DNA of 64,000 nt from Geitlerinema sp. PCC 7407 (GTDB taxonomy: Bacteria > Cyanobacteriota > Cyanobacteriia > PCC-7407), in assembly GCF_000317045.1 (NCBI RefSeq), contig NC_019703.1, forward strand, positions 1,476,501-1,540,500, given 5' to 3'. The position numbers and the translations under genes were made by a program. This document shows, piece after piece, positions 1-64,000 of the stretch. Every line of letters starts with the position of its first letter. Position 1 is the stretch's first letter. Under the pieces are notes generated by a model. The model did no database searches and was not told the origin of the DNA. It worked only from the letters and a program-made list of their open reading frames with translations.

Positions 1-295
1 GCTGGTCGGCGGGCAGCAGGCCCCGCGAGATCAGCGTCATGCCCCGACGCAGATCTCCAAAGGGACCGCGCAGCAGGCTCTTGATATTGCTCCAGTTTTG
101 AGTAGCGATCGCAGATCCCAGCTCGGGCAGGCGATCGCGCACTTGCTGCACACCAGGCGTGAAGCGCTGGATTTGAGCAATCATGTCAGGAGTGTAGGTT
201 GGCGGCGGCAGCGTCGCGCTAGGGCCGCCACAGGCGACTAGGCAGGTCGCCACCCAGGCCAGCAACAGGGCCAAAATCGATCGACTCTTTTTCAT
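1..295 (-). CDS. psbQ: Photosystem II lipoprotein PsbQ (CyanoQ), 5' part only
   Basis: CyanoQ is a lumenal lipoprotein that stabilises the oxygen-evolving side of photosystem II. The gene starts at the ATG at 295 and runs off the left edge, so only about 98 residues are visible. The N-terminus is a lipoprotein signal: MKKSR, a hydrophobic stretch, then lipobox LVAC with the acceptor Cys at residue 22. The following segment (PPTYTPDMIAQIQRF, later GPFGDLRRGM and SRGLLPADQ) matches the CyanoQ family as I know it. An AGGAG-like ribosome site lies just upstream (ggagatctt). The C-terminal helices of the four-helix bundle are outside the window. Confidence 0.88.
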   Translation of the reverse strand, partial: MKKSRSILALLLAWVATCLVACGGPSATLPPPTYTPDMIAQIQRFTPGVQQVRDRLPELGSAIATQNWSNIKSLLRGPFGDLRRGMTLISRGLLPADQ

Positions 296-578
296 AAGAT
301 CTCCTCCGTATCACCAATGCTTTTGGGTCACAAAGGCCGTGCCCTAGAAGGGCGGCCAAGGTTGGACGCTAGAAGGCGGCGGAGAAGCCCGCGATCGCCC
401 TGCGTCGGGCTGCATCCGGCCATGTCCGCGTCTATTGTCTTCAGCGCCTCAAATTTCTAGCGATTCAGGACGCCCTTGGGACAGTCCTTGTTAAGAACCA
501 TATACCAGAGCGTCGGCAGAATGTAATGAATTCCTGCCTGAAAGGCAACTTTTGGGCGAATTGCCGGCCTCAAGGGGG

Positions 579-1427
579 CTAGAAATCCTGACGCCGCAGA
601 AATGGCAGCAGCGCTTCGGTCACCTTTTCGTGCCAATCTTCTTGAGGATAGTGACCAACCTCGTCGAGGGAAACTAGCTCTAGGTTGGAGTTTCGCTGAA
701 CGGCGGCTTCGGCGATCGCCAGAGGCAGCCACGGATCTTGGCGTCCCCAGATCAAGAGACCGGGCTGGGACCACTCGGCCAGGCCTGCTTCGATTTCGGC
801 AGTGACCTTGGGCAGCTGCAAGTTGCGCACGGTGGCCAAGAGCGATCGCCCGGCGTCTGAGCTCTTGAGGAAAGGACGCCGGTAGACGTCCAGGTCTTCG
901 TCGGCGACCTCGTAGCGCCCGCCCCCCTCAAGGGTGCGATCGACTAGGAGGGGATCCTGGGTAAACATGTCGCCCGCCAGGGGAAGCCCGAGCTGGCGGA
1001 TCCGCCAGGGCAGCTGGGCAGCGGTGGCGATCGGGGCGTTGAGGATGGCTAGGCGCTGGACGCGATCGCGATGGCGCAGGGCAAACTGAATTCCGGCTGA
1101 GCCCAAAAAGCCCTGGGCAACCAGCGTGCAGGTCGGGATCTCGAGGGCATCCAGCCAGGCCGCGATCGCCTCCACAAAGGCGTCGGGCGTGTAGGCGAAG
1201 TCTCGCCGATCGGGCTTATCCGATCGCCCGCCTCCGATCCAGTCAGGGGCGATCGCTCGAAAGCCCTGATTCGCTAGGGCTGGCAAGATATTTCGCCAGC
1301 CGTAGCTCTGGGAGACTAGGCCGTGGAGCAGCACCACTGGGGGGCGATCCAGCGGCTGGGCGGGGACCGCCTCTCGATAAAACCAAGTTAAAGAGCCAAC
1401 GGCAATGGAATGCTCAGCAGTGGACAC
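579..1427 (-). CDS. Alpha/beta-hydrolase-fold protein with atypical nucleophile elbow
   Basis: A 282-residue alpha/beta-hydrolase-fold protein. Visible landmarks are the oxyanion region VVLLHGLVSQSYGW, the segment APDWIGGGRSDKP, the acidic-residue region WGRQDPW and the terminal histidine region GHYPQEDW. The nucleophile elbow, normally Gly-x-Ser-x-Gly, reads VAQGFLGSAG, so the usual serine position is not serine. I chose the GTG at 1427 (VSTAEHSIAVGS) because the longer upstream extension is low-complexity, basic and unlike the family; the longest possible frame begins at 1577. The fold is clear. The substrate is unknown and catalytic activity is doubtful. It stands alone, convergent with psbQ's 5' side and divergent from the histidine kinase. 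Confidence 0.8.
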   Translation of the reverse strand: MSTAEHSIAVGSLTWFYREAVPAQPLDRPPVVLLHGLVSQSYGWRNILPALANQGFRAIAPDWIGGGRSDKPDRRDFAYTPDAFVEAIAAWLDALEIPTCTLVAQGFLGSAGIQFALRHRDRVQRLAILNAPIATAAQLPWRIRQLGLPLAGDMFTQDPLLVDRTLEGGGRYEVADEDLDVYRRPFLKSSDAGRSLLATVRNLQLPKVTAEIEAGLAEWSQPGLLIWGRQDPWLPLAIAEAAVQRNSNLELVSLDEVGHYPQEDWHEKVTEALLPFLRRQDF

Positions 1428-1713
1428 AGTTTTTCCCTTAGCGCTTAAAGGTCTGAGCTTACCGCTTTGAGAAGACCGCCGACAAGCTGAGGGTTTCTTA
1501 GCAAAATGGCCCATCCGTAGTTTTCCGGGTATAACGGAGGATCTTTTGGGAATTCTGTCGGTATTCCTGATCTCCATAGGGAAAGGCTGCTGACTGAGCT
1601 GAAGCTCTCGAGCAAAACGAAAGTCACAATAAGCACAAAAAACATAGTGCTAACTCCAGTGATTTCTACAGGCGGCGATCGCCGCTGCTTGCCTCTCTAC
1701 TTTTCCTGGTTTG

Positions 1714-3957
1714 ATGAAGCATTTTCCTTTTTCTCTGCGCTTTTCGGTCCCTCTCATTCTGCTGGTCTTTGGCAGTGCTTTGAGTCTGCTGTCTTTCCAG
1801 CGAGCCGTTGATTTGGCACGCCACCGAGCCGAAGAGGATCTGTACCGTCAAGCCAAGGTGGCTGGGCAAAAAACGGCTGTAATTTTGGACCATCTCTACC
1901 GTCAAGAGGACATGGCGGGGGCCAACTTGGTGATCAATATGCTGCTGGGAGGGAGCAGCAAATTGCAGCTAGCCATGTTGACCAACGCCCGTCAGGAAAT
2001 CGAGCTGTCGACGAGCGCTGAGCTAGTCCGCCAACGGGCCGTTGATCACTTGGCCACTGAGGGCGACCAGCTGCTAGCGTGGGTGGCTCAGCAGCGCATT
2101 GGCAATGTGCAGCTGTCGGGCGATCGCCGGACGGTGTACGCAGCCTATCCGGTCCTCACGCCGCCCCTCGAGCAAGACGGCGATCGCCAGCTCGGCGTGC
2201 TGGTCTTGGTTTACGACCTTTCGGATTCCAAGGATCAGGCCTTTCAGGATGCCCTCCAGCGATCGCTCTCTCTGTCGGGCATCATGGGCCTGCTGTGCTT
2301 GGGCCTGTGGGTCTTTTTCAACCGCACCTTGACCTCCCGAGCTGCCAAGCTGGTGGACGCCAGCCACCGCTTGGCGACGGGGGACGTGGCGGTGCGGGCG
2401 CAGCTCCGGGGCTCCGACGAACTGGCCCAGATTTCGGCTGCCTTTGACCAGATGGCCGAGCAGGTGCAGCTGAGTCAGCAAGCGATGCGGGAGGCCGCCC
2501 TGCGCCAAGACTTGCTCCATCGCCTCACCAACCAGATTCGCAATTCCCTCGACCTAGACACGATTTTGCGGACAGCGGTGCAGGCGATTCAGGGTCTGCT
2601 GGAAGTCGATCGCTGCTGCTTCATCTGGTATCGGCGAGGAGAGGGGCAGCCCACCTGGGAGGTGGTCCAAGAAAGCAAGCAGATCGGCCTGGTGAGTCTG
2701 GCTGGCCGCTATCCGTCGGACCGGCTGGGGGTGGTCGCCGAGACGCTGTGCAACCTCGAGGTCTTGCGGGTGGAGGATATCCAGCAGGCGGCCTACCGCG
2801 ACCAAAAAGCGCTGCGGGCCTTTTTCCGGCGATCGCGCCACCGAGCGATCCTGGCCCTGCCCCTCCAGACCCACCAGGGAGAAATCGGCGTGGTGGGCTG
2901 CGGCACCGTCAGCGAGCCGCGCGCCTGGAGCGACGAAGAAGTGGAGCTGTTGCAGGCCGTCACCTCTCAGCTGGCGATCGCCATTGACCAAGCCGATCTC
3001 TACAACCAGTCGATCGCCGTCGCGGCCGAGGCCCAAGCCCAGGCCCAGCAGCTCAGCGACACCCTCCAGCAGCTTCGCCAAACCCAAACCCAGCTCATCC
3101 AGAGCGAGAAAATGTCGGGCCTAGGTCAGCTCGTCGCCGGAGTCGCCCACGAAATCAACAACCCCATTAACTTCATCTACGGCAACCTCGCCCACGCCGA
3201 CGGCTATGTCCAGGACCTTCTGGCCCTCGTCGAGGCCTATCAGCACCACGTGGAGCCGCCCCCGGTCATCCAGGCCAAGATCCAGGACATTGATCTGGAG
3301 TTTTTGGCTGAGGATCTGCCCAAGCTGATGTTTTCGATGAAGGTGGGGGCCGAGCGCATTCACAAAATTGTTCTGTCGCTGCGCAACTTTTCTCGCCTGG
3401 ACGAGGCAGAGATGAAGCTGGTGGACATCCATGAAGGCATCGAGAGCACCCTGCTGATCCTGCACAATCGCCTCAAGAGCAAAAGCAATCACAGCGGCAT
3501 TCGGGTGGTCAAGGACTACGGCGAGCTGCCGCTGGTGGAGTGCTACGCCGGCCAGATGAACCAGGTGTTTATGAACATCTTGAGCAATGCCATTGACTCG
3601 ATTGACAGTCGCGCTGCCCGAGAAGATCGCCATGAATACCGCGGCCTGATCACGATTCGCACGGATGTGGAGCGCCCGGACGCCGTGACGATCCGCATTC
3701 TCGACAATGGCCAGGGGATGGGGCCTGCCACCAAGACCAAGCTCTTTGACCCCTTCTTCACCACCAAGCCGGTGGGCCAGGGGACCGGGCTGGGCCTGTC
3801 AATTAGCTATCAGATCGTGGTGCAGCAGCACGGGGGGCGTCTGGACTGCCTGTCGGAACTGGGCCAGGGGGCGGAGTTCATTGTGGAGATTCCGCTGCGG
3901 CATCTGCAAGTGGAGCGATCGCGCCTTGAGGCGTTCCAGGGGCGATCGCCTTTGTGA
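1714..3957 (+). CDS. Membrane sensor histidine kinase (HAMP-GAF-HisKA-HATPase)
   Basis: A 747-residue two-component sensor kinase. Order: a transmembrane helix near residues 6-26; an extracytoplasmic segment of about 160 residues; a second helix around 190-206 (GIMGLLCLGLWVFF); a HAMP linker (LVDASHRLATGDVAVRA); a GAF domain (about 290-430); a glutamine-rich coiled coil; the phospho-acceptor box with AHEINNP; and a HATPase domain with N box (NILSNAIDSID), G1 (DNGQGMG), F box (FDPFF) and G2 (GTGLGL). This layout matches the cyanobacterial kinase family with a GAF domain before the dimerisation helix. The ATG at 1714 is preferred over the adjacent TTG. No response regulator lies next to it, so its partner and signal are unknown. 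Confidence 0.92.
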   Translation: MKHFPFSLRFSVPLILLVFGSALSLLSFQRAVDLARHRAEEDLYRQAKVAGQKTAVILDHLYRQEDMAGANLVINMLLGGSSKLQLAMLTNARQEIELSTSAELVRQRAVDHLATEGDQLLAWVAQQRIGNVQLSGDRRTVYAAYPVLTPPLEQDGDRQLGVLVLVYDLSDSKDQAFQDALQRSLSLSGIMGLLCLGLWVFFNRTLTSRAAKLVDASHRLATGDVAVRAQLRGSDELAQISAAFDQMAEQVQLSQQAMREAALRQDLLHRLTNQIRNSLDLDTILRTAVQAIQGLLEVDRCCFIWYRRGEGQPTWEVVQESKQIGLVSLAGRYPSDRLGVVAETLCNLEVLRVEDIQQAAYRDQKALRAFFRRSRHRAILALPLQTHQGEIGVVGCGTVSEPRAWSDEEVELLQAVTSQLAIAIDQADLYNQSIAVAAEAQAQAQQLSDTLQQLRQTQTQLIQSEKMSGLGQLVAGVAHEINNPINFIYGNLAHADGYVQDLLALVEAYQHHVEPPPVIQAKIQDIDLEFLAEDLPKLMFSMKVGAERIHKIVLSLRNFSRLDEAEMKLVDIHEGIESTLLILHNRLKSKSNHSGIRVVKDYGELPLVECYAGQMNQVFMNILSNAIDSIDSRAAREDRHEYRGLITIRTDVERPDAVTIRILDNGQGMGPATKTKLFDPFFTTKPVGQGTGLGLSISYQIVVQQHGGRLDCLSELGQGAEFIVEIPLRHLQVERSRLEAFQGRSPL

Positions 3958-4192
3958 GGGGGCACTTGCCACCCGTCACCCTGGGGATGAGCGCAGCCCG
4001 TCGGTCAAGAATTTATGAAGCTATCCGTATCATTTCTACACACATAGAAACAAAGGGGGAGACTAGAGAGTCAGGTGTCCTGACGACGGGTGTTGGCGGC
4101 TCCTAGGCGATCGCCTGGGTTTTGCTCAGCCTCGGCCAGCCCTGAGCTGTTGTTCTCGTTTGTCTTTTCGTTCCAACTACCCAAGACGAGTT

Positions 4193-4666
4193 ATGCCACG
4201 GTTCAACCTCCAAACGCGACTGATGATTGCTGCCCTGACGTTTGTCGGGAGCGGTGTCCTGATGAGTGCTGCCAACGCCCAGCGCACGGGCCGGCTCACG
4301 GTCCAGATTGATGGCCTAGCCAGTACCACTGGGGATGTCTGCTTGCAGGTGTTTAACCGCAGCCAGGGATTCCCAGGGGATGCGACCAAGGCGGTCCGGG
4401 GTAGGTGCTACGCCATCACCCAAACGCCGATGACGGTGACCTTTGATAACTTGCCGGCTGGCAACTATGCGGTGGCGGCCTACCACGACAGCAACCGCGA
4501 TCGCCAGCTCAACCGCAACGGCTTAGGGATTCCCCGCGAGGGCTATGGATTTTCTAATAATCCGCCGCTCCAGGCCCGCGCTGCCAAGTTCCAGGAAGCC
4601 GCTTTTTTGGTGGCGGGCCAAAATACCCAGATTAATATTCGGCTGCGCTACCTTAACCGGGGCTAG
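4193..4666 (+). CDS. Secreted DUF2141 family protein
   Basis: A 157-residue protein with a signal peptide (MPRFNLQTRLMIAALTF, then small residues to ANA-Q) and a DUF2141 beta-sandwich. The family features seen are the GDVCLQVFN strand, TVTFDNLPAGNYAVAAYHDSNRD, and LGIPREGYGFSNNP near the C-terminus. The aspartate/asparagine-rich DSNRDRQLNRNGLG loop may bind calcium; that is inference. The ATG at 4193 places the signal peptide correctly; an in-frame TTG lies further upstream. Family members are periplasmic or surface proteins of unknown function. It lies about 90 bp before the DUF255 gene on the same strand. Confidence 0.85.
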   Translation: MPRFNLQTRLMIAALTFVGSGVLMSAANAQRTGRLTVQIDGLASTTGDVCLQVFNRSQGFPGDATKAVRGRCYAITQTPMTVTFDNLPAGNYAVAAYHDSNRDRQLNRNGLGIPREGYGFSNNPPLQARAAKFQEAAFLVAGQNTQINIRLRYLNRG

Positions 4667-4754
4667 TTTGCTGGTCTGGGGAAGCAGGAATCCAAAAGGG
4701 GCACGGTAGACTGCTAGGGGAGAGACGCTCTCAGACAGAGTTTGCATTAGCCCC

Positions 4755-6803
4755 ATGACCAACCGCCTTGCTCACGCCAAAAGCCTGTACCTGCGCAAAC
4801 ACGCAGAAAACCCCATTGATTGGTGGCCTTGGTGCGACGAGGCGATCGCCAAGGCTCGGCAAGAGAATAAACCCATCTTTTTGTCCATTGGCTATTCGAG
4901 CTGCCACTGGTGCACGGTGATGGAGGGGGAAGCCTTCTCCAATGGGGCGATCGCCGCTTACATGAACGATTTTTTTGTTCCCATCAAGGTCGATCGGGAA
5001 GAGCGACCCGACCTCGACAGCATCTACATGCAATCGCTACAGCTGATGGTGGGTCAAGGCGGTTGGCCCCTCAACGTTTTTCTAGCTCCAGATGATTTGG
5101 TGCCCTTCTACGGCGGCACCTACTTTCCGGTGGATCCGCGCTACGGGCGACCGGGCTTTTTGCAGGTGTTGCAGGCGATTCGCCGCCACTTCGACACCGA
5201 AAAGGACAAAGTCAGCGCTGTCAAGCAAGAGATTCTGGAGCATCTCCAAGAGGCAGGCAGCCTGGAGCCGGGCCAGGGCTCCGATCTGACCCATGACCTC
5301 CTGGCCAAGAGCCTGGAGTACAGCACCGGCATCTTGTCTGCCCGCGGCCCCGGCCCGAGTTTCCCGATGATTCCTTACGGCGAGGCGGCCCAGCGCGCGA
5401 CCCGCCTGAGCCTGGAGCGCTACGACGCTGGGACGATCTGCCAGCAGCGGGGAGAGCACTTGGCCCTGGGAGGCATCTACGACCATGTGGCGGGTGGCTT
5501 CCATCGCTACACTGTCGACCCGACCTGGACGGTCCCCCACTTCGAGAAAATGCTCTACGACAACGGTCAGATCTTGGAGTATCTGGCTAATGAGTGGGCG
5601 CGGGGCGTCACGGAACCGGCCTTTGAGCGGGCGATCGCCGGGACGGTGACCTGGCTGAAGCGGGAGATGACGGACGCCCAGGGCTATTTTTATGCAGCCC
5701 AGGATGCCGATAATTTCACGAGTCCCGAGGCCCTAGAGCCGGAAGAAGGGGACTTTTATGTGTGGCGCTACGATGAGCTGGCGGCGCTGCTGACTCCAGC
5801 AGAACTGGCGGCCCTGCAAGAGGAATTTACGGTGACGCCGTCGGGGAACTTCGAGGGGCGCAATGTCTTGCAGCGATCGCGCGAAGGCAGCCTGAGCGAA
5901 GTCGCCGAAGCTGCCCTGGCCAAGCTCTTTGCGGTGCGCTACGGGGCGCCACCGGTGGCGGTGCCGACGTTTCCGCCTGCGCCCAGCGCTCAGGTGGCCA
6001 AGACCCAGACCTGGCCGGGCCGGATTCCGCCGGTGACCGACACCAAGATGATCGCAGCCTGGAATAGCCTGATGATCTCGGGTCTGGCGCGGGCGGCGGC
6101 GGTCTGGCAGCGCGAAGAGTACTACCAGCTGGCGGCGGGGGCGGCGCGATTTTTGCTGGCCCATCAGTGGGTGGAGGGGCGCTTTCATCGGCTGAACTAC
6201 GACGGAGAGGCGTCGGTGCTGGCCCAGTCCGAGGACTATGCGCTGTTTATCAAGGCGCTGATCGACCTGGACCAGGCGCGGCCCGGCGCGGAGGACTGGA
6301 TCGAGCAGGCGGTGAAGGTGCAGAGAGAATTCGATGCGCTGCTGGGAGCTGAGGAAGGCGGCTACTACAATGCGGCGCGCGATCGCAGTCAGGATCTGGT
6401 GATCCGAGAGCGCAGCTACGCGGACAACGCGACCCCTGCGCCCAACAGCATTGCGATCGCCAATTTGGTGCGCCTTGCCTTGTTGACCGAAGACCTGAGC
6501 TATCTCGATCGGGCCGAAAAGGCGCTGCAGTCGTTTAGTGCGCCCATGGCGCGATCGCCTCAGGCCTGCCCGTCAATGTTTGGCGCCCTGGATCTTTACC
6601 GCAATCACCTGCTGATTCGCGCCACGCCGGACGTCTTGCAAACCCTGGCGGCGCGCTACTGCCCCACCGCCGTCTACAAGGTGGCGGATGAGCTGCCGGA
6701 GGGGGCTGTGGGCCTGGTGTGCCAGGGCCTCAGCTGCCAGGAGCCTGCTCGCAGCCTGGAGCAGCTGCACACCCAAATCCAACAACACCAAATCCGGGCC
6801 TGA
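4755..6803 (+). CDS. Thioredoxin-like DUF255 (YyaL/SSP411-type) protein
   Basis: A 682-residue protein of the DUF255 family. The N-terminal thioredoxin-like domain (about 1-160) has [20 protein letters not shown] and the redox-type CHWC motif (SSCHWCTVM). It is followed by an alpha/alpha-toroid region resembling N-acylglucosamine 2-epimerases ([50 protein letters not shown]). Length and layout match the family, whose biochemical role is unsettled. The start ATG at 4755 is supported by the conserved N-terminus. It is followed after about 30 bp by the glycosyltransferase gene, so co-transcription is plausible. Confidence 0.92.
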
Positions 6804-6833
6804 GGCCCAAAATAGACAATCTAATTTTTTCCC

Positions 6834-8585
6834 ATGCGGCAGCCATCTACCTTGGAGCGCGATCGCGCCTTGACGCATCAGCGAGAAATTCATCCCGCCT
6901 ACCTTCTGGGGCTGTGGACTGTGGTGGGGGCAGCCCTGCGCCTGGTTAATCTGGGCTCTCTGCCGCCCTGGACCGATGAATTTGCCACCTTGGCCTTTAG
7001 CTTGGGCAATGGGTTCGGCTCGGTGCCCCTCGACCAGGTGATCAGCGCTGAGACGCTGCTGTCTCCCCTCCAGGTCCGCCCGGAGGCTGGCCCCCAAGAC
7101 GTGGTGGCGACGCTGCTGACCGAGAGCACCCACCCGCCGCTGTACTTTTTGCTGACTCACGGCTGGCTACAGCTGTTTGGGTCTCAAGAGGGCCTGGTGT
7201 CGGTTTGGGGGGCGCGATCGCTGTCGGTGATCTTTGGGGTGGCGCTGATTCCGGCGATGTTTGGGGCGAGCTGGCTGCTGTTTCGCTCGCGGGCGATCGC
7301 CCATCTGTCGGCGCTGCTGATGGCGGTGTCGCCCTTTGGGCTTTTTTTGGCCCGACAGGCGCGGCACTACACCCTCACGATGCTGCTGGTGCTGGCGTCT
7401 ACGGTGGCCTTTGTCTGGGCGTGGCAGGCCCTGCGGCGACGCCAGCCTCTGCCCTGGCCCAGGGCGATCGCCTGGGTTCTGGCCAATGCCATAGGGATTG
7501 CCACCCACTATTTTTTCGCCCTCGTGCTGGCGGCCCAGTTCCTGGTTTTGGTTGCTGAGGCCTACCGTCAGGGCCGCCGAGACCCCAAGGCTCTGATGCA
7601 GCCGTCCTGGCGATCGCTCTATGGCGTGATTGCGGCGACGGTGGCTAGCGGCCTGCCCTGGCTGCCCATCGTGCTGGCGGCCCACGCCAGCGCGCCCACC
7701 CGCTGGATCTACGACGGCAGCCCCCTGGAGGATGTTTTAGAGCCCCTCTTGCGCCTTGCCATGTGGCTGCTGAGCATGGTGTTCTTGCTGCCCAGCTCGG
7801 CGACCGTCCTGCCGGTGCCGCTGCTGATTTTGTTTGGCCTCGGGAGCGTGGCGATCGCCCTTTGGATTGGGCCGGGGCTCTGGCGGGGCTGGCGCCGCTC
7901 CCAGCGCGATCCTGCAACGCGGGCAGTGGTTCGGCCCCTGGGGCTCTATCTCGCCAGCGCGATCGCCCTTTGCCTGGGCCTGACCTACGTCCTGGGCCTG
8001 GATTTGACCCTGGCGGCTCGGTTTCAGTTCTTCTACTTTCCGGCGCTGCTGCTGGTCCTGAGCGGGGCGCTCTGGACGCACTGGCGCGCGCCAAAGGCGA
8101 TGATGCCTGGGCCGTTCTGGCAAGGGTCCGGGCGATCGCTCGTGGTTGGGGTGCTCCTGGTGGGCCTGCTGGGAGCCGGCGTGGTGGCGGCCAACTTGGG
8201 CTATCTGGAAAACCGGCGATCGGACCTACTGGTGCCGATTTTGCGCCAGGGGACCCAGGCCCCCGCCCTGGTTGCCGCGACCCACAAGCACCACGGCGAG
8301 ACAGGCCGGCTGATGTCCATTGCCTGGGAAATGCGGCGCACCCAAGCTGCGCCTGACGAAGTGCTGCCCCAGTTTTTGCTAGCCCGCCGAGACAACGCCA
8401 CCCGCAGCTACGGTCCGGCGATCGCCGTCCTCGCTGAGGCGCTGCAAACCCTGCCTCGCCCCTTTGACCTGTGGCTGGTCGACTTTCGGGGGCCGGTCCA
8501 GCCGGAGCAGCAAAACTGCCTGCCGGACCCAGACTATCGCGGCACGGCGGGCGAGTACCGCTATCGCCTGTATCGCTGCCGCTGA
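6834..8585 (+). CDS. GT39-like polytopic membrane glycosyltransferase
   Basis: A 583-residue integral membrane protein with many hydrophobic helices, of the PMT/ArnT-like GT-C type. The first extracytoplasmic loop carries the acidic pair expected in this fold (PPWTDEFATLAF, about residues 42-54), and a second loop has TESTHPPLYFLLTHGWLQ, typical of GT39 transferases that use polyprenyl-linked sugars. FLARQARHYTLTMLL is another family-like segment. The acceptor cannot be deduced; cell-envelope glycan or protein glycosylation is likely. It lies about 30 bp downstream of the DUF255 gene and is convergent with the dipeptidase gene. Confidence 0.83.
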   Translation: MRQPSTLERDRALTHQREIHPAYLLGLWTVVGAALRLVNLGSLPPWTDEFATLAFSLGNGFGSVPLDQVISAETLLSPLQVRPEAGPQDVVATLLTESTHPPLYFLLTHGWLQLFGSQEGLVSVWGARSLSVIFGVALIPAMFGASWLLFRSRAIAHLSALLMAVSPFGLFLARQARHYTLTMLLVLASTVAFVWAWQALRRRQPLPWPRAIAWVLANAIGIATHYFFALVLAAQFLVLVAEAYRQGRRDPKALMQPSWRSLYGVIAATVASGLPWLPIVLAAHASAPTRWIYDGSPLEDVLEPLLRLAMWLLSMVFLLPSSATVLPVPLLILFGLGSVAIALWIGPGLWRGWRRSQRDPATRAVVRPLGLYLASAIALCLGLTYVLGLDLTLAARFQFFYFPALLLVLSGALWTHWRAPKAMMPGPFWQGSGRSLVVGVLLVGLLGAGVVAANLGYLENRRSDLLVPILRQGTQAPALVAATHKHHGETGRLMSIAWEMRRTQAAPDEVLPQFLLARRDNATRSYGPAIAVLAEALQTLPRPFDLWLVDFRGPVQPEQQNCLPDPDYRGTAGEYRYRLYRCR

Positions 8586-8607
8586 GGAATTTTCGCCCCC
8601 AGTTTGC

Positions 8608-9312
8608 CTATTCGGCGCGGCCATAGCGGGCGATCGCCGCCTTCCCGGTGGCCTCCTGCTCTAGCCACGCCCAGAACTGGTCCCCGAGGGAAAAGTGCCA
8701 CCACTCGTTGGGATGCCGCCGAAACCCGGCCTGGGCCATCACGCCGTAGAGCTGCTGGCGATGGGCGTGGGCCTGGCGACCCGCTGGGTCCGAGGCCTGG
8801 GCGAAATGGTCAGGCAGCGATCGCGGCGAAATCTCGTCAATGGGAGAGCCCATGTCCACCGGCTGCCCCTCGGCGTCCAGCAGGGTCACGTCTACAGCGG
8901 CTCCGGTGCTGTGGGGCGGCGGCGTCGCCGGATCGGCGCTGGGCACAGCCCAAAACTGCATGACTTCCGCTTGGAGGGCCTTCCGTTCCCTGGCCTGGAG
9001 CTGCGAGACGACCAGGCCCCGCGCCGCCGCCAATTCGGCAAAGGCGTAGTCCACCATGAATTGCTGGACCGGGATGGGCCGGTAAGCGTCAAAAATTTGC
9101 AGGTGCCAACCGGGACGCTGCTGTTCTAGGAGCTCTTGGGCCAAAACCAGCGCTTCGACCACCCCCTGCCGCACCCAAAACGGCGATCGCTCCCCGTAGG
9201 GCGCGCCCAGCGCCTGGTAGGGATGGGGAGACACTAGCCGCAGGCGATCGCCCGGAATCGGCGTCAGCGGCTCACCGCACTCGCGGATTGGCATCGTTTG
9301 ATAGGGTTTCAC
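8608..9312 (-). CDS. VanX-type D-alanyl-D-alanine dipeptidase
   Basis: A 234-residue zinc dipeptidase of the M15D (VanX/DdpX) family, which hydrolyses D-Ala-D-Ala. Zinc-site motifs are present: HSTGAAVDVTLLD (the SxHxxGxAxD pattern) and NEWWHF with the catalytic Glu and zinc His. FDAYRPIPVQQFM holds the conserved arginine. The GTG at 9312 (MKPYQTMPIRECGEPL) gives the N-terminus usual for cyanobacterial members; an upstream ATG at 9354 would add 14 unlike residues. No other van genes are adjacent, so a role in peptidoglycan turnover or D-amino-acid recycling is more likely than glycopeptide resistance. Confidence 0.88.
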   Translation of the reverse strand: MKPYQTMPIRECGEPLTPIPGDRLRLVSPHPYQALGAPYGERSPFWVRQGVVEALVLAQELLEQQRPGWHLQIFDAYRPIPVQQFMVDYAFAELAAARGLVVSQLQARERKALQAEVMQFWAVPSADPATPPPHSTGAAVDVTLLDAEGQPVDMGSPIDEISPRSLPDHFAQASDPAGRQAHAHRQQLYGVMAQAGFRRHPNEWWHFSLGDQFWAWLEQEATGKAAIARYGRAE

Positions 9313-9387
9313 AGCGCCTCGGCTCGTCAAGGTTTCAACAAAAATGGCTCCCAAGAAGGGCGTCCCGATTTGAGTTGGGCCCAGTCC

Positions 9388-9639
9388 CTAGGAGCGGGGT
9401 CGCCGAAACGGCAGCGAATCCGACAAATTCATCGGTACCGGATCGTAGCCGCCTTCACAAAACGGATGGCAGCGAAAAATTCGCCGGACCGCCAGCCAGC
9501 TCCCGCCCAAGGATCCATGGCGGGCGATCGCCTCGAGGGCGTACTGAGAGCACGTCGGATGAAAGCGGCACACCGGCGGGAACAGCGGTGAAATCAGGGC
9601 GCGATAGCCCCGAATCAGCAGCAATAAAACTGTTTTCAT
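9388..9639 (-). CDS. yidD: Membrane protein insertion efficiency factor YidD
   Basis: An 83-residue YidD protein, a small membrane-associated factor that aids YidC-dependent insertion. It shows the family core: an amphipathic N-terminus with [10 protein letters not shown], then the three-cysteine signature [11 protein letters not shown], and [17 protein letters not shown]. The ATG at 9639 begins [12 protein letters not shown] and matches the family; a longer frame to 9717 would run into rpsD on the other strand and is rejected. It is divergent from rpsD with only 56 bp between the starts. Confidence 0.93.
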
Positions 9640-9695
9640 ATTGGCTTTTATTGTACAATGATGGCTTTGCCACGCTTGTATAGAGAGGAAACTCC

Positions 9696-10304
9696 ATGTC
9701 GCGTTACAGAGGCCCACGCCTAAGAATTGTTCGTCGTTTGGGTGACCTGCCCGGTCTGACCCGCAAGTCAGCTCGTCGGGCCTATCCGCCTGGACAGCAC
9801 GGTCAAAACCGTAAGAAGAAGTCAGAGTACGCCATCCGTCTAGAGGAAAAGCAGAAGCTTCGCTACAACTACGGCATCACCGAGCGTCAGCTGGTTCGCT
9901 ACGTGCGCAAAGCACGGAGCGTCTCGGGTTCCACCGGTCAGGTGCTGCTGCAGCTGCTGGAAATGCGGTTGGATAACACCATCTTCCGCATGGGCTTGGC
10001 TCCCACCATCCCCGCAGCACGTCAGCTCGTCAACCACGGCCACGTGATGGTCAACGGCAGAGTCGTTAGCATTCCTAGCTACAACTGCCGCCCCGGCGAC
10101 GCGATCGCCATCCGCAATCGGGAAAGCTCCCGCAAATTGGCTGAGCAAAACCTCCAGTCTCCTGGTCTCGCCCACGTTCCCAGCCACCTCGAGTTCGACA
10201 AGAACAAGATGGAAGGCAAGGTGAATAGCGTGATTGAGCGGGAATGGGTTGCGCTTCAGGTCAACGAACTGTTGATCGTTGAATTTTACTCTCGGAAAGT
10301 CTAA
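9696..10304 (+). CDS. rpsD: 30S ribosomal protein S4
   Basis: S4 is a primary 16S rRNA-binding protein that nucleates small-subunit assembly. At 202 residues it has the short form usual in cyanobacteria and plastids ([16 protein letters not shown], then [20 protein letters not shown]). The S4 RNA-binding domain follows ([32 protein letters not shown]). The start is preceded by a good Shine-Dalgarno sequence (gagaggaaactcc). A Rho-independent terminator lies about 60 bp after the stop, so the gene is probably monocistronic. Confidence 0.98.
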
Positions 10305-10366
10305 CGCTCCGAGAAAACCCAATTTTTCGTTTTCTCTCTATTCACCGCGGCATTTATTTCGAATAC

Positions 10367-10404
10367 AACCCCCTGGAACCGTCAGTCTAGGGGGTTTTAT
10401 TTTG
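10367..10404. terminator. Rho-independent terminator between rpsD and moaA
   Basis: An 8-bp stem, AACCCCCT (10367-10374) with AGGGGGTT (10389-10396), followed by TTATTTTG on the plus strand. On the minus strand the A/T flank is weaker. It sits between two convergent genes and could serve both. Confidence 0.8.
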
Positions 10405-10405
10405 C

Positions 10406-11392
10406 CTAGCCGCCGATTTGCGACATGGTGCGGGCATAGCGGCCAGTGGTGCCCGACTCTCGCAGCTTGTAGTTGATCTCGGGCTTGAGGTTCAAGAGGG
10501 TGGCCACGCGATCGCGCAGCTCGTCGAGCGGTGTGCTGGTGCGCAGGGCGGTGCGCAGGTCGAGCTGACCGGTTTCGTTCAGCAGGCAGGGCCGGAGCCA
10601 GCCGTCGGCGGAGAGGCGCATCCGGTTGCAGCGATCGCAGAAGCACTCAGACATCTGGCTAATAAAGCCCAGCGTGCCCTTGGCACCGGGAATCTGGAAA
10701 ATATCGGCGGGGCCGTTGCCCGTGACGCGGCCTTCGGTGAGGCCCCAGCGATCGCGAATTTGCTGGCGCAGCTCCTCCGAGGCGATCCAGCCCCGATCCG
10801 AAAAGAGGGCGTCGTTGCCGATGGGCATAAATTCAATAAAGCGAACATGCCAAGCGCGATCGCGGGTGAGCGCCGCCAAGTCCAGCACTTCGTGATCGTT
10901 CACCCCCGGAATCACCACAACATTGAGCTTCAGGGGGTCAAAGCCGACTTGATGGGCTGCCTGGATGCCCTGCCAGACCGCTTGCCAGCGCGATCGCCCG
11001 CGATGACCAATAATCTGGTCAAAAACTGCCGCATCCAGGGAATCTAGGCTGATATTGATCCGCCGTAGGCCCGCTGCGTAGAGATCTTCGGCAACTGCTG
11101 CCAGATGAAACCCGTTGGTGGTCATCGCCAAATCCTCGGTGCCCGGTAGCTGGGCGATCGCCCGCACCAGATCCACCAGGCCCGGCCGCAGCAGCGGCTC
11201 GCCCCCCGTCAACCGAAAGCGCGAAAACCCCAGAGGAATAAAAACCTCTTGCAGCAGCGTCAAAATTTCTTCGTTGGTCAGCCAGTGCTCCTGCAAGGCA
11301 TAGCTGATCTCGGCCTCTTCGGGCATGCAGTAAAGACAGCGGAAGTTACAGCGATCGATCAGGCTGATGCGGAGGTAGTTGATTGGGTTCAT
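10406..11392 (-). CDS. moaA: GTP 3',8-cyclase MoaA (molybdenum cofactor biosynthesis)
   Basis: A radical-SAM enzyme catalysing the first step of molybdopterin synthesis, GTP to 3',8-cyclo-7,8-dihydro-GTP. The 328-residue protein has the N-terminal cluster motif CNFRCLYC, the substrate-side [14 protein letters not shown], and the second Fe-S cluster near the C-terminus ([10 protein letters not shown] plus a later Cys in RPCLL). It ends in GG, the conserved C-terminal tail of MoaA. Start ATG at 11392. No other moa genes are adjacent. Confidence 0.96.
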
Positions 11393-11486
11393 ACTCTTTA
11401 TTTTGGATCATCGCCTCCTGCTTCTGGCAGAGCGGATGATCACGGGGAGGGGCGGGCGATCGCCCTCAGTTTCCCACGCCAGCATC

Positions 11487-11987
11487 TCAAGCAGACGTTG
11501 ATTTGCAGGGCCGCCGCGACCACGGCTCGAGGGATCCCACCGTGTAGTCTGCCTTGGATGGACGAAATTTCGTGTGGGGATGATCCTGTAAAAAAGACTC
11601 GAACCCCTGATCGACGCTGTGCTCCCACGGGCCGAAGGTCTGCCGCCGCTGCTCGGTCCAGGCGCCGTCGAGCTGCTGCTGGAGGGTGGAGCCTGCCGAC
11701 TCAAAGGACAGCGACTTTTTCAAAACCAGCGATCGCGCAATGCCCGCTTGCAGCGCCTCAAAGCCCTCCTGGGTGACAGCCGAGACCCAAAGTAGGTCTA
11801 CAATCACCGCATGGGCTGCGCAGTGGAGCGCCTGTTCGATCTGCTGCCGCGCATCGCTGGCCGTCGTAGCGTCGAGCACGCCCTGAAACTGCAGCACAAT
11901 CCCCGAGGGTTGAGAGGATTGTTGCTCAGAGCTAGCCCAATGGCTTGGGGCAAAAACAGGAGGCCTAGAGTCAGCAGCGGATTCCAT
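11487..11987 (-). CDS. STAS-domain protein (anti-sigma antagonist-like)
   Basis: A 166-residue protein with a STAS-like core, IVLQFQGVLDATTASDARQQIEQAL then HAVIVDLLWVSAVTQEGFEAL, followed by a variable C-terminal tail. In canonical antagonists the loop after the second strand has a phosphorylatable Ser/Thr (usually D-S/T-S); here it reads SAVTQEG, so phospho-regulation is uncertain. The ATG at 11987 has a GGAG ribosome site a few bases upstream and is preferred over the longer start at 12029. No anti-sigma factor is adjacent; its partner is unknown. Confidence 0.7.
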   Translation of the reverse strand: MESAADSRPPVFAPSHWASSEQQSSQPSGIVLQFQGVLDATTASDARQQIEQALHCAAHAVIVDLLWVSAVTQEGFEALQAGIARSLVLKKSLSFESAGSTLQQQLDGAWTEQRRQTFGPWEHSVDQGFESFLQDHPHTKFRPSKADYTVGSLEPWSRRPCKSTSA

Positions 11988-12240
11988 AGGGTTCTCCGAA
12001 CGCGCACGTGACGATTTCCAGGAAGCCAATCCCCGCGAGTCAACCCTAGATCTACGGAATATTGGCGATGAAAAAGCAATAGACTGTGCTTTATCCAGTT
12101 CCTACACGCAAAAGCTTAAAGTTTACCGAATTCTATCTTTGAGTAATGTTACGGACTTTGTCGTCTGTTTCAGGGTGGATTGACTTTTCGTCCCTGTTGC
12201 CCTGGGAATGTGTCCCCTTCGCCCGGAGAGTTGCCCACCG

Positions 12241-13359
12241 ATGACTGCATTGCCTCGGGCGGGATATACGCTGCCGGTGTTTGCCTGCGCGGCGGCGATC
12301 GCCGCTCTCCAGCGCCTGCTGGGACAGTCAGCTGCCACCTCCGTCACCCTTGATCTGCTAGAGCCACCTCAGCCAGCGACGATCGCCCTAGAACAGGTCG
12401 CTCTGCTGTCGGCGGACAGCGCCTTGGCGATCGCCCGCAGCGATCCCGGCGACAACCTGGACCTGACCCGCGACACGCCGGTGTGGGCCTGGGTGCGCTG
12501 GGGGGCATCCGATCAGCCCGAGGCGATCGCCCTCGCGGGCGGCGAAGGAATCGGCCGCCAAGACCAGGGGCAGGGGCCTGCCGCCATCTATCAGTATGCC
12601 CAGCGCCTGCTGCGCCACAACCTCGCGGCCTATCTACCGGGCGATCGCAAGCTCCAGGTGACGATCATTCTGCCGGAGGGCCAGGCTCTGGCCACCCGCA
12701 CCTCCAATGCCGCTTTCGGCGTTGTTGAGGGCCTCTCGCTCCTGGGCACCACCGGGATTTCCCAGCCCCTGAGTGCCCCCGGTCAGCTCGACGCCTACCG
12801 AGCCGAGCTCACCCAAAAAGCGCAGGGCTCAGACACGCTGGTCTTTTGCGTGGGCGAAAATGGCCTGGACCTGGCGCGACAGCTCGGGGTGCCGGAGGCC
12901 CGTCTCGTCAAAACCGCTAACTGGATCGGGCCGCTGCTGGTGGAGGCCGGTTTGCTGGGCGTGACGTCCCTGCTGCTGTTTGGCTACCACGGCAAGCTGA
13001 TCAAGCTGGCGGGCGGCATTTTCCACACCCATCACCACGTCGCCGATGGTCGCCAAGAGATCCTGACGGCGATCGCCGGAGCGCAGGGGCTGCCCACCGA
13101 AGTCTTGGCAACGCTGCTGGACAGCCCGACCCTGGAGTCCGCCTTGCAGAGCCTGCGCCAGCTCGACGCTCAGCGCCAGACTGCCTGGACCGCTCAGATC
13201 TACGGGGCGATCGCCCAGCAGATTGACGCCCGCGCCCAGCGCTATATCCAGCACCACAGCGATCGCGCTGTTGCTGTCGGCTCGCTACTATTCGATCGCC
13301 AGCGCCAAATCATCGTAACCAGTGATTTTGGGGAGAAATGCCTCGCTAAATTGTGTTAA
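12241..13359 (+). CDS. cbiD: Cobalt-precorrin-5B C1-methyltransferase CbiD
   Basis: CbiD methylates C1 of the corrin ring in the anaerobic cobalamin pathway. The 372-residue protein starts at ATG 12241 (MTALPRAGYTLPVFACAAA, typical of cyanobacterial CbiD). It has ITLPEGQ-like VTIILPEGQALATRTSNAAFGVVEGLSLLGTTGI split across the conserved core, the GTTGISQPLS motif, and GYHGKLIKLAGGIFHTHHHVADGR near the C-terminus. It precedes guaA by 150 bp; this neighbourhood is common in cyanobacteria. A terminator-like hairpin lies between the two genes. Confidence 0.94.
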   Translation: MTALPRAGYTLPVFACAAAIAALQRLLGQSAATSVTLDLLEPPQPATIALEQVALLSADSALAIARSDPGDNLDLTRDTPVWAWVRWGASDQPEAIALAGGEGIGRQDQGQGPAAIYQYAQRLLRHNLAAYLPGDRKLQVTIILPEGQALATRTSNAAFGVVEGLSLLGTTGISQPLSAPGQLDAYRAELTQKAQGSDTLVFCVGENGLDLARQLGVPEARLVKTANWIGPLLVEAGLLGVTSLLLFGYHGKLIKLAGGIFHTHHHVADGRQEILTAIAGAQGLPTEVLATLLDSPTLESALQSLRQLDAQRQTAWTAQIYGAIAQQIDARAQRYIQHHSDRAVAVGSLLFDRQRQIIVTSDFGEKCLAKLC

Positions 13360-13421
13360 GCTAGCTGGAATCAGCGCTAGATTTATCCGCTCAAAAAGCA
13401 TTTCTAAAAAGCTTTATTAAG

Positions 13422-13450
13422 AACTGGCTACGAAGCCAGTTTTGCTATTT
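13422..13450 (+). terminator. Probable terminator between cbiD and guaA
   Basis: A perfect 8-bp stem AACTGGCT/AGCCAGTT (13422-13429 and 13434-13441) with loop ACGA, followed by a T-rich run (TTTGCTATTTCTCTC). It suggests that guaA has its own promoter in the roughly 70 bp before its GTG start. Confidence 0.65.
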
Positions 13451-13509
13451 CTCTCTCATTTTTTAAACGTTCTCGTTCTGTTTCCCTGAATTAGTGCCAG
13501 GAATTCTCC

Positions 13510-15117
13510 GTGACTCTACAGACTGAACAACCGCCTCAAACCGCGTCTCTAGAGCCGATCAATCGCCAGATGATTGTCATCCTGGATTTCGGCTCCCAGT
13601 ACTCCGAGCTGATTGCTCGTCGCATTCGCGAGACCCAGGTGTACTCTGAGGTCTTGTCCTATCGCACTACCGCGGAGCAGCTCAAACAGCTCAACCCCAA
13701 AGGCATCATCTTCTCAGGTGGTCCCAGCTCGGTGTACGACGCCCACGCGCCGCACTGCGACCCCGCTATCTGGGACTTGGGCTTGCCGGTGCTGGGCGTG
13801 TGCTACGGCATGCAGCTGATGGTGCAGCAGCTCGGCGGTGGCGTCGAGCGGGCTGAGCGCGGCGAGTACGGCAAAGCATCGCTGTTTATCGACGATCCCA
13901 CAGACCTGCTGACCAACGTCGAAGATGGCACCACGATGTGGATGAGCCACGGAGACTCGGTCAAGCAAATGCCCGAGGGCTTCGAGCTCTTGGCCCACAC
14001 GAACAATACCCCCTGCGCGGCGATCGCCCACCACGATCGCAAGCTCTATGGCGTCCAGTTCCACCCGGAAGTGGTGCACTCCCAGGGCGGCTTGGCCCTG
14101 ATTCGCAACTTTGTCTACCACATTTGCGATTGCGAGCCCACCTGGACAACGGAAGCATTTGTCGAAGAAGCGATTCGCGAAGTGCGGGCCAAAGTCGGCG
14201 ACAAGCGCGTTTTGCTGGCCCTTTCGGGGGGTGTGGACTCCTCGACCCTTGCCTTCTTGCTCCACAAGGCGATCGGCGATAACCTCACCTGCATGTTCAT
14301 CGACCAGGGCTTCATGCGCAAAGGGGAGCCCGAGCGCCTGCTGAAGCTGTTCCAGGAACAGTTCCACATCCACGTTGAGTACGTGAACGCTCGGGAGCGC
14401 TTTTTGGCCAGGTTGGAAGGGATCACCGATCCCGAAGAAAAGCGCAAGCGGATCGGCCACGAGTTCATCCAGGTCTTTGAAGAAGAGTCTCGGCGCCTGG
14501 GTCCCTTTGACTATCTGGCCCAGGGCACGCTGTATCCGGACGTGATCGAGTCGGCAGATACCAATGTCGATCCGAAGACGGGCGAGCGGGTCGCTGTGAA
14601 GATCAAGAGCCATCACAACGTGGGCGGCCTGCCGAAGGATCTGCGCTTCAAGCTGGTGGAGCCCCTGCGCAAACTCTTCAAGGACGAGGTGCGTAAGGTC
14701 GGCCGGGCGATCGGCTTGCCGGAAGAAATCGTGCGTCGCCATCCCTTCCCGGGACCGGGTCTAGCGATTCGGATCTTGGGCGAGGTGACGGCGGAGAAGC
14801 TGGATATCCTGCGAGATGCGGACCTGATCGTGCGCCAAGAAATCAATCAGCGCGGCATCTACCACGATTTCTGGCAGGCCTTTGCGGTGCTGCTGCCGAT
14901 TCGCAGCGTCGGCGTGATGGGCGATCGCCGCACCTATGCCTATCCGATTGTGCTGCGCCTGGTCAGCAGCGAGGACGGCATGACGGCGGACTGGTCTCGC
15001 GCTCCCTACGATCTGCTGGAGACGATTTCCAACCGCATCGTCAACGAGGTTGAGGGGGTTAACCGGGTGGTCTATGACATCACCTCGAAGCCGCCTGGAA
15101 CCATCGAGTGGGAATAA
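13510..15117 (+). CDS. guaA: GMP synthase (glutamine-hydrolysing)
   Basis: Converts XMP to GMP using glutamine and ATP. The 535-residue protein has a class-I glutamine amidotransferase domain ([18 protein letters not shown], nucleophile Cys in GVCYGMQ, and FHPEV with the catalytic His). An ATP-pyrophosphatase domain follows (PP-loop ALSGGVDSS), then the dimerisation domain ending in PPGTIEWE, the conserved terminus. The GTG at 13510 adds a short extension before the amidotransferase core. A strong terminator follows at 15172. Confidence 0.98.
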
Positions 15118-15171
15118 CCCTTTGAAGGGCTGGTTGCTCAGGCGATCGCTCCTTTAAATCAGATTGAAACG

Positions 15172-15217
15172 AGTAGCGGAGCGATCGCCTCAAGCGTGAT
15201 CTCCGCTACTTTTTGTT
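15172..15217 (+). terminator. Rho-independent terminator after guaA
   Basis: A perfect 10-bp stem AGTAGCGGAG (15172-15181) with CTCCGCTACT (15201-15210), then TTTTGTT. The 19-nt loop contains a HIP1 octamer overlap. It ends the guaA transcript immediately before the DnaA-box cluster. Confidence 0.85.
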
Positions 15218-15226
15218 GGGGGCCTC

Positions 15227-15331
15227 TGTGGAAAATGCGGGATTTTCTGTGGAAAACAAAGCTTTTCTGTGGAAAAACATCGATTTTATTAATAAAAAGT
15301 TAATAATTATTTAATGTTTTTGATGAATAGG
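15227..15331. other. Three phased DnaA-box-like repeats beside an AT-rich tract (oriC-like)
   Basis: TGTGGAAAA occurs at 15227-15235, 15248-15256 and 15268-15276, all in the same orientation and spaced 21 and 20 bp. Its complement TTTTCCACA is the DnaA-box form described for cyanobacterial origins. A tract of about 50 bp made almost only of A and T (15281-15331, with TTATTAATAAAAAG and TTAATAATTATTTAATG) follows directly and could act as a DNA-unwinding element. This is the layout of a bacterial replication origin. dnaN or dnaA are not in the window, so a secondary DnaA-binding locus is also possible. The rest of the 15118-15628 spacer holds the guaA terminator and the promoter region of the next gene. 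Confidence 0.55.
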
Positions 15332-15628
15332 TTAACGCACCCAGCCGCCCAATCATCGGCTAAACGCAAGCTTGCGAGCACCAATTTGTCTGCACAAAAA
15401 TTGTCGCTTGTGACCAAGGGTGTAGAGAGTCCCTTGAGCTGGGTTCGTGGGCGATCGCCTCAGCGCGGATGAGCTATGCTGACCTCCCCAAATTTGCCTC
15501 CGTGCGTTTGGGGCTATGGCGATCGGCCCCTTGGGCGTATCTCGGGCAGGAACACCCTAGTCGCAGGCCGCACGGGGTGCAACAATGTTCCAAATGACTT
15601 GTATTGTTTAACCTGATTGCGAAGAATC

Positions 15629-16384
15629 ATGACCATGCATCCCACACTTCAGCCAGCCTTCGCCCAAAGTCGGGTCCTGAAGGTTATCAGCGGTCTGATG
15701 AACTTCGACGCCGATCGCGTTGAAGCTGTCGTTAAAGCAGCAGATCGCGGCGGCGCTACCTTCGTAGACATCGCGGCTGATCCCCGACTGGTCGAGCGTG
15801 CCCGTGCCGTCACCTCTCTGCCGATCTGCGTGTCGGCGGTGGAGCCCGAAAAGTTTGTCGCAGCCGTCAAAGCCGGTGCGGATCTGATCGAAATTGGTAA
15901 CTTTGACGCGTTCTACGCCCACGGCATTCGCTTCGAAGCTGCGGAAGTCCTCGACCTGACCCGCCGGACCCGCGAAGTCCTGCCGGACATCATGCTATCT
16001 GTGACGGTGCCTCACATTCTGGAGCTCGATCAGCAGGTGGCTCTGGCTGAAGCCCTCGTGACTGCGGGAGCAGACATCATCCAAACCGAGGGCGGCACCA
16101 GCAGCCGTCCGGCTCACCCCGGTACCCTGGGCCTGATCGAGAAGGCTGCGCCTGCTCTGGCCGCCGCGACCGAGATTTCTCGCGCGGTGTCGGTGCCGGT
16201 GCTGTGCGCTTCGGGTATCTCTAGCGTGACGGCTCCCCTGGCGATCGCGGCGGGTGCTGCGGGCGTTGGCGTTGGCTCTGCGATCAACCGCCTCAACAGC
16301 GAAATCGCCATGGTGGCTGCGGTCCAAAGCCTGGTGGAAGCTCTGGGCTCCGTGAGCCGGGCAGAGGCGATCGCTCGCTTCTAG
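15629..16384 (+). CDS. ycf23: DUF561 / Ycf23-like TIM-barrel protein
   Basis: A 251-residue protein of the DUF561 family, orthologous to Ycf23 of red-algal plastids. It is predicted to fold as a TIM barrel: repeated beta-alpha units such as LKVISGLMNFD, ATFVDIAADP, ADLIEIGNFDAFYA, ADIIQTEGG and VPVLCASGIS, ending with a phosphate-binding-like AAGAAGVGVGSAINR. The biochemical function is unknown. ATG 15629 and ATG 15635 are both possible starts; an in-frame TTG at 15617 is less likely. A strong hairpin terminator follows at 16420. Confidence 0.9.
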   Translation: MTMHPTLQPAFAQSRVLKVISGLMNFDADRVEAVVKAADRGGATFVDIAADPRLVERARAVTSLPICVSAVEPEKFVAAVKAGADLIEIGNFDAFYAHGIRFEAAEVLDLTRRTREVLPDIMLSVTVPHILELDQQVALAEALVTAGADIIQTEGGTSSRPAHPGTLGLIEKAAPALAAATEISRAVSVPVLCASGISSVTAPLAIAAGAAGVGVGSAINRLNSEIAMVAAVQSLVEALGSVSRAEAIARF

Positions 16385-16419
16385 AGCCCTCTAGACTGCT
16401 AGCTAAAGCCTAAAAGGCT

Positions 16420-16446
16420 AAAAGGCGCGGACCTCCGCGCCTTTTG
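16420..16446. terminator. Rho-independent terminator after the ycf23-like gene
   Basis: A perfect stem AAAAGGCGCGGA (16420-16431) with TCCGCGCCTTTT (16434-16445), loop CC. It is flanked by A and T runs, so it can terminate in both directions, also serving the convergent TonB receptor gene. Confidence 0.88.
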
Positions 16447-16506
16447 GCTTGAAAGAGGCAAAACCTCTACCAACCCGCCGAAATGCTCCGGACGATCAGA
16501 GGATCC

Positions 16507-18600
16507 CTAGTAGGACTGTAAGCCAACTCGCACAGTCAGACCGGGCTGATAAATACGATTGGCTCTTTCGTAAGTTTGGTCAGTCAGATTTTCAAGAAAA
16601 GCAGTGAACCCTAGATTGCGAGTGATAGGTACCCGCAAGCCAAGGTCAAGCCGTAACCAATCAGGCGAAAAATCCTCACTTGAATCGCCGGGAGTATTAA
16701 ATAATGCCCGTCGAGCCCCGCTGAAATAGTTGGCATACAAGTTGACTTGCCAACCTGCGGACTCATAACCAATGCCTAGTTGACCAACGGAATAAGGGAT
16801 GAGGCCTAACTGGAGCCCTCGCTCTGGACCCGTCTGGATTTCAGCATCGGTGTAGGTGTAGTTGACAAAGCTGGACCACTGAGGAGTGATTTGCCACCGG
16901 AGCGCAGCTTCTAGGCCGTTCGTGTTGACTAAGCCGATATTTTCCCAGCGGCCTGCCTGAATTCCCAGGCGATTATCTAGGCGACTGCCAAAGTAAGTCA
17001 TCTGCGCATTGAGGTTGCTAGCGAGTTGCAAATCCACTCCGGCAGTCCAGGAAGAACCCGTTTCAGGATCCAAGTTAGGGTTGGGCAGCCAGTTGTGGAC
17101 CGTGTCAAATACATATAGCTGGTCTAGTCCTGGGTTGCGCTGCACCGATACCCAGCTGCCCCGCATGGCCACAGTGGGCGAAACCTCCCAGCGCCCGCCC
17201 ACGCTGGGATTTAGATAACTGCCAAATTCACTATTAAAGTTTTGGCGGAGGCCAAGCTCTACTTGTAGGTCTTGATTGAGCTTCCAGGTGTTGAGGGCGA
17301 ATAGGGCCGTATGGAGGCGATCGCGGTCTTCGGTGCCGTTCAAAGCAACGAGCTGAGGCACGTTACTCTCCACTTCCCCCGTCAACAAAGAATTTTGCAG
17401 ATCCAGTCCCCAGCGGAGGTTATGGTTGGCGCCAGTTTGCCAGTCATGATCTACTCTGGCGTTGAAGGTCCGAGAATCGAGGCTGCCGGTGCGATAGCGC
17501 GTTTGTTGGGTCGGTCCGTAGGTGCTGAAGTAGTCTTGGTTAAAGGAGACAGTGGTATTCAAAGTCGAGTCATCCCCTTCTCCCAATTTGGCCTGCCAAG
17601 ATAGCCCAGCGTTTAGGAGATCATGGTCGAGGCGATCGCGCTGTAGCGGAAACCCGAAGTAAAGTAATCCCCGTCGACTGCTGACCTTAGAGACATCCAG
17701 ACTCAGTGAGTTGCGATCGTTGAGGTCAAAGCCTACTTTGCCGTAATAGTTAGTAACTGCAGTATCGCCATTAAATAAACGACCATCAGGCCCCCGGTTG
17801 GCAGCGCCTATGGGGACTCGGTAGTTATTTTCAGCTTCAAAGTTTTGATAATTGAAAATATAGTTTACATCCCCGACCGAGCCACTGAGCTGACCTTGAA
17901 CATTGGAGTGATCGTAGGAGCCAAATTGAACTAAGCCATTGAAGCGAGTCGGGGTATCTTCACCCTGTTTCGTAACAATATTGACAACTCCGCCAAATGC
18001 TTCTGAGCCATAGAGCGTTGCTGAGGTGCCGCTAGATAGCTCAACTTTTTCAATCGCTCCGGTCGGGATGCTGTTAAGGTCAGTGCTGCCGTGGTAGGTA
18101 TTGATGTTGCTACCAATCGGTCTGCCGTTTAAGAGAAAAACAGACTGATTAATGGACGCTCCTCTGTAATAAGTTCCGGTGTGAATGTCTGCTCCAAATC
18201 CGGCGTCATTGACCGCAAAGCCTGGTGAAGTCCGCAGAATTTCGGCCACGCTATCGGCTTCCTGCTGACGGATTTCTTCTGCCTCGATGGTATAAACAGG
18301 CGTAGAAGCTGGTTCTACTTTCTCTTCTTCTTTCTTCTCTTCAACGATGATGCGAATGACGTCGTTCTCGGAAGTTTCTGATTGTGCAAGATCTGCAACT
18401 TGTAGGATGCGTTGCCCATCGGGGAAAGTGAGTTGACTGCTCGATTCAAGCGTTGGTAGCGACGAGCTTTCTGTCTGGATGAAAGGCGAAGAAAGGTCGT
18501 CGAGAGGGGGAGAAGAGGCGATCGCGGGATGGAGACAATTAGCTGAAATCAGGCTCCAAACTGTCAAGTTGAAGCTAGGCTGCGCAATAAGACGTTTCAT
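16507..18600 (-). CDS. TonB-dependent outer-membrane receptor
   Basis: A 697-residue TonB-dependent receptor. The N-terminus has a signal peptide (from MKRLIAQPSF) and a spacer rich in Glu/Lys. The plug domain includes STPVYTIEAEEI, SVAEILRTSPGFAVND, YRGASINQSVFLLNGRPIG and AIEKVELSSGTSATLYGSEAFGGVVNIVT, the classic FepA/BtuB plug pattern. The remainder is a beta-barrel ending in a terminal aromatic-containing strand (TVRVGLQSY). Substrate (siderophore, vitamin B12 or other) cannot be assigned. I looked upstream for a cobalamin riboswitch and saw none. ATG 18600 is chosen over 18627 because it starts the signal peptide. Its GC content looks a little lower than neighbouring genes. Confidence 0.92.
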   Translation of the reverse strand: MKRLIAQPSFNLTVWSLISANCLHPAIASSPPLDDLSSPFIQTESSSLPTLESSSQLTFPDGQRILQVADLAQSETSENDVIRIIVEEKKEEEKVEPASTPVYTIEAEEIRQQEADSVAEILRTSPGFAVNDAGFGADIHTGTYYRGASINQSVFLLNGRPIGSNINTYHGSTDLNSIPTGAIEKVELSSGTSATLYGSEAFGGVVNIVTKQGEDTPTRFNGLVQFGSYDHSNVQGQLSGSVGDVNYIFNYQNFEAENNYRVPIGAANRGPDGRLFNGDTAVTNYYGKVGFDLNDRNSLSLDVSKVSSRRGLLYFGFPLQRDRLDHDLLNAGLSWQAKLGEGDDSTLNTTVSFNQDYFSTYGPTQQTRYRTGSLDSRTFNARVDHDWQTGANHNLRWGLDLQNSLLTGEVESNVPQLVALNGTEDRDRLHTALFALNTWKLNQDLQVELGLRQNFNSEFGSYLNPSVGGRWEVSPTVAMRGSWVSVQRNPGLDQLYVFDTVHNWLPNPNLDPETGSSWTAGVDLQLASNLNAQMTYFGSRLDNRLGIQAGRWENIGLVNTNGLEAALRWQITPQWSSFVNYTYTDAEIQTGPERGLQLGLIPYSVGQLGIGYESAGWQVNLYANYFSGARRALFNTPGDSSEDFSPDWLRLDLGLRVPITRNLGFTAFLENLTDQTYERANRIYQPGLTVRVGLQSY

Positions 18601-18747
18601 GAAAAAGATGGCTAAAACACTGCTCACACCAGCTCACGTCTTGCTAAATCAATGCCAGCTATGGCCTCAAATAGCGGTTCAGTGAAGCTGTTTGCACTTT
18701 TAAGGCAGATGTCAGCCTCTGTCAAAAGACAGACTGTCAAACTTGCA

Positions 18748-18950
18748 TTGACGCTCTTCCCCTAACCCTTCGGGTATAGGCGGAGATTCTTGATTCATCG
18801 ACTCTTTGCTAGACGGTTGCCCGTCCCCGTCAGACCGTCTCCACAAGCATTTTGCAGAACCGTGCGCCCCACGGCCCTATTTCTGATGACCTGAGCACTC
18901 ACAACATCACGCGGCTTGGAAGATCCACGGTGTTGGCATGAGTGCCAACG
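18748..18950 (-). mobile_element. Decayed IS200/IS605-family element end
   Basis: Remnant of a TnpB-type transposon lying in the leader of the TonB receptor gene. Read on the minus strand it comprises a palindrome (GTTGGCA/TGCCAAC, 18932-18949), a C-terminal tnpB reading-frame fragment, then a right-end-like segment (ATCAAGAATCTCCG, a hairpin across 18761-18780, and GGGGAAGAGCGTCAA ending near 18748). This resembles the right ends of cyanobacterial IS605 elements, where the tnpB 3' end and its guide (omega) RNA overlap. There is no tnpA, no RuvC core and no intact left end. The outer limits are approximate. Confidence 0.6.
18795..18917 (-). pseudogene. tnpB C-terminal fragment
   Basis: A 40-codon open fragment, minus strand, encoding KPRDVVSAQVIRNRAVGR followed by TVLQNACGDGL and ending at TGA. 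The pattern (N/S)AAxVIRNRxxxVGxTVxxxACG is the usual C-terminal tail of cyanobacterial TnpB transposon nucleases. All catalytic RuvC residues and the zinc finger are missing, so it cannot encode an active protein. It is recognised from the motif, not from a search. Confidence 0.62.
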
Positions 18951-18983
18951 GTCTGTAGGTATCAGCGTCAGTGAAGGAGTTTG

Positions 18984-20258
18984 TCACGAAGTGGACTGCT
19001 GTGTCCGATAGCTGCGGCGACGGGCCAAAAAGGTGGGCAGATCGACGGTGAGCCCCTTGGTGAAGCGGGGGGCAGGGGGAACCTCGGCCTCAGCCGCCTT
19101 CTCGGTGAGCTTGGCGTCGGAGGCTGGGGTGAGGGTCGCCAGCAAATCCACGACTTCCTCTGGGCACTCCGGCAGCTGCTCTAGCATGTCTCGGAGCTGG
19201 CTTAGCTGCTGCTGGTTCTCTTGGTAGCGGTCCTTCCAGTGCTGAATGGCGGCCTCGTACTCGCTGGTTTGGCGCGCCTGCTTGAGCACCTGCTCTTGGA
19301 GCTCGGTGACTTGGCTTTCGAGGGCGTTGACGCGGTTCAGATGGCGATCGCGCTCGGCTTGCAGTTCTTGCTTGTTCTGCTGGAGTCGGGCCTGGATGCG
19401 CGTTTGGTTGGCGATCTGGGTCTCTAGGGCCTCCAGTTTGCCGTGGGCGACGGCGAGATCCCGCTGCAGCGCCACAATGGTGCTGTTTTGCTGGCTGACC
19501 GTCTCTTGGGCGTCGTGTAGCTGGGCGGCCAGACCCTGCTGCTGGGCGATCGTGGCTTCGGCTTTGGCCTGCCGCTCTTCAAATTCGCCGATCAGCTGGA
19601 GGTAGTCCTCTAGGGATTTTTGGCGTACCTCAATCTGGGCCTCTGCGTCGGCCAGTTTTTGCTCGAGGTCGGTCGTAGTTTCGAGGGCCGAGCGGCGCTG
19701 AGCCTCTAGCTTCAGGAGCTGATTTTGCTGGCTGGTGATGGTCTGCTTGTGAGCGGTGATCTGCTGCTGCAAGGCGTCGTGGGAGCGGGCCATCTCTGCC
19801 TGCTCGTGGACCATTTGCGATCGCAGGCGCTCGAGCTCGTCCCGCTGGGCGTGAGCGATGCTTTCGGTCGCGTTGATGAGGGAATGAACGGCCTGATCGC
19901 GCCCCTGAATCTCATTGATCTGCTGGGCGAGGACCGCTTGCTGGGCTTGCAGCTGAGCCTTGAGCTCGTTGATCGCTTGCTGCTGAATGCGGGCAAACTC
20001 CTCGGTGGCGGCCAGCAGCGATTCGAGAAACATGCGATCGGCAATTTGCTGTTTCAGTTCGCCGATGGAGTGGACCGACTGGTCGAGGGCTTGCTCGAGA
20101 TGGCGGATGCGCTCGTTTTGGTGGCGATCGCGCGATCGCAGTGCCTGTACTTCCTCCCACAGCGTCGGGAGAGCAGCCTGCTCCCCGAGAGGCTCGAGGC
20201 CTCCCTGCCGATCATCGGGGGATTCTTGGTGGCTGAGGCATTCATCCAGCTCTGACAC
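18984..20258 (-). CDS. Long coiled-coil protein of unknown function
   Basis: A 424-residue protein, mostly Gln/Glu/Ala/Leu-rich heptads (about residues 50-370) predicted to form a long coiled coil, with a proline-containing C-terminal tail ending TFLARRRSYRTQQ. No enzymatic motif is visible. The start is a GTG at 20258 with a near-perfect Shine-Dalgarno (AGGAGGT, about 6-8 nt upstream); the frame is open further to 20375 but that extension is basic, Cys-containing and unlike the rest. Such proteins in cyanobacteria are often structural or cell-division related, but nothing here proves it. Confidence 0.8.
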   Translation of the reverse strand: MSELDECLSHQESPDDRQGGLEPLGEQAALPTLWEEVQALRSRDRHQNERIRHLEQALDQSVHSIGELKQQIADRMFLESLLAATEEFARIQQQAINELKAQLQAQQAVLAQQINEIQGRDQAVHSLINATESIAHAQRDELERLRSQMVHEQAEMARSHDALQQQITAHKQTITSQQNQLLKLEAQRRSALETTTDLEQKLADAEAQIEVRQKSLEDYLQLIGEFEERQAKAEATIAQQQGLAAQLHDAQETVSQQNSTIVALQRDLAVAHGKLEALETQIANQTRIQARLQQNKQELQAERDRHLNRVNALESQVTELQEQVLKQARQTSEYEAAIQHWKDRYQENQQQLSQLRDMLEQLPECPEEVVDLLATLTPASDAKLTEKAAEAEVPPAPRFTKGLTVDLPTFLARRRSYRTQQSTS

Positions 20259-20513
20259 GCAGGACCTCCTGAAGTGAGACAGCGACCTTCCAAAGTCGGG
20301 GGCGCAGCAATTTGTTGCGTCCCTCTGGTGCTGCGGTCTGGTGGCTTTCTGTTGCCTCAATCCCAGACCTAGCAAGCACTTGGATAAGCATTGCTGCGAA
20401 GTTGCAATCAGTTTAGCTCAATCGGGGAAATTGCGGACTGTTCCGGCTAGTTCTGGTCGCAGCCTTGGCCCAGCCTAGTTGCAGCCGCGAGCCCTGCCAG
20501 AATCTCCCAAAAA

Positions 20514-20792
20514 TCAGGGCAGCGGCGATCGCTCAGGGGGCATCAGCGTGTCAGGCGCCGAGGGCCCCGCATTCGCGTTGAGGGACCAGCGGTAGTCCAC
20601 GGGTAAATGAGCGCGATCGCAGCTTTCTTCGAGCCGCTTTTGGTGGGAGAGAGCCTTGCGCAGCGTCATAATCAGCTCAGTGACCTGCTCTCGCTGGGGC
20701 GATCGCTGGCCAACGGCAAAAAGGGTTTGGCGCTCTAGAAGCTGCAAAAGCAGCTCGTAGTGAATGTGCGACGGCAGAGGAATAGGCTCCAT
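20514..20792 (-). CDS. Small conserved cyanobacterial protein (DUF5340-like)
   Basis: A 92-residue soluble protein starting MEPIPLPSHIHYELLLQLLERQT across a helical segment, with VTELIMTLRKAL and VDYRWSLN later. I recognise it as resembling the cyanobacteria-specific DUF5340 family; no function is known. The C-terminus is proline-rich and variable. The start is ATG 20792. Confidence 0.7.
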   Translation of the reverse strand: MEPIPLPSHIHYELLLQLLERQTLFAVGQRSPQREQVTELIMTLRKALSHQKRLEESCDRAHLPVDYRWSLNANAGPSAPDTLMPPERSPLP

Positions 20793-20886
20793 GAAAGCAA
20801 ACTCACCTCATTAATCAGAAATCAAAAATTAGACAGCCACGGGCGATCGCGCTCTTTGGGAAAGGCAGCGCTGGACCGGCGAATCT

Positions 20887-21774
20887 CTAGGCTTCGCTCA
20901 AGAGGGCAGCGGTCGCCTGGGCGGGATCGGGCTGCTTGACCAAGGATTCGCCCACCAAAACCGCCGCGGCGCCTGCCTCTGCTACCCGGCGCAGATCCGC
21001 CGGCACAAACAGACCCGACTCACTGACCACTAGGATAGACCGATCGCTCAGCGGCTGCTGCCGCGCTGTCAGTAGATCACAGGTCGTTTGCAGATCTACC
21101 TTGAAGGTTTGCAGATCGCGATTGTTGATGCCGATCAGCTCCACGCCGTCGAGGGCCAGCACCCGGTCGAGCTCCTCTAGGGTGTGCACCTCCACCAGGG
21201 CAGTCATGCCGAGGGTTTTGATCACCTTCAGGAAATACTGCAAATCTTGATCCGACAAAATTGCCGCGATCAGCAGAGCCGCATCAGCGCCGTGAATCCG
21301 CGCCTGATAAAGCTGGTAGGGATACAGAATGAAGTCTTTGCACAGGAGGGGCAGATCCACCGCTTGGCGAACCCGCTGGAGGTTCTCAAAGCTGCCCTGG
21401 AAAAATCGCTGGTCGGTCAGAACCGACAAACAGGTCGCGCCGCCCTGCTCGTAGGCCTGGGCGATCGCCACTGGATCAAAATCTTCGCGCAGCACGCCCT
21501 TGCTGGGAGAGGCTTTCTTGACCTCCGCGATCAGGGCAGGCTGCGTCTTGCTCTGGCGCAGGGCCTCAGCGAAGTTGCGGACCGGGGGCGCGCTGGCTAG
21601 CTGGCGCTTTAGCTCAACGAGGGGCCGGCGATCGCGCAGCTGATCGACCTCCGTTTCCTTGTGCCACACGATTTCTTCGAGGATGTTGTTGGGCTGATCC
21701 TCGTCCGTCTTGATTTTGTAGGTCAAATTGATAACGGTCACACTGGAAACGGGCGGACGACGGCGGATTTGCAT
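20887..21774 (-). CDS. trpC: Indole-3-glycerol phosphate synthase
   Basis: Fourth step of tryptophan synthesis: ring closure of CdRP to indole-3-glycerol phosphate. The 295-residue TIM-barrel has the expected residues: [11 protein letters not shown] (catalytic Lys), [21 protein letters not shown] (catalytic Lys), [19 protein letters not shown] and VSESGLF. The N-terminal extension ([12 protein letters not shown]...[17 protein letters not shown]) is common in cyanobacteria. ATG 21774 is used; a TTG three codons earlier is possible. The gene is isolated from other trp genes, as is usual in cyanobacteria. Confidence 0.97.
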
Positions 21775-21829
21775 GGCTACCAACTCAGCGAAAACGAGAC
21801 AGGATTAATGGAGACAAAATTGGCCAACT

Positions 21830-22057
21830 TCAGCGCTGACCAGAGCCAGTTCCCCACTGCCAGAGCTGCTGGGGAATCTGAAGGACTTGCTGGAGCAGCT
21901 CCTGGGGACCAATGCCCACAAACAGCAAACCCAGCACCACCAAAGCGATGAAAAGGGCCGTACTCAGGGTGGTTTTGACGACCTTGAGCAGCCAGGTAAA
22001 AATCAGCCACGCTACTACCAAGGCTGCCAAACCCAAGATCAGCTCTTGAAACGGCAT
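21830..22057 (-). CDS. Small conserved membrane protein
   Basis: A 75-residue protein with two hydrophobic helices (about residues 8-28 and 34-54: LAALVVAWLIFTWLLKVV and LFIALVVLGLLFVGIG) and an amphipathic Gln/Leu-rich tail with PQELLQQVLQIPQQLWQW. It occurs between trpC and dxr on the same strand. I believe it is a conserved cyanobacterial protein but know no function. Confidence 0.7.
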   Translation of the reverse strand: MPFQELILGLAALVVAWLIFTWLLKVVKTTLSTALFIALVVLGLLFVGIGPQELLQQVLQIPQQLWQWGTGSGQR

Positions 22058-22123
22058 CCCTCATCCTCCATTGTGTGCTGATTGACCTTGGCAAGGCGCG
22101 ATCGCCCCCAGCCCCCTCGGCGG

Positions 22124-23320
22124 CTAGCGCAAAGAAACAATGCGATCGCCTTGATGCAGCTGTTCGCAGGCCTGGAGCACCGCTTGGCGAGCCCAAGCAT
22201 CGGCCTGCAAGATATCGTCCAGGGTCGGCTGCTGGCGGTTGTCTGCCTGGTGGCGATCGCAGACCGCCTCGATCAGGCGCGGAATCTCCAGGAACTGGAT
22301 TTTCTCCTCTAAAAATAGCGCGACCGCCTGCTCATTGGCCGCGTTTAGCACCGCCGGCATCGAGCCCGCGGCCCGACCCGCCGCGTAGGCCAGCTGCATA
22401 CAGGGATACTTTTGGTGATCCGGCGCCCGGAAGGTCAGATCTCCCGCCTTCACTAGGTCTAGCGGCTCCCAGCTCGTGGCGATGCGCTCAGGCCACGACA
22501 TGGCGTAGAGCAGCGGCAGCCGCATGTCGGGCCAGCCGAGCTGGGCAAGAACCGACGTGTCTTGCAGCTCGATCAGCGAGTGAATAATGCTTTGGGGATG
22601 GATCACGATATCAATGTGGTCGTAATCCATGCCGAACAAATAGTGGGCTTCGATCACCTCAAGGCCCTTGTTCATCAGCGTGGCCGAATCCACGGTGATC
22701 TTGCGGCCCATGGACCAGTTGGGGTGCTTGAGGGCGTCGGCGACGGTCACCTCAGCCAGCTTCTCGACGGGCCAGTCCCGGAAAGCGCCCCCGGACGCCG
22801 TCAGGATGATCCGCCGCAGTCCTCCCTGGGGGACTCCCTGCAAGCACTGGAAAATCGCCGAGTGCTCCGAGTCTGCGGGCAGCAGTTTGACGCCGTATTT
22901 CTCGATCAGCGGCAGAACCACCGGACCACCCGCAATCAGGGTCTCCTTGTTGGCGAGGGCAATGTCTTTGCCGGCCTCGATGGCGGCGATCGTGGGCAGC
23001 AAGCCAGCGCAGCCGACGATCCCTGTGACCACGGCCTCCGAGTCGCCGTAGCGGGCCACCTCGATCACGCCTTCTTCGCCGGCCAGCACGATGGGCTGGG
23101 GCTCGAGGTCGGCGATCGCCGCTTTTAGCTCAGGCAGCTTGTCTTTGTCCCAAATCGCCACAATTTCAGGCCGAAATTGCCGAATCTGTTGCGCCAGCAT
23201 CGCGACGTTGCGCCCTGCGGCCATTCCCACCACCCGAAACTGATCGGGGTGCTCGGACACAATGTCGAGGGTTTGGGTGCCGATCGAGCCTGTGGAGCCA
23301 AGGAGAGTAATTGCTTTCAC
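22124..23320 (-). CDS. dxr: 1-deoxy-D-xylulose 5-phosphate reductoisomerase
   Basis: Second enzyme of the MEP isoprenoid pathway, converting DXP to MEP with NADPH. The 398-residue protein has the N-terminal dinucleotide fold [45 protein letters not shown] (metal-binding), [13 protein letters not shown] and the [23 protein letters not shown] motif split over the active-site loop. The GTG at 23320 ([11 protein letters not shown]) is the start matching the family; the frame is open upstream to 23380. Confidence 0.98.
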
Positions 23321-23401
23321 AATGATTTCAGCATCAGCATTGACTCCCCTTATCTTACGGTGTGGCGGGATCTCCCCCAAAGCATCTCGGGGATGGGGCC
23401 G

Positions 23402-23974
23402 TCAGGCCGGGGCCACCGACTGGAGGGCCTGCTGCAGCTGGGCCGCTTGCTGCTCAAAGGCCTCGTCGCTCAGGGCGGGGTGCGATCGCGCCATTTCCGC
23501 CGTCAGGGGCAGCGTCAGCCAGGACCGACAGCCGCCGTACTCGCTCTTGTAAGGCAGGCTCTCGGGGCGCGGCAGGCGATACACCCGCAGAATCAGCCCC
23601 TGGAGGGGCGATCGCGCCTTCCAGCGCAGCCGCTCTGCCGCGAACCGGTCATTGCCGACGTGAAAGGGCGTCACCGCTGCGAGCGTGGCCTGATCGTGAA
23701 ACGTAAACTGCCCCTGGACCTCTGCCCACGCCTGGATCTCGACTGTCTCTGGGTGCCAGCCTGAGGGGACGGGCTGCACCTGGGCGGCATAGTCCGGCTT
23801 CAGCAACTCTGGTTTTTGGTGCTCGTAGGTCGGATACAGCCAAAACTGCTGATGCTGAAGGGCAAAGCTCCCGGTTTCTTCTTGAATCCCGCCTTTTCGC
23901 AGCAGCAGGATCGTGTTTCCGGCGGCGAGGGCCTCGACGGTCACGGCCCATTCCTTGAGAGCTGGCTGAAGCAT
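23402..23974 (-). CDS. DUF1802 family protein
   Basis: A 190-residue protein matching the DUF1802 family: ALKEWAVTVEALAAGNTILLLRKGG, then FWLYPTYEHQKPELLKP and a C-terminal LQGLILRVYRLPRP. Members are widespread in cyanobacteria and have no assigned function. The start ATG at 23974 places the conserved LKEWAV box near the N-terminus. Confidence 0.85.
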   Translation of the reverse strand: MLQPALKEWAVTVEALAAGNTILLLRKGGIQEETGSFALQHQQFWLYPTYEHQKPELLKPDYAAQVQPVPSGWHPETVEIQAWAEVQGQFTFHDQATLAAVTPFHVGNDRFAAERLRWKARSPLQGLILRVYRLPRPESLPYKSEYGGCRSWLTLPLTAEMARSHPALSDEAFEQQAAQLQQALQSVAPA

Positions 23975-24030
23975 GGTGTTTCCCTGGGTCTAAGCAATGG
24001 GCTGGGCGACAAGCGGCGAAGAATCTTTGA

Positions 24031-24702
24031 CTAGCGATTGCAGCGGAGCGACTGAAAAACCTGCTCCACCTCGGCCTGGGCGTTCCGCCCGAAACCGGTG
24101 ATCACAAACAGCCGCTGGTAGTTGCCAAAGGTGAGGTTGACTTCGTACTGAACGGCGGGGGTGGCGGGCGCGGCCTCGGTGAGGGTCAAGCTGCCGGTTT
24201 GGATGGTGATGGGAACGGTGAAACCGCACAGTACCTTGTCTTCTTGATAGCTGCGGTAAATCTCTAGGTTTTCGTGGGCAAAGGTGATCCCGAAATGGTT
24301 GGAGAAGTTGACCGCTTCGAAGTCTTCGGGGCGGGCCAGGCGATCGATGGGGAGCCGGGTGACCCGCAGCATGACGCCGTCTGGGAGCTGCTGGGTGACC
24401 TGTTCCGGCGCGGTGAGGGTGGAGACGAGGGCAGAGGAGCCGACCAGGGCAACTTTGATCCCGCCGAGGTTGAGGCCGAAGCCGCCGGTCGAGCCCCCGG
24501 GAATCGTGTAGTCCACCAGGTTTTGGGCGATCGCCTGGGCGCGCGTCGGGTCGAAGGCGTTGGTGATGGCCTTGAGGCTGAGCCCGAGCAGGCCCAGGGT
24601 CACGATGGCAACCGCTCCCGTGGCGATCGCCATCACCTCCCAGGGACTCACGCCCGGAATATCGAGCTTGCTGGCTCCACGCCGATTTTCTCGCTCCACC
24701 AT
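24031..24702 (-). CDS. Membrane-anchored protein of unknown function
   Basis: A 223-residue protein with one N-terminal transmembrane helix (about residues 22-46, VMAIATGAVAIVTLGLLGLSL) and a larger soluble domain of beta-rich character. I do not recognise the family. The soluble part contains DYTIPGGSTGGFGLNLGG and a C-terminal YEVNLTFGNYQRLFVITGFGR, which looks like a lipoprotein-style sensor or chaperone fold, but this is only an impression. It lies 14 bp downstream of the P-type ATPase gene, so the two are probably co-transcribed. Confidence 0.65.
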   Translation of the reverse strand: MVERENRRGASKLDIPGVSPWEVMAIATGAVAIVTLGLLGLSLKAITNAFDPTRAQAIAQNLVDYTIPGGSTGGFGLNLGGIKVALVGSSALVSTLTAPEQVTQQLPDGVMLRVTRLPIDRLARPEDFEAVNFSNHFGITFAHENLEIYRSYQEDKVLCGFTVPITIQTGSLTLTEAAPATPAVQYEVNLTFGNYQRLFVITGFGRNAQAEVEQVFQSLRCNR

Positions 24703-24716
24703 GGCCCCCTATCCCC

Positions 24717-27200
24717 TCAACTCAAATCCACGCCCAAAAAGCGATCGAGAAAGCGGCTGCGCCAGATCGCTCGTAAAACAAAGCACCACTCCAGGGCAAT
24801 AAAGCCGATAAAGCCGTAGTTTGGCCAGGGCAAAGGCAGCAGCTCGAAAAAGTTGGCCACCGGCGGCAGGGCCACGATCAGGAAATACAGCCCCAACAGG
24901 CCCAGGGCAACCCAGGTATAGCGCCAGTCCCCGCACAGCGGCTCCCCGCCCACCCAGGCCCGCGTGGGCGGCTTGAGGAACGGAATCAGCAGCAGCTCGC
25001 CCATGACCAAGATCGTCACCAGGGCGCTGCGGGGAACCTGGTAGTCCACGTCCGCTAGCTCCCGGTAGGGCGACAGGTCCAAAATCGCCACCACCAAATA
25101 AAACAAGTAGACCATCAGCGCCACCAGGGTCAGGGTCAAGGTGGCGGGGACCGTGAAGTGCAAAATCGATCGCATCAGGCTGCGCTGGGGCAGAGCGCCC
25201 GGTTTGGCCCAGATGGGGAGGGCCATGCTGGGAAACCCAACGCCCAGCAGCGTGACCACGGCGCTTTGCTTGTTGGCCATGGGAAAGGAGTCGGTGGCGA
25301 TCGCCGTCGCGAAAATCAGCAGCGTCACGCAAAAGGTGCGAATCATGAACAGCTTCATCACGTCCTGGATGCCGTTGCGGATGCGCTGACCCTCCAAAAA
25401 CGCGCGGGGCAAGCTGCCAAAGGAATCCTTGAGCAGCACGATGTCAGCCACCGAGCGAGTCGCCTTGCTGCCGCTCTCCATGGCGATCGCCAAATTGGCC
25501 TGCTTTAGGGACAGCACGTCGTTGACTCCATCGCCGATCATGGCCACGTAGTCCCCCTGCTGGCGCAGCGCCTGGATCAGCTCCGCCTTCTGCTCTGGCG
25601 TCACCCGCCCAAAAACATGGTGCGATCGCGCAGCGTGGACTCGGGCAGCCGGGCTCATCTGGGCCAATTCGCTCCCCGAAATCACCCGGCTGTCGCGCAC
25701 CCCCGCCTGCCGCGCCAGGGCCGCCACCGTTTCGGGATGATCCCCAGAAATAATTTTCACCGCGATGCCCGCCCGAGCAAACCGGTCCAGGGTTCCCTTC
25801 GCCTCGGGGCGCAGCTCATCGCTCAGGTGCAGCACGCCCAGCAAAACCAGGTCCTGCGGCAGCTTGGGGTCTGTGTCGCCTCCCAGGGCCGCGCGGTCTG
25901 GGCTGTAGGCAAACAGCACCACCCGCAGGCCCTGCTTGGCCGTTGCCACGATGCTTTGCTGGATGTCCGGCGATAGTGGGAGGGCCTCGGCCAGCACCTC
26001 CGGCGCTCCCAAGACGTAGACTCCGGCCGGACAGTCGCGATCGCCGGTATCCTCGGCTGGCTCGAGGGCGATCGCGCTCCACTTGCGAGCGGAGTTGAAA
26101 GGCACCTCTGCCCCGATGGCCACCGGATCGCCGGGACAGGCCGCTGCGATCGCCTCGCTGGTCTTGGTGCCGCTGGTCACGCTCGCTCCGTAGCACCCCA
26201 AGCGCGATCGCAGGGCCGCCTCAGACATTCCCACGGGCACCACCCGCTGAAGCTGGAGCTGGTTGGTCGTCAGCGTCCCCGTCTTGTCCAGGCACAGGAT
26301 ATTCACATTGCTCAGGGACTCCACCGCGTTGGCCTGCTGGATCAAGACCCTGCGGCCCACCATGCGCACGGCCCCCAGGCCGTAGGCCAGCGTGATCGCC
26401 AGCAGCAGCCCCGCTGGCACCAGCCCCGCGATCACCGCTGCCCGCTGCACCAGCTCGTTTAGGGAATTGACCTGACTCAAAAAGCTGATGCCCACCAAAA
26501 TCCACATGAAGCAGGCGATCAGCAAAAACACCCGAATCACCAAATTAATCTCGCGCTGGAGCGGTGTCAGGATTTGGCGAAAGGCCCGCGCCCCGGTGGT
26601 CAGCCGAAAAGCAACGGTGCTGGCCCCCACCTGCTCCGCCACGTAGCAGGCCCGGCCGCTGACGCAAAAGCTGCCCGAATACAACCGATCGCCGGCTTGC
26701 TTGGGAATCAGATCGGACTCGCCCGTCAGCAGCGACTCGTCTACGTCGATGCGTCCTGGCCCGATCACGGCCCCATCGACGACCACTTGGTCCCCGGCCT
26801 GGACCGTCAGCACATCCCCCAGCACCAGCTCGCTCGGGTCGATCGACTGCTCGACCCCCTCCCGAATCACCGTCGCCTTGGGCCGCATCAGCAAGGCGAT
26901 TTCGTCGAGCTTCCGCTTGGCCCAGATTTCCTGGTACAGGTTGATCAGCACCCCGCCGAAAATCACCACCACAACGAGAATGCTGTCGCCATAGCGCCCT
27001 AGCAGCAGCATGACCAAGCTCAGGGTGAAAAACGCCGCATTGATAAAGGTAAAAAGATTTTCTTGAAAAATTTGGAGATAGGAGCGGCTGGTGGGCAAGT
27101 GGACATTGTTGCCCAAGCCCGCCGCCCGCTGGGCAATCACATCGGCCGCGCTGAGGCCGGGAGGAAGAGTCGAAGGCTGGGCCATCGGAGGCTGGGTCAT
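24717..27200 (-). CDS. Cation-translocating P-type ATPase (CtpE-like)
   Basis: An 827-residue P-type ATPase. Visible motifs are TGESDLIPKQ (actuator dephosphorylation loop), PAGLLLAITLAY (transmembrane helix 4), CLDKTGTLTTNQ (phosphorylated Asp), ISGDHPETVAALARQAG, and MIGDGVNDVLSLKQANLAIAM split around the hinge. Helix 4 has PAGL rather than the PEGL of Ca-ATPases or the CPC of heavy-metal pumps; this is the CtpE-type group, linked to calcium uptake in mycobacteria. Ion specificity here is inference. ATG 27200 is chosen over 27233 on family N-terminus. The next gene downstream is the membrane-anchored unknown protein. Confidence 0.9.
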   Translation of the reverse strand: MTQPPMAQPSTLPPGLSAADVIAQRAAGLGNNVHLPTSRSYLQIFQENLFTFINAAFFTLSLVMLLLGRYGDSILVVVVIFGGVLINLYQEIWAKRKLDEIALLMRPKATVIREGVEQSIDPSELVLGDVLTVQAGDQVVVDGAVIGPGRIDVDESLLTGESDLIPKQAGDRLYSGSFCVSGRACYVAEQVGASTVAFRLTTGARAFRQILTPLQREINLVIRVFLLIACFMWILVGISFLSQVNSLNELVQRAAVIAGLVPAGLLLAITLAYGLGAVRMVGRRVLIQQANAVESLSNVNILCLDKTGTLTTNQLQLQRVVPVGMSEAALRSRLGCYGASVTSGTKTSEAIAAACPGDPVAIGAEVPFNSARKWSAIALEPAEDTGDRDCPAGVYVLGAPEVLAEALPLSPDIQQSIVATAKQGLRVVLFAYSPDRAALGGDTDPKLPQDLVLLGVLHLSDELRPEAKGTLDRFARAGIAVKIISGDHPETVAALARQAGVRDSRVISGSELAQMSPAARVHAARSHHVFGRVTPEQKAELIQALRQQGDYVAMIGDGVNDVLSLKQANLAIAMESGSKATRSVADIVLLKDSFGSLPRAFLEGQRIRNGIQDVMKLFMIRTFCVTLLIFATAIATDSFPMANKQSAVVTLLGVGFPSMALPIWAKPGALPQRSLMRSILHFTVPATLTLTLVALMVYLFYLVVAILDLSPYRELADVDYQVPRSALVTILVMGELLLIPFLKPPTRAWVGGEPLCGDWRYTWVALGLLGLYFLIVALPPVANFFELLPLPWPNYGFIGFIALEWCFVLRAIWRSRFLDRFLGVDLS

Positions 27201-27422
27201 GAAACGGAGGCGAAACGAAGCACAAGGGGCCAATTCGAGGGCGATCGCCCCTCTCTGACATGCGTGGCTGCGGGCGCGATCGCCGCTGGCAGAGGCAAAT
27301 TTCTGCGATTGGCCGTCAAGGCAACTGTACCCCAGTCCCTTCGGTGGCGTCAGCCTCAGCCCGGGAGTCTGGGTGCGCAGCAGCGCCTAGGCGATCGCCC
27401 GTTCTGGGGAGTACTGGGGCGT

Positions 27423-28208
27423 TTAGGGGCGATCGCAGGGATGGTACAGGCTGGTGGTTTGGTAGTCCAGGGTCCAGCCCTGTTCCCGCTCTGAGAGGCG
27501 ATCGCGCAGGTACCGCCGCGTCTCCACCTGCCAGCCTGGCACTCCCGCTTCACTGCTGGGGGCGAGCCGAGCCAAAACCTGGGATTCCACTTTCACCGCC
27601 ACCGGGCAGGGCGATCGCCCCCACACGCTCGAGGCCACGACCCCCTGGGCTGGCAAAACCTGCAAACGCAGCTGGAGCGGCACTGCCCAGACATTGCGCA
27701 CCATCAGGTCTTTGTAGCCGTAGGCCACCGCCGCGTCCTGACCCAGGGGATAAAATCGCCCTTCGCCGTAGGCGTCGATGCTGTGGCAGTGGCGCTCCAA
27801 TATCTCCCATCCCGCCCACAAAAAAGCTTGAAACAGGCTGGTGGCCAGCAGACACAGACCGCCCCCCACGTCGGTACGCACCTGACCCTGCACAAACACC
27901 GGCCCCGCCCGAAACCCATTGCGGAGGGTCGGCTCGCCGACGCGATGACAAAAACTGACGATGCGCCCGGGCGGAATCTGCAAATAGTCCAGCTTCTGAG
28001 CCGCTAGGTGCAAATTCCACAGGCGATTTTGGCGAATCTCGGGGGTGCCGCGATCGGGAATCGGTGTGGTCGCCTCGTGCCACAGATGGGGGTAGGGCTC
28101 CTGGGGCTGGGGCTCTTGCTGGCCCGCGTAGTAGAAGGGATAGCCCTTGACCAGGGCCTTGCTGTGCTTTAGAGCGTTGCGAATGGGCCGTTTCCAGGAT
28201 GCCAACAT
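27423..28208 (-). CDS. VanW family protein
   Basis: A 261-residue VanW-like protein. The domain is recognised from QNRLWNLHLAAQKLDYLQIPPGRIVSFC and VGGGLCLLATSLFQAFLWAG, followed by RHCHSIDAYGEGRFYPLGQDAAVAYGYKDL, the core pattern of the family. VanW proteins are named from glycopeptide-resistance clusters, but most, including cyanobacterial ones, have no proven role in resistance. The gene is separate from the VanX-like gene at 8.6 kb. Confidence 0.87.
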   Translation of the reverse strand: MLASWKRPIRNALKHSKALVKGYPFYYAGQQEPQPQEPYPHLWHEATTPIPDRGTPEIRQNRLWNLHLAAQKLDYLQIPPGRIVSFCHRVGEPTLRNGFRAGPVFVQGQVRTDVGGGLCLLATSLFQAFLWAGWEILERHCHSIDAYGEGRFYPLGQDAAVAYGYKDLMVRNVWAVPLQLRLQVLPAQGVVASSVWGRSPCPVAVKVESQVLARLAPSSEAGVPGWQVETRRYLRDRLSEREQGWTLDYQTTSLYHPCDRP

Positions 28209-28303
28209 GGGGAGACTCGTTCAAGACGCAGGACTAGTGCTTGAAATCAGGCTCCAGGGGGCAAATTGCGCACGATCGCCCGATTTTTTTTACAAAATAG
28301 ACC

Positions 28304-29212
28304 CTAAGCGTCAGAATCCTCGCTGCCGTAGCTAATTTCAGCGGATTTGTAGGCCGGAGGCTCGACGTGGATCAGCACCCGCGAGGGGCCGTAGCGCTCT
28401 TGGAGTTTGGCCTCGATGGCTTCGGTGATCCCGTGGGCGGTTTCGACGTCCTGGGCCTGGGTGACCAAGTGCATTTCAATAAAGACTTGGCGGCCGATCA
28501 GGCCCCGGGAGGCGATGCTGTGGCAGTTCAGGACGCCTGGAACCTCCATGACTGCGCTGTGAATGGCTTCGGGGGCGATCGCCATTTCGTCCACCAGCCA
28601 GGGTAGATTCGATCGCAGCACGGACCACGCGCTCACAAACACCAAGAGCGCCACCGGGAATGACAGCGCCACATCCAGCCACTGCCAGCCGCTCCAGACC
28701 CCGATCAGGCCCGCCAGCACCAGGATCGTCACCCAGATGTCGCTCATGGTGTGCTTGGCGTCAGCGATCAGGATTTGGCTGCCCACGCGGATGCCTTCGC
28801 GCCGCTCATAAAACGCCACAAAAATATTCACTCCCAAAACGACCAGCAGCAGCCAGAGCTCTGGCCCGTCGAGCCGGACAGGTCGGCCCGGTCGCAGCAG
28901 CCGGCCGATGGCGCTTTGGAGGATTTCGAAGCAGGCAATGCCCAAGAAAGCGGCGATCGCCAAGGCCCCCACCGCATCAAATTTTTGGTGACCGTAGGGA
29001 TGGTCGCGATCGGGATAGGGCGAGGCTAGCCGACTGGTCAGCAGACCCAAAATATTGTTGGCGCTGTCGGTGACGCTGTGGAGGGCGTCAGCCAGCAAGC
29101 TCAAAGAGCCAGTTTTCCAGCCCAAGAATGCCTTAAGGCCCATCACAAACAGGTTGAGCAGGAGGGTTATAATCAAAACCCGGCGAACGGCAGGCCGCTG
29201 ATCAAGGGTCAT
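28304..29212 (-). CDS. Cation diffusion facilitator transporter
   Basis: A 302-residue CDF-family metal/proton antiporter with six predicted helices. Metal-site residues are seen in helix 2 (SLLADALHSVTDSANN) and helix 5 (LIADAKHTMSDIWVT), each with the D/H-xxx-D pattern. A C-terminal cytoplasmic domain (VPGVLNCHSIASRGLIGRQVFIEMHLVT) matches the dimerisation fold. Likely substrates are Zn, Fe, Mn or Co; the helix 2 and 5 residues alone do not decide. It is divergent from mnmA. Confidence 0.92.
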   Translation of the reverse strand: MTLDQRPAVRRVLIITLLLNLFVMGLKAFLGWKTGSLSLLADALHSVTDSANNILGLLTSRLASPYPDRDHPYGHQKFDAVGALAIAAFLGIACFEILQSAIGRLLRPGRPVRLDGPELWLLLVVLGVNIFVAFYERREGIRVGSQILIADAKHTMSDIWVTILVLAGLIGVWSGWQWLDVALSFPVALLVFVSAWSVLRSNLPWLVDEMAIAPEAIHSAVMEVPGVLNCHSIASRGLIGRQVFIEMHLVTQAQDVETAHGITEAIEAKLQERYGPSRVLIHVEPPAYKSAEISYGSEDSDA

Positions 29213-29367
29213 GGTTGACTCCGACCCTGGGCAAACTGGAACGCTGATTTACCATGGTAAGGAGGGGCGATCGCCTCCGACTAATCCGTATGTTGGGCAC
29301 TCTGCTGCTCATTCTACGGGAAGCGCGAGAGTAGACCTGCTTCCGTTCAATTTTTGTCAAATGCTCC

Positions 29368-30441
29368 ATGAATAAGGTCGTTGTTGGTCTCTCGGGTGGT
29401 GTTGATAGTTCCGTGGCCGCGGCCCTGCTCCATCGTCAGGGGCGGGAGGTGGTCGGGATGACCCTGTGGTTGATGAAAGGCAAGGGCCAGTGCTGTTCGG
29501 AAGGAATGGTGGACGCGGCCTTTATCTGTGAGCAGCTAGGCGTGGCTCACCACATCGTGGACACCCGCGAGGTCTTTGCGGCCAACATCGTGGACTATCT
29601 GGTGTCGGGCTACGAAGCGGGCGTGACGCCGCTGCCCTGCTCTCAGTGCAACAAGGCGGTCAAGTTTGGCCCGATGCTGACCTACGCCAAGGAAACCCTG
29701 GGCATCGACACGATCGCCACAGGCCACTATGCCCGCATTGTCTACAACCCCGAAACGGGCCGCCAAGAGCTGCACCGAGCCGTCGATCGCAGCAAAGACC
29801 AAACCTATTTTCTCTACGACCTCAGCCAGGAAATCTTGGCCGGGACGTGCTTCCCCCTGGGCGAGCTGACCAAAGCTGAAACGCGCCAGCTAGCGGCAGA
29901 ATTTGGCCTAAAAACGGCCCAAAAGCCCGAAAGCCAGGATTTGTGCCTCATTGAGAGCCACGGCTCCATGCGATCGTTCTTGGACAAGTACATCACGCCC
30001 CAAAAAGGCGAAATCGTCGACCAGGACGGTCGGGTGCTCGGAGAGCACGAAGGCATCCACCACTACACCATCGGCCAGCGCAAAGGCTTGGGCGTGGCGG
30101 CGGCGCAGCCCCTGTACGTGATCGCTCTCGATCCGGCGCGCAACCGGGTGATCGTGGGCGATCGCGCCAGCGCTCACGACCCAGAATGCACCGTCCAGCG
30201 GGTCAACTGGGTCTCGATCACCGCGCCCACTGCCCCTATCCGGGCAGAGGTGCAGGTGCGCTACCGGACGCCGCCGACTCCGGCGACGGTGATTCCTCTT
30301 GATGGGGGCGATCGCGTCCGAATTGTCTTTGATGAGCCCCAGTTCAGCATCACGCCGGGACAGGCCGCTGTTTGGTATGACGGCGAGGTTCTCCTGGGCG
30401 GCGGCATCATCGAGCTGAAAGAAAAAAGCCCTGTGACTTAG
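29368..30441 (+). CDS. mnmA: tRNA-specific 2-thiouridylase MnmA
   Basis: Thiolates U34 of tRNA-Lys, -Glu and -Gln. The 357-residue enzyme has the ATP-binding PP-loop [17 protein letters not shown], the first catalytic-type Cys in [20 protein letters not shown], and the second Cys in PESQDLCLI, plus [11 protein letters not shown]. The ATG at 29368 starts at the PP-loop as usual. A long hairpin terminator with a HIP1 core follows at 30513. Confidence 0.97.
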
Positions 30442-30512
30442 GGGCGTCTGGGCTGCCAAGTCTACCAGAGCGCGCGATCGCCGGTTGGCAAGCGCTGCGA
30501 AACATTCTCTAC

Positions 30513-30540
30513 CCCCGAAGGGCGATCGCCCTTCGGGGTT
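30513..30540 (+). terminator. HIP1-containing hairpin after mnmA
   Basis: A fully palindromic 26-bp segment, CCCCGAAGGG-CGATCG-CCCTTCGGGG (30513-30538), followed by TTCTCCC. The HIP1 octamer GCGATCGC forms its centre. The stem is stable; the T tract is short, so termination strength is uncertain. Confidence 0.6.
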
Positions 30541-30723
30541 CTCCCTATCTCAGACAAAAATTTCCCTAAGCCCAAAAGTTTGCCAAATCCCCAGAGACAG
30601 GCTTTTGCGCCGATCGGGACCGCAATTTCGCTCCTGCGAGCCTATCAGGGCGTCCTCCTCCCACGGTAGGATCGAAGGCTGAGAATTGATTTGCACTGAA
30701 GTTACGGCGAAAGAGGGACGACC

Positions 30724-31902
30724 TTGAGTCAACACATCGATGGCATCTCTCCCCATGGAGGGCACCTAGTTCAGCGCGTTGCCACTGCCGCTGAGCGTCA
30801 AGAATTCCTGCAGCAGGCCGATCGCCTGCCCCGAGTGCAGCTCGATGAGCGAGCCACCTCCGACCTCGTCATGATTGCCATTGGCGGCTTTAGCCCGCTC
30901 AACGGCTTCATGGAGCAGGACGACTACGAATCCGTCGTCACCGACATGCACCTGGCAAACGGCTTGCCCTGGAGCATCCCCATTACCCTGTCTGTCAGCG
31001 AAGAAGCCGCAGAACCGCTCAAAGAGGGCGGCTGGGTGCGCCTAGACGACCAAAATGGGCGCTTTATCGGGGTTCTGGAGTTGACCCAGAAGTACCGGTA
31101 CAACAAGGTCCACGAGGCCACGAACGTCTACCGCACCGACGAAGAGAAGCACCCCGGTGTCAAGGTCGTCTATGAGCAAGGCCCCATCAACTTGGCAGGC
31201 CCCATCTGGCTGCTCGAGCGTGAGCCCCATCCTCTGTTCCCCAGCTATCAGGTGGATCCCCTCCAGTCCCGCGCCCTGTTCAAGGAAAAAGGCTGGAAGA
31301 CCATTGTGGGCTTCCAAACCCGCAACCCCATTCACCGAGCCCACGAGTACATCCAAAAGTGTGCCCTCGAAACGGTGGATGGCCTGTTCCTGCACCCCTT
31401 GGTCGGCGCTACCAAGAGTGACGACATCCCGGCGGATGTGCGGATGCGCTGCTACGAGATCATGCTGGAGAACTACTTCCCCAAAGACCGCGTGATCTTG
31501 GCGATTAATCCTTCGGCGATGCGCTACGCTGGTCCTCGGGAGGCGATCTTCCACGCCCTGATCCGGAAGAACTATGGCTGTACGCACTTCATCGTGGGCC
31601 GCGACCACGCGGGCGTGGGCGACTACTACGGCACCTATGACGCTCAGCATCTGTTTGATGAGTTTGATCCGGCGGCTCTGGGCATTGTGCCGATGAAGTT
31701 TGAGCACGCGTTCTACTGCACGCGCACCCAGACAATGGCGACGACCAAGACCAGCCCTAGCTCGCCTGCTGAGCGCATTCACCTGTCCGGCACAAAGGTG
31801 CGAGAGCTGCTGCGCAGCGGTCAGCTACCGCCGCCGGAGTTCTCTCGTCCGGAAGTTGCTGCGGAACTCATTCGAGCTATGCGAGAAACGGTGGAGGCCT
31901 AG
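30724..31902 (+). CDS. sat: Sulfate adenylyltransferase (ATP sulfurylase)
   Basis: Activates sulfate with ATP to adenosine 5'-phosphosulfate, the first step of assimilatory sulfate reduction. The 392-residue homo-oligomeric type has [16 protein letters not shown] (the HxxH nucleotide motif), [34 protein letters not shown] and [15 protein letters not shown]. The start is a TTG at 30724 ([20 protein letters not shown]), which matches the conserved cyanobacterial N-terminus and has a GAGGG ribosome-like site upstream. The pseudo-caspase gene begins 8 nt after its stop. Confidence 0.97.
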
Positions 31903-31910
31903 GAGGTTTA

Positions 31911-34283
31911 GTGGGACTAAAACGGCGAAGCTTTCTCCGGCGATCGGGTTTGGCCCTGGCGGTTTTGGGAGCCAGTGACCTGATGGGGCTCGTGCCTGGA
32001 TGGCAGCGCTCCTATGAGGTGTTGGCGAAGCCCACCAGCCGGAAGCTGGCGCTTTTGGTCGGGATCAATCAGTATTCTCCGGAGGTCTACGATCGCTCGG
32101 TGGCCAAGGCGGCCCTGAGCGGCTGCTTGACGGATGTGGAGATGCAGAAGGATCTGCTGTGTTCGCGGTTCGGCTTTTTGCCGGCGGATGTTTTGACGCT
32201 GACAAATCAGCAGGCGACCCGCGCCAATATCGAAGCGGCGTTTTTGTCCCACTTGACGGAGCAAGCTCGGCCGGGAGATGTGGTGCTTTTCCACTTCAGC
32301 GGCTATGGCGGCCAGGTGCGGCTGGTGGAGTCTTTGGCGGAGGCGATCGCCCCGGCGGAGAGCTCTGACGATGGCCTCGATGGCCGCCTGCAAATGAGCT
32401 TGGTTCCCTACGATGGCCTGCTGCCAGCAGCGGCGTTGCCGGTGGTCAATGATTTGACGGAGGAAACGCTGCTGCTGCTGCTGCGATCGCTCTCGACCCA
32501 GCAGGTGGTGACGGTGCTAGACACCGGCTACCGGGCCCATACGTCGGGACTGCTGGGGAACTTCCGGGTGCGGGCGCGCTCCCAGGTGATCCAGGGCTAT
32601 CTCGGTCCAGAGGCGATCGCCTTCCAAGACTCCCTCCTGTCACAGCTAAAATCTTCGCGGGACCAAACCCGCGTTCGTCGTTTATTTGGTCAGCTGCCGG
32701 GCGTGGTGCTGTCGGCGGCCAGTCCCCCCACGGCGGTGAGCAGTGGTCCTTTGAGCGCCCGCCCGCTGAATCAGGCGATCGCCTTTGAAGGTCAGTGGGA
32801 CGGCTTCTCGGCAGGCCTGTTTACCTATGCGCTGACCCAGCGACTGTGGTGGTCCACGCCCGCCACGACGCTCCAAGTGAGCCTGGCCCACACTGCGGAA
32901 ACCCTCGAGTACTGGCTTGGCCAGACGCCCCCCCTCCAAATCAGTGGTCAGCAAGATCGCACCGTTGCGCCGCTTCCCTACGGTTCGCCCCAGCCTGCCA
33001 CGGGAGCAGATGGCGTGGTGGTCGCGGTGGAAGAAGACGCCAAAGCCGGTCAAGTTTGGTTGGGGGGAGTGCCCGGCGCTGTGATTGAGCACTATGGGGT
33101 AGGCTCTCTTGTGAGCCTGGTGTCTGAGGAGCCGACGGACGCTCTGGCGCCGCTGCCAGCCAAGTCGCAACTTTTGCAGGTGCAGTCCCGCAGCGGCCTT
33201 AAGGCAAAAGTTCGCTGCCTGGAGGCGCGCTCGGAGCAGCCGCTCCAGGCGGGACAAATGATTCACGAAACCGTGCGGGTCTTGCCGCGCCAGGTCAACC
33301 TGGTGGTGGCCATGGATGCCAACCTGGAGCGCATTGAGCGCGTAGACGCCACCAGCGCCTTTTCGGCCATGCCCCACACCACCTCGGTCAACGCGGGGGA
33401 GCAGCCAGCAGATTGCCTGTTTGGCTGCCTGGCCCCCCCGCCAAGCGCAAGCAAAGATGTAGCCCGCTTGGGCGCTACGCCAGCGGGCGGCTACGGCCTG
33501 CTGTCTCTGGGCCGAGTGCCCATCCCCGGCACGGTGGGAGAAGGGGGAGAAGCGGTCAAGACGGCGGTCCAGCGCTTGCGGCCCAATCTGCGATCGCTCT
33601 TGGCGGCGAAGCTGCTGCGCATGACCTGCAATGAAGGCTCATCGCGCCTCGGGGTGCAGGCGTCCCTCGAAATTGTGACGCCGGGACCGCAGCTCTTGGC
33701 CACGCAGACACCGCGGCGATCGCCCTGGTCCCTTCCTCCGGCCAAAACCCTGTCCGAAGCGGGGCCTGCCATGCCCGTGGTGGCTGCCGGAAGTCGGCTC
33801 CAGTTCCGCATCTTGAACTTCAGCGATCGCCCCGTGCACTACCTCCTGCTCCTCTTCGACAGCAGCGGGAGTCCTCTGGTCCTCTACTCGCCCTTTGTCC
33901 CGGTCGACCCGAGTAACGGCCAGCCCCGGCGCACCCTCAATGACGACCAGATTGCCCCCGGCGAAACCATCGTCCTGCCCCAGCCCACTGGGAAATTTGA
34001 GTGGATTGTGGATGGGCCTGTGGGCGTTGCCCAGACCTACCTGGTGTGCAGTCGCCAGCCCTTCACCCAAACGCTGACGGTCCTAGAAGGCCGCATGCGA
34101 TCGCGCGGGGACCTCCAGCGCTTTGACACGCCGGACAATCCCCTCGAAATCGCTCAAGCCCTCATCGAAGACCTGCATCAGGCCAGCGCCCCCACGGCCC
34201 AGTCCCTGGGCGTCGAAACCGACGGCTACGCCCTCGACGTGAATCAGTGGGCCACCCTCGGCTTCGTTTATCAAGTTGTCTAA
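31911..34283 (+). CDS. Caspase-fold (orthocaspase-like) protein with substituted catalytic dyad
   Basis: A 790-residue protein with an N-terminal twin-arginine-type signal (KRRSFLRRSGLALAVLG). A caspase p20-like domain follows (about 45-340): KLALLVGINQY, GCLTDVEMQKDLL and VVLFHFSGYGGQV. The dyad is altered: the conserved His of SGHGG is Tyr132, and the Cys of LDSCHSG is Gly206 in VLDTGYRAHTSG. It is therefore probably not a protease. The C-terminal part (about 640-740) resembles DUF4384 (RLQFRILNFSDRPVHYLLLLFD). The GTG start at 31911 has a perfect AGGAGG site. The 8-nt gap from sat suggests one transcript. Confidence 0.85.
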   Translation: MGLKRRSFLRRSGLALAVLGASDLMGLVPGWQRSYEVLAKPTSRKLALLVGINQYSPEVYDRSVAKAALSGCLTDVEMQKDLLCSRFGFLPADVLTLTNQQATRANIEAAFLSHLTEQARPGDVVLFHFSGYGGQVRLVESLAEAIAPAESSDDGLDGRLQMSLVPYDGLLPAAALPVVNDLTEETLLLLLRSLSTQQVVTVLDTGYRAHTSGLLGNFRVRARSQVIQGYLGPEAIAFQDSLLSQLKSSRDQTRVRRLFGQLPGVVLSAASPPTAVSSGPLSARPLNQAIAFEGQWDGFSAGLFTYALTQRLWWSTPATTLQVSLAHTAETLEYWLGQTPPLQISGQQDRTVAPLPYGSPQPATGADGVVVAVEEDAKAGQVWLGGVPGAVIEHYGVGSLVSLVSEEPTDALAPLPAKSQLLQVQSRSGLKAKVRCLEARSEQPLQAGQMIHETVRVLPRQVNLVVAMDANLERIERVDATSAFSAMPHTTSVNAGEQPADCLFGCLAPPPSASKDVARLGATPAGGYGLLSLGRVPIPGTVGEGGEAVKTAVQRLRPNLRSLLAAKLLRMTCNEGSSRLGVQASLEIVTPGPQLLATQTPRRSPWSLPPAKTLSEAGPAMPVVAAGSRLQFRILNFSDRPVHYLLLLFDSSGSPLVLYSPFVPVDPSNGQPRRTLNDDQIAPGETIVLPQPTGKFEWIVDGPVGVAQTYLVCSRQPFTQTLTVLEGRMRSRGDLQRFDTPDNPLEIAQALIEDLHQASAPTAQSLGVETDGYALDVNQWATLGFVYQVV

Positions 34284-34297
34284 GGCCTGCTAGAGCG

Positions 34298-34705
34298 CTA
34301 AGCGCCCTGGATCAGCAGCCAAACAATCTTGCCGAGGGACCCAAGCAGCAGCGCCATCACGCTCAAGGAGCTCAGGGCAAAGCCCGGGCCGCGCTTCTCG
34401 GCGGCTTGGTAGTAGCCCCACGCGTAGAGGACTCGGCCCGCCACCCAGGCTGCGCCGAAGCCCGCCGCCCAAACCGGGTTGAGCACCAGAGCAAACAGCC
34501 ACAGCGCTGGCAAGAAGAGCACGATCTGCTCGAGGGTATTTTGCTGGACCCGAAAATAGCGCTCAAAGTTCGGCTCACCGGTGGTTTGGGGCACCGGCAC
34601 TTTGTACTTGAACCGGGCGCGGCCGACATTGATCGTCACAACGAAATACATCACCAGCGCCAGGGTGGTGACCAGTTCCGGCCAGAGAAATTGAGAATCT
34701 AGCAT
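34298..34705 (-). CDS. MAPEG family membrane protein
   Basis: A 135-residue protein with four predicted helices, of the MAPEG superfamily (membrane-associated proteins in eicosanoid and glutathione metabolism). The family pattern is seen in INVGRARFKYKVPVPQTTG, then FERYFRVQQNTLEQIVLFLPAL, and AGRVLYAWGYY. Bacterial members are often glutathione-dependent detoxification proteins; activity here is not established. It is convergent with the pseudo-caspase gene, 14 bp apart. Confidence 0.9.
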   Translation of the reverse strand: MLDSQFLWPELVTTLALVMYFVVTINVGRARFKYKVPVPQTTGEPNFERYFRVQQNTLEQIVLFLPALWLFALVLNPVWAAGFGAAWVAGRVLYAWGYYQAAEKRGPGFALSSLSVMALLLGSLGKIVWLLIQGA

Positions 34706-34762
34706 AGGTGCGTTTGCGTTCTAGAGTCTGGGCAATGATTGCTATCGTCCCAGAATCTGGAG

Positions 34763-36421
34763 CTACATGGCGCAGTGCAGATCGCCGGATTTTTGGCTGA
34801 AGAGTAAATTCTCGCGGTAGTCGACAGGAATGTCGATCACGGCGGGAACCTCCTGGGCTAAGGCGTCCTTGAGCATGGGGATGAGGTCTGAGGCTGCCTC
34901 TACGCGGTAGCCCTTGAGGCCCATACTCTCAGCGAATTTCACAAAGTCGGGGTTGCTGAAATGCACAAAAGCCGATCGCTTGAACTGATTTTGCTGCTTC
35001 CACTCGATCAGGCCGTAGCCGCCATCATTGAAAATCAGCGTGACGAAGGGCGTTCCCACGCGGAGCGCCGTCTCTAGCTCTTGGCAGTTCATCATGAAGC
35101 CGCCGTCTCCCGTCACCGCAACGACCTTGCGATCGGGATAGATGAGCTTAGCGGCGATCGCCCCGGGAATGGCGATCCCCATCGCCGCAAAGCCATTGGA
35201 AATAATGCAGGTATTGGGGCGATCGCAGTGGTAGTGGCGCGCCATCCACATCTTGTGCGCCCCCACATCCGAAATCGCGATGTCCTCCGGCCCCATCACC
35301 TGCCGCAGATCGTAGATCAGCTTTTGGGGCCGCAGCGGGAAGCTGTCATCCTGGGAGTACTGCTCGTAGTCCGCTCGAATATCTGCCCGCAGCCCAATGG
35401 CGTAGGGATCCGGCTTGCCCTGGCGATCGGCCCGGCGCAAGATCTCCGTCAGGGCGTCAGGAATATCTCCCACCACCTCCAACACCGGAATGTAGCTGCT
35501 GTCCACTTCCGCCGGGCTGCTGCCGATGTGCACGATGGGAATCGAGCCGTCCGGATTCCAGCGCTTCGGCGAATACTCGATCAGGTCGTAGCCCACGGCG
35601 ATCACCAGATCCGTGCGATCGAAGCCGCAGCTAATGTAGTCCCGCTGCTGGAGGCCGACGGTCCACAGGGCCAGCGGATGGGTATAGGGAATCACCCCTT
35701 TGCCCATGAAGGTATTGGCCACCGGGATATTCAGCTGGGTCGCAAACTCCGTCAGCGCCTCGCTGGCATGGCCCCGAATGGCCCCGTTGCCCACCAAGAT
35801 CAGCGGGTTGGTCGCGCGGGAGATCACCGCCGCCGCTTCGTTGACGCTGTGATAGGAGGCGTAGGTCTTTTCCTTGGTGTCCCGTTTGAGGGGCTTGCCG
35901 GTCACGGGCATGGCAGCGATGTTTTCGGGCAGGTCGATGTGGACGGCGCCGGGCTTCTCGGTTTCCGCCCGCTTGAAAGCGCGCCGCACCAGCTCCGGCG
36001 TGATGCTGGGGCGCACGATCTGGCTACTCCACTTGGTCACTGGCCCGAACATCGCCACCAAATCCAGGTACTGGTGGGACTCGATGTGCATGCGATCGGT
36101 GCCTACTTGTCCTGTGATCGCAACCAGGGGCGCGCCGTCGAGGTTGGCGTCGGCCACGCCGGTCATCAGGTTGGTGGCCCCAGGCCCCAGGGTGGACAGG
36201 CAGACGCCCGCTCGGCCGGTGAGGCGACCGTAGACGTCGGCCATGAAGGCGGCCCCCTGCTCGTGGCGGGTGGTGATGAACTGGATCGAGGAAGACTCGA
36301 GGGCGGCTAGAACCTGCAGATTTTCTTCGCCCGGTAGGCCGAAGATGTAGCGCACCCCTTCATTTTCGAGACACTGAATCAGCAGTTCGGCGGTATTGAC
36401 TTGACCGTTTTGGGGGTCCAT
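34763..36421 (-). CDS. ThDP enzyme, probable 2-oxoglutarate decarboxylase (acetolactate-synthase-like)
   Basis: A 552-residue thiamine-diphosphate enzyme with the acetolactate-synthase fold. Motifs: IFGLPGEENLQVL with the activating Glu, TRHEQGAAFMADVYGR, and the ThDP/Mg site VTGDGGFMMNCQELETA with the terminal Asn in FNDGGYGLI. It would usually be annotated as acetolactate synthase large subunit. It sits 46 bp after a succinate semialdehyde dehydrogenase gene, the same order as SYNPCC7002_A2771-A2770. That pair is established (Zhang and Bryant, 2011) as 2-oxoglutarate decarboxylase plus SSADH, completing the TCA cycle. I therefore prefer that function; acetolactate synthase cannot be excluded from sequence alone. 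Confidence 0.82.
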   Translation of the reverse strand: MDPQNGQVNTAELLIQCLENEGVRYIFGLPGEENLQVLAALESSSIQFITTRHEQGAAFMADVYGRLTGRAGVCLSTLGPGATNLMTGVADANLDGAPLVAITGQVGTDRMHIESHQYLDLVAMFGPVTKWSSQIVRPSITPELVRRAFKRAETEKPGAVHIDLPENIAAMPVTGKPLKRDTKEKTYASYHSVNEAAAVISRATNPLILVGNGAIRGHASEALTEFATQLNIPVANTFMGKGVIPYTHPLALWTVGLQQRDYISCGFDRTDLVIAVGYDLIEYSPKRWNPDGSIPIVHIGSSPAEVDSSYIPVLEVVGDIPDALTEILRRADRQGKPDPYAIGLRADIRADYEQYSQDDSFPLRPQKLIYDLRQVMGPEDIAISDVGAHKMWMARHYHCDRPNTCIISNGFAAMGIAIPGAIAAKLIYPDRKVVAVTGDGGFMMNCQELETALRVGTPFVTLIFNDGGYGLIEWKQQNQFKRSAFVHFSNPDFVKFAESMGLKGYRVEAASDLIPMLKDALAQEVPAVIDIPVDYRENLLFSQKSGDLHCAM

Positions 36422-36467
36422 GGCTCCTCACATGCGCACGCGTTCGGTGATCTTGATCCTGGAAAAT

Positions 36468-37835
36468 CTATTTGATCCAAACCGTCTTGATATTGACAAA
36501 TTCTAAAATTCCTTCGCGGCTGAGCTCGCGGCCATAGCCGGAGTGCTTGGTGCCGCCAAAGGGGAGACGCGGGTCCGATTTGACGAGGCCGTTGATAAAG
36601 ACACACCCCGCTTCTAGCTCGTTAATTAGGCGATCGCGCTCGGCGGGAATCTGGGTCCAGGCGCTGGCTCCCAGGCCGAGGGTGGGATGGTTGGCGAGGG
36701 CGATCGCCTCATCGAGATCTTCCACCTCAAACAGCAGCGCCACCGGACCAAAGAATTCCTCCGTGTCGGCGGGGGTGCCGGGCGGAATCTCGGCCAGGAG
36801 CGTCGGCGGATAAAAGTTGCCCGGGCGATCGCTGAGGGGTTCGCCGCCCACCAGCACCTTGGCCCCTTGGGCGACGCACTCCTGCACCTGCCGATGGAGA
36901 TCGGCCAGAATATCCGGCGTGGCCAACGGCCCAATATTAGTGTCGGGCAGCAGCGGATCGCCCACCCGCAGGGCCTGGAACTTTTCGACCATGCGCTGAC
37001 GAAAAGCCGGGGCGATCGCCCGCGCCACGATAAACCGCTTGGCCGCAATGCAGGACTGACCGTTGTTGAGCATGCGGGCGGTCACTGCCGTGGTCACAGC
37101 GGCTTCCACGTCGGCACTCTCCATCACCACAAAAGGATCGCTACCGCCGAGCTCTAAGACCGTTTTCTTGATGTGTTTGCCAGCGGCGGCGGCCAGACTG
37201 GCCCCTGCGGGTTCGCTGCCGGTAAGGGTGGCGGCCTTGATCCGCTCGTCCGCCATCAGGTCGGCAATCCGGCTGCCCTCGATCAGCAGACTCTGGAAGG
37301 CCCCCGCCGGAAACCCCGCTTCCTGGAAAATATGTTCGATGGCGAGGGCGCACTGGGGCACATTCGACGCGTGCTTGAGCAGGCCCACGTTGCCCGCCAT
37401 CAGGGCTGGCGCCGCGAAGCGAAACACCTGCCAAAACGGAAAATTCCACGGCATGACGGCCAAAACTGGGCCGATGGGCTGATAGCGCACAAAACTCTCG
37501 CTGGCGTCGCTGCTCACGGCCACATCAGCCAAAAACTCGGCGGCGTGCTCGGCGTAGTAGCGGCAAACCCAGGCGCATTTTTCGACCTCGGCGATCGCCG
37601 CTTTGAGCGGCTTGCCCATTTCTAGGGTCATGATGCGACCATAGGCGTCTTTGTGGGCCTCCAGGTTTTCGGCTGCTTGACTGAGCCACTGCGATCGCTG
37701 CTCCAGCGACGTCTTGCGGTAGCGCAAAAAGCATTCCCAAGCCTGGGCTAGCTTTGCGTCGAGGGTTTGATCGCTGAGGGGTTCGAAGGTCTGGATGGTT
37801 TCCCCGGTGGCGGGGTTAATGCTCGCAATTCCCAT
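36468..37835 (-). CDS. gabD: Succinate semialdehyde dehydrogenase (aldehyde dehydrogenase family)
   Basis: A 455-residue ALDH. Seen are the nucleotide-binding MPWNFPFWQVFRFAAPALMAGN, the catalytic Glu in VLELGGSDPFVV and the catalytic Cys in NNGQSCIAAKRF, with the C-terminal LPFGGTKHSGYGRELS. The nicked N-terminal segment and length fit the NAD(P)-dependent SSADH group. With the next gene it would convert 2-oxoglutarate to succinate via succinate semialdehyde. The start ATG is at 37835. Confidence 0.9.
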   Translation of the reverse strand: MGIASINPATGETIQTFEPLSDQTLDAKLAQAWECFLRYRKTSLEQRSQWLSQAAENLEAHKDAYGRIMTLEMGKPLKAAIAEVEKCAWVCRYYAEHAAEFLADVAVSSDASESFVRYQPIGPVLAVMPWNFPFWQVFRFAAPALMAGNVGLLKHASNVPQCALAIEHIFQEAGFPAGAFQSLLIEGSRIADLMADERIKAATLTGSEPAGASLAAAAGKHIKKTVLELGGSDPFVVMESADVEAAVTTAVTARMLNNGQSCIAAKRFIVARAIAPAFRQRMVEKFQALRVGDPLLPDTNIGPLATPDILADLHRQVQECVAQGAKVLVGGEPLSDRPGNFYPPTLLAEIPPGTPADTEEFFGPVALLFEVEDLDEAIALANHPTLGLGASAWTQIPAERDRLINELEAGCVFINGLVKSDPRLPFGGTKHSGYGRELSREGILEFVNIKTVWIK

Positions 37836-37971
37836 GACCGGCTCTCCCGTGAAATAGCAGTGGTTCCTGGGCCGGATCGCGCGGGACGGGCGATCGCCGA
37901 AACCGGCACCCAGCCGAGGGCTGTCCTCTCAGTTATACTTTGCCAGGCTGAAAACCCTCGCCGAACGTTGC

Positions 37972-38029
37972 GTTTTCTTGACATACTCCCTGGTTTTGCG
38001 GACAACACCAGAGAGCATGTCAAGAAAAC
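37972..38029. repeat. Long imperfect inverted repeat between gabD and aroF
   Basis: Two 27-nt arms (37972-37998 and 38003-38029) separated by CGGA, with 3 mismatches. The outer ends read GTTTTCTTGACAT and ATGTCAAGAAAAC. TTGACATACTCCC resembles the ends of cyanobacterial IS605-type elements, so this may be a solo palindromic mini-element. It follows the aroF stop directly but lacks a clean T tract on the minus strand, so it is not a typical terminator. Confidence 0.6.
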
Positions 38030-38037
38030 CCTCCAGC

Positions 38038-38907
38038 CTAGACGTACTGGGGAATCGTCAGCGATGGCTGGCTAGCCGTCACCGCTGCGATGCCTCGACC
38101 CACCGCAGCCGCGACGGGACGCAGGCTGTGTACCAGGTCCACCATGTCCTCCAGGGAGAGGGCTTGGCGCGCGTCGGAAACCGATTTCTCGGGCTCCGGA
38201 TGACACTCGATCAGCAGCCCATCCGCTCCGCAGGCCACCGCACCCCGCGCCAGATCGGCCACTAGCTCCCGCTTGCCGGCTGCGTGGCTCGGATCCACCA
38301 TCACAGGCAGGTGCGTGATTTGCTTGAGGGCTACCACCGCGCCCAGGTCCAGCACATTGCGCGTGTAGGGATCGAAGCTGCGAATGCCGCGCTCACACAG
38401 GATGACCTGGGAATTGCCGTGGCTGAGGATGTACTCCGCCGCCATGACGAATTCTTCGAGGGTGGCGGCGAGGCCCCGCTTGAGGATCACGGGCTTATCC
38501 ACGGTGCCTAGCGCCTTGAGCAAATCGAAGTTCTGCATGTTGCGACTGCCGATCTGGAGCACGTCGGCGTGGGCTGCGACGGCCTCGATTTGGGCGATCG
38601 CCATCACCTCGGTCACCACCGGCACCTGGTAGCGCCGCCGAATCGTATCGAGAATTTCTAAGCCTTCTTGGCCCATCCCCTGGAACGCGTAGGGCGAGGT
38701 GCGGGGCTTGTAGACCCCTCCCCGAATGCCCTGCACCGGCGCTACTGCTAGCGCTTCGGCGACGGCTTCCATCTGGGCGAGGCTCTCTACGGCGCAGGGG
38801 CCACCAACAATCACTAGGTCGCGGCCACCGATGGTGACGGTGTCCGATAAAGCAATTTGGCTGCGGGTTTGCTGCTGCGTTTTGGCGGTCAATTTAGCGT
38901 CTTTCAT
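38038..38907 (-). CDS. aroF: 3-deoxy-7-phosphoheptulonate (DAHP) synthase
   Basis: Condenses phosphoenolpyruvate and erythrose 4-phosphate, the committed entry to the shikimate pathway. The 289-residue protein is a type I-beta enzyme (KDO8P-synthase-like): VIVGGPCAVESLAQMEA, GGVYKPRTSPYAFQG, LQIGSRNMQNFDLLKALG, KPVILKRG, ERGIRSF and VMVDPSHAAGKREL, with the metal-site Cys, His, Glu and Asp expected. The ATG at 38907 lacks a strong Shine-Dalgarno, as do both upstream leader ORFs. The roughly 470-nt 5' leader has two terminator/leader-peptide units, indicating control by aromatic amino acid supply. Confidence 0.97.
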   Translation of the reverse strand: MKDAKLTAKTQQQTRSQIALSDTVTIGGRDLVIVGGPCAVESLAQMEAVAEALAVAPVQGIRGGVYKPRTSPYAFQGMGQEGLEILDTIRRRYQVPVVTEVMAIAQIEAVAAHADVLQIGSRNMQNFDLLKALGTVDKPVILKRGLAATLEEFVMAAEYILSHGNSQVILCERGIRSFDPYTRNVLDLGAVVALKQITHLPVMVDPSHAAGKRELVADLARGAVACGADGLLIECHPEPEKSVSDARQALSLEDMVDLVHSLRPVAAAVGRGIAAVTASQPSLTIPQYV

Positions 38908-39003
38908 GGGAGTGCTTGGGAAATGAATGATTAGAGAATGTGAACGAAATCAGAGCGGGTCGAAGATTCTAGAAAGCTGGGTAATTACTGGGCAACAACT
39001 GAG

Positions 39004-39041
39004 CAACAAAAAAGCCCGAAACCGTCGTGGTCCCGGGCTTT
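39004..39041 (-). terminator. Attenuator terminator 2 in the aroF leader
   Basis: On the minus strand a 13-bp stem, AAAGCCCGGGACC (39041-39029) with GGTTTCGGGCTTT (39023-39011), two G-U pairs inside, loop ACGAC, then TTTTTT overlapping the end of the stem. It is a strong Rho-independent terminator located 97 nt upstream of the aroF ATG, with no complete gene ahead of it except leader ORF 2. It would stop transcription before aroF. Confidence 0.88.
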
Positions 39042-39059
39042 GCGTACAGCATGACCAAT

Positions 39060-39125
39060 CTACCCGGGTGAGGTCCTGGGCCAAAAATAAAAGCCATAAA
39101 ACCAGCTAGAGATAGGTTGAATCAT
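39060..39125 (-). CDS. Aromatic-rich leader peptide 2 (aroF attenuator)
   Basis: A 21-codon ORF, too short for gene finders, starting at ATG 39125 and ending at TAG 39060. Residues 8-15 read WFYGFYFW; in total 7 of 21 residues are Trp, Phe or Tyr (2 W, 3 F, 2 Y). The stop lies 18 nt ahead of terminator 2. The last codons carry CCCGGG (39068-39063), which can pair with the CCCGGG in the 5' arm of terminator 2. There is no Shine-Dalgarno, but the start context (CCCACCATG) resembles that of leader 1 (CACCACCATG). Function as an attenuation peptide is inferred from composition and placement. Confidence 0.75.
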   Translation of the reverse strand: MIQPISSWFYGFYFWPRTSPG

Positions 39126-39167
39126 GGTGGGCTACTAGAGGAGAACAGGCAGAGCGTCGAAGTGAAA

Positions 39168-39206
39168 ACCGAAAATAAAAAACCGCAGGTTTTGAGTCCT
39201 GCGGTT
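39168..39206 (-). terminator. Attenuator terminator 1 in the aroF leader
   Basis: On the minus strand a perfect 9-bp stem AACCGCAGG (39206-39198) with CCTGCGGTT (39189-39181), loop ACTCAAAA, followed by TTTTATTTTC. It lies between leader ORF 1 and leader ORF 2. Its 5' arm overlaps a 12-nt segment able to pair with the end of leader ORF 1. Confidence 0.87.
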
Positions 39207-39251
39207 CACCTAGAGTTCCATGCGCGAGCTGGATTCACTCCAAGTGAACCG
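39202..39251 (-). promoter_or_regulatory. Antiterminator pairing for attenuator 1
   Basis: On the minus strand CGGTTCACTTGG (39251-39240), inside the last codons of leader ORF 1, can pair with CTAGGTGAACCG (39213-39202): 8 Watson-Crick pairs, then two G-U and two further Watson-Crick pairs. This would remove AACCG from the terminator 1 stem. A protector hairpin, TTCAC/GTGAA (39248-39244 with 39238-39234), competes with it. Together these form the 1:2, 2:3 and 3:4 alternatives of a classic attenuator. Confidence 0.7.
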
Positions 39252-39291
39252 ACGTAAACCAATAAAAGTAAAAGCTTGAGAAACCAAACAT
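39235..39291 (-). CDS. Aromatic-rich leader peptide 1 (aroF attenuator)
   Basis: An 18-codon ORF starting at ATG 39291 and ending at TGA 39235. It begins MFGFSSFYFYWF, so 8 of 18 residues are aromatic (5 Phe, 2 Tyr, 1 Trp). It starts about 80 nt inside the predicted transcript. A ribosome finishing this ORF would cover the antiterminator's 5' strand (39251-39240); one stalled at the Phe/Tyr/Trp codons would leave it free. No Shine-Dalgarno is visible. The role is inferred from codon content and RNA structure. Confidence 0.77.
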   Translation of the reverse strand: MFGFSSFYFYWFTSVHLE

Positions 39292-39379
39292 GGTGGTGCG
39301 TTCCAGGGAATTTCTGTGATCTGGTATGAGCCGGAGCCCGAAGCGATCGGCTCGACAGAACAAGACATCGACTGCTGCG

Positions 39380-39408
39380 ACTCTAACAAAGCTAGAAAAG
39401 AGCGTCAA
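39380..39408 (-). promoter_or_regulatory. Probable sigma70-type promoter for the aroF leader
   Basis: On the minus strand -35 TTGACG (39408-39403; 5 of 6 matches), a 17-bp spacer, and -10 TAGAGT (39385-39380; 4 of 6). Transcription would begin near 39373 and include both leader ORFs before aroF. Confidence 0.65.
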
Positions 39409-39426
39409 CACCTCTTGAGGCCTAGT

Positions 39427-39466
39427 TCATCCCCAATGATGCTTCAAGAGGCGTCATTGGGGATGA
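39427..39466. repeat. 13-bp perfect inverted repeat upstream of the aroF promoter
   Basis: TCATCCCCAATGA (39427-39439) and TCATTGGGGATGA (39454-39466), 14-nt loop. It lies 18 bp upstream of the predicted aroF -35 and about 170 bp after the DUF4349 stop. No T tract follows on the minus strand, so it may be a weak terminator of DUF4349 or an operator. Confidence 0.6.
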
Positions 39467-39634
39467 GAGCTGGTCGGTAGACGCAGGCGATTTTGATGGA
39501 GTGGGACTGCTTCGAGGAACGCTGTATTGGTTGTACCAAAAGCTGCTCCGAGACCGGTGCCAATCTGGCTAGATTTTGGCTCAGTTTTGGCTAAAACTTG
39601 GCGATCGCCCTCTAAAGCCGCTGCAAATCAGGAC

Positions 39635-40573
39635 TCAAGAGTCCCTAGGAGGAGTAGCAGCGCTGGAGGCGATCGCCCGCTGGTGGCTGCGGCGGCGCAG
39701 ACGCGTAGCCCAAAGAATAACCACCGCGATCAGCCAGTAGGGGCTGTATACCAGCAGCCAGATACCCAGCTGCATCAAGTTAGTGGTGAACTCACCCAGG
39801 GCGTAAGTGGACTGGTTCCAGGCGTCTCGCAGTTCCGTAGAGACAGGCTGGGTTGGGGGGGCGCTGCTCGGAGACTGGCTGAGGCTGAGCTGAATGTTTG
39901 AGAAAGCCACCTGAGTGCGCAAGTACTTGAGCTGGGCCTCGATTTGCTCAATGCTTTCTCGCGTTTTGCTGAGCTCTTGGGTGACTTTTAGGACGTCTCC
40001 CACGGAGCCCGAGCGATCGAGGATTTCGAGGAGCTGCGCTTCGGTGCGCTTCTGGTTGCGCAGCCGTGCATCTAGGTCAATTAGCTGGGTCGAGACATCT
40101 TCTGCAACGACGCTGCGCTGCTCGACGGTGCCCAGGCCGCTCAGAGCTTCGAGGATGCTGTCCAGCTTGGCTTGGGGAACGCGCACTGCCATCTGAACGC
40201 TGGGCCGAGGGCGATCGCCTCCCGCTGCATCTTCTTGGAGCTGCAACACGTCCCCACTTTGCTGCCGCACCAGGTTAGTCACCTGCTGTACGGTGGCCTG
40301 GAGATCTGTAACCACCAGGCTCAGATTGGCTCGCCGAATCAGTTGAGGCTTGGGTGCTGTGACGGAGGCGATCGCCCCCACCGGTTGCTGCGGCGCTGAG
40401 GCTATGGTGGGGGCTCTTTCAGCCATATTGGCCGGTGCATCAGGCAGGATCACCTGTTGCAAAAGAGAGCCGTCATCGACGGACTCAGCCTTCTGGGCAC
40501 TACAGCCTGCCAGTAGCGTGCTGCCAACCAGCAAAACCAGCAAAATTCTTGAAGAAGTGCGAGACATGCGCAT
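39635..40573 (-). CDS. DUF4349 lipoprotein
   Basis: A 312-residue envelope protein. The N-terminus is a lipoprotein signal with lipobox LLAGC (SRILLVLLVGSTLLAGCSAQ, shown in part). The DUF4349 domain follows (LIRRANLSLVVTDLQATVQQV, VQMAVRVPQAKLDSILEAL, DVSTQLIDLDARLRNQKRTE), containing a coiled-coil insert, then a transmembrane helix near the C-terminus (IWLLVYSPYWLIAVVILWA) and a basic tail. Function of the family is unknown. ATG 40573 or 40567 begins the signal; the frame is open to 40645. Confidence 0.85.
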   Translation of the reverse strand: MRMSRTSSRILLVLLVGSTLLAGCSAQKAESVDDGSLLQQVILPDAPANMAERAPTIASAPQQPVGAIASVTAPKPQLIRRANLSLVVTDLQATVQQVTNLVRQQSGDVLQLQEDAAGGDRPRPSVQMAVRVPQAKLDSILEALSGLGTVEQRSVVAEDVSTQLIDLDARLRNQKRTEAQLLEILDRSGSVGDVLKVTQELSKTRESIEQIEAQLKYLRTQVAFSNIQLSLSQSPSSAPPTQPVSTELRDAWNQSTYALGEFTTNLMQLGIWLLVYSPYWLIAVVILWATRLRRRSHQRAIASSAATPPRDS

Positions 40574-40701
40574 CTTGATCCGGCCAGGATTGACGGGATT
40601 GGCGGCCCGATAAACGAGAATGGGGGAATCATTCGATACCCCCATCCTAGAAAAACTGCCTAGCCGCAGCGGGACCGTTGCGAAAACCGTTACGGATCAC
40701 C

Positions 40702-41103
40702 TCAGGGAGCGGCCGGACTGGCTACCCGGTACACTTCCTCGGTGAGCGGCTGACACACCGCCAGTCCTAGGGCGGGGTTTTGGCGATAGGCTTCGGTCGC
40801 CTGCCAGACGCTCACCGTGCGATCGCCCGCGATGTGATAGAGGTACTCCGCATCCGGCGCATAGTTCAGGCCAACCCGTAGATTCGAGAAGTCGTCCTCG
40901 CAAATCTCAAAGCCAAAGCGCACTACGACTTGAGCCAAAAGGCATTCAGGTGTATCGCGGTATTCTCCAGAGGTTTCTCGTTCTTGCCAAAATTTTTCTA
41001 GAAACGGCTGGAGAATCCGGCGCACCTTGTCCGGAGCACCGTTCCGGCTTGCATAGATGATTGCTGGATTTCCTTCTACGATGATGTGACAAGGAATGGC
41101 CAT
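40702..41103 (-). CDS. Conserved cyanobacterial protein of unknown function
   Basis: A 133-residue soluble protein starting MAIPCHIIVEGNPAIIYAS, with FWQERETSGEYRDTPECLLAQ and RFGFEICEDDFSNLRVG. I recognise this style of sequence as conserved in cyanobacteria, but know no domain name or function. Three cysteines are spread through the protein without a metal-binding pattern. It is divergent from the next small gene. Confidence 0.7.
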   Translation of the reverse strand: MAIPCHIIVEGNPAIIYASRNGAPDKVRRILQPFLEKFWQERETSGEYRDTPECLLAQVVVRFGFEICEDDFSNLRVGLNYAPDAEYLYHIAGDRTVSVWQATEAYRQNPALGLAVCQPLTEEVYRVASPAAP

Positions 41104-41216
41104 TTAATTAACTCCGGAGATCAAGGCGCTAGCGTCTAGGGGCTAGCCAGCTGAAGGAAGGTATCTATACGAATAGTACGGGACTATAACGTCTGGATGA
41201 TGCAGGAGGAAGGGGA

Positions 41217-41648
41217 GTGAATGCTGCTGAACAAGTTACAGATTTCCAGCTTGCCAGCAAGATTGCGGCGGTGGTGAACCTGTTTCGCTCAAAGTTTCCC
41301 GATGCCAAGGCCGATATGAAGCCCTGGGCCAACGATCCGGATACTCGAGAGTGGATGGATCCAGACTCGATCGACATTGGCTTCCATCTGCCTGGCTGGA
41401 GTCCCCGCTTTCAGAGCCGCAGCATTTTGGTCCAGATTCGGTTTTATCGCGATCCGCTGGAGGCGTCCCACCGAGCGATCGGCATTGATGTGGCCGGGTT
41501 CACCCACCAAGGGGAGCAGTGGCGCTTTTCGACCGTGGGCAACTGGGAGTTTGAGGGGCGAGCGCAGCCCAAAGAGGCGATCGCCGATCAGCTACGAGAG
41601 TTTTGCCGCCAAAGCTTTGATCTCTTTAACGCCGAGACCCCTGCTTAA
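41217..41648 (+). CDS. Conserved protein of unknown function
   Basis: A 143-residue soluble protein with GTG start at 41217 preceded by GGAAGGGGA, an acceptable ribosome site. It has KPWANDPDTREWMDPDSIDIGFHLPGWSPRF split around a hydrophobic strand, and ILVQIRFYRD. No catalytic motif is evident and I cannot name the family. It is convergent with the bestrophin gene, 11 bp apart. Confidence 0.65.
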   Translation: MNAAEQVTDFQLASKIAAVVNLFRSKFPDAKADMKPWANDPDTREWMDPDSIDIGFHLPGWSPRFQSRSILVQIRFYRDPLEASHRAIGIDVAGFTHQGEQWRFSTVGNWEFEGRAQPKEAIADQLREFCRQSFDLFNAETPA

Positions 41649-41659
41649 AGATTTCCTCC

Positions 41660-42631
41660 CTAGCTTCCGGGATGAATATTTTGCAGGGTAGTGGGGTCTG
41701 GCTCCTGGTAGGTCCGCACCGAAGGGCTCAGGGTGATCAGATCTTCGATATTGCGCTGCATCGTTGTGCAAATCGTGTCCAAGGGCAAATCGTTAAAGTC
41801 GCGCCCAAAGGGATTTTCGATTTCGATGCCGATTTCTTCGATGCCAAACAGCGTGAAGCTGATAATAGCCGCTGTGATGCCGGTCCACCAGCCCAGCTCG
41901 CCCACCATTTGAAAAGGCAGCGTGAGAGAGTAGAGCAGCAAAAGCTGCTTGAGATGGATGGCGTAGGCGAGGGGAATCGGCGTCTTGAGGATGCGCTCGC
42001 AGGCTCCAAGGGCGTCTACTAGGTTGTTGAGCAGCTGCTGAAGGGTTGTGAGCTGATAGACTTGCAGGCGATCGCGCTGGTACTGGTGCTGCAAATAATC
42101 CCCGATCCAAAACATGATTTCCAGCGGCGGATTATTCATGGTCTGGAGCTTCTCAAACTGCTGAATCGACAGCAGATGGCTCAGCTCACTGTTGACGGGC
42201 TCTTGGCGCAGATGGAGCTTGAGCGACACAGCAAAGGCGCTGAGCAGTCGCAACGCCGCCACCTTCTCCGCATGGTCTTGCTCGTCCTTCTCCAGGATCG
42301 AAACCCAAATTTGCCGCGACAGATTGCGGATGCTGTTGACCACGTTTCCCCAGATTTTTCGCCCTTCCCAGTAGCGCTCGTAGGCGGTATTGGTCCGAAA
42401 GACCAGCAGCAAACCCAGCACAAGATTGGGAATGAGGCTACTCAGAAACGGCAGCGAGACCGGCGCGATCGTCTTGTGGAAGTAGGTAATCACCACGCCA
42501 AAAAGGCCGCATAGAATGACCCGCGGCATGACGGAGGGAATGACAGAGCCCTGCAACTGCAATGCCGTCCGAAACCAGTGACGATGGTTAAGGGAAAAGG
42601 GGTCTTTACTGAAGGAGCCGCGTTTTGCCAT
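41660..42631 (-). CDS. Bestrophin-family anion channel
   Basis: A 323-residue integral membrane protein of the bestrophin (UPF0187) family. Seen are LVLGLLLVFRTNTAYERYWEGRKIWG, the diagnostic region, then SLTLPFQMVGELGWWTG and IEEIGIEIENPFGRDFNDLPLD near the C-terminus. Bestrophins form pentameric chloride/bicarbonate channels; in photosynthetic organisms related proteins act in thylakoid anion balance or bicarbonate supply. The ion carried here is not determined. Start ATG 42631. Confidence 0.93.
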   Translation of the reverse strand: MAKRGSFSKDPFSLNHRHWFRTALQLQGSVIPSVMPRVILCGLFGVVITYFHKTIAPVSLPFLSSLIPNLVLGLLLVFRTNTAYERYWEGRKIWGNVVNSIRNLSRQIWVSILEKDEQDHAEKVAALRLLSAFAVSLKLHLRQEPVNSELSHLLSIQQFEKLQTMNNPPLEIMFWIGDYLQHQYQRDRLQVYQLTTLQQLLNNLVDALGACERILKTPIPLAYAIHLKQLLLLYSLTLPFQMVGELGWWTGITAAIISFTLFGIEEIGIEIENPFGRDFNDLPLDTICTTMQRNIEDLITLSPSVRTYQEPDPTTLQNIHPGS

Positions 42632-42751
42632 AGAAGAAGGAGCCGCAGAAAATAGGGAGGCGCGATCGCCCGGCCGCTCTAAGGGTACCCATTTTGCCGG
42701 TAAATTGCAGAGAATCCCAGATTATCTCTGGTTCGTCGAGAAATGCTGGCC

Positions 42752-43297
42752 CTAGGCTGGACCTTGGACCCTTGACAGCAGCTTTTCGGGGCTGGCGTTG
42801 TGGTCGATGAACGAGAAGAGGTGGCGATAGCGCAGACGTCCCTGGGCATCGAGGACAAACTGGGCTGGCAAGGGTGCGCCCAGCGCCTGACCGGTCCCGT
42901 AGGCCCGGAAGGTTTGGCAGCTCTCGTCGCTCAGCAGGGGCATTTTCAGGCCGAGGTCCTGAACTACGATGGTGCTTTGCTCAGGGTCGGTGCTGGTGAT
43001 CATCAGCAGCTCGATGCCCCGCTCTGCGAACCGCTCGTACTGCTCATTGAGGGCCTTGATGTGGGGAAAGCAGAAGGGGCAGTATTGCTTTTCGGTGAAG
43101 ATGCGGGTGAAGGCCAGGATAACGGGCCGGCCTTGGTAGTCGCTGAGGGAAACGGTCCGTTTGTTGCGGATGTCAGGCAGGCTAAAGGATGGGGTCGACT
43201 GGCCCAGCTGTAGCCGGGAAGTGGCAGGGATGGGCAGGAGATTATTAAAAAATCGCTGGTTGAACAGGCCGCTAAAGTCTGTGGAGATTAGCACCAT
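42752..43297 (-). CDS. Peroxiredoxin-like (AhpC/TSA, redoxin) protein
   Basis: A 181-residue thioredoxin-fold protein. The core is PSFSLPDIRNKRTVSLSDYQGRPVILAF, followed by YCPFCFPHIKALNEQY, which holds two cysteines where a peroxiredoxin has its single peroxidatic Cys. LPAQFVLDAQGRLRYRH follows the usual cis-Pro region. It could be a thiol peroxidase or a redox-carrier relative. It lies upstream of nothing else on its strand but follows the 2-Cys peroxiredoxin gene, with a terminator between. Confidence 0.82.
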   Translation of the reverse strand: MVLISTDFSGLFNQRFFNNLLPIPATSRLQLGQSTPSFSLPDIRNKRTVSLSDYQGRPVILAFTRIFTEKQYCPFCFPHIKALNEQYERFAERGIELLMITSTDPEQSTIVVQDLGLKMPLLSDESCQTFRAYGTGQALGAPLPAQFVLDAQGRLRYRHLFSFIDHNASPEKLLSRVQGPA

Positions 43298-43388
43298 GAC
43301 TCAAGATTCTCCTGAGGAACAAAAGGTGGGAAGCAGTTAGGGGCGATCGCCCCTAGCAAGGCTAGGCTGAGGCTGAGCACCCCAACCA

Positions 43389-43421
43389 AAAAGCCCCAAT
43401 ACTTCTCAGTATCAGGGCTTT
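43389..43421 (-). terminator. Rho-independent terminator after the 2-Cys peroxiredoxin gene
   Basis: On the minus strand AAAGCCCTGATACT (43421-43408) pairs imperfectly with AGTATTGGGGCTTT (43402-43389), followed by TTGG. It ends the peroxiredoxin transcript about 30 nt after the stop. Confidence 0.75.
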
Positions 43422-43449
43422 GGGAGCGCGAATGAAGCGCTGAGGGTGA

Positions 43450-44055
43450 TTACACCGCTGCGAAGTATTCCTTCGCCTTCACGGGGTCGGGATTCATGGT
43501 CTTCTGACCGGGCTGCCAGCCAGCGGGGCAGACCTCATCGGGGTGAGACTGCACGTACTGGATGGCTTGCAGGGTCCGCAGGGTCTCATCAACGCTGCGG
43601 CCGAAGGAGAGGTTGTTGATGGTGGAGTGCTGGATGACGCCTTCCTTGTCGATGATGAACAGGCCGCGCAGAGCGATACCAGCTTCAGGATCGAGGACGT
43701 TGTAGGCGGCGCTGATTTCTTTCTTGATGTCAGAAACCAGGGGATAGTTTAGGTCGCCCAGACCACCGGAGCGACGATCGGTTTGGATCCAAGCCAGGTG
43801 GGAGAACTCGCTGTCCACGGACACGCCGAGAACTTCGGTGCCGAGCTGCTTGAACTCTTCGTAGCGATCGCTGAAAGCGGTGATTTCCGTCGGGCAGACG
43901 AAAGTAAAGTCGAGGGGATAGAAGAACAGGACGACGTACTTGCCGCGATAGTCAGAAAGCTTGATCGTCTTGAATTCTTGGTCTACTACTGCGGTAGCGG
44001 TGAAGTCGGGAGCAGATTGGCCAACCCGAATGCAGCCTTCGTTGGGATAGGTCAT
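43450..44055 (-). CDS. Typical 2-Cys peroxiredoxin
   Basis: A 201-residue thioredoxin-dependent peroxidase, the plastid/cyanobacterial 2-Cys type. The peroxidatic Cys is in [14 protein letters not shown] and the resolving Cys in [22 protein letters not shown] and [14 protein letters not shown] are family segments. The ATG at 44055 follows an AGGAGAAGA site. The protein detoxifies hydrogen and alkyl peroxides. An HLR1-like direct repeat lies about 90 bp upstream. Confidence 0.97.
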
Positions 44056-44141
44056 GAGTCTCTTCTCCTTAGCGAGTACGTCTATGGCTACTGCATCGCT
44101 GATCCCTGAGGGGAGCGTGGTGTGCCGACAGTAAACTGTTA

Positions 44142-44159
44142 TTTACGAACTGTTACGAA
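44142..44159. promoter_or_regulatory. HLR1-like direct repeat upstream of the peroxiredoxin gene
   Basis: TTTACGAA (44142-44149), two bases, GTTACGAA (44152-44159). The spacing matches the HLR1 element bound by RpaB, (G/T)TTACA(T/A)(T/A)-NN-repeat, with G for A in each half. It lies 87 bp upstream of the peroxiredoxin ATG. Confidence 0.4.
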
Positions 44160-44468
44160 TATATCATAGTCATAACGATTTTGACTAAGCCTGAGGGGCG
44201 ATAAAAGTTTTTGGGCTGGCTTGAGAGTCGCTACGGAGGGCGATCGCCTGTTCTCTAGCCTAAGATTGGCCGATAATCCAATTCCAGGCGTGGGTGTAAG
44301 GGCAGCCTGAAGGGTGAAATTTGAACTGTGAAATTGGCTTGGGGTGAGAGGCGATCGCCACAAAAAGCCTCAGTGAGCTCAGCGAATGCCAGTTCACTCG
44401 GTCAATTCATGGGTGCATGGCTCGAATGCATTGCTCGCGATCGGCGGTGTGCCGCAGAGGGTAGGCCA

Positions 44469-46466
44469 ATGGAGACATTTGACGGGCGGGAGTGGCTGTT
44501 GACCAATGGCCTGGGCACCATGGCCAGCGGAACTGTAGGGGATGCCCGGACGCGCACCTATCATGGTTGGCTGGTGGCGGCTCTGGCACCGCCGGGTCAG
44601 CGATCGCTCCTGCTCTCGCATCTAGAGGCGACACTGGTCGTGGCGCAGGACTCCTGGCCGCTGAGCACCAACTGTTGGGCAGACGGGGCCGTTCATCCCC
44701 AGGGCTATCGGCAGTTGCAGACCTTTGCGCGCGAGCCGGTGCCGACCTGGGTCTGGCAGGAGTCTGATTGGCAACTGACCCGGCAAATCGCGATGCCCCA
44801 CGCAAGCCCTGAGATGGCTGCTGCGGGCCAAGGGGTGCTGGTGCGCTACCGCTACGAGGGCGATCGCCCGGCGGTGCTGCGTTTGCGCCCGCTGATTGGC
44901 GATCGCAACTTGCACCATCAGCAACACATGGCCCCAGATCTGCGCTTTCCCCAAATTGTTGGCTCGCAGTGGGCGTGTTTCCAGGCCCAGCGCCCTGCGA
45001 TTCTGGGGACGCCGTGGCACCTGACCTGGACGCGGGGCCTCTACACCCCGGAGGACTCCTGGTATTTGCGCTACCGCTATCCCGAAGAGACGCAGCGGGG
45101 ACTGGCGGATCAAGAGGACTTGTTTTGTCCGGGCGAACTGGCGGTGAGGTTGGCACCGGGAGAAACCGTAACCCTGGGGGCATTTGTGGGTCTGGCGAGC
45201 GCCCCGCTGACGGACCCGTGCTTTGATCAAGCGGTGGCTGCTGAGGCGGAGCGTTTGGCTGCGTTATTTGCCCCCGTGCTGCGATCGCCCCATCCCTATC
45301 TGGAGGCGCGCCGCCAGCTGTGCTGCGCGAGCGATCAGTTCATCGTGCATCGGACGTCGATCCAAGGGCCAACGGCGATCGCAGGCTATCCCTGGTTCAG
45401 TGACTGGGGCCGCGATACCTTGATTGCTCTGCCGGGACTGGCGCTGACCACGGGGCGCTGGGAGTTGGCCCGCGGTCTCCTAGAAACCTTTGGCAGCTAC
45501 TGCCGCGATGGCCTCATTCCCAACACCTTTCCTGAAACGGACGCTGACCCGATCTATAACAGCTTGGATGCCACGCTGTGGTGGATTGAAACCCTGGGGC
45601 TGTACCTGGAGGCAACCCAGGACTGGGACTTTCTAGCTACTCAGTACCCTACGGCTCGCAAAATCTACAAGTTCCTAACAGCGGGGACCCACTACAGCAT
45701 CTGCGTGGACGCGACTGATGGCTTGCTGGGATGGAATGCGCCTGGGGTGGCGCTGACGTGGATGGATGCGGTCGTAGACGGCTACGTGGTGACGCCGCGA
45801 CGGGGCAAGCCCGTTGAGATTAATGCGCTGTGGTACTCGGCTTTGGCGTGGCTGAGGGACTGGGCAGAGCGCTTGGCCCATCGCAGTCACCCACCGGCAC
45901 CGGCGCTGCTGAACCAAGCCGCCCACTATCGTCACCAGGCCGCCCAGGTCGAGGCCTCCCTGCAAAAGTTCTGGAACCGCTCCCAAGGCTATCTGTTTGA
46001 TGGGTTAGCGCCCGACGACTCACGAAATGCTCAGATTCGGCCCAATGCGGTCATTGCCCTTTCGCTGTTTCACTGCGCTTTCCCTGCGACTCAGGGACGC
46101 CAGATTTTGGCGATCGCCCGCGATCGCCTGCTGACGCCCTATGGCCTGCGATCGCTCGATTCCAGCGATCCGGACTACATCGGCACCTACGCGGGCGATC
46201 GCTTCCATCGCGATCGCGCCTATCACCAGGGCACCGTCTGGAGCTGGCTGATCGGTCCCTTTGTACGGGCGTGGCGGCGCTTCTACCCTGACGAGCCGCT
46301 CCCCTTTGACTGGCAGCCCCTTCTCGATCACCTGACCTCCCAGGCGTGCCTGGGCTCTGTCTCTGAAATTTTCGATGGCGATCCGCCCCATGCCCCACAA
46401 GGCGCGATCGCCCAAGCGTGGTCAGTTGCCGAGATTCTTCGTGCCCTAGAGCTTGAGCTGAGCTGA
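44469..46466 (+). CDS. Amylo-alpha-1,6-glucosidase (glycogen debranching enzyme)
   Basis: A 665-residue protein of the GDE_C/N type. The N-terminal domain starts at FDGREWLLTNGLGTMASGTV, followed by DARTRTYHGWLVAAL. The catalytic alpha/alpha-barrel includes IAGYPWFSDWGRDTLIALPGL, then CRDGLIPNTFPE, TDGLLGWNAPGVALTWMDA and HQGTVWSWLIGPFV. It trims alpha-1,6 branches of glycogen. ATG 44469 gives the usual N-terminus; the frame is open to 44328, so up to 47 more residues are possible. A very strong terminator follows. Confidence 0.9.
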   Translation: METFDGREWLLTNGLGTMASGTVGDARTRTYHGWLVAALAPPGQRSLLLSHLEATLVVAQDSWPLSTNCWADGAVHPQGYRQLQTFAREPVPTWVWQESDWQLTRQIAMPHASPEMAAAGQGVLVRYRYEGDRPAVLRLRPLIGDRNLHHQQHMAPDLRFPQIVGSQWACFQAQRPAILGTPWHLTWTRGLYTPEDSWYLRYRYPEETQRGLADQEDLFCPGELAVRLAPGETVTLGAFVGLASAPLTDPCFDQAVAAEAERLAALFAPVLRSPHPYLEARRQLCCASDQFIVHRTSIQGPTAIAGYPWFSDWGRDTLIALPGLALTTGRWELARGLLETFGSYCRDGLIPNTFPETDADPIYNSLDATLWWIETLGLYLEATQDWDFLATQYPTARKIYKFLTAGTHYSICVDATDGLLGWNAPGVALTWMDAVVDGYVVTPRRGKPVEINALWYSALAWLRDWAERLAHRSHPPAPALLNQAAHYRHQAAQVEASLQKFWNRSQGYLFDGLAPDDSRNAQIRPNAVIALSLFHCAFPATQGRQILAIARDRLLTPYGLRSLDSSDPDYIGTYAGDRFHRDRAYHQGTVWSWLIGPFVRAWRRFYPDEPLPFDWQPLLDHLTSQACLGSVSEIFDGDPPHAPQGAIAQAWSVAEILRALELELS

Positions 46467-46511
46467 CGCAGCCAATCTGCGGCCATGAGTCTGGGATCCT
46501 GGGCATGTGTT

Positions 46512-46555
46512 AAACGAAAGAGAGCCCAGCTAATGGGCTCTCTTTCGTTTAAATT
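46512..46555. terminator. Strong bidirectional terminator between debranching enzyme and tRNA
   Basis: A perfect 17-bp stem AAACGAAAGAGAGCCCA (46512-46528) with TGGGCTCTCTTTCGTTT (46534-46550), loop GCTAA, followed by AAATTCTTTT. It can serve the plus-strand enzyme gene and the minus-strand tRNA. Confidence 0.88.
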
Positions 46556-46563
46556 CTTTTGTA

Positions 46564-46636
46564 TGGCTCAGGCGGGATTTGAACCTGCGACCTTGGGCTT
46601 ATGAGTCCCCTGCTCTAACCACTGAGCTACTGAGCC
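46564..46636 (-). tRNA. tRNA with CAT anticodon (Met, or Ile2 after lysidine modification)
   Basis: A 73-nt cloverleaf on the minus strand. The acceptor stem GGCTCAG/CTGAGCC and D stem GCTC/GAGC are perfect; the anticodon loop is CTCATAA (anticodon CAT); the T loop is TTCAAAT. CCA is not encoded. The anticodon stem has only three strong pairs (GGG/CCC) with G-A and A-G at its ends, and the T stem has one A-C. The CTCATAA loop and AGTGGTTAGAGC D arm resemble both elongator Met and Ile2 tRNAs, so identity is not certain. Confidence 0.85.
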
Positions 46637-46772
46637 GAGCGAACTTCGCTTGAAATTTTCGCTGCCGAAATCAGCAGCTTTAGTAACTTAACACAATCAA
46701 AGGGCGATCGCTACCCCTTTTGCCAAAAAATCTGAAAATTTTCTAAATACAGGGCCTACAAGGATTGGCTCA

Positions 46773-46802
46773 AAAAAAGGGAGCCTGAAGGCTCCCTTTT
46801 TT
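46773..46802 (-). terminator. Rho-independent terminator after the LysM/M23 gene
   Basis: A perfect stem AAAAAAGGGAGCC/GGCTCCCTTTTTT with loop TGAA (46773-46802). The minus-strand T run makes it a strong terminator about 40 nt after the stop. Confidence 0.9.
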
Positions 46803-46840
46803 CAAATCGCTTGCAATCGGTGAACTAGCCTAGAACTCGC

Positions 46841-49300
46841 TTAGCCATCCCGCGAGGTCAGGAGAGCCAAAGGATTAACGGCGCCTTGGCCCGAAGGGTG
46901 AATCTCAAAGTGAGAGTGGGGACCGGTGCTATAGCCAGTGCTGCCCATCTCAGCAATCTGCTGACCCTGATCGACTTGTTGACCTACCCGAACCAAGTTT
47001 CGGTTGTTGTGTGCGTAGAGGGTGATGCTGCCGTCAGGATGCTGGATTTCAACCAGGTTGCCGTAGCCACCGTCGTTCCAGCCCGAGGTGATGACCACAC
47101 CAGGAGCTGCTGCCACAACAGGAGTTCCTACAGGAGCGGCAATGTCAATACCCCGGTGCATTCTGCCCCAGCGGTAGCCGTAGCCGGAAGTGAGAACCCC
47201 CTCAGCGGGCCAAATGTAACCCTTGAACGTTGCACTTTCCTTGGGCAGATAGGTGTCAGCGGCAGCTAGGGGTGGCAGCTGGGGAGAAACACTCTGGCCG
47301 ATCGCGGTTTTGACAATTGGGTCATAGCTTGCCGATCCGATATTGGCGGCGGCGACGACCTGCTCTTGCGGAGCCGCAGGCGGGTTGACTGGGATCGTCA
47401 CAGACTGGCTGCTGGCCTGACCGCTGGCTTTCTGCTCGCGCAGGTTCCGGATTTCAGCTTGCAAACCGTTGGTGTACTGGTTGGGCTTGAATTCAGGATT
47501 GACGCGGCTGCCGCCTAGAGAGGCTGCATCGTTGCTGGTGGAAACAACCGCAACGGTTTGGGGCTCAGCAACAGGCTCATTGCGGGTTGCAACGGTTACT
47601 GAGTCATCCCTCTGCGTTTGGTATTTTTCGCGGAGTCTGATGATTTCAGCTCGTAGACCTTCCGTGTAGGTGTCAAGCTGCGTCTCGGCGCCAAACTGAG
47701 GAACGCTTTGATTCTCGGGCTGAGCTACGCCAGGGCGGCTGACCGGAGCCGTTGCGACCTGTAAGCCTTCTTCTGTGGCAGCTTCCTCAGCGGGAGCCGC
47801 CGGTGTCAGGCCAACGACCAAAGGCAGTTCGGGAGAATCGGCCTTTTGCGCTTCTGCCTCAGTCTCTTCATCCAAGACAGGAATGGGAGTTGCGGAGGCG
47901 ATGGTGACAGGCTGGGTAGTAACCGTTGCTACGCTGAAGGGCGTCTCCACAGACTGCTGGGGAATGCGCAGCACCTGATCGACTTTGATCAAGTTGGGGT
48001 TGTCGATGCCGTTAAAAGCGATCAGCTCAGACTGAGACACGCCGTGCTGACGCGCGATCGCGCTCAGGGTGTCGCCGGAGTTGACGCGATAGGCCTCTAC
48101 GACAGCCTGGGGCTGAGCGAGTGTCGCGTTGCTCTCAGGTTGCTGAGGAGCGATCGCCACTGCCAAGCTAGGAACCGTGGGGACGTTGACCTGCTCAGAG
48201 GCGATCGCCTTCGGCTCTGCTGTCTCAGTTTCGACTACAGCGGCTTCTTGCTCAGCAGCTTTGGGAGCAGCTAGTGTCGGGCTGGCTGCAGCTTGCAGAC
48301 TATCAGCCTTCTCAGGCATGGCGTAGCTCTGGGCTGAGGGCTCTAGAGCCTTGCTCGAAGACTCGGTTGCCCGCTCAGGCAGCGTCATGACCGGAATTTC
48401 AACAGCCGTTGAGCGGCTAGCAATCTCGGTTTCTTCTGGAAGGCTGGGCTCAGCCACATCAGCCTCAGAAACGGAGGGCTCGACCGACGACTCAACAAAA
48501 GCAGGTGCGGTGGTAGACGCTGCTTCAGATTGGCTGAGGCTCTTTAGGTCGGCCAGGCTGCTCTTGAGCGCGTTGCTCTTTTGCTTGAGTTCAGCTAGCG
48601 CGACTTCTTGCTCGGTCTTCAGCTGGCTGTCTAGACTTTCAGTCGCGGTCTCAACGGGGACCTCAGCGGCAGGGGGCTCTGGAGCCTCTAGTTCGTCTGC
48701 TGCTGGGCTGGGCTGCACATCGCTGACAGTGGGGCTCATTGCATAGGTTGCATAGGCCACTTCGCTCGGTGCAGGAAGCTTGAGGGTCTGGCCAGGATAA
48801 AGCAACGCGTCAGGCGTCAGACCATTGAGAGACGCTAGGTCATTGACATTGACCTGATACAGGCTTGCAATCTGCCAAAGGGTTTGCCCTTCTCGCACGG
48901 AGTGAGTCGCGCTAGAAGACTCTGGGAATGAGAAGGCAACCGTTTGATCTTCCGGGACGGAAGGGGCCACAGGAGCGTCAGCGAGACCTACGGCCGACGG
49001 TTCGGCGGCCATGGGCTCAGCAGCCATGGCTCCATCATCCTGCTGCGGCAGGAGCAAATGCGAAGCACCCATCGAGAGTGCCAGACCAATCATCGCAGCA
49101 GAGGTGCGAGCGCGTCGGCGAGGGGCTTCTGGAAGAACCTGTTTTTGCTCTTCCCAAGCTTCTGCGTCAGAGGCGAGGGCCTGAGAAAGGCGCTCTAGCT
49201 CGCTCATGGCTCGGGATGTAACAGGCTTAACCTTCTGCGGAAATGCTCGTTTCAAAGAACGACCTCCTAGTGACCAGCGTTTAACTGCTCTTGAGTCCAT
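46841..49300 (-). CDS. LysM / M23 peptidase-domain envelope protein
   Basis: An 819-residue protein. A cytoplasmic basic N-terminus precedes one hydrophobic helix (about 66-84, AAMIGLALSMGASHLLLP). LysM 1 (about 133-177) has HSVREGQTLWQIASLY; LysM 2 (about 405-450) has YRVNSGDTLSAIARQHG. Between and after them are long Ala/Glu/Ser-rich linkers. The C-terminal M23 domain has MHRGIDIAAPVGTPVVAA, HPDGSITLYAHN and GPHSHFEIHPSG, carrying the zinc HxxxD and HxH motifs. It probably binds and trims, or activates trimming of, peptidoglycan during division or growth. Start ATG 49300. Confidence 0.92.
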   Translation of the reverse strand: MDSRAVKRWSLGGRSLKRAFPQKVKPVTSRAMSELERLSQALASDAEAWEEQKQVLPEAPRRRARTSAAMIGLALSMGASHLLLPQQDDGAMAAEPMAAEPSAVGLADAPVAPSVPEDQTVAFSFPESSSATHSVREGQTLWQIASLYQVNVNDLASLNGLTPDALLYPGQTLKLPAPSEVAYATYAMSPTVSDVQPSPAADELEAPEPPAAEVPVETATESLDSQLKTEQEVALAELKQKSNALKSSLADLKSLSQSEAASTTAPAFVESSVEPSVSEADVAEPSLPEETEIASRSTAVEIPVMTLPERATESSSKALEPSAQSYAMPEKADSLQAAASPTLAAPKAAEQEAAVVETETAEPKAIASEQVNVPTVPSLAVAIAPQQPESNATLAQPQAVVEAYRVNSGDTLSAIARQHGVSQSELIAFNGIDNPNLIKVDQVLRIPQQSVETPFSVATVTTQPVTIASATPIPVLDEETEAEAQKADSPELPLVVGLTPAAPAEEAATEEGLQVATAPVSRPGVAQPENQSVPQFGAETQLDTYTEGLRAEIIRLREKYQTQRDDSVTVATRNEPVAEPQTVAVVSTSNDAASLGGSRVNPEFKPNQYTNGLQAEIRNLREQKASGQASSQSVTIPVNPPAAPQEQVVAAANIGSASYDPIVKTAIGQSVSPQLPPLAAADTYLPKESATFKGYIWPAEGVLTSGYGYRWGRMHRGIDIAAPVGTPVVAAAPGVVITSGWNDGGYGNLVEIQHPDGSITLYAHNNRNLVRVGQQVDQGQQIAEMGSTGYSTGPHSHFEIHPSGQGAVNPLALLTSRDG

Positions 49301-50418
49301 CTAACTGCTTTTCGTCAACGATTCTAATCACATCACGTAAGCGATCAGGATCACCAACGGCAAATATGCTTAGGCAAGAGTACCCTGGTTTTTTGATTTA
49401 GACAAGTTTACATGGCTCAAGAAGAATCAACAGTAGGACAGACAGGGTATTGGGAGAAGTGGTTCGAAACTGTTAATGGGCAATGCCACTTTTTGAAGGC
49501 CCGAAAGCAGTTTACATCACCTTTTCTACGAAATGAGGAATCTGAGATGCACTCCTGTCTGGGGTCCTGTAGGGCGTGTCAAAAATGCATTGACCTGTCA
49601 GCTTCTAGTGCTTGAGATGACTAGACTGCAACCCTTCTGGCTTGACCCTGATGTCCTCTGCGACCTCAATGTAGACAAAAATCTACGCCTATTGTTCACG
49701 AAATGACAACCGTAGGATTTAGAACTTCACATCCGTAGAATTTGCTACCGAATGGTGGCGGCAACCTCAGAGACGATCGCCTGTAATCCGCTTCTAGTCT
49801 TGCTCTAGAGCATCGGTTTCTCTTGGCTTTGACTGTGTTTCTCAGGGGCTTAGAGATCCGTGCGCAAGGGTACCCAAGGCTTTACTTCGGTCCATCAGGA
49901 TATCTCCCAGGATGGATGAGGTTCCTGATAGAAATTTCTTATTGACTTATTACGGGATTGGTAGTGTAGGCGACTGAAGGACGCTTAAAAAATCTTGATT
50001 CTCTCAACCTCTATGCTTTTGACGTGCATGAGAGAAGGATCAGTGAAAGCTGCCAAGCTCAGGATGAGGGAAGTCAAAGAAAAATTCTTTCTTGTATCTA
50101 TCGATGAAGATACAGGTTCGCTGATGAGAGAAACCTATAGAGAAGATAGAGGAGAGCTTTTGCTGCTTGAAGAGCGATCGCATTGCTCTGGTGAAATGGC
50201 AGATAGATAGCGAGGGATGAAACCCAAAATATATAGACAAGCGGAGGGCGATCGCCTTTTGCGCCTATCTATCGAGAGCTTTTAGGCAATAGTTTGCGAG
50301 AGAGCGATCGCCGCTAAATTTCCAAGCCAATTCCGGCCAGTAACCCCGAAGACTTCGAGATTACTGAAAAGGAGACGAGCACAGGAGCGATCGCCTTGCT
50401 GATGGATCTGGAGCGGAG
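49301..50418. other. 1.1-kb spacer without a recognised gene
   Basis: No conserved protein was recognised on either strand. Short open frames (49412-49615 and 49995-50210, plus) have unusual composition and no recognised motif. The segment is less GC-rich than its surroundings and contains few HIP1 octamers until 50174. It includes the 5' region of the LysM/M23 gene. I looked for a c-di-AMP (ydaO) riboswitch and could not identify one. An unannotated small RNA or decayed gene is possible. Confidence 0.4.
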
Positions 50419-50880
50419 TTAGCCGAGGTAACCTAGCTGGCGCCGCGCTTCGAAGAGGCCAATGGCAGCGCTGACGGAAAGATTGAGGCTGCGCACGTGG
50501 GCTTGGCTCATGGGGATGTGCAGGGTAGCGTCGCACTGCGCTAAAACTTCTCGCGGCAGCCCCTGGGTTTCACAGCCAAAGAGTAACCAGTCTTCTTCCT
50601 GAAACTCAAACTTAGAATAGTTATATTGTCCTGAAGCGCTGAAGCCCAGCTGACGTCCGCCAAGGGTCTGATGGTAGACCTCAAATGCATCAAATGTCTC
50701 GTGGTAGTGCAGATCTACGTAAGGCCAGTAGTCTAGGCCGGCTCGCTTGAGCTGGCGATCGCTAATCTCGAAGCCCAAAGGACCTACAAGGTGGAGCTCC
50801 GTGCCGGTAGCTGCACAAGTTCGAGCAATGTTTCCAGTATTGGGTGGAATTTGGGGATTAACGAGAACAATGCGGGGCAT
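50419..50880 (-). CDS. trmL: tRNA (cytidine/uridine-34-2'-O)-methyltransferase TrmL
   Basis: A 153-residue SPOUT methyltransferase that methylates the wobble ribose of tRNA-Leu. Motifs: VLVNPQIPPNTGNIARTCAATG, the first conserved box, LLFGCETQGLP, and IPMSQAHVRSLNLSVSAAI, the trefoil-knot cofactor loop. ATG 50880 (MPRIVLVNP) is the natural start; an in-frame TTG lies three codons earlier. Confidence 0.95.
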   Translation of the reverse strand: MPRIVLVNPQIPPNTGNIARTCAATGTELHLVGPLGFEISDRQLKRAGLDYWPYVDLHYHETFDAFEVYHQTLGGRQLGFSASGQYNYSKFEFQEEDWLLFGCETQGLPREVLAQCDATLHIPMSQAHVRSLNLSVSAAIGLFEARRQLGYLG

Positions 50881-51289
50881 TTCAGGCAAGGTACTCAGTA
50901 TCGTTTCGCGGTCGAAACCCTAGAGAATACCGCAAAACCAATAGTTTTTTTTAATGGCCCTCTCGAATCGAAAATTGATTAAATATTCTGATGGCTAATC
51001 CACCCCAACCCAGGCTGATCGGAGTGGGGCTAAACAATTGTGATTTTCTAGAAAATGAGCCTAATTAAATAAATAAAGCTAATGAATGAACCCAAAAAGC
51101 CTGATGAAATCAGGCTTTGAGCCAGAGGTTGTTCCCGTGGTTGCTGCCAAAAAGAGGGAATCGCCCGCGCGATTGATAGGGGATGCAAGAAAGCGCGTTC
51201 CGCTCTTTTTGGGGCGACAAATACGCAGTGAACCTGAGCAGCCTACGAGAAGAATGCTGACTTTAGGCGCGGAGCGGCTGTAAAAGCGG
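50881..51289. other. Spacer between trmL and gshA, with a terminator hairpin
   Basis: No gene recognised. AAAGCCTGA (51096-51104) and TCAGGCTTT (51110-51118) form a perfect 9-bp stem; on the minus strand it is followed by TTGGG, so it probably ends the gshA transcript. The 50985-51085 part is AT-rich and may hold a promoter for trmL. Confidence 0.5.
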
Positions 51290-52441
51290 TCACGCCACGA
51301 GGGGGTGGCACAGCTTGCTGGCGAGTTCTCGCTCCTGCTCTTCAAGATCTTGAATGGCCTGGACAAAAATCTGCCGTGGACTCAGTCCCTGTTGATAGAG
51401 CGATAGCCAGCGTTGGGCTTCGTTGCCGTCTCGCAGAATTTTGCGCAAAGGCAGCAAGAAACAGCCAAAGCCGTTCTTTTTCGCGGTGGGCAGGACTTCT
51501 TGATAAAGCTGCTCGATCCAGTCGCGAGCGCTCAAGATGTGGCCGTCTCGCCAATGGCGCAGGGGTGCGTCCAAGCTACTTTTGGCGGCGGACATTTCAT
51601 TGGCGTCTGCGATCGCCACGAGGTCCTGACTGCGGCTGTTGCTGGGAAAGAGGCTAATGGAGAGCGGATCGAGGCTGGGGTCTTCGATGCATTGGAGAAT
51701 TCGAGCCTCGAGGAGTGCTGTCACGGCCAAAAGCGCGATCGGATCGGTCATGAGATCGCAGATGCGCAGCTCTAGGCGGTTGAGGTTGTAAGGACGGCGA
51801 TCGCCATTTGGGCGCACCGAGCTCCACAGGTGCCGGACGTTTTGCATGGTGCCAGCCTCGATCTGAGCTTCGGTCCACTGGATATAGTGACGGTGGCTCT
51901 CAAATAGCGGAACGTGAACGGGCGTTTTGGGGAAAACGGACCAGCGAGTGGAGTGCTGACCAGTGACCTTGCTGTCTAGAAAGGGTGAAGCGGCGCTCAG
52001 CGCCAAAAAGAGAGGCGCCTCAACTCGAACCAGGCGGCAAGCCCGCATAAGGGTTTCGGGGTCCGAGATACCAATGTTGATGTGAATGCTAGCGGTGACA
52101 ACGGTGGTGCCGTAGGTCTGCTCGATATACCCGTGATAGGGGTTGGCAGGGTCTGACCGATAAAAGCGATCGCTGCCGCCGAGAGACAGCGTACTGCCCG
52201 GAATCAGCGTGTAGTCGCCCAGGGTTTTCAGGTAGGCGCGCAGCTGCTGGCGGGGACGGATCAAGTCGCAGAGCAGGCGATCGTAGCAGCTCAGCGGCGG
52301 AGTGGTGTACTCGACGTTGCGATTGTCAGGCTCCCGGACAAAACTGTCCAACTCCGCGACGATCTGGTCTGAGAATCCCACAATGTCCCCTTGAGGGGTG
52401 CCAGTGTACATCTCGACTTCAAAGCCTTTCGATAGCAGCAC
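51290..52441 (-). CDS. gshA: Glutamate-cysteine ligase, cyanobacterial type
   Basis: First step of glutathione synthesis. The 383-residue protein has the cyanobacterial N-terminus LLSKGFEVEMYTGTPQGDIVG (in part), NVEYTTPPLSCYDRLLCDL, the substrate loop LIPGSTLSLGGSDRFYRSDP and VTASIHINIGI, and RPYNLNRLELRICDLMTDP. It belongs to the plant/cyanobacterial-like GCS2 group rather than the E. coli GshA. The start is a GTG at 52441. Confidence 0.93.
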   Translation of the reverse strand: MLLSKGFEVEMYTGTPQGDIVGFSDQIVAELDSFVREPDNRNVEYTTPPLSCYDRLLCDLIRPRQQLRAYLKTLGDYTLIPGSTLSLGGSDRFYRSDPANPYHGYIEQTYGTTVVTASIHINIGISDPETLMRACRLVRVEAPLFLALSAASPFLDSKVTGQHSTRWSVFPKTPVHVPLFESHRHYIQWTEAQIEAGTMQNVRHLWSSVRPNGDRRPYNLNRLELRICDLMTDPIALLAVTALLEARILQCIEDPSLDPLSISLFPSNSRSQDLVAIADANEMSAAKSSLDAPLRHWRDGHILSARDWIEQLYQEVLPTAKKNGFGCFLLPLRKILRDGNEAQRWLSLYQQGLSPRQIFVQAIQDLEEQERELASKLCHPLVA

Positions 52442-52593
52442 GCGATTGCCTCAGGAGACGACAAAGAACTTTTATATAGCTTGTGCGAGGGCCTCAGAAG
52501 CCTTCATCTGTCCGAAGAGATGGCTACTTCCAGCAGGAAATTTGAGATTGGACCCCAGAAGATCGGGCTATTGGGGCGATCGCCCCAATATTC

Positions 52594-53091
52594 CTAAAAT
52601 TCTTTCGCTCCCCAGCCCGGCGCCATATCCGCAGCGCGCAGGATGAAAGCAGCGAGGTTGGCCACCTGATCATCCGAGAGCCAGCTAGGCGGTACCTCGC
52701 GGCAAAGATACGCCGCCTCTGTCCCGTCATAGCTCAGGGGCTCTCGCATAAAATCCACCAGCGCCTGAACGTGGTTGCGGGGTGGGGTAGCCCCGGCGAG
52801 ATCTGCTAGGGACAGCGAAATTCGCGGATCCGGCAGCGTAGAGCCACCAACATGGCAGTTTAAGCAGTTGTTTTCAAACAGTCGCTTGCCCTCAGAAATC
52901 TCTTCGGCAGAAAAATCCCGAGTGTTGCCCTGCCCATCTATCACAATCGGCACAGGCTCTTGGACCTTGAGGAACCTCACCACATAGGTGTCTAGATCCC
53001 CTGCCTGAGCAGCCCCTCCTATGGTCCAAACGCTAACAATGACTAATAGTCCGAAGCAAAAGCGATGCAGAAGCGCAAGCAGAGGAGCCAT
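52594..53091 (-). CDS. psbV2: Cytochrome c550-like protein PsbV2
   Basis: A 165-residue lumenal c-type cytochrome related to PsbV. It has a signal peptide ending AAQA at residue 30 and a heme motif CLNCH (Cys76, Cys79, His80), followed by TPPRNHVQALVDFMREPLSYDG. At the place of PsbV's second heme ligand it has YLCREVPP, with Cys130 close to the aligned position. This agrees with PsbV2 of Thermosynechococcus, reported to have His/Cys ligation. It lies 420 bp after psbV on the same strand. Its physiological role is unsettled. Confidence 0.87.
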   Translation of the reverse strand: MAPLLALLHRFCFGLLVIVSVWTIGGAAQAGDLDTYVVRFLKVQEPVPIVIDGQGNTRDFSAEEISEGKRLFENNCLNCHVGGSTLPDPRISLSLADLAGATPPRNHVQALVDFMREPLSYDGTEAAYLCREVPPSWLSDDQVANLAAFILRAADMAPGWGAKEF

Positions 53092-53514
53092 GGAGAAAAT
53101 CTAGGCAAAAGTTGACGACGAAAGAACAGACGAGATAACGATAGGTCGTTAAACAGGTGGGCGCACAGCAGTCACTGGGCACTGGAACCGCTTGAAAGCT
53201 CCAGATCGATAAAAAGGACAGCTGAGTCTGAATTTTGGGAGAGTGCTTCGCCAGCTATGGGAAGAACCGCCCTAAAAATATGAGTAATCCTGATTGATAG
53301 GATTTTCTAAATAATAAGGCGAAATATGATAAACGGTGGCTTCAGGCGGGCGATCGCCCTTGATGAAGACAGGGCAGCAGTCTAGAAGGATTCATCGATG
53401 GCAGAGACCGATCCGCGATCGCCAGTCCAAAGAACCAAAAGTTCGCCAACCAGCAAAACAGAAACGCAGCGATCGCCCCCTGTCATCGATGAATCACCCA
53501 ATACCACAGGTGTC
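53092..53514. other. Spacer between psbV and psbV2
   Basis: About 420 bp without a recognised gene. Four HIP1 or HIP1-like octamers lie between 53350 and 53550, and 53280-53330 is AT-rich. The length suggests that psbV2 has its own promoter here. No terminator with a clear T run was found. Confidence 0.4.
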
Positions 53515-54006
53515 TTAGTAGTAGATCTTACCGCCGCCCCAGCGATCGCCCAAAATGCGGGGCTGAGTCAGAACGTGACCAGCGATCGCCACTAGATCAT
53601 CCTCCGTCAGGTTACGCATCTTGGGGAAGATGTCCGTGCTCTTGGTGCTCGGATGCAGCTCAGCAATTTCAGTGAAGCCGTCGTAGGTGGTGGGATTGTG
53701 CATGTAGTCCACCAGACCTTCGATGCTGTCACGAGGCGGAGTTGCCCGTGCCAACGTCTCAGTTCTCAGGTCAACGTTGGGATCGGTTTTTGTAATACCG
53801 CCGAGGTGGCACTGACCGCAGGCGTAGTTAAACAGGCGCTTGCCTTCTTGCACCTGCTTCAGGCTCAGGGTGATGGTCTCGCCCTGATCATTCAGGGGAA
53901 CAGTCCGAGTAGCCGCATCGATGTCGGCTGCGGCGGCCCCTCCCACCATCCACTGAAAGGTGAAAAATACAGTGGCCACAGCGAGCCAAATGTATCTTTT
54001 AAGCAT
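53515..54006 (-). CDS. psbV: Cytochrome c550, photosystem II extrinsic protein
   Basis: Stabilises the Mn4CaO5 cluster at the lumenal face of PSII. The 163-residue precursor has a signal peptide cleaved after GGAAA (mature start about residue 27), heme motif ACGQCHLGG (Cys63, Cys66, His67; mature 37, 40, 41) and second axial ligand His118 (mature His92) in AELHPST. The C-terminus GGGKIYY is conserved. It starts at ATG 54006, with AAGGAGAACC upstream as a ribosome site. Confidence 0.98.
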   Translation of the reverse strand: MLKRYIWLAVATVFFTFQWMVGGAAAADIDAATRTVPLNDQGETITLSLKQVQEGKRLFNYACGQCHLGGITKTDPNVDLRTETLARATPPRDSIEGLVDYMHNPTTYDGFTEIAELHPSTKSTDIFPKMRNLTEDDLVAIAGHVLTQPRILGDRWGGGKIYY

Positions 54007-54118
54007 GGTTCTCCTTAAAAACGTGGCTCAGTTATCGGTTGCTCAACACAACAAGGGCATTCAATTCACTCAATCTCCCAGGTCTTTGACTCGCAACTTC
54101 GAACCAAAGACGAGGTCA

Positions 54119-54316
54119 TCAAAACTCCGCTGGCGGCGTTGGCGGTTCCTCAAGAACCGTTACTTCGGCAATAATTGCCTTGGCATCCTCCAGGGCGAGC
54201 CGAGTTTGGGCGTTTCGATAGGAAATCCCCAGGCGATCGCACAAAGACAGCACCGCTTCCACAGAGAGGTTGTAGTCCTCAGCGATATCCAGGATGGAGA
54301 GATCTGCAAACCCCAT
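54119..54316 (-). CDS. Small IF-2 N-terminal-like / HTH protein
   Basis: A 65-residue protein, MGFADLSILDIAEDYNLS then VEAVLSLCDRLGISYRNAQTRLALEDAKAIIAEV, spanning one small helical domain. The pattern resembles the IF-2 N-terminal domain, and related short proteins are frequent in cyanobacteria. ATG 54316 is chosen because the upstream extension (to 54439) is a different, basic/hydrophobic sequence. Function unknown. It lies near psbV and accD on the same strand. Confidence 0.75.
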   Translation of the reverse strand: MGFADLSILDIAEDYNLSVEAVLSLCDRLGISYRNAQTRLALEDAKAIIAEVTVLEEPPTPPAEF

Positions 54317-54545
54317 GATGATGCCTAACAGGGCGAGATTGAGACGCTTTAATACCAATATCATGCCACTGAGCCATTTCTTTCCCAAGGAACTGGTTCC
54401 GCCAATTTTCCCGGCCCGCCACAGCAAAGCTAAGCCCAAAATCGAGGGCTGTGCGCCAGATACCCAGCCAAACCAGCGGGCGATCGCTCGCTCAAGGCCA
54501 ATGTCCCAGAATTTAAGACCTTTGGGTGAAGAGAGAACCCAAAAG

Positions 54546-55481
54546 TTAGAGGCCGTCTGTGTGGCCGGCAGAGCCGAGGGGAATGGCTTCTGGCAGCTGA
54601 ATGCGGTGGGAAGCGGGCGTAAGGGGCTGCTGATGGAGGCGAATCAGCTGGGCTAGCGTCTTCTTCATCTGCGGGCGCGGCACAATGGCGTCCACAAAGC
54701 CATGGTGCATCAAATATTCTGCGGTCTGGAAATCTTCGGGGAGCTTTTCGCGAATGGTTTGCTCGATCACGCGGCGGCCTGCAAAGCCAATCATGGCCTT
54801 GGGTTCGGCAATGATGATGTCGCCTAGCATGGCAAAGCTAGCCGTGACGCCGCCAGTGGTGGGGTGGGTCAAGACAGGAATGTAGAGCAGCCGGGCCTCG
54901 CGGTGCTTTTCGAGGGCGCCAGAGATTTTGGCCATCTGCATCAGGCTGAGCATGCCTTCCTGCATCCGGGCGCCGCCAGAGGCGCAGATGATGATCACGG
55001 GGCAGCGCTCGCGGGTGGCGCGCTCGATCAGGCGGGTGAGCTTTTCGCCGACCACAGACCCCATGCTGCCGCCCATGAAGCGAAAGTCCATGACCCCCAG
55101 GGCGACGGGCAGGTCGTCCAGGTTGCCAAGGCCAGTTTTGACGGCGTCGATGAGGCCAGTTTTGTCCTGGGCTTCGCGGATGCGATCGCTGTAGGACTTG
55201 CGATCGCGGAACTTGAGGGGGTCAACGGGGCTCACAACCTCATCCATGGCAGACCAGGTGCCCTCATCGATGAGCTGCTCAATGCGCTCATCGCTGTAGA
55301 TGCGGATGTGATGATTGCACTCGAGGCACACCATTTGGTTGGCCTGGAGGTCTTTGGTGTAGGTCAAAACGCCGCAGGACTCGCATTTGTGCCACAGGCC
55401 GTCTGCAATTTCCCGCTCTTGGCGATCGGGGCTGATCGGACCGGACTTCTGACGATTCGCAAACCAATCAAATAAAGACAT
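54546..55481 (-). CDS. accD: Acetyl-CoA carboxylase carboxyltransferase subunit beta
   Basis: Transfers CO2 from carboxybiotin to acetyl-CoA, giving malonyl-CoA. The 311-residue subunit has an N-terminal zinc ribbon (CESCG and CLECN), then the crotonase fold: [58 protein letters not shown] and [22 protein letters not shown]. AccA is not adjacent, as usual in cyanobacteria. Start ATG 55481. Confidence 0.97.
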
Positions 55482-55708
55482 GAAAACTCTTGCTTCCCCT
55501 TAGACCGCAGTTTTGATTTCAAATCGCTTTCAAAAACAGACCACAGTGTACCGGATTTTCATCCGCCCATGATGGAGGCTTTGGGTGTGGGTCGCCGTAA
55601 TGAGCGCCAATAGTTGGGCGATCGCCCCTGAAGATCAGTGGGGCATTTTGGCCCAGAATCCTCACCAAACTTGAGCACTGCTAAACCCCAAAATCTGTGG
55701 CGATCGCC

Positions 55709-55918
55709 TCAAGAAGACTCCTCAGGATCGCTCAGAAGAAGCAGCGCAGTCCAGCGATCGCCAAGGCGAACTTGAAGGGCTGCTGGACTTCCGGTACCCA
55801 AATAAACCGATGTCCCCAAGTCAACTACGCGGGCTTCGATCCCTTGCGTAATCAACATTTGCTGCATCATGTCGGCTTCCCACCGAAAGCGCGTGGTTCG
55901 AAGTGTGATCCAGGACAC
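55709..55918 (-). CDS. Small DUF2007-like protein
   Basis: A 69-residue protein starting at a GTG at 55918 (MSWITLRTTRFRWEADMMQQM) and containing LITQGIEARVVDLG then ALQVRLGDRWTALLLLSD. The helix-strand-strand pattern resembles the DUF2007 'putative signal-transducing' family. No further function can be given. Confidence 0.65.
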   Translation of the reverse strand: MSWITLRTTRFRWEADMMQQMLITQGIEARVVDLGTSVYLGTGSPAALQVRLGDRWTALLLLSDPEESS

Positions 55919-56417
55919 GAGACAATCTTAGGTAATCTTATCAGAATCGCAACGTCGCCTTGGCCTAGCCATAGACCAGTTGCCGGACTGCGCTAGCGTG
56001 CCACAGACCCAAGACATCGCCGCCCAAAACAGCGAAATCAGCGCCTTGGGTGTCAACCCAGACCTTGATTGTCCCATGGTTGTTTTGCTTCGATCGCGCC
56101 GGTGGACGATTTGCTCAGCGAGGGTGGTTGGAGCTGACCGGCCTGAGGCGGACCAGGGTGAAAAAATCGGGACGGGTGGGGAGGACTGACTGGGCGTGCC
56201 GCGCGAGCCTTTGCAGAAGGAAACAGCCTGCTGTCCGGCTCTGCGAGGGTGACTTTTCCGATTGCGCAGTAGGATACGAGAATAATTGTACTAAAGTCCA
56301 CAGCTGGCAAGGAACACCGCTGGCTGGGCGCGATCGCGGCCCGGCCCCTTGCCGAGAGGGCCGCAGCATCTGATCGACGCATCTGGCAGCGCCCAGTGGC
56401 AATATCCCCAAACTGGC
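55919..56417. other. Spacer upstream of sbcC
   Basis: About 500 bp between a leftward small gene and sbcC. Two short open frames on the minus strand overlap the region and have no recognised family. It probably contains promoters for both flanking genes; none stands out clearly. Confidence 0.4.
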
Positions 56418-59400
56418 ATGATTCCGAAACGACTGACGCTCAAATGTTTTCTGAGCTATCGCGAAGCGACCCTAGACTTTGAGGGGCTGCACACGGCCTG
56501 CATTTGCGGCCCCAACGGGGCGGGCAAGTCGTCGCTACTCGAGGCGATCGCCTGGGCGCTGTGGGGCGAGAGTCGGGCTGCGGTGGAGGACGACGTCATT
56601 TATATGGGGGCCAAAGAAGCCCAGGTGGACTTTGTCTTTGAGGCGCAGGGGCAGGTGTACCGGGTAATCCGCACCCGCTACCGGGGCCAGCATAGCGCCC
56701 TGGAGTTTCAGGCCCAGACTCTGGAGGGCTTTCGCAGCTTGACCCGGCGAGGCTTGCGGGCTACGCAGCAGCTGATTTTGGACTGCCTCAAGCTGGACTA
56801 TGAGACCTTTGTCAATTCGGCCTATTTGCGTCAGGGCCGAGCGGACGAGTTTATGCTCAAGCGGCCTAGCGAGCGCAAGCAAATCTTGGCGGACCTGCTC
56901 AAACTGGGCCAGTACGATGAGCTGGGCGATCGCGCGAAGGACTTGGCGCGCCAGTACAAGGGGCAAATTCAGCTTTTGGAGCAGAGCTGGGCCCAGCTCC
57001 AGGAGCAGCTGGCCCTAGGAGAGGCGATCGCGGCAGATCAGGCCCAGCGTCAGGCGGATCTCGAGCAGCTTCAGCAGGCTCAAGATGCGGACCAAGCCCA
57101 ACTTCAGGCATGGCAGGCCCAGCAGCAGCAGCGCCGGAGCTGGCAGCAAGAACTCACTTGGCACCAGCAGCAACACCAGCAGCTTTTGCAGGATGTGCAG
57201 GTGTTGCTGCAAGAAATTGCTGCTGCCCAGGGCCAAAAAGAGGCCCTAGAGGTGGTGCTGGCGCAGTCCGAGGCGATCGCGGCTCAGTACGCAGACTTTC
57301 AGGCGCTGCAAGCCCAAGAAGCGCGTCAAAGCGAGAAATTTCGCCAGTATCAGCAGCTTCAGCACGGGATACAGGATCTCCAGCAGCTGATCGCTCGGGA
57401 GGCGAGCGATCGCCAGGCAGAGCTGGGCCGGCTCGAAACCCAGCTGGAGGCCCTGCGCCAGCAGGACTTGGAGGCGCAGCAGGTTTTGTCTAAACAAGGA
57501 GAGGTCGAGGCGGCGCTGGCCCAGCTGACCCAGGCTCGCCAGAGCTTGGCTGACCTCGATCAGCTGCAAATGAAGGTTGCGCCCCTGGCCCAGCGGCGGC
57601 AGCCCCTCCAGGCCCAGCTCGATCGGGCGGCGGCGCGCCTCAGTGCCCGCTGGGAGGAGTTGCAGGCGTCGGCTCAGCAGCTCCAGGCTCAGCAGTCCCA
57701 GCAGCCTACCCTAGAAAATGCGCTGGTCGACTTGACCGGCAAGCTGGAGTATCTGGAGCGGCGGCGCATCTACCGTCAGCGCGTCCAGGAAAAGGGCCTA
57801 GAGCGGCGCAGCTTCATGGACCGGTTGCAGGCGCATCAGCGCGATTATGAGACGCAGCTGGCGGAGCTGGAGCAGAAAATGCAGCTCTTGGGCGAACCGG
57901 ATGCGCTGTGTCCGCTGTGCGATCGCCCCCTCGATGAGCAGCACTGGGCGTTGGTTCAGCAAAAGCATCAGGCGACTCAGGGAGAGCTGCAGGATCTGCT
58001 GTGGGTGGTGCGGCAGCAGCTGGCGGTCTCAGAGCGAGAAATTCAGGTTTTGCGCCAGGAGTATCGGGACTTGGGGCGAGAGCTGGACCAAGAGGGGCTG
58101 GTGCGAGAGCGACGGGGCCAGCTCCAGCAGCAGCTTCAGGCGACGCTGGAGGCTCAGCGATCGCTAGCCCAGGTCCAGACGGAGATGGCCAGCATCGAGC
58201 GATCGCTCCAGGCCCAAGACTATGCGCCCCAGCTCTCGGAGGAGTTGCGCCTGCTGGATGAGACCCTGGCCCAGCTCAGCTACGACGAGAAAACCCACGC
58301 CCTAGCCCGGGGACAGGTCGATCGCTGGCGCTGGGCCGAAATCAAGCAGGCCGAGATCAAGCAGGCCCAGCAGCGGCGGCAGCAGCTAGCAGAGCGAGAG
58401 CCCCAGCTCCAGGCTCAGCTGGTCGCCCTCCAGGAGGCGATCGCCCAAAGCCAGCGCCCCGACGGCTCGCCGCGCCAGCAGCAAATGACGGCCCTGCGCC
58501 AGCAGCTAGCGAACCTAGACTACGACCCCGATCAGCACAACGCCCTGCGTCAAACCCTGCGCGACAACCAAATGTGGCAACTGCGCTATCAAGAGCTGCA
58601 GCAGGCCCAGCAGCAGCACCCCGAGCTGCTCCAGCGCTGCGAAGTGCTGGCGGAACGTCTGGCCGCGCGCCAGCAGGACGCCGAAACCGTCGCTCAGCAA
58701 ATCGCACAGTTGACGACCCAGCTGACCACCTCGCCCGATCACGCCCCGGCGATCGCCCAGATCGAGCAGCAGATGCACCAGCGCCGAGCCGACCTGGACC
58801 GATGTCTGGCGGACCTGGGGCGATTGCAGCAGCAGCAGCAGCAGCTGGCCTGGATGGCCCAGCAGTCCGACGAGCAGCGCCGCCAAATCGTCGCCCTTCA
58901 CCACCGCCACCGCGTTTATCGGGAGCTGGCCCAGGCCTTTGGCAAAAACGGCATTCAGGCCCTGATGATCGAAAATGTGCTGCCCCAGCTGGAGGTGGAA
59001 ACCAACCAAATTTTGGCCCGGCTGAGCGCCAACCAGCTGCACGTCCAGTTCGTGACGCAGCGGGCAGGCCGCCGCGCCGCCAAGTCCCGCAGCCGCGTGA
59101 CCAAGCTGATCGACACCCTGGATATCTTGATCGCCGATACCCGAGGAACGCGCCCCTTCGAGACCTATTCCGGAGGCGAAGCGTTTCGAATCAGCTTTGC
59201 CATTCGTCTGGCCCTGGCGCGGCTACTGGCCCAGCGATCGGGTACGGCCTTGCGGATGCTGATTATTGATGAGGGCTTCGGCACCCAAGATCAAGAAGGG
59301 TGCGATCGCCTGATTGCCGCCATCAACGCGATCGCACCCGATTTTGCCTGTATTCTCACCATCACCCACATGCCCCGCTTCAAGGAGGCCTTTCAGTCGC

Positions 59401-59453
59401 GCATTGAGGTGGGTAAGACCGAGCTCGGCTCCCACCTCAGCCTGCATATCTAA
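56418..59453 (+). CDS. sbcC: Exonuclease SbcCD subunit C (Rad50-like ATPase)
   Basis: SMC-type subunit of the SbcCD nuclease, which processes DNA ends and hairpins. The 1011-residue protein has Walker A (CGPNGAGKSSLLEAI), long Gln/Glu/Leu coiled coils, a zinc-hook CPLC in ALCPLCDRPL near the middle, then the second half with signature YSGGEAFRISFAIRLALARLL and Walker B MLIIDEGFGTQDQEG. The start ATG 56418 (MIPKRLTLKCFLSYREA) is the conserved N-terminus. The partner nuclease sbcD is not in the window. Confidence 0.96.
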   Translation: MIPKRLTLKCFLSYREATLDFEGLHTACICGPNGAGKSSLLEAIAWALWGESRAAVEDDVIYMGAKEAQVDFVFEAQGQVYRVIRTRYRGQHSALEFQAQTLEGFRSLTRRGLRATQQLILDCLKLDYETFVNSAYLRQGRADEFMLKRPSERKQILADLLKLGQYDELGDRAKDLARQYKGQIQLLEQSWAQLQEQLALGEAIAADQAQRQADLEQLQQAQDADQAQLQAWQAQQQQRRSWQQELTWHQQQHQQLLQDVQVLLQEIAAAQGQKEALEVVLAQSEAIAAQYADFQALQAQEARQSEKFRQYQQLQHGIQDLQQLIAREASDRQAELGRLETQLEALRQQDLEAQQVLSKQGEVEAALAQLTQARQSLADLDQLQMKVAPLAQRRQPLQAQLDRAAARLSARWEELQASAQQLQAQQSQQPTLENALVDLTGKLEYLERRRIYRQRVQEKGLERRSFMDRLQAHQRDYETQLAELEQKMQLLGEPDALCPLCDRPLDEQHWALVQQKHQATQGELQDLLWVVRQQLAVSEREIQVLRQEYRDLGRELDQEGLVRERRGQLQQQLQATLEAQRSLAQVQTEMASIERSLQAQDYAPQLSEELRLLDETLAQLSYDEKTHALARGQVDRWRWAEIKQAEIKQAQQRRQQLAEREPQLQAQLVALQEAIAQSQRPDGSPRQQQMTALRQQLANLDYDPDQHNALRQTLRDNQMWQLRYQELQQAQQQHPELLQRCEVLAERLAARQQDAETVAQQIAQLTTQLTTSPDHAPAIAQIEQQMHQRRADLDRCLADLGRLQQQQQQLAWMAQQSDEQRRQIVALHHRHRVYRELAQAFGKNGIQALMIENVLPQLEVETNQILARLSANQLHVQFVTQRAGRRAAKSRSRVTKLIDTLDILIADTRGTRPFETYSGGEAFRISFAIRLALARLLAQRSGTALRMLIIDEGFGTQDQEGCDRLIAAINAIAPDFACILTITHMPRFKEAFQSRIEVGKTELGSHLSLHI

Positions 59454-59461
59454 GCGGCAGC

Positions 59462-62209
59462 CTAAGCAAAGACCGGCATGATGTGCACAAAGGCGATCGC
59501 GTTCTTGAAGGCGTCGGGGCTGCTGCCGTCGAGGTCGTTACCAATGGTCAGGCGGCCATCGGAAACCGTGATCGTGTCGCGCACCACTAGCTGACTAATG
59601 CCGCTAACCGCCGTGTTCTCGTCCACGATCAGGCGATCTTCGACCGAAATTCGGTAGTGACTGTCGGTCGCTTCCGGATCGCCCACGCCCAGCAGGACGT
59701 CGTAGGTCCCGTTGGGAATCACCATCTCCCAGGCAAAGTTTCCTTTCTCCATCATGGCGATCAGGGTATCGCTGCGCTCCTTGGGCACAGAGTCTCGGCT
59801 GCCGGGACTGCGATCGTAGGCGCTCCAGGCATTGTTGGCCGCGAGACCCGTTAGCTGGTCGATCCAGCCGTAGCGGTAGCCATTGCCGCGATCGCCCAGG
59901 GCCATTCCCGTATCGATCAAGTAGTCAGGCACCGCCAGCGTCGAAGCAGGCTGGAAATTCACCCGGACGCCCTCAAACTGGCTCAGGGTCACCCGCGCTG
60001 TCGATTCTGCTCCGCGGCGATCGCGCAGCGTGTAGGTAAAGGCGTCGCTGCTGCCCTTGAAGCCTGGATCGGGCGTGTAGCGGTAGGAGCCGTTGCCCAG
60101 ATCCACCAGCTCGCCGTGCTCAGGCTGGGTAAATCGGTCAACCACCAAAATGTCCCCATCGCGATCGCCGTCATTGGCCAGCAGATCGGCCCGCTGGAAA
60201 ATAAAGGGCTCCTGCCGGAACAGCAGCGTGTCATCCACCGCCGAGGGTGCGTCGTTCACCGCCGTCACCGTCAGATTCACCGTGGCAACGGCGGTCGCTC
60301 CCTCAGCATCCATGACGATGTAGGTAAAGCGATCGGGGCCATTGAAGTCCGATTCGGACCGGTAGATCAGGAGACCGTTCTCGTTTTTAGTAATGGTGCC
60401 GTGCTTGGGGTTTGTCCAGCTCTGGACCTGAAGGGCGTCGTCATCGATGTCGAGGTCATTGGCGACCACGTTGAGCACCGTCGGCACATCTTCCTCGACT
60501 TCGTAGCGATCGTCGACTGCGACCGGCCCGTCATTGGTGTTGAGCACTTCGACGTACACCGTTGCCGTGGCGATGCGGCCTTGCTCTTCCCGGATCGTGT
60601 AGGTGAAGCGATCGCCCCCTGCATAGTCATCATTGGGGGTGTAGAGCACGGTGTTATTTTTGCCGAGCTGAACGGTGCCGTAGGTGGGCTGGGTGACATC
60701 CAGCAACTCGAAGGCGTGGCCGTCCGTGTCGTAATCATTGCTCAGCAGGTTGGACAGCACCATGGGGGTGTCTTCTGTCGCTGTCACCCAGTCATCTACC
60801 GCCACCGGCTTGTCATTGCTGGCGGTGACCGTCACGGTGACCACGCCCGTGGAGATGCCGCCTTGGCCATCGCTGACCTGGTAGGTAAAGCTGTCAGTGC
60901 CTGCAAAGTCAGTGCTAGGTGTGTAAACGAAGCGATCGCCCTGACGAGCGACGGCGCCATTTTTGGGCTGGCTGTGGCCGATCAGAGACAGGCGATCGCC
61001 ATCCACGTCGCTGTCATTGGCCAAGACATTGGCGATCGTGACCTTCATATCCTCGGGCGTGGTCGCGAAGTCCGGCCTAGCGACGGGCGCTGCATCATTG
61101 ACGGAGCGCACCTGGATTGTCAGCTGGCTGCTAGCCGTGCCCCCTTGGCCATCGCTGACTTGATAAATCAAAGACTCGGTGCCGTGAAAATTTGCTCGGG
61201 GCCGATAGGTGTAGCTGCCGTTGGCGTTGCGGGCGATCGTGCCATTTTGGGGCTGAGAAATGCTGACCAGGCGCAGCACATCCCCATCGAGGTCGCGATC
61301 GTTCCCCAAGACGTTGGCCGGCGTGATGACCAGGGCAGTGTCTTCGCTGGTGGTCATCCGGTCAGGCGCTGCGGTCGGCACGTCATTCACCGGCACCACG
61401 GAGACCGTCACAGCGCCCAGGGCCGTGCCGCCTCGACCGTCGCTGATGGTGTAGGTAAAGCGATCGTCCCCGGCATAGTTGGCGTTGGGCTTGTAAACCA
61501 GGTGGCCATTGCTGCCGACGCTGACGCTGCCGTGACTAGGCTGACTAAACTGGGTGATCCGCAGGGGGTCTTCGTTGATGTCGCTGTCGTTCAGCAGCAG
61601 ACCCGACAAGAGCGCGGTGCTGTCTTCTTGGACCCGCACGCTGTCCGGCAGAGCTGAGGGCGGAAACTGGCTCCCCAGTCCTTGGCGACCTTCTCGGTGG
61701 CCCAGCAGCACATAGTGATAGAAGCCGCTGCGGAAAATACCGTTGGCCACGGCGGTCGCAACGTCCGGATAAGTACTGAGGTAGGCACGCTCGTTGAACC
61801 CCTCAAAGGGACGCCGTCCCTCGGCTTCCCCGGAGACGATGAAGTGCTCGAGTCCGCTGCTGACAACGCCATTGCGGACCGCATTGGCGACGTCGGGGTT
61901 GTTGGCGAGGTAGTACTTCTCGTCAAAGAATGGGGTTGTGGCTCGTCCTTCAAACTGTCCCGCCAAAATGTAGTGATCTAGGGCGTTGCGGAAGGTGCCG
62001 CGGGCGATCGCCGCTGCCACGTCAGGGTTTTGCTCCAGGTAGTACTGGGCGTTGAAAAGGGGGCCGGGGTCGCGCCCTTCGAAGCGACCAAAGGTCTCGA
62101 AGTGGGCCTGGCCATTCGGGAAATCTCCCTGACCGATGCTGTAGTAGACGTCGGGGTTGGTGAAGCGGTAGAAATTATCGTCGAACAGCGAAAGGAAGGT
62201 CAGCGACAT
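59462..62209 (-). CDS. Large Ig-like tandem-repeat surface protein
   Basis: A 915-residue protein. Residues 1-180 contain four tandem copies of a repeat of about 45 residues with (Y/F)xxNPDVAxAV and a GxxEGR tail (for example YYLEQNPDVAAAIARG and YYLANNPDVANAVRNG). Residues about 190-760 contain tandem Ig-like (Big_9/cadherin-like) domains, each with PxAxxDxxxxxEDTxxxxxxxxLLxNDxDxDGD and DRFTYTIxD-type strands. The C-terminus (about 770-915) resembles a malectin or rhamnogalacturonan-lyase-type carbohydrate-binding domain (VRVNFQPASTLAVPDYLIDTG, DVLLGVGDPEATDSHYRI). It is probably secreted or at the surface. ATG 62209 is chosen over 62281. Confidence 0.88.
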   Translation of the reverse strand: MSLTFLSLFDDNFYRFTNPDVYYSIGQGDFPNGQAHFETFGRFEGRDPGPLFNAQYYLEQNPDVAAAIARGTFRNALDHYILAGQFEGRATTPFFDEKYYLANNPDVANAVRNGVVSSGLEHFIVSGEAEGRRPFEGFNERAYLSTYPDVATAVANGIFRSGFYHYVLLGHREGRQGLGSQFPPSALPDSVRVQEDSTALLSGLLLNDSDINEDPLRITQFSQPSHGSVSVGSNGHLVYKPNANYAGDDRFTYTISDGRGGTALGAVTVSVVPVNDVPTAAPDRMTTSEDTALVITPANVLGNDRDLDGDVLRLVSISQPQNGTIARNANGSYTYRPRANFHGTESLIYQVSDGQGGTASSQLTIQVRSVNDAAPVARPDFATTPEDMKVTIANVLANDSDVDGDRLSLIGHSQPKNGAVARQGDRFVYTPSTDFAGTDSFTYQVSDGQGGISTGVVTVTVTASNDKPVAVDDWVTATEDTPMVLSNLLSNDYDTDGHAFELLDVTQPTYGTVQLGKNNTVLYTPNDDYAGGDRFTYTIREEQGRIATATVYVEVLNTNDGPVAVDDRYEVEEDVPTVLNVVANDLDIDDDALQVQSWTNPKHGTITKNENGLLIYRSESDFNGPDRFTYIVMDAEGATAVATVNLTVTAVNDAPSAVDDTLLFRQEPFIFQRADLLANDGDRDGDILVVDRFTQPEHGELVDLGNGSYRYTPDPGFKGSSDAFTYTLRDRRGAESTARVTLSQFEGVRVNFQPASTLAVPDYLIDTGMALGDRGNGYRYGWIDQLTGLAANNAWSAYDRSPGSRDSVPKERSDTLIAMMEKGNFAWEMVIPNGTYDVLLGVGDPEATDSHYRISVEDRLIVDENTAVSGISQLVVRDTITVSDGRLTIGNDLDGSSPDAFKNAIAFVHIMPVFA

Positions 62210-63173
62210 AGCAGTTGCAAGGTGAGAGCACAGGTAGATTGGCAGCACAGTCTGTCCCCACCAAGTCTGGGGGGAAGTCAATCCCGGCGATCGCCAGGAT
62301 CGAAAACCATCAGAGGGGCGATCGCGTCTCGGTGCTTGGCTGCCCTAGGCAGGCCCTTTTGCCGTCTAACGGGGGCAAAATAGGGCGAGTCGCAGGCAAA
62401 GACCGTCAGGCGATCGCGCTCGGTTATAAAAGCCGAGATATGGGGGCAGAGAGTATTTCTGGGTTGCTCCGATCTGTGGGCGGTTCCTCAGCGAGGCTTC
62501 AGCAGCCAGAATTGAGGGCGGACTTGGCAAAGAAGCACTGAGTCTTGGGGGCAAATCGCTGCGGCCTTTCAGGGGAGAGCAGCGGAACATCAGAAACGTC
62601 TAAACAAGACCCAGGCTCATGTCGGAGCCCAGAGACTGCTGGGCTTCCAGCAGGGTGCACAGAGTGGGGGCATGGAAACGATGACAACCCTGACAAATAC
62701 GTACTGGCAACAAGCAAAAAGCGAGTTTTCAAAGGGGGATGACCAAAGACTTGCTGAGAGGGCTCAGTACATAATCGTACTCACAATCTTAGTTAGATCC
62801 ACTGAACGTGAAATTACGGTGTTCTGAATTTTACCGTTTCTTTAATTCCTGTGGCGCTTCATTAGAGTTGTCATGAAGTCTTAAGAAATAATGTAGACAA
62901 TATTTTCAAAAAACGTTCCTAGGACCAGCTTTATGCACTAAAAGCGCGCTAAATGCTCCAAAGAAAGTTTTTATAGGCGATTAAGCCAGTTTTTGGCCTT
63001 TAAGCTTCTAAAAATCATCGAGTCTAGTCAAAACAATTTTGAATTTGTCAGGCCGGAATTGATAGATTCTTCTGATAGGTTTGGCGCGACAGCCGCAATG
63101 CGCGATCGCCCCTGTCACCAGAAAGGGGCGATCGCGCTCTAGCCAAAGCTTGGACAAGGATTGGGCGGGTGGC
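62210..63173. other. Long AT-rich spacer
   Basis: No gene recognised over about 960 bp. 62760-63060 is AT-rich and likely includes the promoter of the Ig-like gene (minus) or nothing functional. The right side contains the HIP1 hairpin at 63101-63136. Confidence 0.4.
63101..63136 (-). terminator. HIP1-based hairpin after the M41-like gene
   Basis: A perfect 13-bp stem CGCGATCGCCCCT (63101-63113) with AGGGGCGATCGCG (63124-63136); each arm holds a HIP1 octamer. It lies 37 bp after the gene's stop. There is no T tract, so it is terminator-like only. Confidence 0.5.
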
Positions 63174-63869
63174 CTAGGAGTGCGTAGGGCTCAGGAGATG
63201 CTGGTCGATGATCTGACAGCAATCTTCCACGGAGGCCCGCTGCTTCATCGCAGCGACCAGCGCTTCGTAGGCTTCCCAATGGGTTTCTAGGAGGGTGCGG
63301 GCGCGCAGGTCGGACCAGCGCACTTTCTGGCTGCCTTCCTCGGGCGATCGCCGCATTTGAGCCCAGAGCTGCTGAAACTTGGCCCGATCGTCTGCGCCCC
63401 CCTCGACATTGCCGTAGACCAGCTTTTCGGCGGCGGCGCCCGCCATCCACACCGTGCAGTAGCGATCGATGGAGACGCTGGAGATCAGGCCTTGCTGGAG
63501 TTCTCCTTCGAGGGGACCGAGGTCAAACTGCACGCCGCCCTGGGCTGGCTGGCCTTGGCGAAAGGCTTCCCAGGCGTTGAGGGCGTAGCTGGTGACGGGG
63601 ATGCCCAAAATGTAGGCCGCCAGGAAGTGTCCCGCTTCGTGGTGCAAGACGCGATCGCGATGCGCCTGGGAGAAACTGGAGAGCCAGTCGATCAGCAGGG
63701 TGCCGCTCTGCCCCTGCCAAGCCCAAGCGTCGAGGGTGGCGATGCCCAGAATGCCGACCACGGCGATCGCAGGAATCGCGGGAGACAGGTTCAGCGCTGG
63801 CCCTACCAAGGCCGAAAGCGTCATCCCAAAAACGGCGATCGCCGTGACATTCAGCGCAGTTTGATTCAT
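63174..63869 (-). CDS. Membrane HEAGH metallopeptidase-like protein (M41-like, no AAA domain)
   Basis: A 231-residue protein with two or three N-terminal hydrophobic segments (about 4-52) and then LHHEAGHFLAAYILGIPV, a HExxH-type zinc motif as in the FtsH peptidase (M41) domain. A second region, MAGAAAEKLVYGNVEGGADDRAKF, matches the M41 helix that contributes the third zinc ligand (Asp in GGADD). The AAA ATPase is missing. Related stand-alone proteins are known in cyanobacteria and plants. ATG 63869 is chosen; the frame opens at 63896. It may be a small membrane protease or chaperone. Confidence 0.82.
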   Translation of the reverse strand: MNQTALNVTAIAVFGMTLSALVGPALNLSPAIPAIAVVGILGIATLDAWAWQGQSGTLLIDWLSSFSQAHRDRVLHHEAGHFLAAYILGIPVTSYALNAWEAFRQGQPAQGGVQFDLGPLEGELQQGLISSVSIDRYCTVWMAGAAAEKLVYGNVEGGADDRAKFQQLWAQMRRSPEEGSQKVRWSDLRARTLLETHWEAYEALVAAMKQRASVEDCCQIIDQHLLSPTHS

Positions 63870-64000
63870 CCGTGAGTGCTCGCTCTTGAAAGACAACAGG
63901 CAAAAAGTCCGAAGACGTTCGAAAAAACTTGAAAAGTCCTAAAAAGTCCTGATAAATCCGCAAAAAACTGCAAAAAACTGCTTTTTGGGATATTTTCGTG

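Follow-up and report, generated by a model that had tools for sequence, protein, structure and literature searches.

Two complete ribosome-mediated transcription attenuators, arranged in series on the leader of aroF, control the synthesis of a cyanobacterial DAHP synthase, a conclusion that we hold with high confidence even though no experimental proof exists yet. A wealth of comparative data on conservation, covariation, and coding constraint supports the original prediction that two such attenuators, sensing phenylalanine, tyrosine, and tryptophan, precede this gene. Because the units are conserved over much of the phylum, the alignments strongly suggest that the supply of aromatic amino acids is read by the speed of leader translation.

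Anatomy of the aroF leader

We analyzed a 64-kb stretch of DNA (the window) in which the leader and aroF lie on the minus strand. Sequence and comparison together establish the parts of the leader and their order (Table 1). The promoter, leader 1, terminator 1, leader 2, terminator 2, and aroF had been predicted to follow one another on this strand, and every element was found at its predicted position; the sequence likewise bears out the predicted codon counts of both leader open reading frames (ORFs). A scan of the entire window on both strands, requiring a short ORF with 6 or more aromatic codons among 8 and then a perfect-stem terminator, found only leaders 1 and 2.

Table 1. Elements of the aroF leader and the gene that it precedes, in window coordinates
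Feature	Position	Strand	Basis or remark
Sigma-70-type promoter TTGACG-17-TAGAGT, driving the entire leader	39408-39380	-	Sequence and conservation
Leader ORF 1, peptide MFGFSSFYFYWFTSVHLE, then stop	39291-39235	-	18 codons, 8 aromatic; dN/dS 0.38 over core codons
Leader 1 regulatory codon block, Phe-Tyr-Phe-Tyr-Trp-Phe	39256..39273	-	Sequence; end of block is the modeled switch point
Antiterminator 1, 5' arm CGGTTCACTTGGAG, the last codons of leader ORF 1	39238..39251	-	Covariation
Antiterminator 1, 3' arm	39202..39215	-	GAACCG common to the 5' arm of terminator 1
Intrinsic terminator 1, stem GAACCGCAGG-loop-CCTGCGGTTT, then T-rich tract TTTATTTT	39207-39180	-	Sequence and covariation
Leader ORF 2, peptide MIQPISSWFYGFYFWPRTSPG, then stop	39125-39060	-	21 codons, 7 aromatic; dN/dS 0.29
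Leader 2 regulatory codon block, Trp-Phe-Tyr-Gly-Phe-Tyr-Phe-Trp	39081..39104	-	Sequence and conservation
Antiterminator 2, 5' arm CCCGGGT, the last codons of leader ORF 2 plus the first stop base	39062..39068	-	Covariation
Antiterminator 2, 3' arm GCCCGGG, within the 5' arm of terminator 2	39032..39038	-	Covariation
Intrinsic terminator 2, stem then T run (TTTG)	39041-39011	-	Sequence and covariation
aroF, type I-beta DAHP synthase, 289 aa, catalytic domain only	38038..38907 (ATG 38907)	-	PF00793, TIGR01361, PRK08673

The promoter is conserved. In 87 of 93 loci the pattern TTGACN-16/18-TANNNT occurs 53 to 118 nt upstream of the leader 1 ATG, against a mean of 0.8 in shuffled sequences, and it was found neither between the units (0/89 loci) nor between unit 2 and aroF (0/89). 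Because a promoter lies upstream of unit 1 and none was detected between or after the units, both units most likely act in series on a single transcript, an inference drawn from promoter motifs. A start site downstream of position 39005, which would have refuted the original prediction, is accordingly unlikely.

Two further structures flank the region. An inverted repeat (CATCCCCAATGA / TCATTGGGGATG), interleaved with a second (CCTCTTGA / TCAAGAGG), lies directly upstream of the -35 hexamer (39405-39480, minus strand); it matches its own complement, has no further copy in the genome, and is possibly an operator or the terminator of the upstream gene. A long near-perfect hairpin (TTTTCTTGACAT...ATGTCAAGAAAA) located 3' of aroF, at 37960-38025, is likely a terminator.

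Conservation, coding constraint, and covariation

Using the aroF product, we fetched relatives from whole genomes and from a public genome collection. Almost all aroF genes at or above 64% identity were preceded by aromatic leader units, mostly by both units and in the same order. The tandem precedes orthologous aroF genes in at least 89 cyanobacterial loci from the Nostocales, the Leptolyngbyaceae, and other lineages; these 89 are the loci in which both units met our motif rule, and several further loci show both on reading. No such pair of units accompanies the paralogous DAHP synthases (~50% identity), the one in the same genome included.

The leader peptides are under clear constraint. They typically read MxxxxSYFYFWFxxVHxx (leader 1) and MTYxxSWFYGFYFWPRxSSG (leader 2), and the dN/dS ratios of their core codons (Table 1; 50 non-redundant loci for leader 1 and 57 for leader 2) indicate purifying selection, although these are pairwise estimates made without a phylogeny and serve only as a guide. 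Phe, Tyr, and Trp codons are present in both blocks in most loci, substitutions within the aromatic blocks mostly exchange these three residues for one another, and the last Trp mostly occupies one position relative to the stop codon, namely codon -8 for leader 1 (46 of 50 loci) and codon -7 for leader 2 (49 of 57). A lack of conservation of the ORFs or of their aromatic codons in relatives, which would have refuted the original prediction, is thus excluded by the comparative data, and the check that it had proposed, a search of relatives for aromatic short ORFs together with covarying paired stems, was strongly passed by both units. A Shine-Dalgarno sequence precedes aroF in 83 of 96 loci and leader 2 in 48 of 93; upstream of leader 1 it is present in 2 of 96 (e.g., window 39292-39311). 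Because it is almost never present there, translation of leader 1 in the cell is an inference that rests on coding constraint alone.

Beyond the elements of the original prediction, we found two antiterminators, each mutually exclusive with its terminator, and these are the decisive evidence for the mechanism. Antiterminator 1, a pairing of 14 bases, partly overlaps the 5' arm of terminator 1; because of this overlap, only one of the two helices can form. All four helices are robustly supported by comparison. Antiterminator 1 was paired in 88.6% of cells (50 loci), with 42 double-change cells against 16.3 in shuffled alignments (0/500), and terminator 1 in 94.4%, with 24 against 4.9 (0/500). 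The corresponding figures are 91.8% (57 loci) and 24 against 6.3 (0/500) for antiterminator 2, and 94.5% and 31 against 4.2 (0/500) for terminator 2. For none of the four helices did any of 500 shuffles reach the observed number of paired cells or covariation score. Double-change counts are inflated by the relatedness of the sequences; the slid controls, however, retain that relatedness, and sliding one partner by 1 to 3 columns reduced pairing to 11 to 62% across the four helices (29 to 53% for antiterminator 1). In divergent lineages the letters are altered and the architecture is kept: genome G056 has a new terminator 1 and a GTG start, and in G120 and G133 antiterminator 2 is shifted, CCGGGTCAGG pairing with CCTGACCCGG.

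Covariance models of both units, run on 145 cyanobacterial genomes, matched unit 1 in 51 genomes and unit 2 in 43, with one match each per genome. This aroF clade is present in 47 of the 145, and among these 47 the models detect unit 1 in 46 and unit 2 in 41. The exceptions are the altered but architecturally intact loci of G056, G120, and G133, and family f11, which has lost unit 2. Conversely, five genomes have unit 1 without an aroF match at the cut-off: three of these (G058, G108, and G127) are contig edges, and the other two are relics (the L186/L187 pair of relic loci), namely, in G115, a decayed unit 1 joined to a fragment of an aroF pseudogene and, in G121, a degenerate unit 1 without aroF. 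These two relics suggest that the leader decays once the aroF gene is lost. Apart from them, the units are confined to aroF across the 145 genomes; in the source genome, trpE has no such leader. Loci with unit 1 only (family f11: L021, L022, and L023) or with unit 2 only (L035, L080, and L084) are also known. Because a two-unit locus branches deepest on the aroF tree, with f11 next, the tandem looks ancestral and the single-unit loci would represent three later losses, to the extent that a gene tree with some weakly supported inner forks can tell.

The proposed switch and its alternatives

We propose the following sequence of events. In the absence of RNA or reporter data, it is inferred that the leaders are translated, that polymerase terminates or reads through in vivo, that each of the amino acids elicits a response, and that the two units multiply. 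RNA polymerase would transcribe leader 1 from the one promoter. When the pool of charged tRNA for Phe, Tyr, or Trp runs low, a ribosome would stop within the aromatic block, leaving the last codons of the leader ORF free to base-pair with the terminator's 5' arm, and this antiterminator would let the polymerase pass. With aromatic amino acids in good supply, the ribosome would instead reach the stop codon and cover the antiterminator arm, so that the terminator forms and transcription ends. A polymerase that has passed terminator 1 would face an equal test at unit 2 before reaching aroF. Each unit would sense all three amino acids, and the lack of any one should lift it; because aroF expression would need both units lifted, the two gates should multiply, giving an off state tighter than with either alone.

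We modeled this switch by folding the transcript with the polymerase in the terminator loop and with a ribosome that blocks the RNA to 12 bases past the start of its A site. This constraint folding, at the co-transcriptional stage and over 50 loci (unit 1) and 56 loci (unit 2), is a model and not an experiment. In it, the antiterminator survives while the ribosome sits on the aromatic codons and is abolished by a ribosome past them, at the stop codon. The mean probability of antiterminator 1 is 0.93 to 0.94 up to codon -9, 0.76 at codon -8 (the last Trp), 0.41 at -7, 0.10 at -6, and 0 at the stop; that of antiterminator 2 is ~0.65 up to codon -6, 0.42 at -5, and 0.02 at -4. In unit 1 the modeled switch coincides with the end of the aromatic block; in unit 2 it comes 2 to 3 codons past the last Trp. 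In full-equilibrium folding the complete terminators mostly win over the antiterminators, so the switch must be kinetic; such folding is only weakly informative as a test of switching, which is clear at the co-transcriptional stage alone. A 1:2 protector hairpin is not evident in unit 1, where the modeled ribosome-free transcript forms the antiterminator (mean, 0.95), and because antiterminator 1 forms without a ribosome in the model, untranslated transcripts may read through this unit. The 1:2 protector or pause hairpin is a feature of the enterobacterial trp subtype and not of every attenuator.

Several alternatives have to be weighed against two working attenuators. The one that survives best, which we nonetheless judge unlikely, is that just one unit works and that linkage has preserved the other as a decaying or constitutive terminator. 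The existence of one-unit loci of both kinds would fit this reading, as would antiterminator 2 of the window's own genome, which is short and reaches only 0.37 in the model. Coding constraint and covariation, however, are found in both units over the same loci, and both units persist with altered sequence in divergent lineages. It is also possible in principle that the short terminated RNAs or the peptides act in trans as well, like Sinorhizobium peTrpL, and that part of the conservation stems from such action; two short terminated RNAs are predicted at the aroF leader, and a trp leader peptide has been reported to act in trans (PMC7298713). We consider this very improbable, given that the cis mechanism accounts for the conserved positions and that the alignments contain no additional conserved region.

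A sensor other than charged tRNA, whether a protein or metabolite that binds the leader RNA or a nascent aromatic peptide that arrests the ribosome, would explain why the peptides are well conserved even at non-aromatic positions (VH and SSG), and with no match to an Rfam family an unknown RNA element is not formally excluded. The VH and SSG positions, however, are accounted for by the antiterminator arm that they encode, the exchange of Phe, Tyr, and Trp at aromatic positions fits codon sensing and not a specific arrest peptide, and the spacing from block to arm is, in the model, that of a stalled ribosome; we find such a sensor hardly credible. Finally, T-rich runs do yield aromatic codons elsewhere in the genome, but the idea that T-rich intergenic DNA simply produced Phe and Tyr codons beside gene-end terminators has virtually no chance of being right and is ruled out as a chance or compositional artifact by the shuffles (none in 20 block-shuffled windows under the rule of the window scan) and by the conservation, covariation, and coding constraint of the units. 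Further six-codon T-D-B runs in the genome showed no aromatic leader with terminator in the 30 of 140 places examined.

Known systems, the controlled enzyme, and implications

Ribosome-mediated attenuation is textbook knowledge for proteobacteria, but our search of open-access papers met no account of it in cyanobacteria. The aroF leader shares with the Yanofsky-type trp, phe, and his attenuators a short ORF enriched in end-product codons, an intrinsic terminator between that ORF and a biosynthetic target gene, and a mutually exclusive antiterminator just downstream of the regulatory codons. It differs from them in having two complete units in series, each mixing all three aromatic amino acids, in targeting the common first enzyme (DAHP synthase), in belonging to cyanobacteria, and in lacking both an evident 1:2 protector hairpin in unit 1 and an Rfam match. 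Judged by what sequence can test, the core criteria of classic ribosome-mediated attenuation are met, and placement in that class awaits RNA evidence.

Rfam covariance models gave no match to the leader at gathering score; the weak matches, to E = 5, were all far below gathering scores, and a T-box, a riboswitch, or another described RNA family is rejected on this ground. We found no earlier description of leader-peptide attenuation of cyanobacterial aromatic genes in the open-access literature; subscription-journal predictions may exist. The suggestion that the system was undescribed is consistent with open-access full texts and with Rfam, but it cannot be proven, since subscription papers lay outside the search. 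As far as the open literature and Rfam show, the series arrangement, the all-aromatic sensing, and the phylum are new.

Three described systems come close in one respect or another. The uORFC-13-1 motif of Acholeplasma (PMC8632094) is a predicted upstream ORF with a Phe-coding U run and an adjacent terminator, likewise upstream of aroF, but it is a single unit with at least 1 Phe coded and is restricted to Acholeplasma and environmental sequences. Salmonella mgtCBR (PMC3641672) likewise combines, within a single leader, two ORFs that each affect transcription downstream; its units, however, sense ATP and proline, are additive, and are unlike intrinsic terminators, whereas the aroF units share their amino acid signals and use two intrinsic terminators. 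The tandem riboswitches of Bacillus clausii metE, as cited in PMC3641672, are two serial sensing units, each with a site presumed to be an intrinsic terminator, in which RNA senses the signals directly and no leader peptides are involved.

The enzyme itself offers a rationale. AroF matches PF00793 (E = 5e-75), and TIGR01361 and PRK08673 above cut-off, and no PF18152 regulatory domain was found in it; a paralog elsewhere in the genome (L193:1265-2332) does have this ferredoxin-like N-terminal domain. Type I-beta enzymes that have no regulatory domain, the Pyrococcus furiosus enzyme among them, reportedly escape inhibition by aromatic amino acids; for the Thermotoga enzyme, which has the ferredoxin-like domain, inhibition by Phe and Tyr is reported (PMC6362186). 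Because AroF lacks the regulatory domain of its paralog, we infer that attenuation may stand in for the feedback inhibition, or allosteric control, of this isoenzyme. This suggests a division between isoenzymes, one under transcriptional and one under allosteric control. Some genomes that carry this aroF have no other match to it. On balance we favor, with appreciable reservation, the broader view that much of the phylum controls a feedback-insensitive DAHP synthase by two serial all-aromatic attenuators reading the same signal, a multiplicative gate that replaces a lost allosteric domain.

If true, this would be the first conserved ribosome-mediated attenuator in Cyanobacteria and therefore evidence that translation follows RNA polymerase closely in these organisms, a finding that bears on how tightly transcription and translation are coupled there. 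That the pair has been kept over a large part of the phylum raises the question of why one gate is insufficient. The logic of serial attenuators (multiplication, a sharper response, and any-of-three sensing) is testable in Nostoc and Anabaena relatives, and the one-unit loci are natural one-gate variants with which to compare dynamic range. The tandem also suggests by what means an apparently feedback-insensitive enzyme at the entry to the shikimate pathway is kept in check, which is of practical use where cyanobacteria are engineered for aromatic compounds.
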